A stretch of 64,000 bases of DNA from Dietzia psychralcaliphila (GTDB lineage Bacteria > Actinomycetota > Actinomycetes > Mycobacteriales > Mycobacteriaceae): positions 1,798,001-1,862,000 of the forward strand of contig NZ_CP015453.1 of NCBI RefSeq assembly GCF_003096095.1, written 5' to 3'. The notes beneath the pieces are model-generated. The model was given only the letters and a program-made list of their open reading frames with translations. It searched no databases and was not told where the DNA came from. Position numbers and translations under genes: made by a program. The number at the start of each line of letters is the position of its first letter. The stretch's first letter is position 1. Of this stretch, positions 1 through 64,000 are shown piece after piece.

Positions 1-125
1 CACCGTTCGACGACGGGCCGGAAGAAGTACCGGGCGATCTCGTCCGGCCCGAGCGAGCGCGACCCCTCGCCCCCGACGCTGGTGATCCCGAACTCTGTCT
101 CGATCCCGACGATGCGACGGATCAT
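1..125 (-). CDS. pafA: Pup ligase PafA (N-terminal part only)
   Basis: The gene runs off the left edge of the window; only the first 41 codons are present. The start reads [15 protein letters not shown], and the G-IETEFG motif is the ATP/metal-binding N-terminus shared by PafA and Dop. The [16 protein letters not shown] stretch that follows matches PafA rather than Dop. PafA joins the C-terminal glutamate of Pup to substrate lysines using ATP. The start lies 6 nt after the pup stop, so the two genes are probably co-transcribed and translationally coupled. No prcB or prcA gene lies between them. Confidence 0.9.
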
Positions 126-131
126 GACTGT

Positions 132-308
132 CTACTGCCCGCCCTTCTGGACGTAGGACTTCACGAACTCCTCGGCGTTGGTCTCGAGGATGTCGTCGAT
201 CTCGTCGAGTAGGGAGTCGGCGGACGAGGTCTGTGCGGTCTTGGCGACCTGGCCGGCCTCGTCGTCCGACTCGCCTGCGCCGCCGGCGTTCTTCTGGATC
301 TGGGACAT
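132..308 (-). CDS. pup: Prokaryotic ubiquitin-like protein Pup
   Basis: This is a 58-residue acidic protein ending in Gly-Gly-Gln (YVQKGGQ). The GGQ end is the Pup signature; Dop deamidates the last Gln to Glu before ligation. The middle (SADSLLDEIDDILETNAEEF) matches the helical region that binds the ARC/Mpa coiled coil and the ligase. An AGGAG ribosome site stands about 9 nt before the ATG at 308. At 58 residues it is slightly shorter than the roughly 64 of M. tuberculosis. It lies between dop, 73 bp upstream, and pafA, 6 nt downstream, in one operon. Confidence 0.97.
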   Translation of the reverse strand: MSQIQKNAGGAGESDDEAGQVAKTAQTSSADSLLDEIDDILETNAEEFVKSYVQKGGQ

Positions 309-381
309 CGTGGTGAGCTCCTGTGGGTGGGGCGGGCGGGTCGGACCGGGTTGGTCGGACTGGGCTGGTCGGACGGGATCC

Positions 382-1899
382 TCAGCGAACCGGCGGGCCG
401 TCGGGGCTGAGGAAGTCCGGTTGGGCGTCGCAGTGGGCGCGGGTCCCCGTGTACGGGTCGGCCAGGTCCACGTGACGGTGGTCGCCGCGGGAATCGACGA
501 CGACGACGTGATCCCATCCCGCGGCGTGGACGCGGTCGCCGAGTTCGGCCAGGAAGCGTCCCCTGGCCCAGGCCCGCGTGGACTCGGGTGGGGTCGTGAC
601 CGCGGCTTCCACCTGGGCCTCGGTGACCATCCTTCGCATCGCGCCCTTGGTCACCAGACGGTTGTAGAGTCCACGGTCCGGGTCGATGTCGTGGTACTGG
701 ACGTCGATGAGGGCGAGTCGCGCGTGGTCCCAGCCCAGGGAGTCCCGCGTCCGGAACCCCTCCAACAGTCGGAGCTTGGCCGGCCAGTCGAGCCGGTCGG
801 CGCACGACATGGGGTTCTGCTCGAGCGCCTCGAGGATCTCCCGCCATTCGGTCAGGACCTCGACGGCCCACCCCGGACGCCCCGTGCCGTCCCCGATCAA
901 CGCTGAGACGCGGTCGAGGATCTCCCACTGGAGCGCGACCCCCGTGAGCTCGCGGCCGTCGGGCAGCGCGACGGTGGCGGTGAGGGTCGGGTCATGGCTG
1001 ATGACGTGCACCGCCTCGACGGGGTCGACCGGGACCAGGTCGGCGAAGTCGATCCCCGCCTCGATCGCGTCCAGCACGAGGCAGGTGGTGCCGATCTTGA
1101 GGTACGTCGCCAGCTCGGACATGTTCGCGTCGCCGATGATGACGTGCAGGCGCCGCCAGGTCTCATCCGGGGCGTGCGGCTCGTCGCGGGTGTTGATGAT
1201 CCCGCGGCGCAGGGTGGTCTCGAGCCCGGTGAGCACCTCGATGTAGTCGGCGCGCTGGGAGAGCTGGAAGCCCGCCTTCTCGCCCGCCTGCCCGATACCG
1301 ACACGTCCGGCCCCGCAGTACACCTGGCGTGAGAGCAGGTGCGGTGCCAGGCTCATCGTCAGGGCGTCGAAGTCGACGTCGCGACGCACGAGGTAGTTCT
1401 CGTGGGCGCCGTAGGACGCGCCCTTGCCGTCGACGTTGTTCTTGTAGAGCTTGAGCTCGGCGTTCCCCTCGACGGCGGACGACTCGCGGCCGGCCCGGTG
1501 CATCACCGACTCCCCCGCCTTGTCCCAGATCACCGCGTCGATCGGCGAGTCGACCTCGGGCGATGAGTACTCGGGGTGCGCGTGGTCCACGTAGAAGCGG
1601 GCGCCGTTGGTCAGGACCCGGTTGGTCACCCCGAACTCACTCGGGTCATAGGCGCGGGCGGAGCCGAGGTCGAAGCCGCGGGCATCGCGGAGTGGCGATT
1701 CGGACCCGTAGTCCCAGCGGGTCCCATCGGTCGACCCGGAGCCCTCGCCCGGGTCGGTGTAGGCCTTGACCACCTGGGTCGAGGTGACCACCGAGCTGAG
1801 CAGCGGCTGGCCCACCGCCACGATGCCGAACTCGATCTCGGTGCCGATCACCCGGCCTCGCACGATCTCACCGGATGCCATCAGTACGGGCGGGGTCAC
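382..1899 (-). CDS. dop: Pup deamidase/depupylase Dop
   Basis: A 505-residue protein of the PafA/Dop carboxylate-amine ligase-like family. It has GTEIEFGI near the N-terminus, then TRWDYGSESPLRDARG, the LTNGARFYVDHAHPEYSSPE segment and YKNNVDGKGASYGAHENYL, all typical of Dop. It deamidates Pup-Gln to Pup-Glu and removes Pup from substrates. I chose the GTG at 1899: it overlaps the arc stop (GTGA) and has AGGAGG 7 nt upstream. An ATG at 1881 is the alternative. Length is close to the M. tuberculosis protein at about 500 residues. Confidence 0.96.
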   Translation of the reverse strand: MTPPVLMASGEIVRGRVIGTEIEFGIVAVGQPLLSSVVTSTQVVKAYTDPGEGSGSTDGTRWDYGSESPLRDARGFDLGSARAYDPSEFGVTNRVLTNGARFYVDHAHPEYSSPEVDSPIDAVIWDKAGESVMHRAGRESSAVEGNAELKLYKNNVDGKGASYGAHENYLVRRDVDFDALTMSLAPHLLSRQVYCGAGRVGIGQAGEKAGFQLSQRADYIEVLTGLETTLRRGIINTRDEPHAPDETWRRLHVIIGDANMSELATYLKIGTTCLVLDAIEAGIDFADLVPVDPVEAVHVISHDPTLTATVALPDGRELTGVALQWEILDRVSALIGDGTGRPGWAVEVLTEWREILEALEQNPMSCADRLDWPAKLRLLEGFRTRDSLGWDHARLALIDVQYHDIDPDRGLYNRLVTKGAMRRMVTEAQVEAAVTTPPESTRAWARGRFLAELGDRVHAAGWDHVVVVDSRGDHRHVDLADPYTGTRAHCDAQPDFLSPDGPPVR

Positions 1900-3605
1900 C
1901 GGTCGTCCTCCTGACGCGGGACGGTGACCTCGACAACGCGCTCGCCGCGCACGCCCGTCAGCCGCGCCCACTCCTGCGGGTTGGAGGTATTGGGCAGGTC
2001 GGTGTTCTCCGCGAACTCGGCGTCCACGGCGTCGAGGAAGTCGTCGGTCGTCAGGCCCTGCCCGGTGCCGTGGACGATGTCCTTGATCGCGAGCTTCTTG
2101 GCCCGGTCCACGATATTGCGCAGCATCGCTCCGGAGGTCAGGTCACCGAGGTACAGGGACGACCGGCGGCCCGACGCGTAGACCAGATGCACGTAGGTCG
2201 TGGACTCGTCCCGGGTGTAGAGCCGGTCGACGATCCGGGAGATCAGCCCTCCGACGTGGTCCTCGCCACTCGTCGAGCCGACCTCGTCAGGGTCGAAGCG
2301 CAGATCGGGGGTGATGTATTTGGCGAGGATGTCGGCCGCGGCGCCGGCGTCCGGTCGGTCGATGCGGATCTTGAGATCGAGACGACCGGGGCGAAGGATC
2401 GCCGGGTCGATCATGTCCTCCCGGTTGGATGCGCCGATCACGATGACGTTGCGCAGGTCCTCCACCCCGTCGATCTCGGCGAGGAGCTGCGGGACGATCG
2501 TGGTCTCCATGTCGGAGGAGATGCCCGATCCGCGGGTGCGGAAGATGGAGTCCATCTCGTCGAAGAAGACGATGACCGGGTTGCCCTCTGTCGCCTTCTC
2601 CCGTGCCCGCTCGAAGATCGACCGGATGTGCCGCTCCGTCTCGCCGACGTACTTGTTGAGCAGTTCAGGGCCCTTGATGGAGAGGAAATACGAGTTGGGG
2701 TACCGGCCGCCCGTGACGTCCTCCCCACGCGACTTCGCGGAGGCCAGCGCCAGCGAGTGCGCGACCGCCTTGGCGATCAGGGTCTTTCCACACCCGGGAG
2801 GGCCGTAGAGCAGCACACCCTTGGGTGGGGACAGATGGAACTCGCGGTACAGGTCGTGGTGCACGAAGGGCAGCTCGATGGCGTCGCGGATCTGCTCGAT
2901 CTGGGGGCCGAGACCGCCGATGTCGGAGTACTCGACCATCGGGATCTCCTCGAGCAGGAGCTCGTCGACCTCGGCCTTGGGCACGACCTCGAACGCCACG
3001 GCGGCCTTGGGGTCCACCAGCACGGCGTCCCCCGGCCGGACGGGGGCCGGGTGATCGGCGGTCCGCCCGCCGCGCAGGCCGGTCGCCAGATGAACGACGT
3101 GTTCCTCGTCGTTCCCCATCACCACGCGGGCCCGCATCCCGTCGGCCAGGACGTCCCGGAAGACGGCGGTGACGCCGGTGACCGGGAGTCCGGTACAGGC
3201 CTCGATGACGGTCATGGCCTCGTTCAGCCGGACGGTGACGCCCGCCGAGAGGACGGAGGCGTCGACCCCGGGTGCGAGTGTGAGCCGCATCCGTCGACCG
3301 GCGGCCATGACCTCCGCGGTATCGGCGTCCGTCGGTTCCTGCAGCACGATCCCGTAGGTGCTGGGCGGCGTGCCGAGGCGCTCGACCTCGCCCTTGAGGG
3401 CCTGCAGCTGATCGCGGGAGTCCTTGAGGAGCTCGGCCAGCCTGACGTTGCGGGCGCCGAGGGCGTCGATCTTGACCGACTTCTCGCGGTCCGTTCGGGC
3501 CCCCTCGTCGACGGCCCTGCGCAGCCGCGCGAGCTCGACCCGGTCCAGCGTCACGCTGTCGCCGCCCCGCTCGTCCGGGGAACGTCCCTCGGTCACCTCG
3601 ATCAC
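1896..3605 (-). CDS. arc: Proteasome-associated AAA ATPase ARC/Mpa, lacking the proteasome-docking tail
   Basis: A 569-residue protein with an N-terminal coiled coil (about residues 20-78), an interdomain OB region (about 80-210) and an AAA module. Walker A is GPPGCGKT (about 265-272) and Walker B is VIVFFDEMDS (about 341-350). In mycobacteria it unfolds pupylated proteins and feeds them to the 20S proteasome by inserting a C-terminal Gly-Gln-Tyr-Leu tail. Here the protein ends VTVPRQEDDR, with no GQYL and a shorter tail. That fits a proteasome-independent ARC as in Corynebacterium. The GTG start at 3605 has GGAGG 4 nt upstream. The stop overlaps the dop start. Confidence 0.95.
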   Translation of the reverse strand: MIEVTEGRSPDERGGDSVTLDRVELARLRRAVDEGARTDREKSVKIDALGARNVRLAELLKDSRDQLQALKGEVERLGTPPSTYGIVLQEPTDADTAEVMAAGRRMRLTLAPGVDASVLSAGVTVRLNEAMTVIEACTGLPVTGVTAVFRDVLADGMRARVVMGNDEEHVVHLATGLRGGRTADHPAPVRPGDAVLVDPKAAVAFEVVPKAEVDELLLEEIPMVEYSDIGGLGPQIEQIRDAIELPFVHHDLYREFHLSPPKGVLLYGPPGCGKTLIAKAVAHSLALASAKSRGEDVTGGRYPNSYFLSIKGPELLNKYVGETERHIRSIFERAREKATEGNPVIVFFDEMDSIFRTRGSGISSDMETTIVPQLLAEIDGVEDLRNVIVIGASNREDMIDPAILRPGRLDLKIRIDRPDAGAAADILAKYITPDLRFDPDEVGSTSGEDHVGGLISRIVDRLYTRDESTTYVHLVYASGRRSSLYLGDLTSGAMLRNIVDRAKKLAIKDIVHGTGQGLTTDDFLDAVDAEFAENTDLPNTSNPQEWARLTGVRGERVVEVTVPRQEDDR

Positions 3606-3645
3606 CTGCCCTCCGACTCTCGGACGACACCCTCGTCGTCGTCAC

Positions 3646-3676
3646 CCCCCACCCTATCGCCGGGGTGCGGGGGCGG
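3646..3676. terminator. GC-rich hairpin between trmI and arc
   Basis: A C-rich arm (CCCCACCC, about 3646-3653) can pair with a G-rich arm (GGGTGCGGGG, about 3662-3672). It could end trmI transcripts, but there is no T-run. On the minus strand the loop also contains TAGGGT, a possible -10 for arc. Neither role is proven by sequence alone. Confidence 0.3.
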
Positions 3677-3701
3677 GTGAGCGCGCGTCCTCAGGCCGGG
3701 C

Positions 3702-5524
<1,823 letters not shown>

Positions 5525-5528
<4 letters not shown>

Positions 5529-6295
5529 TGACGGAGGCGTACTTCGAGCCGTTGGGCACGGATGACGGCTGGGAGGTATTCCGGGCTACCCCGCACACGG
5601 TGAGTGCCTGGGGTCCCGATCTGCAGCACGGGTCACCGCCCTCGGCCGTCCTCACCCGCGCCATGGACCGCCTCGAGCGGTCGACCGGGACGCGGATCGC
5701 CCGCGTGACCGTAGACCTGCTTGGGCCGGTGCCGCTGGGTGAGGTCCGTACCCGGGCCCGCGTCGTCCGCCCCGGTCGCCGGATCCAACTGCTCGAATCC
5801 GAGCTCGAGGCAGCGGGCCGGATCGTCGCCCGGGCGAGCGCCTGGCGGATGGCCATCGGCGACACCGTCGACGTCGAACAGTCCGCCGACCGTCCGCGTG
5901 AGCTCCCCGAAGTGGGCCTGAACAGCGATTTCTTCGACCGCTGGACCAGTGGCTACATCGACTCGCTGGAGATCCGCGGTTCGGACGACGGGGTCGTGTG
6001 GGTCCGCCCCGTCCTTCCCCTGGTCGAGGGCGAGGAGATGACGCCCGCCGAAAGGGTCATGTCGGTGGCCGACATCGCGAACGGCGTCGGGGCAGTTCTC
6101 GAACCCGATGAATGGCGGTTCCTCAACACCGACCTGATCACCCACCTGCACCGGCGGCCCGTCGGCGAATGGATCGGGGTCACCGCGGACGCCTCGATCG
6201 GCCCCGACGGCGTCGGGGCGACCTCCGGCACCCTGTACGACGAGGTGGGCGCCATCGGGCACACACTGCAGGCTCTGCTGGTCGAGCGGGCCTGA
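5525..6295 (+). CDS. Acyl-CoA thioesterase-like double hot-dog protein
   Basis: A 256-residue protein of the thioesterase-like superfamily (TesB-like double hot-dog). Conserved features are LQHGSPPSAVLTRAMDRL, the strand VTVDLLGPVPLGEV and a second-half WRFLNTDLITHLHRRP. It probably hydrolyses acyl-CoA esters; the substrate cannot be told. The ATG at 5525 overlaps the nuclease stop. The ATG at 5528 is better spaced from GAGGAG and may be the true start. A clear paralogue lies at 61667-62452 with the same motif order. Confidence 0.75.
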
Positions 6296-6369
6296 TCCGA
6301 CAGGACGCCGAGGTAGGCCGATCCGACGGGGCGCCGAGGTGTGCCGATCCGACGGGGCGCTGAGGCGTG
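6292..6369. repeat. Three tandem copies of a 26-bp unit
   Basis: Copies start at 6292, 6318 and 6344. Each contains GATCCGAC(A/G)GG followed by CGCCGAGG or a one-base variant. The first copy covers the thioesterase stop codon. Copies 2 and 3 are nearly identical. The array fills most of the gap to the convergent hisG. Confidence 0.9.
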
Positions 6370-6402
6370 CCGTGCCGCCATGCCCCGACCGCTCTGAGGG
6401 TG

Positions 6403-7254
6403 TCACCCCATGCGGCAGGACCGGATGTCCGTGGCGATGACCGCCTTGGCGCCGGCCGCGACCAGCTCGTCCATGATCGAGTTGACCTTCTTGCGCGGCA
6501 CCATCGACCGCACCGCCACCCAGGCCGGGTCGGCCATCGGGGAGACGGTGGGTGACTCGATGCCAGGGGTGATGGCCGAGACCGACTCCAGGAGCTCCTT
6601 GGGGCAGTCGTAGTCCAACATCATGTACTGCTGGGCGAACACCACGCCCTGCAGGCGGGCCCTCATCTGGGCCATCGCCGGGGTGGTCTCGGCGCCCGCC
6701 CGCGCGACCAGGACGCCCATCGAGTCACACAGGACGTCCCCGAACGCCTCCAACCCGTGCACCTTGAGCGTCCGACCCGAGCCCACCACGTCGGCGATGC
6801 AGTCGGCCACCCCGAGCTGGATGGAGATCTCCACCGCGCCGTCCAACCGGATGACCTCCGCCTCGATCCCCCGCTGTTCGAGGTCGCGGCGGACGATGTT
6901 CGGATACGACGTCGCGATGCGGGCTCCCGCGAGACGGTCCGTGGTCCACCCGGTACCGGTCGGCCCGGCGTAGCGGAAGGTGGAGTGTCCGAATCCCAGG
7001 TCGAGGAGCTCGTCCACCTCTGCCATGGAATCCATACTCAGGTCTCTGCCGGTGATACCCAGCTCGAGACGTCCCGAGCCCACGTAGACGGCGATGTCCT
7101 TGGGTCGCAGGAAGAAGAACTCGACGTCGTTCTCACGGTCGATCAACGTGAGGTCCTTACTCCCCTCCGTCCGTCGGCGGTACCCCGCCTCGGACAGCAT
7201 CTCGGAGGCGGACTCGGACAGGGCGCCCTTGTTGGGCACTGCGACACGCAGCAT
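6403..7254 (-). CDS. hisG: ATP phosphoribosyltransferase HisG (long form)
   Basis: A 283-residue enzyme for the first step of histidine synthesis (ATP + PRPP to phosphoribosyl-ATP). It starts [14 protein letters not shown]. The PRPP-binding region is around [21 protein letters not shown] (about residues 145-165). The last 75 or so residues form the ACT-like domain of the long, histidine-inhibited form, so no HisZ partner is needed. It lies 47 bp downstream of hisE in the same direction. The length matches the mycobacterial enzyme. Confidence 0.97.
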
Positions 7255-7301
7255 GATGGTGGCTCCAGGATTCGGTGCGGGAGGGGTGGTCTGTGTGGCC
7301 G

Positions 7302-7565
7302 CTAGAGATGCCGGTAGACGTCGTCGAGCCCGAGACCGCGCTTGAGCATCATGACCTGGGTCCAGTAGAGGAGCTGCGAGATCTCCTCGGCCAGTTCCTC
7401 ATCCGACTGGTACTCGGCGGCGATCCACACCTCGCCGGCCTCTTCGATGACCTTCTTGCCCAGATGGTGCACGCCCTTGTCGAAGGCGGCGACGGTGCCG
7501 GATCCCTCGGGACGCGCGGCTACGCGCTCGGACAGCTCGGCGAACAGGGAATCGAAGGTCTTCAC
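7302..7565 (-). CDS. hisE: Phosphoribosyl-ATP pyrophosphatase HisE
   Basis: An 87-residue all-helical MazG-like enzyme that hydrolyses phosphoribosyl-ATP to phosphoribosyl-AMP, the second histidine step. Metal-binding acidic motifs are visible in [13 protein letters not shown] and [13 protein letters not shown]. The GTG at 7565 overlaps the stop of the HAD gene (GTGA), so it is translationally coupled to that gene and transcribed with hisG. The length is usual for stand-alone HisE. Confidence 0.96.
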
Positions 7566-8278
7566 GCGCCCGATTGTCCCACAGCCGCACCGACGGGGGT
7601 CCCCGAGGTGAGGGCGACGAGACCGGACGCGTTCACGCCCGCGAGGCTCGGGTGGGTGTGCGCCCCGACCACGTCGGGCTGACCGTCGGTCGACGGCACG
7701 TACAACACCCGGCAGCCAGCGGCGACCGCCGCGGTGGCCCCGGTGACGGAGTCCTCGACCGCGACGGCGGCGGTCGCGTCGACCCCGAGCCGCGAGCAGG
7801 CCAGCAGGTAGGGGTCGGGCGCGGGTTTGGGATCGGCGACCATGCACCCCGTCACCACCACGTGAAACCGCGAACGATCGATGAACTCCAGCGGCACCGC
7901 CGCGACGTCCGCGGTCGTGTTGGTCACCAGGGCGACCGGGGCGTTGGCGGAGGCGAGGTCCTCCAGCAATTCCTCGGCACCCGGCCGCCAGCGCATGTCG
8001 GATCGCATCAGCTCGGTGACCCGCGCGTTGAGCCGGCGGGACAGACGATCGAACTCGGCGCCCTCGATGGTCCGACCGGTGTACTCGCCCAGGATCGCGA
8101 AGAACCCGGGGAGGGAGTTGCCCAGGGTTCGCTCGCGGGTCGCCTCATCGAGGGGCCGACCCATGTACTCGGCGAGTTCGTAGACGGCGATGTCCCACAG
8201 TCGCTCGGTGTCGACGAGCGTGCCGTCCATGTCGAGACACACGGCGGCGGGGACACGGTCGTACGAAATGCTGGTCAC
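7562..8278 (-). CDS. HAD-superfamily phosphatase (beta-phosphoglucomutase-like)
   Basis: A 238-residue HAD hydrolase. Motif I is [12 protein letters not shown] (about residues 14-25), motif II LVTNTT, motif III lysine in DPKPAPDPY, and motif [15 protein letters not shown]. An alpha-helical cap lies between motifs I and II. It probably dephosphorylates a small sugar phosphate or metabolite. In Corynebacterium a similar gene sits between hisE and metH, as I recall. A role as histidinol-phosphatase is possible but not shown. The GTG start at 8278 has no clear ribosome site. Confidence 0.8.
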
Positions 8279-8353
8279 GGCCTACTGTCTACCCGACACC
8301 GCGTGATCGGGGGTGCCAAGACCGGCCCCGTTGGTTCCGCCGTCAACCGCCGT

Positions 8354-8881
8354 TCAGTGGCAGGTCCCCGCAGCGACGAGGAAACGCTCGGTGTGGGTGG
8401 CGGAGCCGAACGGTGCGACCGAGCCGGGAGCGAGGGTGGGCAGGAGGGACTTGCTGGTGGTGATGGTGACCGCCAGCCGTCCGGGCCCGGTGAACACGCC
8501 GCCGACGCCGACCTCGGGTCCGGTCGACTGGACCGTGTGCACCCCCCTCGCATCGGTGTCGATGTTGTGCCACTCCACGGTCGCGGAGTTGAACGGGAAC
8601 AGAGTGGCCGAGAAGTCGAACGAACCGACGGGCTGATCGAGATCCCTGGCGTTGGCGCTCAGCGCCTGGTGGAAGCGGTCGTCGCCGCCCAGCTTGCAGG
8701 TGGTGAAGGCGCCGAAGCGAATGGTGTGCTCGCCACCCAGCGGGTACGGCATACGGACGTCCCAGGCCGGAGAGTGATGCCACACCTGGGCGGAGGCCGC
8801 AGGAGCTATTGCCACTGCTGCTCCCCCGGCGAGCAGGGTCGCCGCACAGGTCAGGGCGGCTGATCGACGGATGGTGGTCAT
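8354..8881 (-). CDS. Secreted protein of unknown function
   Basis: A 175-residue precursor. It has a typical Sec signal: MTTIRR, a hydrophobic stretch to about residue 27, and an AAS-A/Q cleavage site near residue 31. The mature part has two cysteines (CKLGG and the terminal GTCH) that could form a disulfide, and is rich in beta-prone segments. The ATG at 8881 has GAGGAG 6 nt upstream; an upstream ATG at 8932 lacks one. I do not recognise the family. Confidence 0.7.
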   Translation of the reverse strand: MTTIRRSAALTCAATLLAGGAAVAIAPAASAQVWHHSPAWDVRMPYPLGGEHTIRFGAFTTCKLGGDDRFHQALSANARDLDQPVGSFDFSATLFPFNSATVEWHNIDTDARGVHTVQSTGPEVGVGGVFTGPGRLAVTITTSKSLLPTLAPGSVAPFGSATHTERFLVAAGTCH

Positions 8882-9033
8882 GACTGGCTCCTCGTCCCGA
8901 GCTGCCCTCGGTGCACTGTCGTTCGAGTGCATCCCTATCTGGTCATCGGCCCGAGCCCGCCGATCGTTAGCGGTGTGGGCTGTGGGTTGCGGCGACGCTG
9001 TCGCGTGGTGTCGGCGCCAGGTGACACCGGTGG

Positions 9034-10941
9034 TCAGTCCTCGAAGTCGCTGAGTCTCCGTGGCGCCATCACGACCCGCGCGGAGTTGAGGATCGCGAGC
9101 ACGTCGATGACCTCTTGCGCTATCGCCCCCGCGAGAGGGCTGAGCAGCCCGAATACCGCCAGGAGCATCCCGATCACGGAGGCGGCCATCCCGCCCAACG
9201 CCGACTGCAACGCGATCCGGCGCATGCGCGCCCCGATGTGGAGGAGGTCGTCGAGCCGCTCCAACGAGGAGTCCAGCACCACGGCGTCGGCGGCCTCGGC
9301 GGTGACGTCGGACGTGGAGCCGAAGGCGACCCCGGCCGACGCGGCGGTCATCGCGGGGGCGTCGTTGATGCCGTCACCGAGGAACAGGGTGGGGCCCGCC
9401 GCCGTGCGCTCGCGGACTATCGCGAGTTTGCCCTCGGGGCTGACCCCACCGTAGACCTCCCGGATCCCCACCCGGTCCGCCAGACGGCGCACCTCGGCTT
9501 CGCGGTCACCGGAGATGATCATCATTCGTTTGACGCCGTGCGCGCGCGGGAGGTGCGCGATGAAGTCAGCCGCGGTGGCCCGCGGTTCGTCACGGAACCG
9601 GAGGATCGCGGCGTACCGGTCGTCGACGAGGACGACCGACTCCAGCCCCGTCTCGGTCTCCGGGAGGAGTTCGATCGCACCGGGATCGACCTCGGCGAGT
9701 CCGCGACGGTTGGTCAGCCGGACGACGCGTCCACCCACCTCGCCCACCAGTCCGGCCCCGGGCTTCTCCGCGACAGAGGTGAGAGGCGGGGCCCCGAGGT
9801 TCCGTTCGGCGGCCGCGTCCACGACGGCTCCGGCGAGAGGGTGGCGGGAGTAGACCTCTACCGCCGCAGCGGCGGCGAGCACCTCGTGGGGATCGGTGCC
9901 GGGCCTCGCGACGATCTCCGTGAGTACCGGACGTCCGTAGGTCAGTGTGCCGGTCTTGTCGAACATCACCGTCTCGACCCGCCCGACGTCCTCGAGCATC
10001 GCCGGGTTCCGGATGATGATGCCGCGCTTGGCGGCCAGCGAGATGGCGCCGATGATGGCGACGGGGACCCCGATGAGGAGCGGGCACGGGGTCGCGACCA
10101 CCACCACGGCGAGGAAACGGGTCGGATCTCCGGAGATCCCCCAGCCGAGGACTCCCAACGTCAGCGCGATGAGGGTGTACCAGGCGCCGAGGCGGTCGGC
10201 GAGACGACGCATCGGGGGCCGGTTCTCCTCTGCTTCGCGCAGCACACCGACGATCTGCGCGTAGCGGGAATCCGCCGCCACCCGATCAGCACGGACGGTC
10301 AGTGCCGCGTCGCCGTTGACAGCGCCGGAGAGCACCTGAGAACCGGGTGTCTTGGGCACGACGTACGGTTCGCCGGTGAGGTACGACTCGTCCATCGCGC
10401 CTCTGCCCTCCACCACCTCCCCGTCGACGGGGCACAGTTCGTGGGGCAGGACGAGCAGCAGGTCATGGACCCGCACCTCGTCGGCGCGGAGGTCGTCGAC
10501 GCCCTCGGACGGGGAGGTTCCCCGGAGTCGGTGGGCGATCGCCGGGCTGCGCCGGGCGAGGGCGTCGAGAGTGGCCGACGCCCTGCGGGACGCCGCGGCC
10601 TCGAGCCCCTCGCCGCCGGACAACATGAGGACGACGATCGCGGCCACCAGCCACTCGCCCAGGACGACCGCGGTGACTATCGAGACCGCGGCCAGCAGGT
10701 CGGCCCCGCCGGCGCTCCTCACCGCGGACCGGACGACCTCGACGATGAGCGGGATCCCGCCGACCACCACCACAGCGATCAGGGGGGCACGGATCACCCA
10801 CTCCCAGGTGGCGGAGGCGGCGGGCCCGGCGACCGCGCGGGAGAGCAGGTGGACCACGATCGCCAGGATCGTGGACATCGCGAGGACGCCCTGCCGCGAG
10901 GCGACGAACGTGCGCAGTGCCCCGGCCCGGGTGGTGTCCAT
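9034..10941 (-). CDS. P1B-type heavy-metal-transporting ATPase (TPC class)
   Basis: A 635-residue membrane pump. It shows the TGE actuator motif (about residue 190), a TPCPL transmembrane metal motif (about 280), the phosphorylated aspartate in DKTGTLT (about 328) and the hinge GDGINDAPA (about 523). There is no N-terminal CxxC metal-binding domain. TPC replaces the common CPC or SPC, so copper or zinc specificity cannot be assumed. It probably exports a divalent transition metal. No metal sensor gene lies next to it. The ATG at 10941 has a close TGAGGA. Confidence 0.88.
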   Translation of the reverse strand: MDTTRAGALRTFVASRQGVLAMSTILAIVVHLLSRAVAGPAASATWEWVIRAPLIAVVVVGGIPLIVEVVRSAVRSAGGADLLAAVSIVTAVVLGEWLVAAIVVLMLSGGEGLEAAASRRASATLDALARRSPAIAHRLRGTSPSEGVDDLRADEVRVHDLLLVLPHELCPVDGEVVEGRGAMDESYLTGEPYVVPKTPGSQVLSGAVNGDAALTVRADRVAADSRYAQIVGVLREAEENRPPMRRLADRLGAWYTLIALTLGVLGWGISGDPTRFLAVVVVATPCPLLIGVPVAIIGAISLAAKRGIIIRNPAMLEDVGRVETVMFDKTGTLTYGRPVLTEIVARPGTDPHEVLAAAAAVEVYSRHPLAGAVVDAAAERNLGAPPLTSVAEKPGAGLVGEVGGRVVRLTNRRGLAEVDPGAIELLPETETGLESVVLVDDRYAAILRFRDEPRATAADFIAHLPRAHGVKRMMIISGDREAEVRRLADRVGIREVYGGVSPEGKLAIVRERTAAGPTLFLGDGINDAPAMTAASAGVAFGSTSDVTAEAADAVVLDSSLERLDDLLHIGARMRRIALQSALGGMAASVIGMLLAVFGLLSPLAGAIAQEVIDVLAILNSARVVMAPRRLSDFED

Positions 10942-11004
10942 TCCTCATCATCACCCGAAAGGGCAGCCTCTACCAGCCAGGACAGGCTGTCCTGATCGCC
11001 CGGA

Positions 11005-14565
<3,561 letters not shown>

Positions 14566-14572
14566 GCTCCCC

Positions 14573-14609
14573 AGTGTATGGGTGCCCGGTGAGCCGACGA
14601 ACGTAGGCT
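14573..14609. promoter_or_regulatory. Divergent -10 elements for metH and the PAC2 gene
   Basis: On the minus strand TACACT (14573-14578) ends 7 nt before the metH ATG. On the plus strand TAGGCT (14604-14609) ends 6 nt before the PAC2 ATG. Both fit TAnnnT at leaderless spacing, although metH also has a GGGGAG close to its ATG. Confidence 0.5.
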
Positions 14610-14615
14610 GTACCG

Positions 14616-15542
14616 ATGACTGTCGAATGGACTCCCGACGGGCACCTCGACCTGGAGAGCCCGGTGATGATCGTGGCCTTCGAGGGCTGGAACGACGCCG
14701 CCGACGTGGCTACCGGAAGCATCGAGCACCTCGCCCTCAACTGGGAGGCCCGCCAGATCGCGGAGATCGGTGGCGACGACTTCTTCGACTACCTGGACCA
14801 GCGGCCGATCGTCCGCCACAAGGGCGGGGTGTCGCGATCCGTCGAATGGCCGCGGATCCTGGTGTCGGTGTGCCGCCCGGACGGGTTCGACCACGACGTC
14901 CTGTTGGTCCGCGGACCCGAGCCGGGGCTCAAGTGGCGTCGGTTCGCCTCGGAGTTCGTGGACCTGGTCGACACGTTGGGGGTGTCCCAGGTGGTGCTGC
15001 TGGGGGCCTTCCTGGCCGATGTGCCCCACACCCGGCCGGTCCCCCTGACCGGAACGGCGTTCAACCGCCAGCGGATGGTCGGGATGGGGGTCCGGGCCTC
15101 CGACTACGAGGGCCCCACGGGGATGACCGGGGTCCTCCAGCAGTTGCTCACCGAGGCGGGGGTCCCCACGTTGAGCCTGTGGGCGGGAGTCCCCCACTAC
15201 GTGGCCGCGCCGCCCAATCCGCGCGGCACGGAGGCGGTCCTCTCCTGGCTCGTCGAGAACCTCGGGCTGGCCGTCCCGATGGACGCGCTGCGAATGCAGT
15301 CCCGGACGTGGGTGGCGAAGGTCGACGCCGCGGCCGGGGAGGACGAGGACCTCCGTGACTACATCCAGTCCCTGGAGGACCAGATGGACGACGAGAACGG
15401 GGTCGGTGTGGGCGTCGACCCCGAGCCCGACCGCGGTCGGGCCGGGGACGGGGAGACGATGCCGCTGGTCGACGGCGAGGCGATCGCCGCCGAGTTCGAG
15501 CGCTTCCTGCGGGGTGAGCGGGACGAGCCCGACGCCGGCTGA
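14616..15542 (+). CDS. PAC2-family protein (Rv2125-like)
   Basis: A 308-residue protein of the PAC2 (proteasome assembly chaperone 2-like) superfamily. Conserved parts are VMIVAFEGWNDAADVATGS near the N-terminus, the QVVLLGAFLADVPHTRP strand-loop and SLWAGVPHYVAAPPNP. Actinobacterial members are nucleosidase-fold proteins of unknown function; the name does not show a proteasome link. The last 70 residues are acidic and low in complexity. Its position next to metH matches Rv2125. Confidence 0.85.
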   Translation: MTVEWTPDGHLDLESPVMIVAFEGWNDAADVATGSIEHLALNWEARQIAEIGGDDFFDYLDQRPIVRHKGGVSRSVEWPRILVSVCRPDGFDHDVLLVRGPEPGLKWRRFASEFVDLVDTLGVSQVVLLGAFLADVPHTRPVPLTGTAFNRQRMVGMGVRASDYEGPTGMTGVLQQLLTEAGVPTLSLWAGVPHYVAAPPNPRGTEAVLSWLVENLGLAVPMDALRMQSRTWVAKVDAAAGEDEDLRDYIQSLEDQMDDENGVGVGVDPEPDRGRAGDGETMPLVDGEAIAAEFERFLRGERDEPDAG

Positions 15543-15629
15543 GCCCGCGCACGGCTGACTCCGATGACGATTGAGCTCGTGCCCGGCTGATCCTGCGCCG
15601 AGCCGAACCCGGCGAACACGGGAACGCCG

Positions 15630-16880
15630 TCAGGTGGCGGGGGCCACTCCGAGCAGGGCGTCGAGCGCGGTCGCGATGGACGGCCCGGCAGACGGGTCGG
15701 ACTCGTCCCCTGCCAGGGTCGCCTCGGCCCAGCTGTCGACCGCGTCCAGGGCACCGGGGGTGTCGAGGTCGTCCGCGAGTCGTTCCCGCACGGCGACGAT
15801 GGTCGCGGCGGAGTCGGCGCCGGAGCGACGGGAGATCGCACGGAACCACGTCTCGCAGCGGGAACGGGCCTCCGCGAGCAGATCCTCGGACCAGGACCGG
15901 TCCGTCCGGTAGTGCCCGGCGGCCAGGGCGAGTCGGATGACGGCCGGGTCCACCCCCTGCTCGCGGAGCGTCTTGACGCGGACGAGATTGCCCAACGACT
16001 TGCTCATCTTGACCCCGTCGAGTCCGATCATCGCCGCGTGCACGTAGAAGCGGGCGAACGGGGAACGACCGGTCGCGGCCTCCGCGTGGGCGGCGGAGAA
16101 CTCGTGGTGCGGGAACGCGAGGTCGCTGCCCCCACCCTGGATGTCGAACTCCATGCCCAGGCGGTTCCGGGCGATCGCCGAGCACTCGATGTGCCAGCCC
16201 GGCCTGCCCGCCCCCCAGGGCGAGGGCCAGGACGGCTCCCCCGGTCGCTGCACCCGCCACAGCAGGGCGTCCAGCGGATGCTCTTTGCCGGGCCGGTCCG
16301 GGTCCCCGCCGCGCTCGGCGAACGCGGCGGCCATCTCTTCCGGGTCGTACCCGGACTCGTACCCGAAGCCCGGGGTGGCCCGGTGCCGGTAGTAGACATC
16401 GGGATAGCCGTCGACCTCGGAATCGACCCGGTAGGCGTGGCCGCGGTCGATGAGCTCGGCGACCATCTCCACGACTTCGTCGATGGTCTCCGTAGCGGCC
16501 ACATAGTCGCGGGGGGGAAGCACGCGGAGCGCCTCCATGTCCGAACGGAACAGATCCGTCTCGCGATCCCCGAGTTCCCGCCAGTCCACGCCGTCGCGCT
16601 CCGCCCGCTCGAAGAGCGGGTCGTCGACGTCCGTGGTGTTCTGGACGTAGTGGACCTCGTGCCCGGCGTCGAGCAGGAGCCGGTACACCAGATCGAATGT
16701 CAGGTAGGTCGCCGCGTGACCGAGGTGCGTGGTGTCGTAGGGGGTGATGCCGCAGACGTACATCCCGGCGACGGGGCCGGCGGACACCTCCCGGATCTCG
16801 CGGCTCGCCGTGTCGAACAACGTGAGAGGGGTTCCGTCGCCGGGGACGGCGGGGACGGCAGGCGGGGACCACGAGTGCAT
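15630..16880 (-). CDS. mshC: Mycothiol ligase MshC (cysteine:GlcN-Ins ligase)
   Basis: A 416-residue class I CysRS-like ligase that joins cysteine to glucosaminyl-inositol in mycothiol synthesis. It has the zinc cysteine in YVCGITPYD, the HIGH-like [10 protein letters not shown] (about residues 52-60), [10 protein letters not shown] and KMSKSLGN (about 292-299). It lacks the tRNA-binding tail of a true CysRS, and its length fits MshC (about 414). It is the last gene of a run with the SCO1664-like, DUF3090 and phosphatase genes. TAGACT lies 7 nt upstream of the ATG, so it may also have its own leaderless start. Confidence 0.95.
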
Positions 16881-16887
16881 GCGGCCG

Positions 16888-16893
16888 AGTCTA
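16888..16893 (-). promoter_or_regulatory. Probable -10 element (TAGACT) of mshC
   Basis: TAGACT on the minus strand ends 7 nt before the mshC ATG, inside the 27-bp gap after the upstream gene, with no ribosome site. This is the leaderless spacing seen at other genes here. Confidence 0.45.
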
Positions 16894-16907
16894 GATACCG
16901 TGCGTGC

Positions 16908-17690
16908 TCAGAAGAGCGGCCAGGGTAGCGGGTAGCCCGGTCCCGGGACGGGGAACACCTCGCCGTCGAGCAGAGTGGTGACCCGTGCGGCGAGAGCGCT
17001 CACCTCGGCCGGTGAGAGCAGGTCACGGAGTTTTTCCCCGAGGACGGCGTCCCCGGACAACCCTCCGCGAACCCGCTCCAGTCCCTCGACATCCTCCAGG
17101 GGCAGCGGTTGGCCGGCCCACCCCCACAGGACGGTGCGCAGCTTCGACTCGGTGTGGAAGGACAGGCCGTGATCGATCGCCCAGATCACGCTGGAGGTGT
17201 CGACCAGGACGTGCCCGCCCTTGCGGTCGGCGTTGTTGACGACGTGGTCGAACAACGCGATCCGTCGGAGGCGCTCGTCCAGGGCGTGGGCCACCACCAC
17301 GTCCTCCCCACGGGACCCCTCACCCCGGAGCACGGCCACGCGGCCGGGAGGGAGGGCGTCCACCGGGTGGATGTCCACCGGGTCGTGGCCGGGCGCCTCG
17401 CCCCGGTCGAACTCGTCGATCCATCGTTGCGCCATCCCCGGGCCACCGGGGCCGTGCGCCCCCACCGTCTCCGGCACCAGGTCCCAACCCAGCGCGACGG
17501 ACACCTCGTACGCGGCGATCTCCCGGGCCGCCAGGCTGCCGTCGGGGAAGTCCATGAGCGGGCGCTCCCCCGCCGAGGGCTTGTACACCCAGTGCCCGCC
17601 CTCGGCGTCGACACAGCGGTACACCGCGTTGCTGCCCGAAGGGATCCGGTGCAGAACGGTGAGTTCGGGGCCCGGAGGGCGGGTCGTCAC
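16908..17690 (-). CDS. SCO1664-family protein (PI3/PI4-kinase-like fold)
   Basis: A 260-residue homologue of Rv2133c. The motifs WVYKPSAGERPL, EIAAYEVSVALGWDLVPET, ALFDHVVNNADRKGGH and IWAIDHGLSFH give a kinase-like lysine, a catalytic-loop-like NNADR and an ID-H metal motif. These resemble lipid-kinase-like and HipA-like folds. The biochemical activity is unknown to me. The GTG at 17690 overlaps the DUF3090 stop (GTGA), so the two are coupled. It is conserved next to mshC in actinobacteria, which hints at a shared function. Confidence 0.75.
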   Translation of the reverse strand: MTTRPPGPELTVLHRIPSGSNAVYRCVDAEGGHWVYKPSAGERPLMDFPDGSLAAREIAAYEVSVALGWDLVPETVGAHGPGGPGMAQRWIDEFDRGEAPGHDPVDIHPVDALPPGRVAVLRGEGSRGEDVVVAHALDERLRRIALFDHVVNNADRKGGHVLVDTSSVIWAIDHGLSFHTESKLRTVLWGWAGQPLPLEDVEGLERVRGGLSGDAVLGEKLRDLLSPAEVSALAARVTTLLDGEVFPVPGPGYPLPWPLF

Positions 17691-18274
17691 GGGTCGACGA
17701 GATCGGCGAGCGCGTCACCGGAGCGCGGGAGGTACCCGTTGAGGCGGACGCAGAGGTGCCCCGTGGTGTCGATGGGTTCACCGCACAGCGGGCACGGCGC
17801 GCGTCCGGCGGAGACGACCTTCTCGCTGCGTAGGACGAACTGCCGTGCACGTTGCGGGGTGAGGAACACGCGCAGCGCGTCGGGCGCGTCCTCTGCATCC
17901 GAGAGCACGACCGACTCGTCGGTGGCGGTCGGATCCGCCGCCAACAACTCCACGACGATCTGGCTCTTCTCACCGTCCCACCCCAGGCCCATGGTGCCCA
18001 CCTGGAATTCCGCGTCGACGGGCATCTCCAGCGGCGCCAGGTCGTCCACGACGCCGGCGGCCGGGGGCACGGGGACGTCGGACTTGGAGGCGATCTCGTC
18101 GAGCAGGTCGCCCATCCGCTCGGAGAGGATCTGGGCCTGTTGCTTCTCGCAGCGGACCGAGACGGTGCGGCCGCCGCCGGTGGCCTGGACGAAGAACACC
18201 CGTTCGCCGGGCTGACCGACCGTGCCCACCACGAACCGGGCCGGGTCGCGGAACTCGTGGACTTCCCTGCTCAT
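17687..18274 (-). CDS. DUF3090-family protein with zinc-ribbon motif
   Basis: A 195-residue protein matching Rv2134c in length. The N-terminal part (FVVGTVGQPGERVFFVQA) is a conserved beta region. Near the C-terminus CPLCGEPIDTTGHLC holds three cysteines plus a histidine that could bind zinc. The ATG at 18274 has GGGAGA about 8 nt upstream. It lies between the phosphatase and SCO1664-like genes and overlaps the latter. The function is unknown; the constant neighbourhood suggests one unit with them. Confidence 0.8.
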   Translation of the reverse strand: MSREVHEFRDPARFVVGTVGQPGERVFFVQATGGGRTVSVRCEKQQAQILSERMGDLLDEIASKSDVPVPPAAGVVDDLAPLEMPVDAEFQVGTMGLGWDGEKSQIVVELLAADPTATDESVVLSDAEDAPDALRVFLTPQRARQFVLRSEKVVSAGRAPCPLCGEPIDTTGHLCVRLNGYLPRSGDALADLVDP

Positions 18275-18335
18275 GCCGGTCGTCTCCCTCGTGTGCTGCC
18301 GTGTGGTGCCGGGTGGTCCTGGGTGGTGGTGCGGT

Positions 18336-19043
18336 TCATAAGGGTACGTTCCCGCCGGGCATCGCGTCCGAGCTGGCGTCGCCGGCGGTGGCGTTGCCCA
18401 CGTGACCGGCGGGTTCCCCCCGGAGGCTCCCCAGGTCCCCACCGGTGTCGTTGACCCGCAGAACGAACGGCCGGTGGGGGGTGTAGCGGACCACCGACAC
18501 CGAACCCGGCTCCACCACGATGCGCTGGAAATGGTCGAGGTGCATCCCGTATGCGTCGGCGATCACCGACTTGATCACGTCCCCGTGGCTGCACGCCACC
18601 CACAACACGTCGCGGCCCGCGTCCTCGGCCAACCTCCGGTCGTGCACCCGGACAGCCGACACGGCGCGGGTCGCCATCTCCGCGAGGGACTCGCCCTCGG
18701 GGAAGACGGCGGAGGAGGGGTGCTGCTGCACCACCGACCACATGTGTTCCGACGCGAGCTCGGTCAGAGTCCGTCCGGTCCAGGTCCCGTAGTCGACCTC
18801 GACCAGCCCCTCGTCGACCACCGGCTCCACCCCGAATGCCGCGGCCAACGGCTCGACGGTCTGCCGGCAGCGCATCAGCGGAGACCGGACGACCGCCTCG
18901 ACAGGGAGGCCGGCGAGTCGCCGGCAGAGGTCCTGCGCCTGAGCCCGGCCCGTCTCGTCGAGTGAGACGCCGGAGGTGCGGCCGGCCAGTGTGAGCGCGG
19001 TGTTGGCGGTCGAACGGCCGTGGCGGAGGAGGATGACGGTCAT
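18336..19043 (-). CDS. Histidine-phosphatase (phosphoglycerate mutase-like) protein
   Basis: A 235-residue protein with the branch-1 histidine phosphatase signature LLRHGRSTAN at residues 5-14. It also has the arginine in RSPLMRCRQT and the second catalytic histidine in ACSHGDVIKSV. Homologue of Rv2135c. It is more likely a phosphatase than a glycolytic mutase; the substrate is unknown. The C-terminal 35 residues are low in complexity. TAGCCT ends 6 nt before its ATG with no ribosome site. It is the first gene of the run leading to mshC. Confidence 0.85.
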   Translation of the reverse strand: MTVILLRHGRSTANTALTLAGRTSGVSLDETGRAQAQDLCRRLAGLPVEAVVRSPLMRCRQTVEPLAAAFGVEPVVDEGLVEVDYGTWTGRTLTELASEHMWSVVQQHPSSAVFPEGESLAEMATRAVSAVRVHDRRLAEDAGRDVLWVACSHGDVIKSVIADAYGMHLDHFQRIVVEPGSVSVVRYTPHRPFVLRVNDTGGDLGSLRGEPAGHVGNATAGDASSDAMPGGNVPL

Positions 19044-19049
19044 AGCGGC

Positions 19050-19055
19050 AGGCTA
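19050..19055 (-). promoter_or_regulatory. Probable -10 element (TAGCCT) of the phosphatase-mshC operon
   Basis: TAGCCT on the minus strand ends 6 nt before the ATG of the histidine-phosphatase gene, giving a leaderless arrangement. Confidence 0.45.
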
Positions 19056-19083
19056 CCGACGCGGCGCCACTTCGGTGGTGTGG

Positions 19084-19968
19084 TCAGGTCGCGGGGATCG
19101 TGCCCGTGGCGAGCAGGGCGATCACGACCAGTCCCAGGACGATCCGGTATCCGGCGAACCAGGCCAGCGAGTGGTTCTGGACGAAGCGCAGGAGCCACGC
19201 GATGGCGGCGTAGCCCAGCACGAACGCGACCACCGAACCCACGATCAGCTGAACCCCGGTGGCGGACTGTCCCACGGACGGCTCGAACGCGTCGGGGAGG
19301 CTGAACAACCCGGAGGCCAGGACCGCCGGGATGGCCAGCAGGAAGGAGAACCGTGCGGCGGCCTCGCGGGACATGTTGAGGAATAGGCCGGCGGAGATGG
19401 TGCCGCCCGAGCGGCTGACGCCGGGGATCAGGGCCAGGCACTGGGCCAGCCCCATGACCACCGCGTCCTTCATGGTCAGGCCCTTGAGCGACTGGTTGTC
19501 CACCGGGCGGTCCTGCCTACCGAACTTCTCGGCCAGGAGGAACACGAAGGAGAACGCGATGAGGACGATCGCCGTGATCCACAGGTTGCGGGCGGCGTCA
19601 CGGATGAGGTCCTTGCCGAAGAAGCCGATGATGGCGATGGGGATGGACCCGACGATCACGTACCAGCCGAGCCGGTAGTCCGGGTCATCGCGGTGCCGGG
19701 CGTTGAACACGCCCCGGAACCATGCGACGAGGATCCGCACGATGTCCTTGAAGAAGAACACCAGCACGGCGGCTTCCGTGCCGAGCTGGATGACCGCGGT
19801 GAACGAGGCGCCCGCGTCCGCCCCGAACAGCCAGGTGGAGAAGATGCGCAGGTGCCCGGAGGACGAGACGGGCAGGAACTCCGTGAGCCCCTGGAGGACG
19901 GAGAGCACGATCACCTGGAGCCAGGACATGCCGTCCGCAGCGGGGGCGGCCAGGACCGTCGGGTTCAC
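19084..19968 (-). CDS. uppP: Undecaprenyl-diphosphate phosphatase UppP (BacA)
   Basis: A 294-residue integral membrane enzyme that recycles undecaprenyl diphosphate for cell-wall synthesis. Both family signatures are present: [13 protein letters not shown] (about residues 27-39) and [10 protein letters not shown] (about 180-189). Seven or eight hydrophobic segments follow. I took the GTG at 19968; an ATG at 19929 begins the conserved MSWLQVIVL and would give a length like Rv2136c. Neither has a strong ribosome site. Activity gives bacitracin tolerance in known members. Confidence 0.93.
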
Positions 19969-20103
19969 GGGCGCTGCTTTCTCTCGGGAAACGTGGCACG
20001 AGCACGGGTATCTCACCGCACCGCCGTGAGGGTAGTCGTCCGGACCTGGACGGCGACTGAGGACCCGCGTGGTGGACAATGTGGGGCAGTCGAAAGGAAC
20101 ACC

Positions 20104-21135
20104 GTGCCCCTTCGTGTCCACCGCCGCTCCGCTGTACCCGCCGCTCTGCTGGCCCTCGCCGTCGCACTGACCGGTTGCGCGTCGACCAACAGCCAACTGG
20201 AGGACTACACCCAGATCGAGCAGGGTAACGCCCGGCCCGCCGAGTCGCCGCAGGTCTCCGACCCCGAGGGTGGTGAGGTCGTCCCGGCCCCGGGGTCCGT
20301 GTCCTCCCTGGTGGCGTTGGGCGACCGGGTGGTGGCGCAGGTCGACGGCCCACCCGGGTTGGAGATCGCTCGGGTGGAGGGCACCCGCTGGATCCCGGAG
20401 AGCTCCGTCGAACTCCCCGTCGACGCCGGTACCGCGACCGCGGGGCATGACGGGACGGTTCTGGTCCCCTACGGCGACGGCGTCGTCGTGGTCACGCCGG
20501 CCGGCGACTCGCGGGAGATCTCGGGGCTCGGACCGGTCACCGCGGCCGCTGTGACCGCTGACGGTCGCCTGCTCACGGGGACCTCCGACGGCGAGGTGGT
20601 CATCCGCGAGGCGGACGGGACGGAGCAGCGTCGCATCGGGGGTCTGACGTCCGTTGACCGGATCGCTGTGGCCCGGGATGGTTCGGTCACCGCGTTCAGC
20701 CGGCCGGACACGGTCATCGCGAGCATCGATCTGGACGAGGACGGCGCCGGACCGCTCCTACGCGCAGGGAAGGGTGCCGGGAAGATGGACGAGTACGGCG
20801 AGCGCTCAGTCGTGGCCAGCGACACCGTCGGTGACACTCTCCTCGTCTACTCGACCTCGCCGATCCGGCTCCATCAGCAGTTCCCCGTGGCCGCGGCCCC
20901 GTGGGCGGTCGCCGGGGACCCCACCCGGGACGTCGTCTGGGTCACCTCCACCGGAACCAACACCGTTCAGGCGTACGATCTCGGCGACGGTGCAGGCGTT
21001 CGGCGTGTCGAGATCGCGACGGTGCGTCAGCCGGACTCGCTGGCGGTCACAGACTCCGGCACGGTGGTCGTCGGTTCCTCCGACGGTGCCGGGCTCCACC
21101 TGATGCGCCCCGCTCTCCCGGTGCCGTCGAGCTGA
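20104..21135 (+). CDS. Lipoprotein with beta-propeller-like repeats (LppL-like)
   Basis: A 343-residue exported lipoprotein: [19 protein letters not shown] is a lipoprotein signal with the lipidated cysteine at residue 22. The mature part has repeated short strands ([36 protein letters not shown]) typical of beta-propellers. It corresponds in position to lppL (Rv2138) just upstream of pyrD. The GTG at 20104 has AAAGGA upstream. Its function is unknown. Confidence 0.8.
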
Positions 21136-21169
21136 TCTCAGGACCACCCACGTCCCATCGAGGAGGACC

Positions 21170-22237
21170 GTGTACTCGCTGATGAAGAGCGTGCTGTTCC
21201 GCTTTCCCGCGGAGCGGATCCACCACCTTGTCTTCGGCTTACTCAAGCTGTTGACCCTGGTGCCGCCGCTGGGTTCACTGGTGCGCCGGATTCTCGGTGT
21301 CAGGGATCCGCTCCTGGCCCAGGAGGTGTTGGGCCGGCGCTTCCCCGGACCGCTGGGGCTCGCCGCCGGGTTCGACAAGAACGCCGCGGCCGTCGACTCG
21401 TGGGGGGCGATCGGCTTCGGATTCAGCGAGGTCGGCACGGTCACCGCGTCGCCCCAGCCCGGAAACCCGTCGCCCCGCCTGTTCCGGCTGGTGGAGGACA
21501 GGGCGATCCTGAACCGGATGGGCTTCAACAACCACGGGGCGGGCAACGCCGCCAACAACCTCCGACGGCGCCGGAGCGGCGATCCGGTGGGGATAAACAT
21601 CGGCAAGACCAAGGTGGTGCCCGCAGAGGACGCGGTGCGTGACTACGTGGCCTCGGCCAGCATGCTCACGGGCCTCGCCGACTACATGGTCGTCAACGTG
21701 AGCTCCCCCAACACCCCCGGGCTCCGGGACCTGCAGGCGGTCGAATCGCTGCGTCCGATCCTGACGGCGGTCCGCGACGTGGCCACCATCCCCGTGTTGG
21801 TCAAGATCGCCCCCGATCTGGACGACGCGGACATCGACGCGGTCACCGATCTCGTTCTGGAGCTCGGCCTCGCCGGGATCGTCGCCACCAACACCACCAT
21901 CTCGCGTGACGGGCTCACGACCCCGGCGGGCACGGTCGAGGCGATGGGTGCGGGAGGGATCTCCGGTGCGCCCGTCGCGGCCCGGTCGCGTCAGGTCCTC
22001 GCCCGGATCCACGAGCGGGCCGGTGATCGGATGGTGATCATCTCGGTCGGCGGCGTCGAGACCCCGGAGGACGTGTGGGACCGCATCACCCACGGTGCCC
22101 ACCTGGTCCAGACCTACACCGGCTTCGTCTTCACCGGCCCCGAGCTCATCCGTGGGACCAACAAGCTCGTGGCCCGGCGGCTCCGCCAGGGCGGGTTCAC
22201 CTCCCTGGCGGACGCCGTCGGATCGGCGGTCAACTGA
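21170..22237 (+). CDS. pyrD: Dihydroorotate dehydrogenase, class 2 (quinone-linked)
   Basis: A 355-residue flavoenzyme for the fourth pyrimidine step, oxidising dihydroorotate with quinone at the membrane. The N-terminal helices ([18 protein letters not shown]) are the class 2 membrane-binding part. Active-site serine lies in [12 protein letters not shown]-binding segments are [21 protein letters not shown] and [12 protein letters not shown]. The GTG at 21170 has AGGAGG just 3 nt upstream; an ATG four codons on is an alternative. It is co-directional with the lipoprotein gene and ends 3 nt from the convergent PEBP gene. Confidence 0.95.
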
Positions 22238-22240
22238 CCG

Positions 22241-22783
22241 CTACTGCTCGAAGGTCGCAGTGGTGGTTCCGCGGGCCAGGCCCTGCCCGAAGAGGTTGAA
22301 CCCGACGAAGGCACAGGAGGCGTCCTCCCCGAGCTCGATCTGGTCCCCGACAGCGTGGACGGCGAGGATGTAGCGGTGCGGGCCGTGGCCCTCCGGCGGG
22401 GCCGCCCCCACGAACCCCTTGAACCCGGCGTCGTTGCGTACCACCACGGCCCCCTCCGGGAGCCCCGAGGTGTCGTCACCGGTGCACGCCCCCTCCGGGA
22501 GTGAGGTGACACCGGCCGGGATGTTGGCCACCGACCAGTGCCAGAACCCCGATGCCGTCGGTGCGTCGGGATCGAAGACGGTCACCACGTAGGTCCTGGT
22601 CCCCTCCGGTCCGGCGCTCCAGCTCACCTGGGGCGACCTGTCCAACCCGCCTTCCACCCCCATGACCCCGCCCAGCTGAGCGGACGACAGGGCGGCGCCC
22701 TCGGTGAACGACTCGCTGGTCACCTCGAGAGCCGGGAGATCCGGAAGGGCGTCGTAGGGGTTCGGCACGCGGAAGTCGGTCAT
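22241..22783 (-). CDS. PEBP / YbhB-YbcL family protein
   Basis: A 180-residue phosphatidylethanolamine-binding-protein-like protein. The two family motifs are VFDPDAPTASGFWHW and GHGPHRYILAVHA. It corresponds to Rv2140c (TB18.6) in position and size. Proposed roles of the family are binding of small phospho-ligands or modulation of signalling; none is proven here. An AGGAGGAG lies 3 nt before the ATG. No signal peptide is seen, so it is probably cytosolic. Confidence 0.9.
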   Translation of the reverse strand: MTDFRVPNPYDALPDLPALEVTSESFTEGAALSSAQLGGVMGVEGGLDRSPQVSWSAGPEGTRTYVVTVFDPDAPTASGFWHWSVANIPAGVTSLPEGACTGDDTSGLPEGAVVVRNDAGFKGFVGAAPPEGHGPHRYILAVHAVGDQIELGEDASCAFVGFNLFGQGLARGTTTATFEQ

Positions 22784-22965
22784 CTTCTCCTCCTGGGTCG
22801 GACGGCTGGAGGTCCCCCAGCCGGTCACGTCCTTGTCTACCAGCGATGACCGTCGGGTGTGGGGCGAGAGCGGGGGCCGATTTGTCCCACGGTTCGGGCA
22901 TCGGCTAGTGTCATTCCTCGCACGACCAAGCCGGGAACGAGCCGGTGCAGGTCATCAGTGTGCGA

Positions 22966-23051
22966 GCGCGAGTGGCGGAATGGCAGACGCGCTAGCTTGA
23001 GGTGCTAGTGTCCTATTAACGGACGTGGGGGTTCAAGTCCCCCCTCGCGCA
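22966..23051 (+). tRNA. tRNA-Leu (anticodon GAG)
   Basis: The acceptor arms GCGCGAG and CTCGCGC pair fully. The anticodon stem CTAGC/GCTAG encloses loop TTGAGGT, with GAG at 22999-23001 reading CUC and CUU. A long variable arm and the T-arm GGGGG-TTCAAGT-CCCCC follow. CCA is not encoded. It is in the same position relative to the PEBP gene as in mycobacteria, as far as I recall. Confidence 0.96.
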
Positions 23052-23070
23052 CACTGTGTCGAGACAGTAG

Positions 23071-23111
23071 AAGTGGCCCCGGATCCGTGAGGATCCGGGG
23101 CCACTTGTTTT
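23071..23111 (+). terminator. Rho-independent terminator after tRNA-Leu
   Basis: A perfect 16-bp stem (23071-23086 with 23091-23106) with a GTGA loop is followed by GTTTTT. It is the only textbook intrinsic terminator with a T-run in the window. Confidence 0.92.
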
Positions 23112-23126
23112 TGGGGAGGTCTCCCG

Positions 23127-23489
23127 ATGGCCCGCACACCGCCGCCCCCCGCCCAACAACGACTCATCGACCGACTGCGCGCTCTTCTCGCGGACGAACC
23201 GGTGACCCGCGAGGTATCGATGTTCGGCGGCCGCTGCGTCATGGTCTCCGAGAAGATACTGGTGAGCGCGGGCCGGGACGGCCGGCTACTCGTCAGAGTG
23301 GACAGCGACCGGCACGACGAGCTCGTCGGAAAGCCCGGTGCCGCGCAGGCGGAGATGGGTGCCGGGCGTGACATGGGGCCCGGCTGGATCTCGGTGACCG
23401 CCTCCGCGATCGGGACCGACGAAGAACTGTGGGAGTGGCTCCGGCCCGCCCTCGACTACAACCGTTCGGTGACCGGGGGCGAAGGGTGA
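23127..23489 (+). CDS. TfoX N-terminal domain-like protein
   Basis: A 120-residue protein with the TfoX-N pattern: an N-terminal helix, then REVSMFGGRCVMVSEKILVSAG, strand LLVRVDSD and WISVTASAIGTDEELWEWLRPAL. Stand-alone TfoX-N proteins are common in actinobacteria and have no known role; this is not evidence of competence control. GGGGAGG lies upstream of the ATG. The stop overlaps the next start (GTGA). Confidence 0.75.
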   Translation: MARTPPPPAQQRLIDRLRALLADEPVTREVSMFGGRCVMVSEKILVSAGRDGRLLVRVDSDRHDELVGKPGAAQAEMGAGRDMGPGWISVTASAIGTDEELWEWLRPALDYNRSVTGGEG

Positions 23490-24232
23490 GGACGATCGCG
23501 GGGCGGGCCGCAGACACGCTGGGACGGCTGATCGCCGTGACCGCTCGCGCCCTGGACCGGGGACTCGACGGACTGGGCGTGGTTCCCCCGGCCCTCGACC
23601 TGCCACCCGACGTCCGTGACGACCTCCGCGTGTTCTTCGGCCCCACCATCGACCCAGCTGCGGTGATGATCCGTCGGGGACACGTGCCCGGAGTGCCTCA
23701 CCCGCGGGCGTTCGCGTTGCCGGGTCTGATCTACCTGGGCGCCGACCCGGGCGTCGTGGGCACCGCAGCTGAGGGAATCGATCGACCCCGGGCGACCTCG
23801 ACGTTGGTGCACGAACTGGTCCACGTCTGGCAGGGCCGGGTCATCGGGCCCCGATACGTGGTCGTCGCGCTGGCCGAGCAGGCGCGCATGGGGCGCCGCG
23901 CGTACGACTGGCGTGCCGTGCTCGACAACGCTGTGTTCGACAACGCCGTGCTCGACAACGCCGTGCTCGACGGTGCGGCCCTCGACCGTTCATCCGAAGC
24001 ACGTGCATCCCAGGACCGCGCATCCCACGACCGTGCTCACATCGAACGGACCAAGCGGGCCTTCCCGGTGGAGGCCCACGCACAGCTGGTGTCCGATGCC
24101 TACGCCCTCCGGTTCGGGTTCACCCCTGTCACGGCGTCCGCGACGCCGAGCCGGGAGCTGCAGGCCATGGAGGAGGCGCTCACCGGGCTCCGGGCAGGTC
24201 GCGCACCCACCCTGCGGGGGCGAGCGGTTTAG
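23486..24232 (+). CDS. Putative zinc metallopeptidase-like protein with pentad-repeat insert
   Basis: A 248-residue protein. TLVHELVHVWQG (about residues 105-116) has the HExxH zinc-binding motif in a form found in DUF4157-like predicted peptidases. After it, residues 144-188 consist of nine pentads of the A-x-L/F-D-x type, encoded by 15-bp DNA repeats. The rest (EAHAQLVSDAYALRFG) may supply the third zinc ligand. No signal peptide is seen. It overlaps the TfoX-like gene (GTGA) and is probably co-expressed. Peptidase activity is inferred from the motif alone. Confidence 0.65.
   Translation: MRTIAGRAADTLGRLIAVTARALDRGLDGLGVVPPALDLPPDVRDDLRVFFGPTIDPAAVMIRRGHVPGVPHPRAFALPGLIYLGADPGVVGTAAEGIDRPRATSTLVHELVHVWQGRVIGPRYVVVALAEQARMGRRAYDWRAVLDNAVFDNAVLDNAVLDGAALDRSSEARASQDRASHDRAHIERTKRAFPVEAHAQLVSDAYALRFGFTPVTASATPSRELQAMEEALTGLRAGRAPTLRGRAV
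23915..24049 (+). repeat. Nine 15-bp in-frame repeats in the metallopeptidase gene
   Basis: Units begin every 15 bp from 23915. Units 1-4 are near-identical (GCCGTGCTCGACAAC type), unit 5 is diverged and units 6-9 are of a GCATCCCACGACCGT type. They encode AVLDN, AVFDN, AVLDN, AVLDG, AALDR, SSEAR, ASQDR, ASHDR and AHIER. Confidence 0.92.
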
Positions 24233-24253
24233 GGACCGACGGCCTCGTCGTCG

Positions 24254-24259
24254 TACCGT
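24254..24259 (+). promoter_or_regulatory. Probable -10 element (TACCGT) of the zinc-ribbon SDR gene
   Basis: TACCGT ends 6 nt before the GTG at 24266, with no ribosome site, which suggests a leaderless message. Confidence 0.45.
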
Positions 24260-24265
24260 GTCCTG

Positions 24266-25714
24266 GTGACAGGCATCGATCCGGACGACCTCGAGACCCT
24301 CCAGCGCGTCCTCGACCAGGCGGCGGCGCTCGGGGAGGACCACCCCGATTCGATCAGGGTGCAGCGGTCGGTGGGCCACATGTTCAAGCTCCTCAAGAAA
24401 TCCCGCCGGAACGAGGTCCGCCGCTCTCGGCAGGAGGCGGACAAGGCGGTCATCGAGGCCACCGCGACCGGTTCCCCCTCCCGGATCGACGACGAGACGG
24501 CCGGGATCCGGCTGGTGTCCAACACCCCGGGGGCCGTGGCCGGCCACCTGCAGCGCGCGGTGGCGTGTTACGTGTGCAAGCAGCTGTACACGCAGGTCGA
24601 CGCCTTCTACCACCAGCTGTGCCCGGACTGCGCAGCCGTCAACCGTGCCAAGCGGGACCCGGACATGGACCTGACCGGTCGGCGGGCCCTCCTCACCGGG
24701 GGCCGCGCCAAGATCGGCATGTACATCGCCCTCATGTTGCTGCGGGCGGGGGCCGACGTGACCATCACGACCCGGTTCCCCCGGGACGCGGTCCGACGGT
24801 TCGCCTCTATGGACGACTACACCGACTGGGCCGACCGGGTGCACGTCATCGGCGTGGACCTGCGCGACCCCGCCCAGGTGGTGGCACTCGCCGACGAGGT
24901 CGCCGCCGCCGGACCGCTGGATATCCTCATCAACAACGCCGCCCAGACGGTCCGTCGCTCCCCCGGTTCGTACTCCGGTCTGGTCGACGGGGAATCCGCA
25001 CCGCTCACGGGACGGGCCGCCGACATCCCGATGATCACCATGGGCCGCACCTCCGAGCTGCATCCGGCCGCGTTGATGGGTGGCGAGTCCGCGCTCATCG
25101 GATCGGAGGAGGCCGAGCGCGAGGCCGGGCACATCGCCTCGCTCGCGCTGCAGGCCGGGTCGGCGTCCCTGGACCGGGTGGCCGCCGGCACCGCCATCGA
25201 CGCCGGCGGGCTCCTGCCGGACGTGGTGGACCACAACAGCTGGGTGGCCACCGTCGAGCAGGTGGAGCCCATGGAGATGCTCGAGGTGCAGCTGTGCAAC
25301 TCGGTCGCCCCGTTCATCCTGGTCTCCCGCCTGCGCCCGGCCCTCGCGGCATCCGCAGCCCGGCGCAAGTACGTCGTCAACGTCTCCGCCATGGAGGGAC
25401 AGTTCTCCCGTCGCTACAAGGGCGCGGGGCATCCGCACACCAACATGGCCAAGGCGGGTCTGAACATGCTCACCCGGACCTCCGCCGAGGAGATGCTCAC
25501 CGAGCACGGCATCCTCATGACCGCGGTCGACACGGGCTGGATCACCGACGAGCGCCCGCACACGACCAAGGTCCGGCTCCACGAGGAGGGCTTCCACGCC
25601 CCGCTCGACCTGGTGGACGGGGCCGCCCGCGTGGTGGACCCGATCGTCCGCGGGGAGGCCGGCGAGGACCTCTACGGCTGCTTCCTCAAAGACTTCCGGC
25701 CCAGCCCGTGGTGA
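24266..25714 (+). CDS. SDR-family protein with N-terminal zinc ribbon and altered active site
   Basis: A 482-residue protein. Residues 1-95 are charged and helical. CYVCK...CPDC (about 101-124) is a four-cysteine zinc ribbon. The rest is a Rossmann SDR domain: LLTGGRAKIGMYIA (cofactor-binding, about 142-155), LINNAAQTVRR (about 223), VVNVSAMEG (catalytic serine, about 372). The usual YxxxK reads THR-x-x-x-LYS in HTNMAK (about 391-396), so the catalytic tyrosine is missing. An extra loop of about 90 residues separates NNAAQ from the serine. Function unknown; it may bind NAD(P) without classic dehydrogenase chemistry. Confidence 0.8.
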   Translation: MTGIDPDDLETLQRVLDQAAALGEDHPDSIRVQRSVGHMFKLLKKSRRNEVRRSRQEADKAVIEATATGSPSRIDDETAGIRLVSNTPGAVAGHLQRAVACYVCKQLYTQVDAFYHQLCPDCAAVNRAKRDPDMDLTGRRALLTGGRAKIGMYIALMLLRAGADVTITTRFPRDAVRRFASMDDYTDWADRVHVIGVDLRDPAQVVALADEVAAAGPLDILINNAAQTVRRSPGSYSGLVDGESAPLTGRAADIPMITMGRTSELHPAALMGGESALIGSEEAEREAGHIASLALQAGSASLDRVAAGTAIDAGGLLPDVVDHNSWVATVEQVEPMEMLEVQLCNSVAPFILVSRLRPALAASAARRKYVVNVSAMEGQFSRRYKGAGHPHTNMAKAGLNMLTRTSAEEMLTEHGILMTAVDTGWITDERPHTTKVRLHEEGFHAPLDLVDGAARVVDPIVRGEAGEDLYGCFLKDFRPSPW

Positions 25715-25728
25715 GTGGGACCGGACCC

Positions 25729-25734
25729 TAGGAT
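25729..25734 (+). promoter_or_regulatory. Probable -10 element (TAGGAT) of the DinB-like gene
   Basis: TAGGAT ends 7 nt before the ATG at 25742, with no ribosome site between them. Confidence 0.4.
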
Positions 25735-25741
25735 CGTCGGT

Positions 25742-26254
25742 ATGTCCTCACCCACCTCGGCGGCCGTGCACCTCATCCTCACCACCGAGCTCGTCCCCGC
25801 GCTGCGCGCGGTGGTGGACGAGCTCGGCGGGGACGCCCCCGACTCGCTGGTCCACGCGCGACCGACGACGGTGGCCGCGGTGCACCCGACCAACTCCGCG
25901 GCCGCGATCGTCCACCACCTCTGCGGGGTACTCACCTCGTGGGGGGCAGCGTGCCTGGGGGGCGAACAGATCACCCGGGACCGTGAGTCCGAGTTCGACT
26001 ACGACGGCCCGGTCCTTCCCGAGCTCGACAGGCTCGCCGCACTGGCCGACAGGCTCCCGGCCTGGTCCGCGGCCGCGTGTGAACGGGGTACTCTCGCCGA
26101 CCCCACAGGGACGGCGTTCCCGGTGGAACGGGCTCGTGCCGCGGGCACCCTCACGATGGAGTGGGTGCTGGCGCACATCCTCCACGACGTCGCCACACAC
26201 CTCGGACACCTGGAGGTCACCCGCGACGTCCTGATGACCGACCGGACGCGGTGA
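25742..26254 (+). CDS. DinB/DUF664-superfamily protein
   Basis: A 170-residue four-helix-bundle protein. Metal-ligand histidines can be placed in SAAAIVHHLCGVLTSWG (about residues 48-64) and HILHDVATHLGHLEVTRDV (about 142-160), the usual DinB layout. In actinobacteria some members are thiol-dependent transferases that use mycothiol or bacillithiol. With mshC in the genome a mycothiol-dependent role is plausible but unproven. The stop overlaps the next start (GTGA), so it is coupled to the nucleoside hydrolase. Confidence 0.75.
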   Translation: MSSPTSAAVHLILTTELVPALRAVVDELGGDAPDSLVHARPTTVAAVHPTNSAAAIVHHLCGVLTSWGAACLGGEQITRDRESEFDYDGPVLPELDRLAALADRLPAWSAAACERGTLADPTGTAFPVERARAAGTLTMEWVLAHILHDVATHLGHLEVTRDVLMTDRTR

Positions 26255-27285
26255 CCGACTCCTCTCCCGGGGTGGCCTCCGGCCCGACTCCGCGGACCCC
26301 GGTCCTGCTCGACTGCGACCCGGGGATCGACGACGCCCTGGCGATCGCCTATCTCGTGTCCGAGCACCGGGCCGGGTCGATCGACCTGGCGGGGCTCGTG
26401 TGCACGGCCGGAAACGTCGGCCTCGACGACACCGTCGCCAATGCCCTGGCGTGGCTCGACCTGGCGGGCGCTCCCCCGGTCACGGTCGCCGCCGGCGCGG
26501 GTGGCGCGATCGCGATTCCGCACGTCTTCACCCCCGAGACGCACGGTCACCGCGGCGCGGGACACGCGGAGCTACCGACGACGACGAGGGCGCTCGACCC
26601 CAGGGACGGGGCCGAGCTCTGGGTGGACACCGCCCGGGCTCATCCCGGTGAACTGGTGGGGATCGTGACCGGCCCCTCGTCCACGCTGGCCCGCGCGCTG
26701 GAGCTCGAGCCCGCGCTCCCGCGGTTACTGCGGCGGCTCGTCGTGATGGGGGGGACCTTCCGCGGCCACCCCGGGAACACCACGCCCGTGAGCGAGTGGA
26801 ACGTGGACGTGGACCCCGAGGCCGCCGACCGTGTGTGCCTGGCCTGGGATGCGGCGCGTGCCACCGACCCGACCGTGGCTCCGGCCCGATGGTGCGGGCT
26901 CAACCTGACAGAGAGGGCGGTGTGGACCCCCGAGCGCTCCCGGCGCCTGGTGGAGGTGGCACAGGGATCGACGCTCTCTCGGCACCTGGCGGATGCCCTG
27001 CGCTTCTACTTCGAGTTCCACGACTCGGTCGGCGAGGGCTACCTGGCTCAGGTGCATGATCCCCTGGTGGCATGGCTGGCGCTCCACCCCGAGGCTGCCC
27101 TGACCGAACCCGTCCATCTGCGCATCGAGTGCGCGGGAGAGCACACCCGGGGGATGACGGTCGAGGACCGCCGTGGCCACCGTGGGCGGCCGGCGAACGC
27201 CGAGATCGTCATCGATCTCTCCGTTCCCGGTGGTGCGGTCGCGGTGTTGGAGGAGGTCACCGTCTCGATCGCGGACCTGCGCTGA
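26251..27285 (+). CDS. Inosine-uridine preferring nucleoside hydrolase family protein
   Basis: A 344-residue protein. The calcium-binding signature DCDPGIDDALA lies near residue 20. LVVMGGTFRGHPGNTTPVSEWNVDVDPEAA holds the ribose-binding NxxxDPEA region (about residues 165-195), and VHDPLVAW the last aspartate (about 270). It probably hydrolyses N-glycosidic bonds of ribonucleosides for base salvage. The GTG at 26251 overlaps the DinB stop. The protein ends one base before a decayed methyltransferase gene. Confidence 0.87.
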   Translation: MTDSSPGVASGPTPRTPVLLDCDPGIDDALAIAYLVSEHRAGSIDLAGLVCTAGNVGLDDTVANALAWLDLAGAPPVTVAAGAGGAIAIPHVFTPETHGHRGAGHAELPTTTRALDPRDGAELWVDTARAHPGELVGIVTGPSSTLARALELEPALPRLLRRLVVMGGTFRGHPGNTTPVSEWNVDVDPEAADRVCLAWDAARATDPTVAPARWCGLNLTERAVWTPERSRRLVEVAQGSTLSRHLADALRFYFEFHDSVGEGYLAQVHDPLVAWLALHPEAALTEPVHLRIECAGEHTRGMTVEDRRGHRGRPANAEIVIDLSVPGGAVAVLEEVTVSIADLR

Positions 27286-27286
27286 G

Positions 27287-27753
27287 ATGACCTCCACCAG
27301 CCCGCTCCCCCACCACTCCCGAGACGCCGAGTCCGTCGCCGGCCGCCGCGTGGTGTCACCGAGGCCCACCGCGTGCCGGCCGCCGGCAGCCGGTACCTCG
27401 CCCACGACCTCTGCCCGGTGCCCGACGAGATCCACAACGACATCCAGACCGCCATCCGTAAGGACCTCACCCGGTCCATCCGCGTCAACGCCCGACCCCT
27501 GACCGTGGCCTAGTGGCGCGCACTCGTCGAGTCCGCGGGTGTCGAGGTGGAGAAGACCGAGCTCCGGCCGATGGCGCAGCTCAAGCCCCGCCGCATGATC
27601 GCCGACGAGGGTGTGCCCGGCGTGATCCGCATCGTGCGTCACCTCCTCCGGGCACCGACGCCCGCCGGCGCGTCCTCGCGTCGTCGTGCCACGTTCCGAG
27701 GGCACGACGACGCGCTGACCGCCGTGGGCTTCGTACTGCGCACGCGCGGCTGA
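27287..27753 (+). pseudogene. Decayed SAM-dependent methyltransferase gene
   Basis: From 27361 one frame reads EAHRVPAAGSRYLAHDL, then RKDLTRSIRVNARPLTVA, a TAG stop at 27511-27513, then WRALVESAGVEVE, KPRRMIADEGVPGVIRIVRH and TAVGFVLRTRG ending at 27753. The order resembles the C-terminal half of actinobacterial class I methyltransferases, in which LTVA-Glu-W is usual, so the TAG looks like a Glu codon mutation. An ATG at 27287 opens a different frame (HHSRDAESVAGRRVV) that could be the old N-terminus. The SAM-binding glycine motif is missing, so there is an internal deletion with a frameshift. Confidence 0.7.
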
Positions 27754-27869
27754 CCACCCCGGGGTCGCCGGTTGGAACCGGTGCTAATCTCGTCCGGATG
27801 TCCTGGCGGCGGCACCACCGTCGCCGGACAACGGACCATCGTCTCACTTCAGTAACCCCGGGAGAGTCC

Positions 27870-29192
27870 ATGAGGCCTGTCGCCGCCGTCGCCCTCGCTG
27901 GTGGGGCTGTCGCGGCCGGGTTCGCCGCGCGACGCCTCGCGCAGCCCGCCCAGCCGACGGCAGCAGCTCCGACCCCGGTCGACGCTTCCGACACCGCCGC
28001 AGCTCCCGACACCGCCGAAGCTCCCGACACGGCCGCAGCCGAGGCCACCGGGGTGCAGCAGCCGCGGCTCGCCGGTGCTCGCGGTCATCTCCCGGCGCTC
28101 GAGGGTCTTCGCGGCCTCGCGGCGATCGGCATCATCACCACCCACGTCGCGTTCGTGACCCGGATGTCCTACGGGACGCCGGTGCGCCGCCTCTACGGTC
28201 GTCTGGACATGCTGGTCGCGGTGTTCTTCGCCAAGACCGGCTTCCTCCTGTGGCGGGCACACTCCGACCACGCCCGCCGCGACCGGTCGGGAACGGCTCG
28301 CGCGGTGATCCCCTACCTGCGGGCCCGGCTCGTGCGAATCATGCCCGCGTACTCAGTGCTCGTCGCCGTCGCGATGGTGCTCCTACCCCAGAACCGGATC
28401 AACGGCCCCGGGGTCTGGCTGCGCAACCTCACCCTGACGCAGATCTACCAGCGGAAGTTCCTCGTCTCCGGGCTCACGCACGCCTGGTCACTCGCGGTCG
28501 AGATGGCCTACTACCTGGCGCTCCCGGCGCTGTGGACCGGGTTGAAGAACCTGCGGGGCGACAGGGCCCGATGGCGGCTGCCCGCCGTGGGCGCCTTCGG
28601 GCTCTCCGGCCTGCTGTTCCCGCTGATCCCCTGGCAGCGCCTCCGGATCCTGCCCAGGGGCGTCAACGTCCAGATCCTGCCGCCGGCGTTCTCCGCCTGG
28701 TTCGCCTCCGGGATGCTGCTGGCCGAGCTGGCCACCGCCCGCCCGGGACTGCTCGCCCGACTGAGCCGGGCTTCCTCCGCGAGGTGGGGTTGGTGGGCGA
28801 CTGGCGCAGGGGCGCTGCTCGCCACCACGTCGACCCGCTGGTTCTCCGAGGGCTTCCGTCATCCGAGCGGCCGCGAGTACGCCGCGCGCAACGGGCTCAC
28901 CGCGGCGATGGCGTTCTTCTTCCTCGGGCCGGTCGTCCTGGCCCCGGCGGGCACGCGCTTTCGAGTCCTGGAGTCGCCACCCCTGCAGGCGATCGGCCGC
29001 TGGTCGTACGGGATCTTCCTCTGGCACCTGATCGTGCTGCACTACGCGTTCCCGCTCACCCGCACCGCGCTGTGGACCCGGCGAATGGGCGTGATCTGGC
29101 CCGTGACCGTGGCCGGGTCGATCGCCGTGGGCGCGGCCAGTTACCGGTTCATCGAGGAACCGGCGCGAAAGCTCCTCTCTCCGCACGCCTGA
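27870..29192 (+). CDS. Acyltransferase-3 family membrane protein
   Basis: A 440-residue integral membrane acyltransferase of the OafA/acyltransferase-3 type. The N-terminal helix (AAVALAGGAVAAGFAARRLA) is followed by an Ala/Pro/Asp-rich linker (residues 29-62). The catalytic-region motif is LPALEGLRGLAAIGIITTH (about residues 71-89) and then VFFAKTGFLLWR and RARLVRIMPAY. About ten membrane segments follow, ending SYRFIEEPARKLL. It probably O-acylates a cell-envelope glycan or lipid. The ATG at 27870 has GGGAG upstream; an ATG at 27798 lacks one. Confidence 0.85.
   Translation: MRPVAAVALAGGAVAAGFAARRLAQPAQPTAAAPTPVDASDTAAAPDTAEAPDTAAAEATGVQQPRLAGARGHLPALEGLRGLAAIGIITTHVAFVTRMSYGTPVRRLYGRLDMLVAVFFAKTGFLLWRAHSDHARRDRSGTARAVIPYLRARLVRIMPAYSVLVAVAMVLLPQNRINGPGVWLRNLTLTQIYQRKFLVSGLTHAWSLAVEMAYYLALPALWTGLKNLRGDRARWRLPAVGAFGLSGLLFPLIPWQRLRILPRGVNVQILPPAFSAWFASGMLLAELATARPGLLARLSRASSARWGWWATGAGALLATTSTRWFSEGFRHPSGREYAARNGLTAAMAFFFLGPVVLAPAGTRFRVLESPPLQAIGRWSYGIFLWHLIVLHYAFPLTRTALWTRRMGVIWPVTVAGSIAVGAASYRFIEEPARKLLSPHA
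27990..28043 (+). repeat. Three 18-bp repeats in the acyltransferase linker
   Basis: Units start at 27990, 28008 and 28026 (GACACCGCCGCAGCTCCC type) and encode DTAAAP, DTAEAP and DTAAAE. They make up the low-complexity linker after the first membrane helix. Confidence 0.85.
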
Positions 29193-29266
29193 ATTCGGCG
29201 CCGAGGTCTCGTAGGGTGAGCGCACGACCGCGGACAGGCGCGCGGTCACGACGAAGGAGAACAGCC

Positions 29267-29464
29267 ATGGGTTACATCGGCGGCGGAGTGGTCCTTGTGG
29301 TGATCGGCGCGATACTCATGTACGCGGTCGAGGTCAACATTCCGGGTATCGACTCGAACACCCTCGCGCTGATCCTCATGGTGGCCGGTGTGGTGCTCTT
29401 CGTGATCGGTCTCCTGTTCGCGATGCGCTCCCGAAGCCGCCGGGTGCCGGACGATCGGTATTGA
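29267..29464 (+). CDS. Small two-helix membrane protein (DUF6458-like)
   Basis: A 65-residue protein with two hydrophobic segments (about residues 4-22 and 33-53), joined by EVNIPGIDSNT and ending in a basic tail RSRSRRVPDDRY. This is the layout of the DUF6458 family common in actinobacteria; function unknown. AAGGAG stands about 8 nt before the ATG. Confidence 0.8.
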   Translation: MGYIGGGVVLVVIGAILMYAVEVNIPGIDSNTLALILMVAGVVLFVIGLLFAMRSRSRRVPDDRY

Positions 29465-29532
29465 GCCCGGGCGTCGGCGGGCTGGGCGTCGACCTCCACC
29501 GCCTCCTCCGTCTTCTCACGTCTGAATTCACA

Positions 29533-29558
29533 CGCGCGGCCTCTGAGGCAGCCGCGCG
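29533..29558. terminator. Hairpin downstream of the DUF6458-like gene
   Basis: CGCGCGGC (29533-29540) pairs with GCCGCGCG (29551-29558) across a 10-nt loop. There is no T-run. The rest of 29465-29711 holds no gene; it contains the predicted ECF promoter described separately. Confidence 0.45.
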
Positions 29559-29624
29559 CGACATCTCTTGCGCGGATGCCCCGGGAGCGGAATCCGGAGT
29601 GCGCGGAGAATTATTCTGCGAACC

Positions 29625-29650
29625 TGTCGATTTTCCGGCGCCCGTTCGTC
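29625..29650 (+). promoter_or_regulatory. Predicted ECF sigma-factor promoter
   Basis: TGTCGA (29625-29630) and CGTC (29647-29650) are separated by 16 bp, 62 nt upstream of the YCII gene. As I recall, ECF42 targets show TGTCGA at -35 and a CGA/TC type -10. The site would drive the YCII gene and the sigma gene, giving autoregulation. Confidence 0.5.
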
Positions 29651-29711
29651 ATGGAGGTGTCGGCGCACGTCACCGCGGCCGGCATCCACCACTCACGGTC
29701 AGGAGATCGAC

Positions 29712-30059
29712 ATGAAATACGTACTGCTGCTTATGGCCAACCTCGAGGACGTGCGCTGCGGCGAGGAGGAAGGGCCCGGCGTCGAGGAGTTCATGGCCTT
29801 CGACGCCGAGCTGGAGAAGGCCGGCGTCCTCGCCGGTGGTTTCGCTCTGGAGGACCCCGAAACCGGCGTCACGGTCAGGATCCCCGCGGGCGGGACGGAC
29901 GCCGTCGTCACGTCCGGTCCGTACGCCGAGAGTAGGGAGTTCGTCGGCGGCACGATCGTCATCGACGTTGCGGACATCGACGAGGCGCTGGCCTGGGCTG
30001 CCAAGTGCCCCGGCGCCAGGGGTGGATGGGTCGAGGTCCGCGCGATGCTGGAGTTCTGA
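29712..30059 (+). CDS. YCII/DGPF-domain protein
   Basis: A 115-residue YCII-related (DGPF) protein. It starts MKYVLLLMANLED and has SGPYAESREFVGGTIVIDVADIDEALAWAAKCP, the family core with its conserved GPYAE. Such proteins are dimeric ferredoxin-like folds of unknown activity and are typical partners of ECF42 sigma factors. AGGAGA lies 5 nt before the ATG. The sigma gene starts 40 nt downstream. Confidence 0.87.
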   Translation: MKYVLLLMANLEDVRCGEEEGPGVEEFMAFDAELEKAGVLAGGFALEDPETGVTVRIPAGGTDAVVTSGPYAESREFVGGTIVIDVADIDEALAWAAKCPGARGGWVEVRAMLEF

Positions 30060-30099
30060 TGCCGGACCGACGGGTCCGGGGCGCCGCGGGGGTCACCCC

Positions 30100-31353
30100 G
30101 TGACCGCCCCGGGCCCGGCGGCGTCGGACGTGCTCGCCGCACTGCGGCGCGAGGAGCATTCGCGCCTCCTCGCCACGCTGGCGTCACGCTTCGGGGATCT
30201 GGATCTCGCGGAGGACGCGGCCCAGGACGCGCTCGAAGCGGCGATCGAGACCTGGCCTCGTACCGGGGTGCCGGACTCCCCGCTCGCGTGGCTCACCACT
30301 ACCGCCACCCGCAAGGCGATCGACCGGCTCCGGCGCGAGAAGGCGCTCACCGAGCGTCTCGCGCGTCTCCGGGTCGAGGAGGACCGACGCACGTCCGCGC
30401 CGCTGGTCCGTGCGGTCGTGGAGCCGGACGAGATCCCCGACGACAGGCTCGAGCTGTTCTTCGCGTGCTGCCATCCCACGCTCAAGACCGACGAGCAGGT
30501 GGCGCTTATACTGCGATACCTCGGCGGGCTGACGACAATGGAGATCGCCCACGCTTTCCTCCTCCCGGTGACGACGGTGCAGCAGCGCCTCGTCCGGGCG
30601 AAGAAACGCCTCCGGGTCACCCGGATCCCGATCCGCACCCCCGGCCCGGAGGATCTGCCGGCCCGACTGCCCGCGGTGCTCGCGGTGATCTACCTGATCT
30701 TCACCGAGGGCTACGCCGCGACCACCGGTGACGGTCACCTGCGCGGGGACCTCACGACGGAGGCGATCCGCCTCGCCCGGATCGTGCACAGGCTCGTACC
30801 GGGGCAGCCGGAGGCGACGGGTCTGCTCGCTCTCCTCCTGCTCACCGAGGCCCGCGCGCCGGCCAGGGTCGACGACGAGGGCCTACCCGTCCCATTGCGC
30901 GAACAGGACAGGGACCGGTGGGACCGTCTCCTGGCGGATGAGGGGCTGGGCCTGGCGATGGAGGCCGCGGCCGGCGGGCCGGGGCCCTATTCGGTCCAGG
31001 CGTCGATCGCCGCGGTCCACGCGGAGTCGCGAGACGTCGAGTCGACCGATTGGGCACAGATAGTGGTGCTGTACGACCTCCTCCTCGCACTCGTACCCGG
31101 ACCCGTCGTCCGGATGGCGCGTGCAGTGGCCGTGGGACGCCGCGACGGACCGGAGACCGGCCTGCAGCAGCTCGACGCCCTCGCCGGAGAGGCGGAGCTG
31201 GAGCGGCATCACCCGTTCCACGAGGCGCGGGCGACGACGCTCGAGGAACTCGGGCGCGGTGACGAGGCCCGCCGGGCCTGGGCGCGTGCCCACCAGCTCA
31301 CGGAGAACGCCTCCGAGCGCGAGTACCTGGTCCGCAGGTGGTGGGACGCCTGA
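30100..31353 (+). CDS. ECF42-type RNA polymerase sigma factor with C-terminal extension
   Basis: A 417-residue sigma factor. Region 2 covers about residues 15-90 (LAEDAAQDALEAAIETWP). Region 4 covers about 120-180 (RLELFFACCHPTLKTDEQVALILRYLGGLTTMEIA). The remaining 230 residues are a helical, TPR-like extension (ARLPAVLAVIYLIFTEGY onward), which defines ECF42-like factors. There is no anti-sigma gene; in this group the extension controls activity. The GTG at 30100 is the likely start, but the ribosome site is weak. Its partner is the upstream YCII gene. Confidence 0.88.
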   Translation: MTAPGPAASDVLAALRREEHSRLLATLASRFGDLDLAEDAAQDALEAAIETWPRTGVPDSPLAWLTTTATRKAIDRLRREKALTERLARLRVEEDRRTSAPLVRAVVEPDEIPDDRLELFFACCHPTLKTDEQVALILRYLGGLTTMEIAHAFLLPVTTVQQRLVRAKKRLRVTRIPIRTPGPEDLPARLPAVLAVIYLIFTEGYAATTGDGHLRGDLTTEAIRLARIVHRLVPGQPEATGLLALLLLTEARAPARVDDEGLPVPLREQDRDRWDRLLADEGLGLAMEAAAGGPGPYSVQASIAAVHAESRDVESTDWAQIVVLYDLLLALVPGPVVRMARAVAVGRRDGPETGLQQLDALAGEAELERHHPFHEARATTLEELGRGDEARRAWARAHQLTENASEREYLVRRWWDA

Positions 31354-31398
31354 CGCGCTCCCTGACGCGTTCCCCGACGAGTCGGCGCGTCAGGCGTC
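31345..31398. terminator. Inverted repeat shared by convergent sigma and meaB ends
   Basis: A 13-bp arm (GACGCCTGACGCG, 31345-31357) and its exact complement (31386-31398) flank 28 bp. Each arm includes the last codons and stop of one gene, since both proteins end in Asp-Ala. It could act as a two-way terminator. Confidence 0.6.
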
Positions 31399-32355
31399 GA
31401 AGGCGTCGATGATCGCCTGGGCCGCGAGGGCCGCCGTCAGCGTGCCCTCGCTGACACGTCGCTCGACCTCGGCCGTGACCCGACGCACGTCGGGATCGGC
31501 CGCGAGTCGCGCCATGAGGGTGTCGTGCACCATCGACCGGGTCCACTCGACCTGCTGACGGGCCCGACGGGCCTCGACCTCGCCGATCTCCCCCATCGTG
31601 TCCTGGTGCGATTGGACGGCCTGCCAGAAGTCGTCCAAACCGTCGCCCTCGAGTCCCGACATCGTCAGGACCGGCACCTTCCACGCCGAGTCCGCCGGTC
31701 GCACGAGCCGCAGCGCCGCGCCGAGTTCGCGCGCGGCGCGCCTGGCGTCCTTGACGTGGGGGCCGTCGGCCTTGTTGACGGCGACCACGTCCGCCAACTC
31801 CAGCACGCCCTTCTTGATTCCCTGGAGCTGGTCTCCGGTGCGGGCCAGGGTGAGGAACGTGAAACAGTCGACCATCCCCGCGACGGTGACCTCGGACTGG
31901 CCCACTCCCACCGTCTCGACCAGGATCACGTCGAATCCTGCAGCCTCGAGCAGCACCATCGTCTCGCGGGTCGCCTTGGCCACCCCTCCGAGCGTCCCGG
32001 AGGTCGGCGAGGGCCGGATGTAGGCGCGGGGTTCCGTGGAGAGCGTGGCCATCCGGGTCTTGTCGCCGAGTATCGACCCGCCGGTGCGGGTGGAGGACGG
32101 GTCGACGGCGAGGACCGCGACCTTGTGGCCCTTCTCCACCAGGTACAGCCCGAATGACTCGATGAACGTGGACTTGCCCACGCCCGGCACCCCGGTGATT
32201 CCGATGCGTAGCGCACCGCCGGAGCGCGGGAGCGCGCCCAGGAGCAGCTCCTGCGCCTTCTCGCGGTGCGCGGGGTTCGTGGACTCGAGCAGCGTGATGG
32301 CCCGGGCGAGGACGGGACGATCGTCGTCGAGCACGCCCTCCAGCAGGGCCTGCAC
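31390..32355 (-). CDS. meaB: Methylmalonyl-CoA mutase-associated GTPase MeaB
   Basis: A 321-residue G3E-type P-loop GTPase that protects and reloads the B12 cofactor of methylmalonyl-CoA mutase. Walker A is GVPGVGKST (about residues 54-62), then AVDPSSTRTGGSILGDKTRM, VETVGVGQSE and the guanine motif NKAD (about 195). The GTG at 32355 has GGGAG 6 nt upstream. It follows mutB in the same direction after 134 bp, the usual order. Confidence 0.94.
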   Translation of the reverse strand: MQALLEGVLDDDRPVLARAITLLESTNPAHREKAQELLLGALPRSGGALRIGITGVPGVGKSTFIESFGLYLVEKGHKVAVLAVDPSSTRTGGSILGDKTRMATLSTEPRAYIRPSPTSGTLGGVAKATRETMVLLEAAGFDVILVETVGVGQSEVTVAGMVDCFTFLTLARTGDQLQGIKKGVLELADVVAVNKADGPHVKDARRAARELGAALRLVRPADSAWKVPVLTMSGLEGDGLDDFWQAVQSHQDTMGEIGEVEARRARQQVEWTRSMVHDTLMARLAADPDVRRVTAEVERRVSEGTLTAALAAQAIIDAFDA

Positions 32356-32489
32356 GTCGATCTCCCGACGCGGTCTGGGCCCCGTCGCAGAGGGGACCGG
32401 ACCGCGGACCGCGCCCGTGCCGAGAGTGGTCGACAGGCTGCCCGAGGTGTTGCCCGAGCCCGCGGGATCGGGACCGGAGCCGAGGCGGT

Positions 32490-34841
32490 TCAGGACTCGG
32501 CCCCCGCCCCTGCCCCCTCACCGGGGCGCGCCGAGGCCGAGCCCGCGGAGTCGGAGCCTGCCGACGTGGGGCCGGCGGAGGCCAACTCGTGTCCGAGCTC
32601 CCGGGCGAGTGTCCCGAGCAGCTCGATCGCCGCGTCCGAGATCACGGTGCCGGGAGGATAGATGGCGGCTGCCCCGGCATCGTAGAGCTCCTGGAAGTCG
32701 CCCGGCGGGATCACGCCGCCCACGGTGACCATGATGTCCCCACGGCCCACTGCGGCCAGCGCCTCGCGCAGAGCCGGGACCAGGGTGAGGTGTCCGGCGG
32801 CCAGCGAGGACACACCCACCACGTGGACATCGGCGTCCGCGGCCTGCTGGGCGACCTCTTCCGGGGTCTGGAACAGCGGACCCATGTCCACGTCGAAGCC
32901 GAGATCGGCGAAGGCTGTCCCCACCACCTTCTGTCCGCGGTCATGGCCGTCCTGGCCCATCTTGGCCAGCAGGATGCGGGGTCGACGACCCTCCAGTTCG
33001 GAGAACTCCTCGGCCATCTTCATCGCCTTGGTGACGTTGTCCACGGCGCCCTCCTTGGAGACCTCCTGCCGGTACACGCCGGACAGGGTCTTGATCTCTG
33101 CCTTGTGACGACCGTAGACCTTCTCGAGCGCGTCCGAGATCTCTCCGATGGTCGCGTGGGCGCGGGCGGCGTCGATGGCCAACGCCATGAGGTTGCTCTC
33201 CATGTCGCTCCCGGCAGCGCCGGACGCCGACTCGGTGAGCCTGTCGAGGGCCGCCCGACAGGCGGCCTCGTCGCGCTCTGCCCGGAGCTTGTCCAGCTTG
33301 GCCAGCTGCTCGGTACGCACGCGCGAGTTCTCGACCTTGAGGACCTCGATCTCCTGGTCCTCGGTCACGACGTACTTGTTGACCCCGATCACCGGCTGGC
33401 GCCCGGAGTCGATACGCGCCTGCGTGCGGGCAGCGGCCTCCTCGATGCGGAGCTTGGGGATACCCTCGCCGATCGCCTGGGCCATGCCCCCGGCCTCCTC
33501 GATCTCGATGAGGTGTAACCGGGCCTTGTCGGCCAGCTGTGCGGTGAGCCACTCGATGTAGTACGAACCGGCCCACGGGTCGATCGGGCGGGTCGTCGCC
33601 GACTCCTGCTGGAGCAGGAGCTGGGTGTTGCGCGCGATCCGGGCCGAGAAGTCGGTGGGCAGTGCCAGCGCCTCGTCGAGAGCGTTGGTGTGTAGCGACT
33701 GTGTATGACCCTGTGTCGAGGCCATGGCCTCGATACACGTGCGGGCCACGTTGTTGAAGACGTCCTGGGCGGTCAGTGACCAGCCGGAGGTCTGCGAATG
33801 GGTACGCAGCGACTTGGACTTCTCGCTCTGTGGCCCGAATTTCTCCACCAGTTCGCTCCAGAGCAGGCGGCCTGCCCGCAGTTTGGCGATCTCCATCGAG
33901 AAGTTCATCCCGATTGCCCAGAAGAAGGACAGCCGCGGGGCGAACTTGTCTATCTCCAACCCGGCGTCCAACCCGGCGCGCAGGTACTCGACGCCGTCCG
34001 CGAGCGTGTACGCGAGCTCCAGATCGGCCGTCGCACCGGCCTCCTGGATGTGGTACCCGGAGATCGAGATGGAGTTGAACCGGGGCATCTTGCGTGAGGT
34101 GTACGCGAAGATGTCCGAGATGATCCGCATCGAGGGCTTGGGCGGATAGATGTAGGTGTTGCGGACCATGAACTCCTTGAGGATGTCGTTCTGGATGGTC
34201 CCCGCGAGCTGCTCCGGCTTCACCCCCTGCTCCTCGGCCGCCACCACGTACAACGCGAGGATCGGCAGGACGGCGCCGTTCATGGTCATCGACACGGAGA
34301 CCGCGGACAGGTCGATGCCGTCGAACAACTCACGCATGTCCAGGATCGAGTCGATCGCCACCCCCGCCATCCCGACGTCTCCGGAGACCCGGGGGTGGTC
34401 GGAGTCGTAGCCGCGGTGCGTGGCCAGGTCGAACGCCACCGACAGTCCCTTCTGGCCCGCGGCGAGGTTCCGCCGGTAGAAGGCGTTGGACTCGGCGGCG
34501 GTGGAGAAGCCGGCGTACTGCCGGATCGTCCAGGGCTGGTTGACGTACATGGACGGGTACGGACCGCGCAGGAACGGTGCGGCTCCCGGGACGGTGTCCA
34601 GCGGGAAGGGAGTGACCTCCTCGCCGTCGTCGGTCGGTGCGATACCCGCCTCCACCGCGTCGCGGTCCGCCTTGGTGAACACTCGCTTGACGTCGATACC
34701 CTCGGGGGTCTCCCACCGAGGTCCGGTATCAACGTCGGTGTCGACGCCGGCGTGGACTGCGGTCTCGACGCCGTCCGGCAGGGGTGCACCCTCGGTGCTC
34801 TCGCGCAGCGGAGAGGTGCTGAAATCGGGGAAGGTGGTCAT
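32490..34841 (-). CDS. mutB: Methylmalonyl-CoA mutase large (catalytic) subunit
   Basis: A 783-residue subunit that interconverts methylmalonyl-CoA and succinyl-CoA with adenosylcobalamin. The TIM-barrel part has [21 protein letters not shown] and [16 protein letters not shown]. The C-terminal B12 domain has [13 protein letters not shown] with the cobalt-ligand histidine (about residue 636). The last 25 residues are a Ser/Ala/Gly-rich tail not needed for the fold. The ATG lies 1 nt after the mutA stop, so the subunits are translationally coupled. It serves propionate and odd-chain lipid use. Confidence 0.97.
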
Positions 34842-34842
34842 C

Positions 34843-36690
34843 TCACTTCACTCCCAGCTGGTCGAGGAGGGTGGTCAGGGCGGCGACGGCGTCGATCCCG
34901 GTCGCGAGGTACCCGTCCGGTCGATCGTCTGCGTCGGCAGGGAAGCCCTTCTCCGCCCCGGCGAGGTACACCGTCGTCACACCCGCGTCGCGTAGTGCAC
35001 GGACGGCGTCCGATCCCTCGGTGGCGTAGCGCTTGTCCCCGCCACAGAGGACGGCGATGTCCTCGCCCCGGCGGACACCGGCGTACTGGTCCGCTGCGGT
35101 GGCCATCGGGTTGCGGGCCTCGATCCCGCCGGCGGCGAGCAGGTTGGCGACAAAGGTGATGCGGCCCGTGGTCTCGGCCATCGGGCCGAGCCCGGCGAGC
35201 AGGACGGTCGGCCGGGCGCCGGTGGCCTCCAGGTGTGCATCCGAACGGTCGCGCAGGGCCTCGAAGTCGCGGCCGTAGCGGTAGTCCTCACCGCCGCGAC
35301 GCGAGGTGTCGAGCGGCGGCTCGGCGAGGTTCGGGAACTCGGAGACACCGGTGATGGGTGCCGTGCGGTGCGCGATGTCGGCATCCCGGGCCTCGCGGAC
35401 CCGGGCGATCGCGTCGGCGACGCTCCCCGAGGCGATCGCGGCGGCGAGTCCGCCCTCGGCCTCGATGGTCTGGAAGGCGGACCAGGCGGCCTCGGCGAGC
35501 GAGTCGGTGAGCGATTCGACGTACCAGGACCCACCGGCGGGGTCGACCACATGGCCCAGGTGCGACTCCTCGAGAAGCAGTAGCTGGGTGTTGCGGGCGA
35601 TGCGCTCGGCGAAGGCCGGAGAGGTGCTCTCCAGGCCCCCGGGCACAGAGGCGTCGAACGGCAGGACGGTCACGGAGGTGGCACCGCCGACCCCGGCGCC
35701 GAACGAGGCGAGAGTGGTGCGCAGCATGTTCACCCACGGGTCCCGCCGCGACATCATGGCCGAGGAGGTGACGGCGTGCTGCGGCGCATCCCCGGCCTCG
35801 GGCGCGCCCAGGAGCTCGGCGACGCGGGCCCACATCAGGCGCCCGGCACGGAACTTGGCGATCGAGACGAACTGGTCGTCGGTCGCCGACAATCTGAACG
35901 AGACCTGGCGGAGGGCGACCTCCACGGGAAGCCCCGCCGACATCAGTGCCCGCACGTACTCCAGGCCCGCGGCCACGGCGTAGGCGAGCTCCTGGGCGTC
36001 CCCGGCGCCGTCGGCGTGGAAGACGGTGCCGTCGGCGACGAAGGTCCGGACGGTCTCCTCCCGCTCGGACGCGCGCGTGGCGAGGCCGACCGCCGCGTCG
36101 AGTGCGATCGTCTCCGACGAGGCGCCTGCGGCGTACGCGGAGGTGACGGGAGTGGCGCCCAGATCGGCGATCACCGCGGACCTGTCGGTCACCCCGTCGC
36201 CGGCCGATCTGCGCTGGTCCAGGAGTTCGAGGAACGCCTCCGTGACCTCGACGAGGTCGGAACCGGCGTCGAAGGTCACCGGGGCGAGGTCCAGGTAGAC
36301 GTCCTTGAGGACGGCGGCCACGTCGGCGGCCGGCACCCGCAACCAGAGGGCGGATGCGCCCTGGCCCAGGAGATCCAGGACGGCGGTGTTGACCTCACTC
36401 GGGTCGCCCTGGGCCTCGACCCGGGCGCTGACGTGCCAGCCGTTCTCCGGAAGACCCGTCCGGTCCCCTCCCCGCACGAACGGGAACGAGCCCGGTGCCG
36501 GGCGCTCGGGTGTCTCGTCGGCCCGCGTGTAGAGGGGGTTGACCTCGATTCCGTCGCGGGTGGTGGCCACGAGGGCGCGCCAGGCGTCCTCCGGCATCTC
36601 GGCGGGATCCTTGCGGGCGGCCTTCGCGAGGACGGCTCCCACAGAGGCGTACCAGGAGTGAAGGTCGGGACCTGTGGTCGGACTGGACAC
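34843..36690 (-). CDS. mutA: Methylmalonyl-CoA mutase small subunit
   Basis: A 615-residue partner of MutB, the same length as the M. tuberculosis subunit. It keeps the barrel ([57 protein letters not shown]) but lacks the DxHxxG cobalt-ligand motif, as expected for the structural subunit. I chose the GTG at 36690, which has GAGG 5 nt upstream and starts the conserved part; the frame opens further up to 36762. Confidence 0.93.
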
Positions 36691-36813
36691 CGGTACCTCG
36701 TTCTCTTGTGGAGTGAAGGGGGTCACCACGGACTCTAATGCAGCGCCTCCGCCGGTCGGCACGTGACCGTGTGCGCGGGGTCACCAGGGGGAGGACGCCG
36801 GCGGCCCGACGAC

Positions 36814-36819
36814 TACAGT
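36814..36819 (+). promoter_or_regulatory. Probable -10 element (TACAGT) of the DedA-like gene
   Basis: TACAGT ends 6 nt before the GTG at 36826, with no ribosome site, giving a leaderless arrangement. Confidence 0.5.
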
Positions 36820-36825
36820 CGACCC

Positions 36826-37485
36826 GTGCGCGGACGGGTGATCTGGTGGGTGGCGGTTGTCCTGGCCCTGGTGCTGCTGGCCACCGTCGTCCCGACCCCT
36901 GGTCTGGAGCAGATGCGCGGGTGGGCGGACCAGCTGGGCCCGTGGTTCCCGGTCGCGTTCTTCTCGGCGTACGCGATCGTCACCGTCGCCCCGATCCCCC
37001 GGTCGACGTTCACCTATTCAGCCGCTGTGCTCTTCACCCCTGCCGTGGCGATCCCCTGTTCGCTGCTCGCGTCCGGCATCGCGGCCACGCTGGCGTTCGT
37101 CGGGGTCCGTCGTCTGGGCCACAGACGCACCGCCGCGCTGCGCGCGGACCACCGGATCGCGGCGGTAGACGCTCGCCTCCGACGGCGCGGTTGGCTCTCC
37201 GTCGGGAGCCTGAGACTGGTCCCCGCCGTCCCGTTCTCGGTGGTCAACTACGCGGCCGCGCTCACGTCCATCCCCTACCGGCAGTTCCTGCCCGCGACGG
37301 TGATCGGCAGCACGCCGGGGACAATCGCGGCGATCCTGCTGGGACACTCCCTCACCGAGGGTGACGGGACCGCCGCCCTGTGGGCGACGGGCGCGTTCGC
37401 GGCGGTGGGCCTTGTCGGCATGATCCTGGACGCTCGCCTGCCCGTCCGGGGCAGGGACGACGACGAGGTCGGCACGCCCGGGTGA
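36826..37485 (+). CDS. DedA/SNARE-associated (VTT domain) membrane protein
   Basis: A 219-residue membrane protein like Rv1491c. It has about five hydrophobic segments, starting WWVAVVLALVLLATVV. The VTT-domain signature is the YAIVTVAPIPRSTFTYSAAVLF loop and RLVPAVPFSVVNYAAALTSIPYRQFLPATVIG. Family members move or flip lipids such as undecaprenyl phosphate in some bacteria. Which lipid applies here is unknown. It is divergent from mutA. Confidence 0.85.
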   Translation: MRGRVIWWVAVVLALVLLATVVPTPGLEQMRGWADQLGPWFPVAFFSAYAIVTVAPIPRSTFTYSAAVLFTPAVAIPCSLLASGIAATLAFVGVRRLGHRRTAALRADHRIAAVDARLRRRGWLSVGSLRLVPAVPFSVVNYAAALTSIPYRQFLPATVIGSTPGTIAAILLGHSLTEGDGTAALWATGAFAAVGLVGMILDARLPVRGRDDDEVGTPG

Positions 37486-37503
37486 CCTGCTCCCCGTGGT
37501 GGA

Positions 37504-38325
37504 TCAGACGGGCTCGGTGACGAAGTCCACCAGCCGCTCGACCGCACCCAGCAGGGCCGGCTCCACGTCCCGGTACGTGCTCACCGCGCCCAGGACCCTC
37601 CTGAAACCGTCGGCCGGTTCACCCCACCCGAGCCGGTCGCAGATGCCGGTCTTCCAGTCCTCGCCCCGCGGGACCACCGGCCATGCGTGGATACCCACGG
37701 CCCCGGGCTTGACCGCCTGCCAGATGTCCACATAGGGGTGGCCGGTCACCAGCACGTCGCCACCGAGGCCGGCGACGATGCGTGACTCCTTGCTCCCCGT
37801 GACCAGGTGGTCGACCAACACTCCCAGACGCGCCTGCGGCGTCGGTCCGAACTCCGCCACCAGCGCGGGCAGGTCGTCGATCCCGTGAAGCGGTTCCACG
37901 ACGATCCCCTCGACCCGCAGGTCGTGACCCCAGATCTTCTCGACGATAGCTGCGTCGTGGATGCCCTCGACCCAGATACGGCCCGCTCGCGCGGTCCGGG
38001 CACGCAGGCCCTCGACCTTCCGGGACCCGGACGCGGTGACCGTCGGGCCGGCCGTCACGACCGGCCCGGGCCGGCGCAGCGTCACCGGTGAGCCGTCGAT
38101 GAGGAAGGCCGAGGGGGTCATAGCGAAGAGGCGGACCAGGCCGCGCCGGTCCTCGAGTTTGACGAAGTCGCCGTCGGGGGTGCGGCTGAACCCCACCACG
38201 GCACCGCAGAAGCCGGAGTCCGCGTGCTCCACCACCAGATCGCTCTCGGCGACGACGACGGGGATCTCCGGTCGGCGGCGCCGCGCCGTCCCGGAGAGGA
38301 CATCGGAGCCGTACATGTCTGCCAT
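37504..38325 (-). CDS. DUF3097-family protein
   Basis: A 273-residue actinobacterial protein. The N-terminal third is a beta-rich domain (VVVAESDLVVEHADSGFCGAVVGF). The middle reads IWVEGIHDAAIVEKIWGHDLR, where the EG-x-D pattern resembles a TOPRIM-like metal site, as in RNase M5-type proteins. HPYVDIWQAVKPGAVGI follows. A nucleic-acid role is possible but unproven. It converges with the DedA-like gene across 18 bp. Confidence 0.75.
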   Translation of the reverse strand: MADMYGSDVLSGTARRRRPEIPVVVAESDLVVEHADSGFCGAVVGFSRTPDGDFVKLEDRRGLVRLFAMTPSAFLIDGSPVTLRRPGPVVTAGPTVTASGSRKVEGLRARTARAGRIWVEGIHDAAIVEKIWGHDLRVEGIVVEPLHGIDDLPALVAEFGPTPQARLGVLVDHLVTGSKESRIVAGLGGDVLVTGHPYVDIWQAVKPGAVGIHAWPVVPRGEDWKTGICDRLGWGEPADGFRRVLGAVSTYRDVEPALLGAVERLVDFVTEPV

Positions 38326-38393
38326 GGCCAGACACGGTAGCCGGATACGCGCGCGGTCGGCGGGCGGCGCACCGACCGGTAGGATTGATCGTC

Positions 38394-39206
38394 ATGTCAC
38401 GCCCCCTCACCCGGAGCGCCGCGCTGTCCCCCGCGTGGCCGTTGCCGATGTTCCTCCTTCGCACCGCCTGGGGTGACCAACCCTTCGACGAACTCACCGG
38501 GTACGTCTCGGGGCTGGCCGAGTCACACCTTGTCGAGATCTCGGGCGAGCCCGTGCGGATGCTCGACGGGATCTCCCCCGCCTCCGGGCCCACGGCGCTG
38601 CTCCCCGGACTCGTCACGGGTCTCCGGCGGTCGGGGCGTTCGCACCCCGCTCCCGAGTCGCTGGCTCTGCTCACCGCGGCCCCCGGGGACTCGTCGAGCC
38701 TTCCCACGGTTCCCGCGGTCCGCTCCGACGTGGCGGAGGCGGGGTGGGGAATCCTGGTCCGTGATCCGGTGAGCCGCGAGGCGGTCTGCCTGACCTGCGT
38801 CCGCCCGCATCCGGACGTCCTGCGCTGGCGGGCCCGTGGCGTCGCCGACTGCCCGGTGCCGCCACAGCCCGACGGCCCCTCCGGGGCTCTGTTCGCCCTG
38901 GGGCAGGCGGTGGTCGAGGCGGCGGAGTTGATCGAGCGGACAGCGGCACAGGTCGGCCAGGTGGGAACTCTCGACCTGGACGCCCACGTCACCAGGTTGC
39001 CCGCCGGCCTACCGGCCCGCGCTCTCGAGCTGGTGGACAGGATCGACCGGGTGGAGGCGATCATCTCGGTCGCGTTGGCGCAGCCGGACGTGGGCGCCGA
39101 CCCCGCCGCGCGGGAACCGGTCCTCCGACGACTCGTGGCCGTGAAGGACGCCGCTCGTCGCTCGGCGGTGGCCGCTGCGGGTGATGCCGCCCTGCGCGGG
39201 ACCTGA
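38394..39206 (+). CDS. Conserved-looking protein of unknown function
   Basis: A 270-residue protein I do not recognise. It has no signal peptide or membrane helix. The N-terminus (SPAWPLPMFLLRTAWGDQPF) is followed by a Pro/Gly/Ser-rich middle, one close cysteine in VCLTCVRPH, and a helical C-terminal third (residues 180-265). TAGGAT ends 8 nt before the ATG, with no ribosome site. It is divergent from DUF3097. Codon use looks like its neighbours. A 15-bp repeat array covers its stop codon. Confidence 0.7.
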   Translation: MSRPLTRSAALSPAWPLPMFLLRTAWGDQPFDELTGYVSGLAESHLVEISGEPVRMLDGISPASGPTALLPGLVTGLRRSGRSHPAPESLALLTAAPGDSSSLPTVPAVRSDVAEAGWGILVRDPVSREAVCLTCVRPHPDVLRWRARGVADCPVPPQPDGPSGALFALGQAVVEAAELIERTAAQVGQVGTLDLDAHVTRLPAGLPARALELVDRIDRVEAIISVALAQPDVGADPAAREPVLRRLVAVKDAARRSAVAAAGDAALRGT

Positions 39207-39330
39207 GGCTGCGAGACCCGAGGCCGCGGGACCTGAGCCCGCGAGCCCCGGGTCCGCGGGACCTGAGGCCGCGGGACCTGAGGCCGCGGGACCTGAGCCA
39301 TCAAGAACCGGGTCCGCGAGAACCGACCAG
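39196..39330. repeat. Nine tandem 15-bp units at a convergent gene junction
   Basis: Units start every 15 bp from 39196. The consensus is GCGGGACCTGAGGCC, with units 5 and 6 identical and others 1-5 bases off. The array covers the last codons of the unknown gene and most of the gap to the cpfC stop. Confidence 0.92.
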
Positions 39331-39352
39331 GGCACGGCTGACGCCCCGGCGC

Positions 39353-40399
39353 CTACCGCGAGCAGCACCCCACCGCGCACCGGGCGCCATCGCGGTTACA
39401 GCCCAGCGCGGGCACATCGCCGAGCCTGTCGCCTTTCACTCCGGACTCGACCTCGTCGAGGAGCTGCAGGACCATTCGGGCGAACTCCGGGCTCGGCCCT
39501 GGGGTCGCGCAGCGGGTGACGGTCACGCCGAGTTCGCGCACCTCGTCCACCAGCTCGGTGTCCAGGTCCCAGATCACCTCGACGTGATCGGAGATGAACC
39601 CGATCGGCACGATCACCACGTCGCGGACGTCGTGCGTGCCCGCCAGTTCGCTGACGTGGTCCACCACGTCCGGCTCGAGCCACGGCACGCTCGGCGGCCC
39701 GGAACGGGACTGCCACACCAGGTCGTGTTCCTCGACCCCGGCGGCCTCGGCCACCAGCCGCGAGGCCTCGGCGACCTGACGGCTGTAGAGGTGACCTCCG
39801 AGTGTCGGCGGCCCCGCCACGGCGTCCGCCGATTCGGGCACCGAGTGCGCGGTGAAGATGACCCGGGCGCCCGGGGACGCCGACGCCACGGCGGCGCGCA
39901 GATCGGACGCGAAGCGCTCGATGAACAGGGGATGATCGTAGAACTGCCGCAGACGGACCATCGTGGGCGCACCGCGCACCTGCTCGCGGGCGCGTGCGAT
40001 GTCCTCCTGGTACTGCGCACAACCGGAGTAACCGCCCCATGCGGAGGTGGCGAACACGGCCACGTTGCGGACGCCGTCCGCGGTCATCTGCCGCACCGTC
40101 TCCTCGATCATCGGTGTCCAGTTGCGGTTTCCGAAGTACACCGGCAAGGCCCTGCCGCGGCGCGCCAACTCCGCCTCGACGTTCGCGATGATCTCGCGGT
40201 TGAGGTCGTTGATCGGGCTGCGGCCGCCCAATTGTCGATAGTGGGTGGCCACCTCCTCGAGTCGCTCCGCCGGGATCCCGCGGCCGCGGGTGACGTTCTC
40301 CAGGAACGGGATCACGTCATCCTGGCCCTCGGGCCCCCCGAAGGACAGGACGAGCAGGGCGTCCACGGGCCCGGTTCCGTCGAGGGCACCATCAGTCAT
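39353..40399 (-). CDS. cpfC: Coproporphyrin III ferrochelatase (actinobacterial HemH)
   Basis: A 348-residue enzyme that inserts iron into coproporphyrin III in the actinobacterial heme route. Conserved parts are LLVLSFGGPEGQDDVIPFLENV, YFGNRNWTPMIEETV, the metal-site histidine in FTAHSVP, and IGFISDHVEVIWDLD. The C-terminus CNRDGARCAVGCC with an internal cysteine (YSGCAQYQ) fits the [2Fe-2S] cluster of mycobacterial-type ferrochelatases. The ATG at 40399 lies 1 nt after the inhA stop, so it is coupled to inhA, as in Rv1483-Rv1485. Confidence 0.95.
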   Translation of the reverse strand: MTDGALDGTGPVDALLVLSFGGPEGQDDVIPFLENVTRGRGIPAERLEEVATHYRQLGGRSPINDLNREIIANVEAELARRGRALPVYFGNRNWTPMIEETVRQMTADGVRNVAVFATSAWGGYSGCAQYQEDIARAREQVRGAPTMVRLRQFYDHPLFIERFASDLRAAVASASPGARVIFTAHSVPESADAVAGPPTLGGHLYSRQVAEASRLVAEAAGVEEHDLVWQSRSGPPSVPWLEPDVVDHVSELAGTHDVRDVVIVPIGFISDHVEVIWDLDTELVDEVRELGVTVTRCATPGPSPEFARMVLQLLDEVESGVKGDRLGDVPALGCNRDGARCAVGCCSR

Positions 40400-40400
40400 C

Positions 40401-41249
40401 TCAGTTCTCCTGTCCGCTGAACGAGACGGTGCCGGCGCCACCGTCTGCGTAGATCACTGTTCCGGTCGTGGCCGTCATGAGGTCCGAGAGCAGCGCGACC
40501 GCGGTGGTCGCCACCGCGGTGGGGTCGTTCACGTCCCACCCGAGGGGGGATCGCCTCGCCCACTCGTCCTGCATCTGGTCCAGTTCTCCGCCGGGACCCA
40601 GTGCGTCACCGGCGATGGCTTTGGCCGCGAGGGTCTTGACGGGACCGGCCGCGATGAGATTGGACCGCACGCCCTCGGGGCCGAGTTCCCGGGCCACGTA
40701 GCGGTTGACCGCCTCCAGCGCGTTCTTGGCTACGGACATCCAGTTGTAGAAGGGCATCGAGAACCTCGGGTCAAAGTCGAGGCCGATGATCGACGCCCCG
40801 GGGTTGAGCAACGGGCGTACAGCTTTCGCGAGGGAGGCGTAGGAGTAGGCGGAGATCTCCACCGCGACCGAGACGTCCTTCCACGGCGCGTCGAGGAACG
40901 GATCGCCGAGGCAACTGGGTGGCGCGAACCCGATCGAGTGGACCACCCCGTCGAGCGAATCGGCGTGTTCTCTCACCCTCCCCTCGAGTGCGGCGAGGTC
41001 CTCCTCGCTCTGCACGTCCAGTTCGATGACAGGGGGTCTCACGGGCAGCCGCTTCGAGATCGCCCGGACCAGCGACGGACGGCCGAATGCGGTCAGGATG
41101 ACCGTGGCGCCGTGGAGCTGACAGTGCTTGGCGATGTGGAAGGCGATCGAGGCGTCGGTGATGACCCCTGTGACGAGGATGGTCTTGCCCGCGAGGAGTC
41201 CGGTGGCGGCCCCCGAAGTGTCGGCCGGGTTGGTGTGGCTAGTCGTCAT
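40401..41249 (-). CDS. inhA: NADH-dependent enoyl-[ACP] reductase InhA
   Basis: A 282-residue FAS-II enzyme reducing trans-2-enoyl-ACP during mycolic acid elongation. Cofactor site: [15 protein letters not shown]. The serine is in HSIGFAPP, and the catalytic pair in FYNWMSVAK (Tyr and Lys). It is the isoniazid-NAD and ethionamide target in mycobacteria. Relative to the M. tuberculosis enzyme it has about 17 extra N-terminal residues. The ATG at 41249 has AAGGA 7 nt upstream; an ATG at 41333 is open but arises within a repeat array. Confidence 0.95.
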
Positions 41250-41309
41250 GGCTGCGTCCTTAGTTGGGGCCTCGGTCGTCCGGGTGTCGGTCACGTCGGT
41301 GTCGGTCGA

Positions 41310-41389
41310 CTCAGCATCGGTCACATTCAGCATCGTTGGAGTTCAGCATTGTGGGAGATCAGCATTGTTGACGATCAGCATCGTCGACC
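41310..41389 (-). repeat. Five tandem 16-bp units between fabG1 and inhA
   Basis: Units start at 41310, 41326, 41342, 41358 and 41374. On the minus strand every unit contains ATGCTGA, e.g. CGTCAACAATGCTGAT. The array begins 1 bp past the fabG1 stop and ends 60 bp before the inhA start. Confidence 0.92.
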
Positions 41390-41390
41390 T

Positions 41391-42176
<786 letters not shown>

Positions 42177-43157
42177 TCACGGGATGCGGCGGTGCGCCAC
42201 CAGGGATCCGGCGGCGGCGAGCATCGCCAGGAGGGAGCCGATGACGAGCCACGGGCGGGAGGCGTCGGCCTTCTTCCACTCGTAACCGATCTGCTCCTCG
42301 AGGGTGCGGTAGACGGAGTCGAGCTCCTCCAGGCTGGAGGCGGTGAAGAAGTCACCTCCGGAGATCTCGGCGATGGTGCGCAGCGAGGCGTCGTCGACCG
42401 GCACAGGCTGGGGCCGACCCTGAATGTCGACTGTTCCGTAGAGGGTGCCGAAAGAGATGGTCGAGACCGGGATGCCGGCCTCCTCGGCCCGTTCGGCGGC
42501 GGTGAAGGCCCCGCGCTCCTCGGTGGGGTCGGCGGGGACGGTCTCCTTGCCGTCGGAGAGGAGGACGATGCGGGCGGGCGGCGCCTGGTCGGGACCGCCG
42601 AGGCTCTCGGTGAAGGTGGTGACGGCCTGAGTGGCGGTGTAGATCGCCTCGCCGGTCGCGGTCCGTTCGTCCAGCCGGAGACGCTCGACGGCGCGGACGA
42701 CCGGCCCCCGGTCGGTGGTGGGCGCCACGAGCATCGAGGCGGTCCCCGCGTACGAGACCAGCCCGAGGTTCACTCCCGGGGTGAGGTTGTTGGCGAAGGT
42801 GGTGGCGGCCTGCTGCGCGGCCTCCAGTCGCGAGGGCGAGACGTCGGTGGACTCCATGGACAGGGACACGTCGACCACGAGCATCACCGTCGCCCGGTTC
42901 CGGGGTACCTTCTGTTCCTTCTGCGGGCCGGCCAGTGCCACCACCAGCGCGATCAGCGACAGGATGAGCACCACCGCGGGGACGTGGGTGAACCAGCGCC
43001 GACCGCCGCGGTCGACCGTCCGGAGGACCCCGAAGTTGCCGAAGCGCACCGTCCTACGCCGCTTGGAGCGCAGCGCGATCACGTACCCGACGGCGAGCGC
43101 CAGTGGTACCACCAACAGGATCAGCCACAGGGGGTGCTGGAACTCCGACACGCTCAT
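42177..43157 (-). CDS. VWA-domain membrane protein (Rv1481-like)
   Basis: A 326-residue protein with membrane segments at residues 8-28, about 60-78 and 303-320. Between them is a von Willebrand A domain whose MIDAS reads VVDVSLSMES (DxSxS, about residue 93), with TGEAIYTATQA and LLSDGKE. It overlaps the DUF58 gene (ATGA). MoxR, DUF58 and VWA proteins usually act together in maturation or chaperoning of envelope complexes. Confidence 0.9.
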   Translation of the reverse strand: MSVSEFQHPLWLILLVVPLALAVGYVIALRSKRRRTVRFGNFGVLRTVDRGGRRWFTHVPAVVLILSLIALVVALAGPQKEQKVPRNRATVMLVVDVSLSMESTDVSPSRLEAAQQAATTFANNLTPGVNLGLVSYAGTASMLVAPTTDRGPVVRAVERLRLDERTATGEAIYTATQAVTTFTESLGGPDQAPPARIVLLSDGKETVPADPTEERGAFTAAERAEEAGIPVSTISFGTLYGTVDIQGRPQPVPVDDASLRTIAEISGGDFFTASSLEELDSVYRTLEEQIGYEWKKADASRPWLVIGSLLAMLAAAGSLVAHRRIP

Positions 43158-44134
43158 CGGGGCACCCCACCCGGTGACGGATGGTCGTCGGGCAGGTCCC
43201 TGACGAGGTTCTCACCGGTGGGCAGTCCACCCTGGCGCCGTGCGCCGACGTAGTCGATCACGTCCCTGATCCAGTCCCGATCGGTGCGGAGGGCGAGCAC
43301 CGGTGCGCCGCAGCGCCGGAGAGCGGCGTGGACCTCAGCGCGGTGAGCGTCCGCGGCCCGGCGGTAGTCGGCCGCGAGGGCGTCGTCGACGTCCAGCTCC
43401 AGCACCTCCCCGGTGGCCGGGTCCTGGAGCAGCGCAGCACCCACCGCGGGCAGTGCGATGTCCAGGGGGTCGGCGACGTGCACCGCCAGGAACTCGTGCC
43501 GGGTCCCCAGGACGCGGAGGGATCGTTCCCAGTCCACGTCGCCGAGGAAGTCGGAGATCACCACCACGAGTCCGTGTCGGCGGGCGGCGTTGCGGACGGC
43601 GCGGAGCGAGTCTGTGAACGTCCCACCGGGTGAGGCCCCGGTGCTGGACCGTGAGACCTCCTCGAGCAGCCGTCTGACGTGGTCACGGCCGCCGGTGGCC
43701 TGCAGTACCCGTGGGCGTCCGGCGCCGGTGAGGACCATCCCGACGCGACTGCCGCCCCCGGCGGACAGGAACCCGACGGTGGCCGCGGCCGCCTCGACGA
43801 GTCGGCGCTTGGTGCCGTACCGCCCCTCGACGTCGAGGCTGGGCGCCATGTCCACGACGATCCAGGTCTCCAACTCCCGGTCGGCGATGGTCTGCCGGAT
43901 GTGGGGCACGGTGGTCCGCGCCGTCACGGACCAGTCCATGGTCCGCACGTCGTCACCGGGTTCGTAGGCGCGGGCCTCACCGGGTTCGGTCCCGGGCCCG
44001 GGCAGCAGGCCCCGGTGGTCGCCGTTGAGGACCCCGTCCAAACGGCGGGTGACGAGGAGTTCCAGTTGCGTCAGGGCCGCGCGGGACGCCGCGGCGACCG
44101 GGTCGTCGCGGGTTCCCTCGTCTGCCCGGGTCAC
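43154..44134 (-). CDS. DUF58-family protein (Rv1480-like)
   Basis: A 326-residue protein. The DUF58 core is EARAYEPGDDVRTMDWSVTART, with VVVISDFLGDVDW near residue 205 in a VWA-like fold. The GTG at 44134 overlaps the moxR stop (GTGA), and its own stop overlaps the VWA gene, so moxR, DUF58 and VWA are translationally coupled. It has no membrane helix and probably links the ATPase to the membrane VWA protein. Confidence 0.9.
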   Translation of the reverse strand: MTRADEGTRDDPVAAASRAALTQLELLVTRRLDGVLNGDHRGLLPGPGTEPGEARAYEPGDDVRTMDWSVTARTTVPHIRQTIADRELETWIVVDMAPSLDVEGRYGTKRRLVEAAAATVGFLSAGGGSRVGMVLTGAGRPRVLQATGGRDHVRRLLEEVSRSSTGASPGGTFTDSLRAVRNAARRHGLVVVISDFLGDVDWERSLRVLGTRHEFLAVHVADPLDIALPAVGAALLQDPATGEVLELDVDDALAADYRRAADAHRAEVHAALRRCGAPVLALRTDRDWIRDVIDYVGARRQGGLPTGENLVRDLPDDHPSPGGVPR

Positions 44135-45195
44135 CGTGCGGGCGGCGGGCCGGGCTGTGCGGGAACCGCGCTGATCTGCGGGAGCGGGACGGCCTCGAGA
44201 ACCCGGCGCACCACGGTGTCCGCGGTGATCTCGTCCGCCAGGGCGTCGTAGGTGAGCACGAGGCGGTGGCGGAGCACGGCGGGAAGGACGTCGACGACGT
44301 CCTGGGGTACGACGTAGTCGCGACCCCGGACGAGCGCCAACGCCCGAGCCGCCGTGACGGCGCCCAGGGTGGCACGGGGAGACGCGCCGTACGCGAGCCA
44401 CCTGGCCACGTCCTCGAGGCCGTGCCGGGCGGGTTCGCGGGTGGCGACGGTGACGCGGACGACGTAGTCCACCAACGCGTGGTGGACGAAGACCTCGCGG
44501 ACCGCGTCCTGCAGCCGGAGCAGCGCGTCCACCCCGAGGATCGGGGACGGCTCCGGCGGGCGTGTCCCCATGCGGTAGACGATCTCCCGCTCCTCCTCGG
44601 GGCTCGGGTAGTCCACGACGAGCTTGAAGAGGAAGCGGTCACGCTGTGCCTCCGGGAGCTGGTACACGCCCTCGCTCTCGATGGGGTTCTGGGTGGCCAT
44701 GACCAGGAACGGTGTGGGCATCGGGAAGGTCTGGCCGCCGATCGAGACATGACCCTCCGCCATCACCTCGAGCAGGGCCGACTGGACCTTGGCCGGGGCG
44801 CGGTTGATCTCGTCGGCCAGCACGAAGTTGGCCAGGATTGGACCGAGCTCGACCTCGAACTCCTCACGTCCCTGGCGGTAGATCCGGGTGCCGACGATGT
44901 CGGCCGGGACCAGGTCCGGGGTGAACTGGAGGCGGCGGAAACTCCCTCCCACCACGGTGGCGAAGGTCTCCACGGTGAGGGTCTTGGCGACGCCGGGAAC
45001 ACCTTCGAGGAGGATGTGGCCGCGGGAGAGCAGACCCACCAGGATCATCTCGATCAGCCGGTCCTGGCCCACGACGACCTTCTTGACCTCGTACACCGCC
45101 TGCTCGAGCAGCCTGGCGTCCGATCTCGCGGAGGACGCCGAGACCGCGGGGCGTGAACCCGGGTCGGCCGAGGGGTCGGAGTGGGGATCGCTCAC
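44131..45195 (-). CDS. moxR: MoxR-family AAA+ ATPase
   Basis: A 354-residue AAA+ ATPase with Walker A LEGVPGVAKTLT (about residues 60-71), Walker B VLADEINRAP (about 120-129), sensor I VMATQNPIE and the lid region near the C-terminus (SPRATLGAVTAARALAL). Homologue of Rv1479 (MoxR1). The first 25 residues are a Ser/Asp-rich leader. The GTG at 45195 has AAGGAG about 10 nt upstream. It heads the coupled moxR-DUF58-VWA set. Confidence 0.93.
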   Translation of the reverse strand: MSDPHSDPSADPGSRPAVSASSARSDARLLEQAVYEVKKVVVGQDRLIEMILVGLLSRGHILLEGVPGVAKTLTVETFATVVGGSFRRLQFTPDLVPADIVGTRIYRQGREEFEVELGPILANFVLADEINRAPAKVQSALLEVMAEGHVSIGGQTFPMPTPFLVMATQNPIESEGVYQLPEAQRDRFLFKLVVDYPSPEEEREIVYRMGTRPPEPSPILGVDALLRLQDAVREVFVHHALVDYVVRVTVATREPARHGLEDVARWLAYGASPRATLGAVTAARALALVRGRDYVVPQDVVDVLPAVLRHRLVLTYDALADEITADTVVRRVLEAVPLPQISAVPAQPGPPPAR

Positions 45196-45327
45196 CGCGG
45201 AGGGCTCCTTCGCGAGATCGGGAGGTCGGTGGCCCTGGGGCCGGACCGTCAGGACGGACTGGGGATGACAGTACCGGTGTACGGCCGTGCCCGGCCCGAC
45301 CAGTGGTCGGACCGGGCACGGGCGGGT

Positions 45328-45366
45328 CGGCAGGGCGCGTCGGCAGGGCGCGTCGGCAGGGCGCGT
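45328..45366. repeat. Three perfect 13-bp tandem units between ripA and moxR
   Basis: CGGCAGGGCGCGT is repeated exactly at 45328, 45341 and 45354. It lies 20 bp beyond the ripA stop, in the 190-bp gap before moxR. No other feature is seen in this gap. Confidence 0.92.
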
Positions 45367-45385
45367 CGGGAACGACGGAGACCCG

Positions 45386-46936
45386 TTACGTCAGCCGGAC
45401 GACCATTGGTGACATCCCGGCCATCCGGACCGGCGAGATCTTGACGACGTCGCCGGACTGCGGAGCCTCCACCATCCTGCCGTCACCCAGGTACAGCGCC
45501 ACGTGGCCGGGCCAGAAGAGCATGTCACCGCGCTTTCGTGTGGCCACCGGGAACTGGGGGCCCGCCGTGTACTGGTACCCGGTGAAGTGCGGCAACGCCT
45601 TCCCGATACCGGCGAACGCGTAGATCATCAGTCCGGAGCAGTCGAAACCGATCTTGTTGTAGTCGCCGTGGCTGTCCGCCACTCCGCCGTCCCGGATGCC
45701 CCGCGTGGGCCCCTTGGCGTCGCCGCCACCCCAGGCGTAGGGGACGCCGAGTTGGGACAGTGCCCGGTTGACCACCGTCTCCACCTGAGCCGAACTCGAC
45801 GGGGTCCCCGAGTTGCCTCCACCCTGCCCGGGCGCGGGAGAAGGCGCGGCCGGGCCCTGTTGGATGGATCCGAAGTCGGCCCGTCCGATCGCATCGGTGA
45901 CCTGACGGATGATCGCCTCGGTGTCCCCGTTGACCCCCGCTTCGATCGCGGCTCCGACACTGCCGGCGTCGATCGTCCCGCCGACGGCACGCGCCGCCCC
46001 GTCCGAGGAACCCCCGGCGAACTGGCGGACCGCGCCCAGGTCGAGGTGGCCGGGCAGTGCGGAGGCGATATCCGCGGCCTGCCGACCTGCCCGGGGGTCC
46101 GCGGCGAGTGCGCGGACGGCCTCGTCCCGCATGGCGTCGTCTTCCACCGTGTACTGGTCCGCGCTCTGCGGTCCCGCGGGAGTCGCGCCCGATTCCGCCA
46201 GCGCGCTCTGGTTCTCCTCCAGCGTCCTGGTCAGCTGGGCGACCTCGGCCTCCAACGAGGTGACGTCGGCGTAGACGGTCGCCACCTCGGATTCGGCGAC
46301 GTCGCGCCGTGACGCGGCGTCGGCGTAGCGCTGCTCGGCGTCCGTCCGGGCCACGGCCGCCTCGGACTCGCGCCGGGCCGCCTCGTCGACCGCCAGGACC
46401 ATGTCCCCCACGACGTGCCGCTGATCCGCGGCTGCTCGCTGGAGGAACTCCTGGCGTCGCCCGGCGTCGGCGGGGCCGCCCGGGTCGAGGATCGCGGAGG
46501 CGGCACCCGGTGCGGTCCCCTGCCGGTGCAGAAGGCGGGAGTACTCGTCCAGGGTGCTCCTGGCGGTCTCCACACCGGACTCGGCCTGTTCCCGCTCCGT
46601 GACCGTACGGTCGGCGTCCGCGATCGCGCGGTCGAGTTGGATCCGGGCCATCTGCAGGTCGACGAGCGTCTTGTTGACGCCCTCCCGCTTGACGGCGATG
46701 TCCTGTCGGGTGGAATCGAGCCGGGCGGACGCGTCCGCCACGGCGCGGATCAGACCGCTGATGTCGCCGGGCGAGACCGCCGGGGCCTCCTGCGCCACCG
46801 CTGTCGGTGCCTGGACCACGCCTGACGCGCTCCCCAGCACGAGTACCGCCGCGAGTAGGGCGCGCCCGGGCACCCGTCGCGGACTCCGACGTCTCCGCGC
46901 TCCGAGAGCACGGCTTGATGAATGGTCAGGCTCCAC
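45386..46936 (-). CDS. ripA: NlpC/P60 peptidoglycan endopeptidase RipA
   Basis: A 516-residue secreted hydrolase. A signal peptide (RALLAAVLVLGSASGVVQA, cleavage near residue 48) is followed by a long coiled coil (about residues 55-250), a linker and a C-terminal NlpC/P60 domain (about 390-516). The catalytic set is Cys in FDCSGLM, His in WPGHVALYLG and Glu in MVEAPQSGD. It cuts stem peptides during cell separation; the coiled coil keeps it autoinhibited in known homologues. No second NlpC/P60 gene (ripB) follows, unlike M. tuberculosis. GTG start with AAGGTG upstream. Confidence 0.94.
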   Translation of the reverse strand: MEPDHSSSRALGARRRRSPRRVPGRALLAAVLVLGSASGVVQAPTAVAQEAPAVSPGDISGLIRAVADASARLDSTRQDIAVKREGVNKTLVDLQMARIQLDRAIADADRTVTEREQAESGVETARSTLDEYSRLLHRQGTAPGAASAILDPGGPADAGRRQEFLQRAAADQRHVVGDMVLAVDEAARRESEAAVARTDAEQRYADAASRRDVAESEVATVYADVTSLEAEVAQLTRTLEENQSALAESGATPAGPQSADQYTVEDDAMRDEAVRALAADPRAGRQAADIASALPGHLDLGAVRQFAGGSSDGAARAVGGTIDAGSVGAAIEAGVNGDTEAIIRQVTDAIGRADFGSIQQGPAAPSPAPGQGGGNSGTPSSSAQVETVVNRALSQLGVPYAWGGGDAKGPTRGIRDGGVADSHGDYNKIGFDCSGLMIYAFAGIGKALPHFTGYQYTAGPQFPVATRKRGDMLFWPGHVALYLGDGRMVEAPQSGDVVKISPVRMAGMSPMVVRLT

Positions 46937-47199
46937 GTTTCACCTTCCGATAACCGCACGAGGGTGCGGCCGACCGCGCGACCCGCACGGCGGGACGCGT
47001 CTCCGAGGAGGGTGAGAGTCCGGTGATGCCTTCCCCTGCGCCACTAGAGCCTCATGCCTACTCGACAGAACCGATGGTTCCTCTAGCACCGTAGGTCACA
47101 GAAGACCCGTCTGGAACATTGGGCGGCAAAATACACTGCTGTAACTCGTTTAACGCCAGCAAAGCCGGCGTGTCGAGCGATGAAAGCGGTCTGCTCTCG
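46937..47199 (-). promoter_or_regulatory. Structured leader and promoter region of ripA
   Basis: There is no gene in this 263-bp stretch. On the minus strand, CTAGAG (47081-47086) pairs with CTCTAG (47043-47048) and encloses a GAACC-ATC-GGTTC hairpin. A second hairpin CCGCAC/GTGCGG (46954-46969) lies just before the ribosome site. Further up, GTAAC (47141) and TTAAC (47150) on the plus strand could be an MtrA-like direct repeat. MtrA controls NlpC/P60 genes in related bacteria. I cannot match it to a riboswitch consensus. Confidence 0.4.
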
Positions 47200-47730
47200 T
47201 CAGCGGAGTCGGCGCCGGAGAGCCACGACGAAGGCCACCGCCACCACGATCGCCACCACGAGGACGACCGCCGAGAACGCGCCCCAGGGTGGTGCGGGTG
47301 CGGTGACCTTGTGCGCGAAGACCGAGGCGGAGGCCACGGGGTCGAACTCCTCCCAGGCGTCGTCCTGGCCGGCCTCGAGCTGATGGCGGGGAATCGTGTC
47401 GCTGGAGCTGCCGATGAAGGCCGGGGTCCGGACCAGGATGGTGCCCTCGTACTCATGGTTCAGCAGGGCGGCGAGGTCACGAGCATCCGTGTAGACGGCG
47501 GCCGGGGCGTCCGTGTAGACGACCTTGAGGTCCAACCCGCGGTCTCCCGCTTCGGTGACCACGGTCCGCAGGCCCTCGACGAACGGCTCCGGAGCGGAGA
47601 CACCGTCGTCGGCCAGGTCTCCGACAACGGCCTCGAAGTCGAGCCACTGCGGGACCTCGCCCTCCTGCAACGACACCACCGGCTCGGCCTCGTAGGCGAG
47701 CGTGGTCACGGAATCGTCGGAGTTGTCCAC
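47200..47730 (-). CDS. Rv1476-like membrane protein
   Basis: A 176-residue protein with a soluble N-terminal domain (LAYEAEPVVSL through TPAFIGSSSDTIPRHQLEAGQD) and one C-terminal membrane helix (AFSAVVLVVAIVVAVAFVVALRRRL, about residues 150-173) ending in arginines. Size and position match Rv1476 between acn and ripA. The function is unknown; co-location suggests a cell-envelope role. I chose the GTG at 47730; longer readings lack homologous sequence. Confidence 0.75.
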   Translation of the reverse strand: MDNSDDSVTTLAYEAEPVVSLQEGEVPQWLDFEAVVGDLADDGVSAPEPFVEGLRTVVTEAGDRGLDLKVVYTDAPAAVYTDARDLAALLNHEYEGTILVRTPAFIGSSSDTIPRHQLEAGQDDAWEEFDPVASASVFAHKVTAPAPPWGAFSAVVLVVAIVVAVAFVVALRRRLR

Positions 47731-47831
47731 GCCGACATGGTGCCATCTCGTCGTCGTCGTGCCGAATACACGCGCCGAACGGCGCGATACCCGCTCCGCG
47801 CCCCCCACCTTCGGGCGTGCCGGAACCTATA

Positions 47832-47847
47832 CAGAACGAGCGTACTG
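47832..47847 (+). promoter_or_regulatory. AcnR operator upstream of acn
   Basis: CAGAACGAGCGTACTG matches the published Corynebacterium AcnR site as I remember it (CAGNACnnncGTACTG) at every fixed base. It is an imperfect inverted repeat 129 bp before the acn start. TAAATT at 47848-47853 may be the -10, so bound AcnR would block polymerase. Confidence 0.75.
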
Positions 47848-47976
47848 GTAAATTGATGACCGCAACCGGGCGTAAGGGTCCACAATGGATCCTGTGTCCG
47901 CCCCCGGCGTTGCCGCCCGAGACACGCGGCGACACCGGGAGGGATGACGAATTGACATACCACGAGTGGAGCTGAC

Positions 47977-50790
<2,814 letters not shown>

Positions 50791-50805
50791 TCACCTCCAC
50801 CCTCG

Positions 50806-50856
50806 ACGGCGGTGCGCGGTTCTCCTGGTGAGACGGGGAGAACCGCGTACCGCCGT
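50806..50856 (+). terminator. 20-bp hairpin between acn and acnR
   Basis: Arms 50806-50825 and 50837-50856 pair over 20 bp with one G-T pair and an 11-nt loop. There is no T-run. It probably limits read-through from the highly expressed acn into acnR, or protects the acn 3' end. Confidence 0.75.
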
Positions 50857-50881
50857 GGTGTATCCGTAGGAAGGCTGTGAG

Positions 50882-51451
50882 ATGCCCAGGGTCAGTCAGG
50901 ACCACATGGACGCCCGGCGTCGCGAGATCCTGTCGGGGGCGCGCGAGTGCTTTGCCGAGTTCGGGTTCGAGGGCGCGACGGTCCGGCGCCTGGAGGAGAC
51001 CACGGGCCTCAGCCGCGGTGCGATCTTCCACCACTTCGACGACAAGGACGCACTGTTCCTCGCGCTGGCACACGACGATGCCGCGGCGATGGCGGCCACG
51101 GTCGCCGAGCAGGGTCTGGTGCAGGTGATGCGTGAGATCCTCGCCGATCCGCAGGAGTTCTCGTGGCTCGGCACCCGTCTGGAGATCGCGCGCCGCATCC
51201 GCACCGACCCGTCCTTCCGAGAGCGGTGGACCGACCGGCAGGCGGAACTCGACGCGGCCGTCCTGGCCCGCCTGCGGGAGCAGAAGGACTCCGGCAGGAT
51301 GCGCACGGACGTCCCCGACGACGTGCTCCGCGTCTACCTCGACATCGTGCTCGACGGGCTCATCACCCACCTCGCCACAGGGCGCGGGACCGCGCACGTC
51401 AGTGCGATGCTCGACCTGGTGGAGGCCTCCCTGCGCACCGGTCGCGACTGA
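50882..51451 (+). CDS. acnR: TetR-family aconitase repressor AcnR
   Basis: A 189-residue TetR regulator. The helix-turn-helix covers ARECFAEFGFEGATVRRLEETTGLSRGAIFHHFDDKDALF (residues 20-58). The C-terminal ligand domain follows. Length and the position behind acn match AcnR, which in Corynebacterium binds citrate-Mg and represses acn. AGGAAGG stands upstream of the ATG. Its operator is visible before acn. Confidence 0.92.
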   Translation: MPRVSQDHMDARRREILSGARECFAEFGFEGATVRRLEETTGLSRGAIFHHFDDKDALFLALAHDDAAAMAATVAEQGLVQVMREILADPQEFSWLGTRLEIARRIRTDPSFRERWTDRQAELDAAVLARLREQKDSGRMRTDVPDDVLRVYLDIVLDGLITHLATGRGTAHVSAMLDLVEASLRTGRD

Positions 51452-51465
51452 TCCCGGGACGGGCG

Positions 51466-51471
51466 TACGGT
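51466..51471 (+). promoter_or_regulatory. Probable -10 element (TACGGT) of the aldo/keto reductase gene
   Basis: TACGGT ends 6 nt before the ATG at 51478, with no ribosome site. Confidence 0.45.
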
Positions 51472-51477
51472 GGGCGC

Positions 51478-52320
51478 ATGACCGCCCCCACACCACAGAT
51501 CCCGCTGATCGACCTCAACGACGGCCGTGCGATCCCACAGCTCGGCTTCGGCACCTACCAGGTCCCTCCGGCGGACACCGAGAAGGTCGTCACCGCCGCC
51601 CTCGAAGCCGGCTACCGGCACTTCGACACCGCTCAGATGTACGGCAACGAGGACGGGGTGGGCCGGGCGATCGCCGCCTCCGGCGTTCCTCGCGAGGAGC
51701 TGTGGCTCACCACCAAGCTCAACAACAGCTTCCACGAGCGCTCGGCGGCGCTCGAGGCCACCGAGCGCTCCCTCGAGGCACTGGGCGGCCGGATCGACCT
51801 GTACCTGGTCCACTGGCCGCTGGCGATGCACGACGACGTGGCGCGCGTGTGGGAGGTCATGGAGGAGGTCCGGAGCGACCACCCCGTCGACTCGATCGGC
51901 GTCTCCAACTTCACTCCCGCCAACCTGGCCCGACTGTCCGAGGCGGGACTGAGCACCCCCACGGTCAACCAGATCGAGTCCAACCCCTACTTCGTCAACG
52001 ACGCGGTACGAGCGGCCTGCGCCGACCGCGGGATCGCCGTCGAGGCGTGGAGCCCGCTCGCGCAGGGCGCGGTATTCGACGACCCGCAACTCACGGCGCT
52101 GTCGGAGCAGGTCGATCGCTCGGTCTCGCAGGTGGTGCTGCGCTGGGTGCTCCAGCGCGGGGACATCGTCTTTCCCAAGTCCTCGAACCCCGAGCGGATG
52201 CGCCAGAACCTGGAGCTGTTCGACTTCGAGCTGACCGATGAGCAGATGGCCTCGATCTCGGCTCTGCACAACGGCACCCGCTCGGGCCCGGACCCGGACA
52301 CCTTCGACTGGCGCGGCTGA
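51478..52320 (+). CDS. Aldo/keto reductase
   Basis: A 280-residue NADPH-dependent AKR of the 2,5-diketo-gluconate reductase-like group. The catalytic tetrad is visible: Asp in YRHFDTAQMYGNE, Tyr in the same motif, Lys in LTTKL and His in YLVHWP. The cofactor site is IVFPKSSNPERMRQNLELF. It probably reduces small aldehydes or methylglyoxal; the substrate is unknown. It starts 26 nt after acnR but has its own likely promoter. Confidence 0.9.
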   Translation: MTAPTPQIPLIDLNDGRAIPQLGFGTYQVPPADTEKVVTAALEAGYRHFDTAQMYGNEDGVGRAIAASGVPREELWLTTKLNNSFHERSAALEATERSLEALGGRIDLYLVHWPLAMHDDVARVWEVMEEVRSDHPVDSIGVSNFTPANLARLSEAGLSTPTVNQIESNPYFVNDAVRAACADRGIAVEAWSPLAQGAVFDDPQLTALSEQVDRSVSQVVLRWVLQRGDIVFPKSSNPERMRQNLELFDFELTDEQMASISALHNGTRSGPDPDTFDWRG

Positions 52321-52343
52321 CGCGGGTCCCGGCACACTCCTCA

Positions 52344-52403
52344 TCGAGAAGAGCGGTCCGAACACGTTTCGTTGGAGCCAGGTGCGCGGAACGCTCTTTT
52401 CGA
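52344..52403. repeat. Inverted repeat between AKR and MFS genes
   Basis: A 17-bp arm at 52344-52360 (TCGAGAAGAGCGGTCCG) matches the complement of 52387-52403 at 15 positions, with a 26-nt spacer. It lies 24 bp past the AKR stop and 36 bp before the MFS start. It could be a terminator or an operator. Confidence 0.65.
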
Positions 52404-52426
52404 CGGCGGACACGGTCGCCTCGACC

Positions 52427-52432
52427 TAGAGT
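52427..52432 (+). promoter_or_regulatory. Probable -10 element (TAGAGT) of the MFS gene
   Basis: TAGAGT ends exactly 6 nt before the ATG at 52439, with no ribosome site, which is a clear leaderless arrangement. Confidence 0.55.
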
Positions 52433-52438
52433 CTGTCC

Positions 52439-53818
52439 ATGACCACCACTCGTGCGCCCGGCGACGCCGCGCGCGTCGACGGTCCGTCCGCCGGGCGGCC
52501 CTCGGGCCGGATGTTGGCGTCATACGCGGCGGGGAGTCTGGGTACCGGGGCATTCGGGACCCTGCCCGGGCTGGTGCTCGCCTACTACCTCACCGACTCG
52601 ATCGGTGTCGCCGCCGCGGTGGCGACGGTGCTGGTGCTGGTGCCCAAGGTGATCGACGTGCTGGCCTACCCGCTCATCGGGGCGATCTCCGACCGGGCCT
52701 CGCACCGCACCGGATACCGGACGGGGCTCATGCTGTTCGGGGCGCTCGCGCTGCCCCTGCTCTTCGTGGCCACCTTCTCGGCACCGACCCAGTGGGGCAC
52801 CACGGTGGCCGGGATCTGGGTCATGGGCTTCTTCCTGCTGGCGTCGTTGGCCTACTCGTGTTTCCAGGTCCCCTACCTGGCACTGCCGGCGGAGCTGACG
52901 GGCGACTCCGCCGTGCGGGTGACGATCCTCGCGTGGCGGGTGGCGGTATTGGCCGCGACGATCCTCGTGGTGGGCGGCGGCGGCCCCGCTCTGCGCGAGG
53001 CCGCCGGCGGCGGGTCGACCGGGTACGTGGTGATGGCGGTCGCGGTGGCCGCCCTGATGCTCGCCGGCATGCTGTGGTCGACCTTCGGTGCCGGTCGGCG
53101 GACGGTCCTGCGGGCGGACGCCCAGGTCGGTGATCTCGGCCGGCAGTACCGCGACGGACTCGACGCGCTGCGGGTGACCCGTCCCTTCCGGCTACTCGTG
53201 GGCCTGTTCTGCCTGCAGGCGGTCGCCACGGCGGTGATGCTCGCCGGTGGCCAGTACGTCGCCACGTACATCCTGGGTAACGAGGCCGCATTGACCGGGC
53301 TGTTCCTCGCCCTCATCGGACCGGCGCTGGTGGTGATGCCGCTGTGGGCCCGCCTCGCCCACGCCCGGGGCAAGGTCCCCGCTCTGGCGGCCGCGACGAT
53401 CCTGTTCACCGTGGCCGCTCTCATGCTCATCCCCGCGGGTGTGTGGCCCGGGATGTGGGTCCATGTCCCCGTCGCGCTGGCGGGGGTCGCCTACGCCGGT
53501 ATGCAGGCTCTTCCCATGTCGATGCTGCCCGACACCACGGACATGGACCGCGAGCTGGGTGGCCGTCGCCGGAGCGGGGCGATGAGCGGGCTGTGGACGG
53601 CATCCGAGACCGGATCCATGGCGTTGGGGCCCGTCGTGGTGCTGGCGTTGCTAGCGGTGACCGGCTTCCGCTCGGGCGGAATCGCCGACCAGCCCGACCC
53701 CGCCCGCTGGGCCATCATCCTCGGCTTCTCCCTGGTTCCCGCACTTCTGACCGGTGCGAGTCTGCTGGTCATCCGGGCGCTGGGCCGCGAACACCCGAGC
53801 TGGACGGAGCCCGCATGA
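52439..53818 (+). CDS. MFS transporter of the GPH (MelB-like) type
   Basis: A 459-residue membrane protein with about 12 hydrophobic segments. The family motif YYLTDSIGVAA and the loop DVLAYPLIGAISDRASHRTGYRTG (about residues 78-101) are typical of GPH cation symporters, as is CFQVPYLALPAELT. It probably moves a sugar, glycoside or related solute with a cation; the substrate is unknown. The stop overlaps the decarboxylase start (ATGA), so the two are translationally coupled. Confidence 0.85.
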   Translation: MTTTRAPGDAARVDGPSAGRPSGRMLASYAAGSLGTGAFGTLPGLVLAYYLTDSIGVAAAVATVLVLVPKVIDVLAYPLIGAISDRASHRTGYRTGLMLFGALALPLLFVATFSAPTQWGTTVAGIWVMGFFLLASLAYSCFQVPYLALPAELTGDSAVRVTILAWRVAVLAATILVVGGGGPALREAAGGGSTGYVVMAVAVAALMLAGMLWSTFGAGRRTVLRADAQVGDLGRQYRDGLDALRVTRPFRLLVGLFCLQAVATAVMLAGGQYVATYILGNEAALTGLFLALIGPALVVMPLWARLAHARGKVPALAAATILFTVAALMLIPAGVWPGMWVHVPVALAGVAYAGMQALPMSMLPDTTDMDRELGGRRRSGAMSGLWTASETGSMALGPVVVLALLAVTGFRSGGIADQPDPARWAIILGFSLVPALLTGASLLVIRALGREHPSWTEPA

Positions 53819-55356
53819 CAGTCGAACCACCGGACACCGATCCCCTGGAGGCCCTGATCGCCCGGCGAGGCGAGGCGGCCCTTGAGACGCTGGCGGCGCT
53901 GCGGGCGTCGGACCCGCCCACGACCGGCGGCCGGGTGCTCTCCTATGTCTACGACTCGGGACTCGAGGGCGTGGACGAGGTGGCCGTGCGCGCGGCCGGC
54001 CTGGCGCACGGCGTCAACGACCTGGACCCGACAGTGTTCGGGTCGGTCGCCAAGATCCACGGTGGGATCGTGACGAGGGTCCGCGCGATCCTGGGCGGTG
54101 ACGGTGGAGACGGTCCGGGGGACGACGACGAGGTCCACGGTGTCGTGACATCGGGCGGTACCGAGAGTTGCGTGCTGGCGTGTCTGGCGGCTCGGGAGGT
54201 CTCGGGGCGTGCCCCCGGCAGCGGCGGGACGATCGTCGCCCCGGTGACCGTCCACGCCGCGTTCCGCAAGGCCTCCCACGTCCTCGGGATGCGGTTCGTC
54301 GGCGTCGAGGTGGACCCCGCCACGGGCCGGGTGGCCGCGGCGGACCTGCTGGCCGCCGTGGATCACGACACCTGCCTGGTGGTGTGCTCGGCACCCTCCT
54401 ACCCCACCGGCGTGATCGACCCGGTGGAGCAGGTGGCAGCAGGGCTGGAGGCCGACCACGACCCGCGGATCGGGCTGCACGTGGACGCCTGCCTCGGGGG
54501 CCTGGTCCTGCCGTTCTGGCCGGGCGGGGTGGGATCGATCTGGGACCTCCGGATCGATCGCGTCACCAGCATCTCGGCAGATCTCCACAAGTACGGGTTC
54601 GCCCCCAAGGGCACCTCGGTGCTGCTCAGCCGGGGCCGCGCCAGGCACCGCGCATCCTGGTTCTCCACCGTCGACTGGCCGGGTTACCCGGTGGTCAACC
54701 CAACCCTGTCCGGGTCCAAGCCCCTCGAACCCGCGGCTGCCGCGTGGGCGGTACTCGAGGCTCTGGGCGACGACGGTCAGTCCGAACTCGTGGCCCGCAC
54801 CGCCGGGGCGACCGGACGCCTCGTGGAGGGGCTGGCCGGCATCGAGGGACTGCGCGTGATCGACTCCGATCCGGGACCCCTCATCGCCGTGGTGGCCGAC
54901 AGGTCCGCGGGAGATGGCCGACGTGTCCATCCCCACCTGTGGGCTGACGAGTGCGGTCGCAGGGGCATCGCCGTGCAGGCGCAACCGGCCTACCGGCAGG
55001 AGCGAGGGGCCTTGTCGTCGTCATCCCACCTCACCATCACCCCGGTGACCGAACGGCTGACGGACGAGATCCTGAACGTGGCCCACGCGGCTGCTGACGC
55101 GGTACGCGGCATGCCAGACCCGGCGCCTCCGGCCGCGTTCGCCGACGTGCTGGCCGCGCTGGAGGCCGGCGCACTCTCCCCTGACGACCTGCTCGCCCTC
55201 CCCGAGGACGATGTGCACGCGATGGTAGCCGGAGTGCTCGCCGGCGACGGGGAAGACGGCGGGATGGCCGCACTGCTCGCGGCAATCGAACGCCTCCCGG
55301 CCGAGGTGGGTGCCCGGCTGGTGCGCGCCTACCTCGCCGCTGTGATGGAGGGGTGA
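53815..55356 (+). CDS. PLP-dependent group II decarboxylase / lyase-like enzyme
   Basis: A 513-residue fold-type I enzyme. SGGTESCVLACLAARE is the cofactor-phosphate loop (about residues 114-129), LHVDACLGG carries the PLP aspartate (about 221) and SADLHKYGFAPKG the Schiff-base lysine (about 260). This layout suits sphingosine-phosphate-lyase or glutamate-decarboxylase-like enzymes. The last 80 residues are an extra acidic helical part outside the catalytic domain. It is coupled to the MFS gene, so the transporter may carry its substrate or product. Confidence 0.83.
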   Translation: MTVEPPDTDPLEALIARRGEAALETLAALRASDPPTTGGRVLSYVYDSGLEGVDEVAVRAAGLAHGVNDLDPTVFGSVAKIHGGIVTRVRAILGGDGGDGPGDDDEVHGVVTSGGTESCVLACLAAREVSGRAPGSGGTIVAPVTVHAAFRKASHVLGMRFVGVEVDPATGRVAAADLLAAVDHDTCLVVCSAPSYPTGVIDPVEQVAAGLEADHDPRIGLHVDACLGGLVLPFWPGGVGSIWDLRIDRVTSISADLHKYGFAPKGTSVLLSRGRARHRASWFSTVDWPGYPVVNPTLSGSKPLEPAAAAWAVLEALGDDGQSELVARTAGATGRLVEGLAGIEGLRVIDSDPGPLIAVVADRSAGDGRRVHPHLWADECGRRGIAVQAQPAYRQERGALSSSSHLTITPVTERLTDEILNVAHAAADAVRGMPDPAPPAAFADVLAALEAGALSPDDLLALPEDDVHAMVAGVLAGDGEDGGMAALLAAIERLPAEVGARLVRAYLAAVMEG

Positions 55357-55363
55357 ACGCGAA

Positions 55364-55391
55364 CCGCCCCCCGACCGGAGTCGAGGGGCGG
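55364..55391. terminator. Bidirectional hairpin between convergent genes
   Basis: CCGCCCC (55364-55370) pairs with GGGGCGG (55385-55391), with an inner CGAC/GTCG helix. There is no T-run. It sits between the decarboxylase stop and the end of the small membrane protein gene. Confidence 0.65.
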
Positions 55392-55413
55392 CGCGAGGTG
55401 TGGGTGACTGGTG

Positions 55414-55761
55414 TCAGACCAGGACCGCGATGGCGACGTTGACGACGCCCAGCACACCGGCGATGTGGGCCAGGTTCGCGGTGCTGCCCTGGGCCCTGGC
55501 CTCCTTACGAACACCGACGACCGCGACCACCAGGATGACGATCGCGATGAGGAGCTTGATCCCGATCTTCATGTGGTTCAGGTCCGCGTCCTGCATCTCG
55601 CGGAGGCCGACGAGGATCAGCCCGGTGACCACCTGGAGGATCGCGCCGTGCAGGATCGCCTTGTTCATGTGCGGTGCCTTGATGGTGGCGAGCCACCCAC
55701 CGATGATTCCGGCCAGGCCGATGAAGTGCAGGATCAGAACGATGTTGAAAGCGAGGTCCAT
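55414..55761 (-). CDS. Small four-helix membrane protein
   Basis: A 115-residue protein with hydrophobic segments at about residues 4-25, 38-52, 66-84 and 95-115. Short loops contain APHMNKAILHGAILQ and REMQDADLNHMKIG. Histidines and methionines in the helices could bind a metal or heme, but no motif is diagnostic. I recall similar proteins as conserved hypotheticals in Mycobacteriales. A possible iron-regulator box lies 35-53 bp upstream. Confidence 0.75.
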   Translation of the reverse strand: MDLAFNIVLILHFIGLAGIIGGWLATIKAPHMNKAILHGAILQVVTGLILVGLREMQDADLNHMKIGIKLLIAIVILVVAVVGVRKEARAQGSTANLAHIAGVLGVVNVAIAVLV

Positions 55762-55795
55762 GTGGACAAGTGTCTCAAACGTGCTGGTCAGCCCA

Positions 55796-55814
55796 ATTGC
55801 TTAGGCTCGCCTTA
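55796..55814 (-). promoter_or_regulatory. Possible DtxR/IdeR-like iron box
   Basis: TTAGGCTCGCCTTA (55801-55814) is a near-palindrome. The 19-bp site matches the DtxR/IdeR consensus at about 13 positions. It lies upstream of the small membrane protein gene. Confidence 0.35.
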
Positions 55815-55828
55815 CCGGGGCGGCGGTG

Positions 55829-56530
55829 TCAGCGGTGCACGAACAGGGTGAAGCCGATCAATAACAGTCCTCCGAAGGTCATCAGGGCACAGGCCACCCA
55901 ACGGAAGTCCCACGCCAGCATCCGTCCGTACGCCTCGGTGACCTTGGTCGTGGCGACCGGGAACCGGGACCAGATCCAGGCGAGCAGGACGAAGGGTTCG
56001 ACCAGGGCCACCACGAAGACGCTGTAGGCGATCAGTCGAAGGAAGGGGTCGGTGCTCAAGCTCTCGACCAGTCGGCCGGTGAGGTACATGATCGGGAGCG
56101 TGGTAATGCCGACGATGGCTGCGCTGAATCCGAGCACGAACAGGCTGGCGGGCGGAGCGTTCTGGTCGGGTTCGCGCACCTTCCTCGGAGGGGCGTCGGG
56201 CACGATCTGCACCCACAGTGCCATGCCGGCTGCCACGAGCAGCAGGATTACGCCCACGGTGAGGTCGACGAATCGATTCTCGACCACCGCATCAGTGCGG
56301 TCATGCACCTGTGCCAGGAGATTCGCGGGATTGAGACCGTGCAACACCAGGGCGAGCACGGTGGCCCCGGTGACCAGACCCGAGAGCAACCAGGTGAGGC
56401 GGGCACGCACGTTCTGATTCCGCCCGAGGATGTCCGCGGTCGCGCCGTAGAGCACCGGACTGAAGCCCAGGGCCAGACCGAACCCGACAAGCGTAGGCAC
56501 GGCCGCGATCCACCTCGTCACCTCGTCCAT
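55829..56530 (-). CDS. Six-helix membrane protein, possibly SfLAP/GAP family
   Basis: A 233-residue protein with about six hydrophobic segments. The N-terminal VPTLVGFGLALGFSPVLYGATADIL and the loop NPANLLAQVHDRTDAVVENRFVDLTVG resemble the GAP/sulfolipid-addressing (SfLAP) family of mycobacterial export-related proteins. I am not sure of this assignment. The ATG at 56530 has GGGAG upstream; the frame stays open further up to 56782, but there it overlaps the divergent ATP-grasp gene. Confidence 0.6.
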   Translation of the reverse strand: MDEVTRWIAAVPTLVGFGLALGFSPVLYGATADILGRNQNVRARLTWLLSGLVTGATVLALVLHGLNPANLLAQVHDRTDAVVENRFVDLTVGVILLLVAAGMALWVQIVPDAPPRKVREPDQNAPPASLFVLGFSAAIVGITTLPIMYLTGRLVESLSTDPFLRLIAYSVFVVALVEPFVLLAWIWSRFPVATTKVTEAYGRMLAWDFRWVACALMTFGGLLLIGFTLFVHR

Positions 56531-56630
56531 ACGCTCCCGATTCCTCGCCTTGACGATAGTCATCATTGGGGACCGGATGCCCCGCTGTCGTGAATAGGAT
56601 GTTCGAGAGGCCACCGCCGCTGAGAGGACC

Positions 56631-57845
56631 ATGATGCGCGTACTCGTCACCAGTTCCAGGAACACCTTCGCCCTGGACATCATCCGCAAGCTCGGCAGCC
56701 TCGGCCACACAGTTGTGGCGAGCGACACTTTTCCGGGCGCGACGGGCAGCCACTCCAAGTACCTCGCGGGGCATGCCGTCACGGCGTCTCCCCGCTACGA
56801 CACCGACCGGTTCATCGCCGACGTGAACCGGATCGTCGCTGAGTACGACATCGACCTCATCATCCCGACCTTCGAGGAGGTGTTCTACCTCTCGGCCCGG
56901 GTCGCGGACCTGCCCGAGGGCGTGACGCTGTTCGGCGGCAGCTTCTCCACACTCGCCCGGTTGCACGACAAGGCGAGCTTCCAACGCCTGGTGAAGCGGG
57001 CGGGGGTGCCGATTCCCGAGACCATCGTCGCGACCGACCACGACTCGCTCGTGGCAGCTACCGAGAAGTACCCACGCTATTTCGCCCGGGCGGCGTTCTC
57101 CCGCGGCGGTGTGGGTCTGCTGACGAACACCGGGCCGCTGGCCGGCAAGATGTCCGTCGACGACTGCCACCCCACTGAGGAACAGCCGTGGCTGGTGCAG
57201 CCGTTCGTCGACGGCCCGATGGTGTGCACCTACAGCACGATCGTGGACGGCAGGGTCACCTCGCACTGCACCTACCGCGCCCCGGAGCAGTGGGCGCACA
57301 GCACGGGCATCACCTTCCTCGCGGTGGACAGCACCGACACCCTCGATTACACCCAGCGCATCGTCGATGCGCTCGACACCGGATTCACGGGCCAGCTCTC
57401 CTTCGACTTCGTCGACAACGACGGAGAGCTCTACTCCATCGAGTGCAACCCCCGCCCGACCAATGGCGTCATCCTGCTCGAGGCGGAGCAGCTCGAGCAG
57501 GCGCTCACCGGGCGGAACGACGAGGCGTTCGTCGTCGAGCCGGGTGTCGAGCGCCAGATCAGCCTGGCCGTGCTCGCCGACGCGTTCGCCGAGCCGCTCA
57601 AGCACCTGCCCACCTCACTTCACGACCTGCTCCACGTGAGGGACGTCGGATCGGGGTGGCACGATTCCTTCGCCATGATGTGGAGTCCCGCGACTCTCGT
57701 CCACGGTGCCAAGCTGAGCCACGGCCAACGCAAGGAGCTGCTGGGCGCACTGGGCGATGACATCGTGTGGAACGGCGAGCCGATCGCCGGGATGAGCGCC
57801 GCTGACGCCGCCGCGCTCGAGGATGTCCACGAGCAGCGGATCTGA
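56631..57845 (+). CDS. ATP-grasp ligase-like protein
   Basis: A 404-residue protein. The N-terminal preATP-grasp fold has VLVTSSRNTFALDIIRKL and LIIPTFEEVFYLSARV. The ATP-grasp core (about residues 120-310) has YFARAAFSRGGVGL, a lid and the metal motif YSIECNPRPTNGVIL. ATP-grasp enzymes join a carboxylate, via an acyl phosphate, to an amine or thiol. Here the substrate is unknown; a peptide or amino-acid ligase is one option. The hydrolase gene starts 53 nt downstream. Confidence 0.82.
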   Translation: MMRVLVTSSRNTFALDIIRKLGSLGHTVVASDTFPGATGSHSKYLAGHAVTASPRYDTDRFIADVNRIVAEYDIDLIIPTFEEVFYLSARVADLPEGVTLFGGSFSTLARLHDKASFQRLVKRAGVPIPETIVATDHDSLVAATEKYPRYFARAAFSRGGVGLLTNTGPLAGKMSVDDCHPTEEQPWLVQPFVDGPMVCTYSTIVDGRVTSHCTYRAPEQWAHSTGITFLAVDSTDTLDYTQRIVDALDTGFTGQLSFDFVDNDGELYSIECNPRPTNGVILLEAEQLEQALTGRNDEAFVVEPGVERQISLAVLADAFAEPLKHLPTSLHDLLHVRDVGSGWHDSFAMMWSPATLVHGAKLSHGQRKELLGALGDDIVWNGEPIAGMSAADAAALEDVHEQRI

Positions 57846-57898
57846 CGTACCGCGCGGGTGACCGTCATGAGCGCGCTCGTCACCCGGTCGGCGCGGGT

Positions 57899-59119
57899 AT
57901 GACCTGGCGCCGCGGCGTGGTGTCGGCGCTGTCCGTCGGCACAACGGGGCTGCGCAGAGTCAGACGACCGGCAGATGACTCCGGCCCCGCGTTCGATCTG
58001 ACCTACGTGCGGACCGGCCCGCGCACCGTCTGCCCGACGGTGGTGGTCCCCGGCGGTCCGGGCCTCGGCTCGGTGTTGCCCTATCGGGGTCTGCGGCGGT
58101 GGGCCGCCCGCCTCGGGCTCGACCTGATCATGGTGGAACACCGCGGCGTGGGACTTTCCCGCACCGACCTCGTCGGCCGGGACCTGCCGGTCTCCGCGAT
58201 GCGGGTCTCCGCCGTCACCGACGACATCACCGCGGTGCTGGATCGCGAGGAGGCGGACACCGCCTTCCTGGCCGGGTCCTCATACGGCAGCTACGTGGTC
58301 TCCTGTCTCGGTGCCCGACATCCCGATCGGGTGTCCGGGATGCTGCTGGATTCCACCCTGCAGTCGGCGGCGGACATCGGCATCGAGCGGAGGGCCGTGC
58401 GGTCGCTCCTCTGGGACGCGGACACCCCGATCGCGGCGGATGTGCGGAGCCTCTACGAGGGGGGTGTGGACGAGCGACTCCTGTTCGACGTGGTCCGCGC
58501 AGCGTATGAACTGGGAGGCGCGGAGTTGCTCGGTCCGTTGCTGCGGGAGCGGCTGCGGCGGGAGCGAGAGCAGCGGCCGAGTGGAGCGGCCTGGCGACTC
58601 CTGGAGGCCTACGCCACCCGGGACGACTCGATCGCGAACGTGCCCGGGTTGTACGAGTTCGACATCGCCGGAGCGATCGGTTTCCGTGAACTGGGATACG
58701 GCGCCCCAGCGGATGGCCTGCCACTCGATCCCGCGCTCACCTATGCACCGATATCGCACCTGTTCCCCTCGTTCGAGGCGGAACCGGTGGACCTGAACCG
58801 TGAGACAGCCCGGTTCACCTGGCCGATCGTGTTGCTCAGCGGCAACCGGGATCTCCGCACCCCGCCGCGCATCGCCGAGCGGGTGGCGTCGCTCGCGCCG
58901 GACGCGGCAGTCACCCGAATCGAGAACGGCCACAGTGCGCTGGACACCCATCCGGCGGCGCTCTTGAGCGCGCTCACGCACCTCACCACCGGACGGCACG
59001 AGCAGCTGCCGGGACGGTCCGACGCACTGGACGCTCTCCCCCGCCGAGGGCTCGCGGCCAGACTCCCCCGCCTGCTCGCACTCCTGCTACGGGTGGAGGC
59101 ATCCTGGGGCGGACGGTGA
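57899..59119 (+). CDS. Alpha/beta hydrolase, proline iminopeptidase-like
   Basis: A 406-residue alpha/beta hydrolase. The oxyanion region is VVPGGPGLGS, the nucleophile serine is in AGSSYGSYV (about residue 129), the acid in LLSGNRDLRTPP (about 325) and the histidine in IENGHSALD (about 347). A helical cap (about 165-285) and the HRGVGLSR segment are typical of prolyl iminopeptidases (S33). No signal peptide is clear. It is downstream of the ATP-grasp gene in the same direction, so the two may act on the same peptide or amide. Confidence 0.82.
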   Translation: MTWRRGVVSALSVGTTGLRRVRRPADDSGPAFDLTYVRTGPRTVCPTVVVPGGPGLGSVLPYRGLRRWAARLGLDLIMVEHRGVGLSRTDLVGRDLPVSAMRVSAVTDDITAVLDREEADTAFLAGSSYGSYVVSCLGARHPDRVSGMLLDSTLQSAADIGIERRAVRSLLWDADTPIAADVRSLYEGGVDERLLFDVVRAAYELGGAELLGPLLRERLRREREQRPSGAAWRLLEAYATRDDSIANVPGLYEFDIAGAIGFRELGYGAPADGLPLDPALTYAPISHLFPSFEAEPVDLNRETARFTWPIVLLSGNRDLRTPPRIAERVASLAPDAAVTRIENGHSALDTHPAALLSALTHLTTGRHEQLPGRSDALDALPRRGLAARLPRLLALLLRVEASWGGR

Positions 59120-59159
59120 GTGCACCAGTCCGGGGAACAGCGGGGTCCCGGTTCGGCAC

Positions 59160-59615
59160 CTACTGCCCGGGGCCCCGATCCTGATCGGCGTGCTGGTGTG
59201 GCAGGACCACGACCGGGCACCGAGCGTGCGGAACGACGTGCTGGCTCACCGAGCCCAGGAGCATGCCGGCGAAACCGCCCCGCCCCCGGTTGCCCACCAC
59301 CACGAGACGGGCATCCTTCGACGCCGCGACGATGGCCTCCGCCGGATGGCCGCGGACGACGATCTGCTCAACGCTGGCCTCGTGACCCAGGGTGTCACGC
59401 ACGGCGTCGGTGAGCATGGTGTGCGCCCTGTCCTCCAGAATCGACGGGTCCACCCAGCCGGCCATGGCGTACGGACCGACGGCGGCGGGGGTCTCGACGG
59501 CGGTGAGGGCGATCAAGGGCGCCCCGGCAGTGCTCGCGTACTCGGCGGCCCAGGCCAGGGCTCTCAGCGAGTCTGGTCCACCGTCTACTCCCACGACGAC
59601 TGGCTTTGCGTTCAT
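59160..59615 (-). CDS. Universal stress protein, single UspA domain
   Basis: A 151-residue UspA protein. It starts PVVVGVDGGPDSLRALAWAAEYA. The nucleotide-binding motif VVVGNRGRGGFAGMLLGSVSQ (G-2x-G-9x-G-S type, about residues 106-126) suggests an ATP-binding member. The ATG at 59615 has GAGGAGG upstream. It converges with the hydrolase gene across 40 bp. Confidence 0.92.
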   Translation of the reverse strand: MNAKPVVVGVDGGPDSLRALAWAAEYASTAGAPLIALTAVETPAAVGPYAMAGWVDPSILEDRAHTMLTDAVRDTLGHEASVEQIVVRGHPAEAIVAASKDARLVVVGNRGRGGFAGMLLGSVSQHVVPHARCPVVVLPHQHADQDRGPGQ

Positions 59616-59727
59616 CGGCCGACCTCCTCGGTGACACCGTCGTCGGTGCACCCGGCGTCCGGCCGGATCCGGCGACAACTCCACCGTAGACCCGCAGCGA
59701 CGAGGCCGCGAGGAAGTGGACACGATG

Positions 59728-59835
59728 TATGCGCGAACGTCCGCGTGCCCTCGCTGCGCTCGGTTACGCGAGTTCGACGGTTCTATGCGCGAACGTCCGC
59801 GTGCCCTCGCTGCGCTCGGTTACGCGAGTTCGACG
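59728..59835. repeat. Direct duplication of 52 bp at the ABC-F gene end
   Basis: 59728-59779 and 59784-59835 are identical over 52 bp, 4 bp apart. The right copy holds the last five codons and stop of the ABC-F gene plus 36 bp beyond. Each copy contains CTCGCTGCGCTCG, which is nearly self-complementary. Confidence 0.95.
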
Positions 59836-61451
59836 ATCTCCATGTATTCCTGGCTCCACAGGTCCTCGGTGCCGTCGGGCAGGATGATGACCCGCTCGGG
59901 CTCCAGGGCCTCCACGGCGCCGGGGTCGTGGGTGACCAGGACGACCGCGCCCTCGTAGCTCCGCAGGGCGTCGAGGACCTGCTCGCGCGAGATCGGGTCG
60001 AGGTTGTTGGTGGGCTCGTCCAGCAACAGCACGTTGGCGGCCGAGGACACCAGCCCGGCCAGCGCCAGTCGGGTGCGCTCACCGCCGGACAGGGTGCCCG
60101 CGGGCTGCTCGAGTTGGGGGCCGGTGAACATGAACGCCCCCAGCAGGCTGCGTAGGTCCTGCTCCCCGGCGTCGGGGGCGGCGTGACGGATGTTGTCCCA
60201 CACGCTGGCGTCCATGTCGAGGGTGTCGTGCTCCTGGGCGAAGTATCCCACCTTCAGGCCGTGGCCGGAGACGACCCCACCCTCGCCATCGGTGCGTTCG
60301 ACACCCGCGAGGAGCTTGAGCAGGGTGGTCTTGCCGGCACCGTTGTAGCCCAGCACCACCACCCGGCTGCCCTTGTCGATCGCCAGGTCCACCCCGGCGA
60401 AGACCTCCAGGGAGCCGTACATCTTGGTCAGGCCCTTGGCGAACATCGGGGTCTTGCCACACGCGGCCGGGGTGGGGAACTTGATGTGCGCCACCTTGTC
60501 GGCCACCCGCACCGCGTCGAGCTCGTTCATCATGGTCTCGGCGCGGCGGATCATCTGCTTGGCCGACGCGGCCTTGGTGGCCTTGGCGCCCAGCTTGGCG
60601 GCCTGCGTCTTGAGGGCGGAGGCCTTCTTCTCGGCGTTCGCGCGCTCACGGCGGCGCCGGGCCTCATCGGTGGCGCGCGCGTCGAGGTACTTCTGCCACC
60701 CCATGTTGTAGGCGTCGATCTCCCCGCGCACGGCGTCGAGGAACCACACCCGGTTGACCACGGCCTCGAGCAGCTCGACATCGTGGGAGATGATGATCAA
60801 CCCGCCCTCGTGCTTCTCGAGGAACGAGCGCAGCCAGGTGATCGAGTCGGCATCGAGGTGGTTGGTGGGCTCGTCCAGCAGCAACATGGTCTGGGACTTG
60901 CCGGCCCCGTCGGAGGCGGCGAACAGGATCCGCGCCAACTCCACCCGCCGGCGCTGACCACCGGAGAGAGTCCCCAGGTTCTGGGTGAGGATCCGCTCCT
61001 CGAGCCCCAGGCTGTTGCAGATCCGGGCCGCTTCGCTCTCCGCCTCGTATCCGCCCCGTGCGGAGAATTCGTCCTCCAGCCGCCCGTACCTGCGCACGGC
61101 CTTGTCCATCGCCGCGTCGTCCGGGGCGGCGACCATCTCGTCCTGCGCCTCGGTCATCTGGACCATCAGCACATCCAGCCCACGGGCCGACAGGACCCGG
61201 CTGCGCGCGAGCTGGTCCATGTTGCCCTCGCGGGGATCCTGTGGCAGATACCCCACGTCACTGGTCGAGATGACCTTGCCCGCGTACGGCTCACCCTCGC
61301 CGGCGAGGATCCTCATCGTCGTCGTCTTACCTGCACCGTTCCGGCCGACCAGGCCGATCCGGTCGCCGGGCTGGACCCGCAGCGAGGACCCGTCCATGTG
61401 GAGCAGGGTGCGCACGCCGGCGCGCACCTCCAGGTCGTCGATGGTGATCAC
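59820..61451 (-). CDS. ABC-F family ATPase (Rv1473-like)
   Basis: A 543-residue protein with two ABC domains and no membrane segment. Walker A motifs are GRNGAGKTTT (about residue 37) and GYNGAGKTTL (about 350). Signatures are LSGGQRRR and LSGGERTR. Walker B is LLLDEPTNHLD and LLLDEPTNNLD. A charged linker (about residues 245-305) is the P-site tRNA interaction motif of ABC-F proteins. It probably acts on stalled ribosomes; drug resistance cannot be judged from sequence. The GTG start has GAGG upstream. Confidence 0.93.
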   Translation of the reverse strand: MITIDDLEVRAGVRTLLHMDGSSLRVQPGDRIGLVGRNGAGKTTTMRILAGEGEPYAGKVISTSDVGYLPQDPREGNMDQLARSRVLSARGLDVLMVQMTEAQDEMVAAPDDAAMDKAVRRYGRLEDEFSARGGYEAESEAARICNSLGLEERILTQNLGTLSGGQRRRVELARILFAASDGAGKSQTMLLLDEPTNHLDADSITWLRSFLEKHEGGLIIISHDVELLEAVVNRVWFLDAVRGEIDAYNMGWQKYLDARATDEARRRRERANAEKKASALKTQAAKLGAKATKAASAKQMIRRAETMMNELDAVRVADKVAHIKFPTPAACGKTPMFAKGLTKMYGSLEVFAGVDLAIDKGSRVVVLGYNGAGKTTLLKLLAGVERTDGEGGVVSGHGLKVGYFAQEHDTLDMDASVWDNIRHAAPDAGEQDLRSLLGAFMFTGPQLEQPAGTLSGGERTRLALAGLVSSAANVLLLDEPTNNLDPISREQVLDALRSYEGAVVLVTHDPGAVEALEPERVIILPDGTEDLWSQEYMEIVELA

Positions 61452-61583
61452 GTGCGCGGGTACCTCGTCTGCTCTCGGGGGGAATCGGGCCGACCAGCCA
61501 CTCTACCTGCGGCGCGACACCCACGACGAGTCCGGTGACCTGGGTCTCCGATCAGCCGGGCTCCGGCCGTCACCCCGACCGCG

Positions 61584-61679
61584 CCCTTACACCGCGCTGC
61601 CCTTACACCGCGCTGCCCTTACACCGCGCTGCCCTTACACCGCGCTGCCCTCACACCGTGCTGGTCTCACACAACGCTG
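61584..61679. repeat. Six tandem 16-bp units between thioesterase and ABC-F genes
   Basis: CCCTTACACCGCGCTG is repeated perfectly at 61584, 61600, 61616 and 61632, then in diverged form at 61648 and 61664. The sixth unit covers the thioesterase stop codon. The array lies 132 bp upstream of the ABC-F start. Confidence 0.94.
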
Positions 61680-62452
61680 CGCCCGTACAGATTCTGGACG
61701 CTGCGGCCGATCCGTCCCCGGTCGTCGGACAGGAGCGTGTCGGTGATGACGCCATGACCGGGGCCGCCCACTGTCTCGGAGTCCAGATGCACCCAGCCCA
61801 CGTCGGGTTCCCGGTGCAGCGAGACCACCAGGTCGCAGTTAATCGCCGGATGGGTCAGCGGGTCGGTCGCCAGGGAGATCCCGCTCGCCGAGTCCGCCAC
61901 GAGCACCGTGTGTTGCCACCCGGTCATGGTCTCCCCCTCCACCAGGTCGAGCCGGCTCCGGCCCCACGCCGCGGCCGGCCCCAGGGAGTCGCCGCCGCCG
62001 GAGTCGAAGGAGAAGTCGACCACCGAGAGATAGCCGTCGCCGTGGGCGAAGGACATCATCGGAGCGCGCTCGCGTGGCGCGTCCGGTACGGCGGGACCGG
62101 AGTGCTCGCCGTGGACCGGGAAGTCGTCCGGGGTCGACCGCATCAGCCACCCACGGGCCACCAGAGCAGGTCGGCCGTCCACCGAGGCGGTGGCCTCGAG
62201 CAGCTCCACGCTTCGGCCCGGTCGGACGGTGCGGACCTCGACGTCCAGCGCCGCCACGGGGATGGGGCCGAGGACGTCCACCGAGACCCGTGACAGTCGC
62301 ACCCCGGGCGCCCCGTCGAGCCGCTCCATGGCCCGGACCAGCAATGCGCTCGGCGGTCCGGCGTGCTGCGAGTCCGGAGACCACGGACCCGCCGTCAGAG
62401 GCGAGGCATCGAACCGACCCACGGCGACCTGCTGGTAGAACGCTCCCGGCAC
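61667..62452 (-). CDS. Acyl-CoA thioesterase-like double hot-dog protein (second copy)
   Basis: A 261-residue paralogue of the protein at 5525-6295. Shared features are DSQHAGPPSALLVRAMERL, VSVDVLGPIPVAAL, TVRPGRSVELLEA and INCDLVVSLHREPDVGWV. It probably hydrolyses an acyl-CoA. The GTG at 62452 has GAGAGGG 8 nt upstream; the frame is open further up but reads as the complement of the lycopene cyclase gene. It is divergent from that gene. Confidence 0.78.
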   Translation of the reverse strand: MPGAFYQQVAVGRFDASPLTAGPWSPDSQHAGPPSALLVRAMERLDGAPGVRLSRVSVDVLGPIPVAALDVEVRTVRPGRSVELLEATASVDGRPALVARGWLMRSTPDDFPVHGEHSGPAVPDAPRERAPMMSFAHGDGYLSVVDFSFDSGGGDSLGPAAAWGRSRLDLVEGETMTGWQHTVLVADSASGISLATDPLTHPAINCDLVVSLHREPDVGWVHLDSETVGGPGHGVITDTLLSDDRGRIGRSVQNLYGRSVV

Positions 62453-62474
62453 TTCGATGCCCTCTCGTCGGCGG

Positions 62475-62480
62475 TACTGT
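62475..62480 (+). promoter_or_regulatory. Probable -10 element (TACTGT) of the lycopene cyclase gene
   Basis: TACTGT ends 5 nt before a GTG at 62486 and 8 nt before the ATG at 62489; there is no ribosome site. Confidence 0.45.
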
Positions 62481-62488
62481 CGGTCGTG

Positions 62489-63673
62489 ATGGATGCTACG
62501 GGGGACGATCTCTACGACGTCGCTGTCGTCGGTCTGGGACCGGCCGGCCGCGCGCTCGCCTCCCGCTGCGCCGACTCTGGTCTGAGCGTGCTCGCAATAG
62601 ACCCGAAGCCGGACGCGCCGTGGCGCCAGACGCTCTCGCTGTGGGCCGACCAGTTGCCGCCGTGGCTGGCCGCGGACGCCTGTGGCGTCGATGTTCTGGC
62701 GCACTCCGTCCACGCGCCGGCGCACTACTCCCCCGACCGGGCGGTGCTGGACCGGGTCTACTGCGTGTTCGACAACGAGGCCCTTCGCGACGCCCTCCCG
62801 CTGGGAGCCGGAGTGACGGTCGAGACCACGACCATCGACGATGCCGCGCTGGTCGCGCTGACCGCCCGCGCGCACCGGGTGGTGGACTGTCGCGGCGCAG
62901 GCGGCCCCGACAATCCCGGACCCCTGCAGACCGCCTACGGGGTCGTCCTGAACGCGGTCGACGCCGCCCCCGCCCTCGGCGGTGATCCGGCGCTGTTCAT
63001 GGACTGGCGGACAGATCACGACGACGACGAGGTGGGCCCCAGCTTCCTGTACGCGATCCCCCTGGGCGCCGACCGGGTTCTCCTGGAGGAGACGTGTCTG
63101 GCGGGTCTGCCCGCACCGGATCCCGCCGTACTCGCGACCCGCCTACGGTCGAGGTTGCTGGGGCGCGGAGTCACGCCGTCGGCCGTCGACGCGCCGCTCG
63201 CAGTGGAGCGGGTACGGATCCCGCTTCTCCCGCGCAGTAGTCGGGTGGGGCACCCCCGGATCGAGGCCTTCGGTACCGCCGGCGGGCACGGGCACGCGGC
63301 GACGGGGTACTCGGTGGCCTCGATGCTGGCGGCGGTCCCCGGAGTGGTGTACGCGATCGGCTCCGGTTATCCGATACCGGCGCCCCGGTCCCCTGCGAGC
63401 ACCGCTCTGCACGGGATCGGGCTCCGGGTCCTACTGCGAGCGGATGGCCTGACCCTGCGGCAGCTGTTCAACGCATTCGGCCGCATCGACAGCCGCCGGC
63501 AGCAGTGGTTCCTCGACGGAGCGAGTCCCTCGTACCAGCTGGCGCTGGCGATGTGGGACATGTGGCTGACCATGCCCGTCCGGGGCAAGGCGGGAATGGT
63601 CGCCGCCGTGCTCCGGAGGAATCCACGGCGCCCCGGATGGCCGAGGGTCGTGTCCCCGCCGACGGCCGGCTAG
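62489..63673 (+). CDS. crtL: Lycopene beta-cyclase-like flavoprotein (CrtL type)
   Basis: A 394-residue FAD/NAD-binding protein. The dinucleotide motif VAVVGLGPAGRALASRCADSG lies near residue 12, followed by TLSLWADQLPPWL, typical of plant-type lycopene cyclases. Further motifs are VVDCRGAGG, FLYAIPLGADRVLLEETCLA (about 190-210, the catalytic Glu region) and GGHGHAATGYSVASML. It would close the beta-rings of lycopene to give beta-carotene, in line with an orange organism. No other carotenoid gene is in the window. It converges with the next gene at 5 bp distance. Confidence 0.85.
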   Translation: MDATGDDLYDVAVVGLGPAGRALASRCADSGLSVLAIDPKPDAPWRQTLSLWADQLPPWLAADACGVDVLAHSVHAPAHYSPDRAVLDRVYCVFDNEALRDALPLGAGVTVETTTIDDAALVALTARAHRVVDCRGAGGPDNPGPLQTAYGVVLNAVDAAPALGGDPALFMDWRTDHDDDEVGPSFLYAIPLGADRVLLEETCLAGLPAPDPAVLATRLRSRLLGRGVTPSAVDAPLAVERVRIPLLPRSSRVGHPRIEAFGTAGGHGHAATGYSVASMLAAVPGVVYAIGSGYPIPAPRSPASTALHGIGLRVLLRADGLTLRQLFNAFGRIDSRRQQWFLDGASPSYQLALAMWDMWLTMPVRGKAGMVAAVLRRNPRRPGWPRVVSPPTAG

Positions 63674-63678
63674 ACCGG

Positions 63679-64000
63679 CTAGACCGTGAAGCCGATGGCC
63701 CGGAGCTGCTCCCGGCCGTCATCGGTGATCATCTGCGGGCCCCACGGCGGCATCCACACCCAGTTCAGCTCGAGATCGTTGGCAAGGTCGGAACCCACCA
63801 CCGCGCTGCGCGCCTGATCCTCGATCACGTCGGTCAGCGGGCACGCCGCCGAGGTCAGCGTCATGTCGACGCGTGCGATGGTGGAACCCTCGGTCTCACC
63901 CGGGCGGACCCAGATGTCGTAGACCAGTCCGAGGTCCACCACGTTGATCCCGAGCTCGGGGTCGACCACGTCGCGCATGGCCTCCTCGAGGTCGGCGACC
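63679..64000 (-). CDS. MIP18/DUF59 (SufT-like) metal-sulfur assembly protein, partial
   Basis: The 5' end lies beyond the right edge. The visible 106 residues read EEAMRDVVDPELGINVVDLGLVY, LTSAACPLTD and WVWMPPWGPQMITDDGREQLRAIGFTV. They match Rv1466, the last gene of the mycobacterial suf cluster. Such proteins help Fe-S cluster delivery; the cysteine in AACPL is the conserved one. The suf genes are expected just beyond the window. Confidence 0.92.
   Translation of the reverse strand, partial: VADLEEAMRDVVDPELGINVVDLGLVYDIWVRPGETEGSTIARVDMTLTSAACPLTDVIEDQARSAVVGSDLANDLELNWVWMPPWGPQMITDDGREQLRAIGFTV

Follow-up and report, generated by a model that had tools for sequence, protein, structure and literature searches.

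The 64,000 nt of Dietzia psychralcaliphila DNA analysed here (the window) carry a pupylation locus with the gene order trmI-arc-dop-pup-pafA-pafB-pafC on the minus strand (Table 1). Past the edge of the window, the operon runs on with pafB, pafC and tatC. The gene next to arc is presumably trmI, a name given for its conserved place 5' of arc. The GTG start of dop overlaps the stop codon of arc as GTGA, an ATG being also present at 1881, and the closest solved relative of Dop is 9cku_G, a Pup deamidase/depupylase (579.5 bits). The C-terminus of Pup is GGQ in all five Dietzia genomes read. The initial annotation had placed pup 6 nt from pafA with no prcB-prcA between them, and both the coordinates and a comparison of loci agree: the gap measures 6 or -4 nt in 5/5 Dietzia, and 1617-4699 nt in 19/19 measurable 20S-bearing loci.

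Table 1. Features of the pupylation locus in the window. ARC, Dop, Pup and PafA were assigned with NCBIfam equivalog models, each with its own cut-off (in brackets).
Feature	Position	Strand	Evidence
trmI-like tRNA methyltransferase	3702..4565 (start putative)	-	adjoins arc in most of 41 compared loci
arc/mpa, Pup-binding AAA ATPase without C-terminal 20S-docking tail	1896..3605	-	TIGR03689, 721.9 bits (504.75); AAA and two OB domains; tail comparison
dop, depupylase/deamidase	382..1899	-	TIGR03688, 678.5 bits (492.3); closest solved structure 9cku_G
pup, 58 aa, ends GGQ (deamidation by Dop required)	132..308	-	TIGR03687, 71.7 bits (41.45); PF05639; alignment
pup-pafA gap, 6 nt; site of prcB-prcA in 20S-bearing relatives	126..131	.	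gap comparison across loci
pafA, Pup ligase, first codons in window	1..125, continues leftward (L115:10719-12125)	-	TIGR03686, 685.5 bits (551.3)

A genome without prcBA that kept the tagging system had been raised as a possibility from the window, and this is what the genome-wide data revealed. The whole host genome (3.90 Mb, 2 contigs, 100% complete) was searched for prcA and prcB with PF00227, a family that comprises prcA, prcB and HslV; there were 0 matches, and thus no prcBA was found elsewhere in this genome. The family was likewise found in 0/23 Dietzia genomes including the host, 15 of the 23 being of high quality, so that a loss private to the host strain is ruled out as well. HslUV as a replacement was rejected, since PF00227 also detects HslV (control list including E. 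coli and B. subtilis) and none was found. Across the order, PF00227 was found in 385/397 genomes sampled. No 20S was found in a Corynebacterium-like genus, g7 (0/201 genomes), and a further genus, g88, is taken to be 20S-less because neither of its members is among the PF00227 matches listed, 3/31 genera lacking the 20S. Genome G612, too, has pup directly 5' of pafA. Two other genomes of the order, G022 and G177, are without PF00227, and assemblies can miss this family for other reasons.

Bpa (PF10759) was absent from 5/5 Dietzia tested and from 13/13 tested 20S-less genomes (5 Dietzia, 7 g7, 1 g88), and was present in 18/19 tested 20S-bearing genomes. Bpa is the other GQYL-bearing activator, and in the tested Dietzia it has been lost along with the 20S.

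The ARC protein is 569 aa long and ends VPRQEDDR; its alignment with the Mpa chain 7px9 (609 aa) stops at residue 584 of the latter. The reading of an ARC that ends QEDDR without GQYL was confirmed and extended to the genus: GQYL is missing in 27/27 Dietzia ARC loci (23 distinct proteins), and a penultimate aromatic residue is present in 0/27. A GQYL hidden by a sequencing error is ruled out by the 27/27 tailless loci; the dop start overlaps the arc stop, and therefore there is no space for a concealed tail. Comparison of ARC C-termini with the presence of the 20S revealed that the tail is lost in Dietzia and in 30/30 examined Corynebacterium-like ARC loci, and kept in the remaining 76/76 named loci compared, where ARC ends GQYL (73) or GTYL (3). 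ARC also ends GQYL in 26/26 further 20S-bearing genomes.

In an RpoB tree, Dietzia, the Corynebacterium-like genus and g88 formed one 20S-less clade (support 96/97), and therefore one shared loss is the simplest reading. The PafA of g7 has as its closest solved relative 4b0t, which we take to be the PafA of C. glutamicum; g7 is called Corynebacterium-like on account of this PafA, its missing 20S and how many species it holds. A tree of ARC, Dop and PafA gave the same 20S-less grouping with a support of 100, long branches meeting there. From these sequence comparisons, the ancestor shared by Dietzia, Corynebacterium and g88 had probably already lost the 20S, in a single event. A loss in Dietzia parallel to, and independent of, that in Corynebacterium would agree with the unlike retention of Cpa in Dietzia and the Corynebacterium-like genus, and with the AU test on RpoB, which keeps several arrangements within the clade (p 0.36 and 0.10), the one with p-AU 0.36 joining Dietzia to the Corynebacterium-like genus without g88. 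Such independence is nevertheless unlikely: the RpoB and the operon-protein trees both disfavour it, and the 20S, Bpa and the tail are all missing together in both genera. The Corynebacterium state suggested by the initial annotation is thus recovered as regards the 20S, GQYL and Bpa, all gone, and a separate loss is unlikely, the loss being probably a single shared one.

Pupylation without a 20S is already published for Corynebacterium (PMC3511204, PMC8223512 and PMC12288473), and the operon adds one genus to this known class. As in C. glutamicum and other 20S-less Actinobacteria, Dietzia has arc-dop-pup-pafA without prcBA and pup directly 5' of pafA. As in C. glutamicum-type loci, ARC is without the 20S interaction motif, Bpa is missing, and the pupylation enzymes are more variable than in 20S-bearing species, a point that a review noted (PMC3511204; PMC8223512; PMC12288473). 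In contrast, Dietzia Pup ends GGQ (5 genomes), whereas that of C. glutamicum ends GGE according to PMC3511204; PafB and PafC are recognisable in Dietzia, unlike in C. glutamicum-type loci; and Dietzia keeps Cpa and has a main ferritin of another type. With the Pup-proteasome system of mycobacteria, Rhodococcus and Streptomyces, it shares the gene order, ARC/Mpa, Dop, Pup, PafA and PafBC, but it is without PrcA/PrcB, the GQYL of ARC, and Bpa.

The divergence of ARC, Dop and PafA far exceeds that of RpoB, TrmI or Cpa. Their mean distance to 20S-bearing relatives is 3.2-4.3 times the distance among these relatives; the factor for RpoB is 1.4. Within Dietzia (four comparisons), dN/dS was 0.09-0.30 for ARC, 0.14-0.30 for Dop, 0.09-0.22 for PafA and 0.14-0.26 for Pup. 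Among the ARC positions invariant in ten 20S-bearing relatives, 86/372 were changed in four Dietzia. Changed positions concentrate in the small AAA domain and C-terminus (43/90 versus 39/259 elsewhere, p 2e-9, 5 of the 43 lying from position 561 onwards, in the loosely aligned truncated end), and the large AAA domain is the least altered, with 20/177 conserved positions changed in all Dietzia. ARC, Dop and PafA are strongly diverged, ARC mostly towards its C-terminus, and stay under purifying selection. The strong divergence of ARC, Dop and PafA could alternatively reflect relaxed constraint.

We consider it likely that the Dietzia pupylation locus serves a non-degradative remodelling cycle, in a 20S-less genus whose 20S was probably lost once and which kept Cpa. 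We infer that Dietzia pupylates proteins, and the cycle is drawn by analogy with C. glutamicum. Dop would convert Pup-Gln to Pup-Glu, PafA would join Pup to lysines, and Dop would take Pup off again. ARC, keeping its coiled coil, OB domains and ATPase, would most likely bind pupylated proteins via Pup and either unfold them or dismantle the complexes holding them, and Dop would then recycle the released protein. No handover to a 20S would occur, because the 20S is missing and ARC is without the docking tail. The kept ATPase core, of which the large AAA domain changed least, would also suit an ARC that feeds pupylated proteins to another peptidase (e.g. ClpP1P2), pupylation being then still degradative; this is rather improbable, as the last 9 positions of Dietzia ARC share 42% pairwise identity versus 92% in the preceding 20, and because the final residues are so poorly conserved no replacement docking peptide is visible. 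That the system is decaying, its role gone after the 20S loss and its persistence due to chance, would fit the divergence of ARC, Dop and PafA but is highly improbable given dN/dS well under 1 for ARC, Dop, Pup and PafA, an ARC that is present in 23/23 Dietzia genomes and full length in all examined, and its presence in 61/61 sampled Corynebacterium-like genomes (one of which reads an internal TGA).

For the non-degradative cycle, a role in iron release or storage had been put forward initially and found no support. The main Dietzia ferritin (7/7 genomes) is of a different, lysine-poor type, with 1-4 lysines, none of them common to all 7, and shares 24-27% identity with ferritins from 6 Corynebacterium-like genomes. 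Conserved ferritin lysines would have backed the C. glutamicum mechanism; they are absent from the main ferritin of these 7 genomes, and ferritin as the likely pupylation substrate found no support. One genome, G403, carries an additional Corynebacterium-like ferritin.

Outside the window, Dietzia encodes Cpa, a Cdc48-like double-ring ATPase, in synteny with its relatives. Cpa was present in 5/5 Dietzia genomes searched with Cpa itself. Besides the FtsH-like AAA match, a separate one was detected in 19/23, including all 15 high-quality genomes, and was not found in G404, G407, G414 and G417 (64-87% complete). In the single-contig genome G411, Cpa reads as split between two reading frames. Among 20S-bearing genomes searched for Cpa, 5/18 were without it. 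Dietzia Cpa has a CDC48_N N-domain and D1 and D2 AAA modules with intact Walker motifs. Its closest solved relative is 5e7p, Cdc48 (838.8 bits, the next scoring 465.1), its identity to Cpa of f1 relatives is 58-65%, and its TIGR01243 (CDC48) score of 409 is under the cut-off of 802.65. The gene lies upstream of an Mrp antiporter operon, in Dietzia as in relatives; psd-pssA, next to cpa in four relatives checked in detail, is not so in Dietzia, G000 or G418. Dietzia Cpa thus resembles known Cpa in domains and neighbourhood, and differs in its 20S-less genus and in psd-pssA not adjoining. Since a Cpa tree (16 rows, G014 dropped for an ORF pattern mismatch) placed Dietzia weakly (51/0), vertical descent rests on synteny. 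Only 12/304 positions invariant in ten 20S-bearing relatives were changed in Cpa of four Dietzia, versus the 86/372 of ARC.

Cpa was stated to occur only with the 20S and to be absent from all 20S-less Actinobacteria (PMC6017811), and two reviews likewise restrict it to 20S-bearing organisms. This claimed never-without-20S distribution is part of the ground for linking Cpa to the proteasome (PMC6017811). Dietzia contradicts the claim, and the retained Cpa is more important than the operon. In Dietzia, Cpa would have to act without the 20S, and it probably has an important 20S-independent role. We know of no Cpa substrate. On balance we lean slightly towards a Cpa whose conserved job is a Cdc48-like segregase activity independent of the 20S, proteasome activation not being its main task. 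Dietzia is a natural experiment, because the 20S and Bpa are gone and ARC is tailless and remodelled at its C-terminus, while Cpa is in its ancestral place with its constraints the same. After the same loss, the strong change of ARC versus the scant change of Cpa provides a sequence-based split of 20S-dependent and 20S-independent constraints on these rings. Any phenotype of Cpa in Dietzia, which is not a mycobacterium, would have to be independent of the 20S.

The 20S proteasome core (PrcA/PrcB) was searched for with the PF00227 domain. No match was found in the D. psychralcaliphila genome, nor in any of 23 genomes of the genus (15 of high quality), nor in any of 201 genomes of g7, a genus taken as Corynebacterium. 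C. glutamicum, one of 14 named control genomes, was not among the controls matching PF00227. Across the order, the domain was present in 385 of 397 sampled genomes; the 12 without it were our Dietzia genome, nine of g7, G022 and G177 (63% complete). In the family sample it was present in 323/401 genomes, and 3 of 31 genera were without it. Genome G022, from another family, gave no ARC match either, yet Bpa (PF10759) was present, a state due either to an assembly gap or to loss of the whole locus.

The initial annotation had suggested that, should the genome lack prcBA, the proteasome was lost and the tagging system kept. This agrees with the absence of PF00227 and with the presence of arc, dop, pup and pafA, all with low dN/dS. 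Gene coordinates likewise place pup 6 nt from pafA with no prcB-prcA between them; arc and dop overlap by GTGA. ARC proteins encoded on three named Dietzia contigs (D. alimentaria, D. maris and Candidatus D. intestinigallinarum) match those of three genomes from the window's genus exactly, which identifies the host as Dietzia.

Features of the pupylation locus, Cpa gene and ferritin stretches in Dietzia
Feature	Position	Strand	Description
trmI-like	upstream of arc	minus	
arc	3605-1896	minus	
dop	1899-382	minus	
pup	308-132	minus	
pafA	from 125, continuing outside window	minus	
pafB, pafC, then tatC	beyond pafA, outside window		
Cpa	G000:C1:3185576-3188032 (L218:2577-5033)		818 aa; CDC48_N + two AAA modules
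Ferritins	L272, L271, L261, L263, L269, L270, L277		lysine-poor

The proposed Corynebacterium-like loss of the ARC docking tail held throughout: GQYL was missing in 27/27 Dietzia loci, in 30/30 examined g7 loci (those kept from 61 genomes) and in G612, of g88, the third genus taken to be without 20S. Of 76 other named loci, 73 ended GQYL and three GTYL, and GQYL was found in all 26 further 20S-bearing genomes. Bpa was missing from 5/5 Dietzia, 7/7 g7 and G612. Among 19 20S-bearing genomes searched for it, 18 had Bpa; the other, G074, gave no PF10759 match, counter to the reported strict co-occurrence. In stretches L160 and L161 (G614, G632; L054 is Segniliparus rugosus) the ARC tail is GQYL, but no dop, pup or pafA turned up around arc. 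One TGA lies within the ARC match of L133 (G428, Corynebacterium-like).

In pairs of our genome with four other Dietzia (G411, G412, G403, G418), dN/dS was 0.087-0.290 (ARC), 0.141-0.298 (Dop), 0.139-0.258 (Pup) and 0.091-0.219 (PafA), versus 0.041-0.107 for RpoB. The pathway is under constraint, weaker than that on RpoB. The ratio of the mean distance between Dietzia and relatives with 20S to the mean distance within those relatives (7 to 10 of 10 available, depending on the gene) was 3.49 for ARC, 3.19 for Dop and 4.28 for PafA, 1.79 for PafB and 1.94 for PafC, and 1.37, 1.20 and 1.28 for the comparison genes RpoB, TrmI and Cpa. Past its last strand, Dietzia ARC is poorly conserved (42% versus 92% identity). 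Of the ARC positions conserved to at least 97% across 76 loci with 20S, those changed in all Dietzia numbered 43/90 in the small AAA domain plus C-terminal part, versus 39/259 elsewhere (p 2e-9); for Corynebacterium-like ARC the counts were 22/90 and 23/259 (p 4e-4). ARC lost constraint mostly at the former tail-bearing end.

Core genes are described as lost in about half of sequenced Actinobacteria (excerpts of PMC6466877). Excerpts of PMC3511204 describe corynebacteria as without prcBA, with pup then immediately 5' of pafA, ATPases without the interaction motif and more variable enzymes. Dietzia likewise has no prcBA, pup directly before pafA and an ATPase without the motif. Since these traits are already published there, the operon type was known, and Dietzia is a further case of it. 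In the portions seen of the literature on Cpa, and on Dietzia with pupylation, Cdc48 or proteasome, no report of the Dietzia case was found.

Besides ARC itself, the ARC search in Dietzia brought up another AAA protein with two domains. Among solved structures it is closest to actinobacterial Cdc48, 5e7p (838.8 bits; next 465.1); its Walker motifs are intact, and it shares 58-65% identity with Cpa from relatives in the family. Used as query, it was present in 5/5 Dietzia and 13/18 20S-bearing genomes; 12/12 g7 and 2/2 g88 genomes gave FtsH- or ARC-like matches only. The gene lies upstream of the Mrp-antiporter operon, as in relatives; psd-pssA, its neighbour there, is missing beside it. Cpa has 304 positions that do not vary among ten relatives with 20S, and all four Dietzia deviate at 12 of them; the corresponding ARC figure for these genomes was 86/372 (p 1e-13). 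The dN/dS of Cpa was 0.13-0.37. In G411 (L221, G411:C1:3022500-3028500) the gene is split over two reading frames. According to excerpts of PMC6017811, no Actinobacterium without 20S genes encodes Cpa, and those of PMC6466877 and PMC8223512 restate the co-occurrence; the intact Cpa of 20S-less Dietzia contradicts it.

In an RpoB tree of 30 genomes, four Dietzia, seven g7 and G612 formed one clade (support 96/97), adjoined by 20S-bearing G619 (93/91, not starred). A quick ARC+Dop+PafA tree agrees with this clade, though long branches meet. The simplest account is a single 20S loss in the common ancestor of Dietzia, g7 and g88.

In the C. glutamicum model, pupylated ferritin is disassembled by ARC and iron released (excerpts of PMC8223512 and PMC12288473). 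The main Dietzia ferritin, in contrast, is of a different type, 24-27% identical to ferritins of six g7 genomes, and very lysine-poor (1-4 lysines, none common to all seven genomes), and lends no support to the earlier idea of iron release or storage. On the best reading, pupylation in Dietzia would serve a general cycle of protein remodelling.
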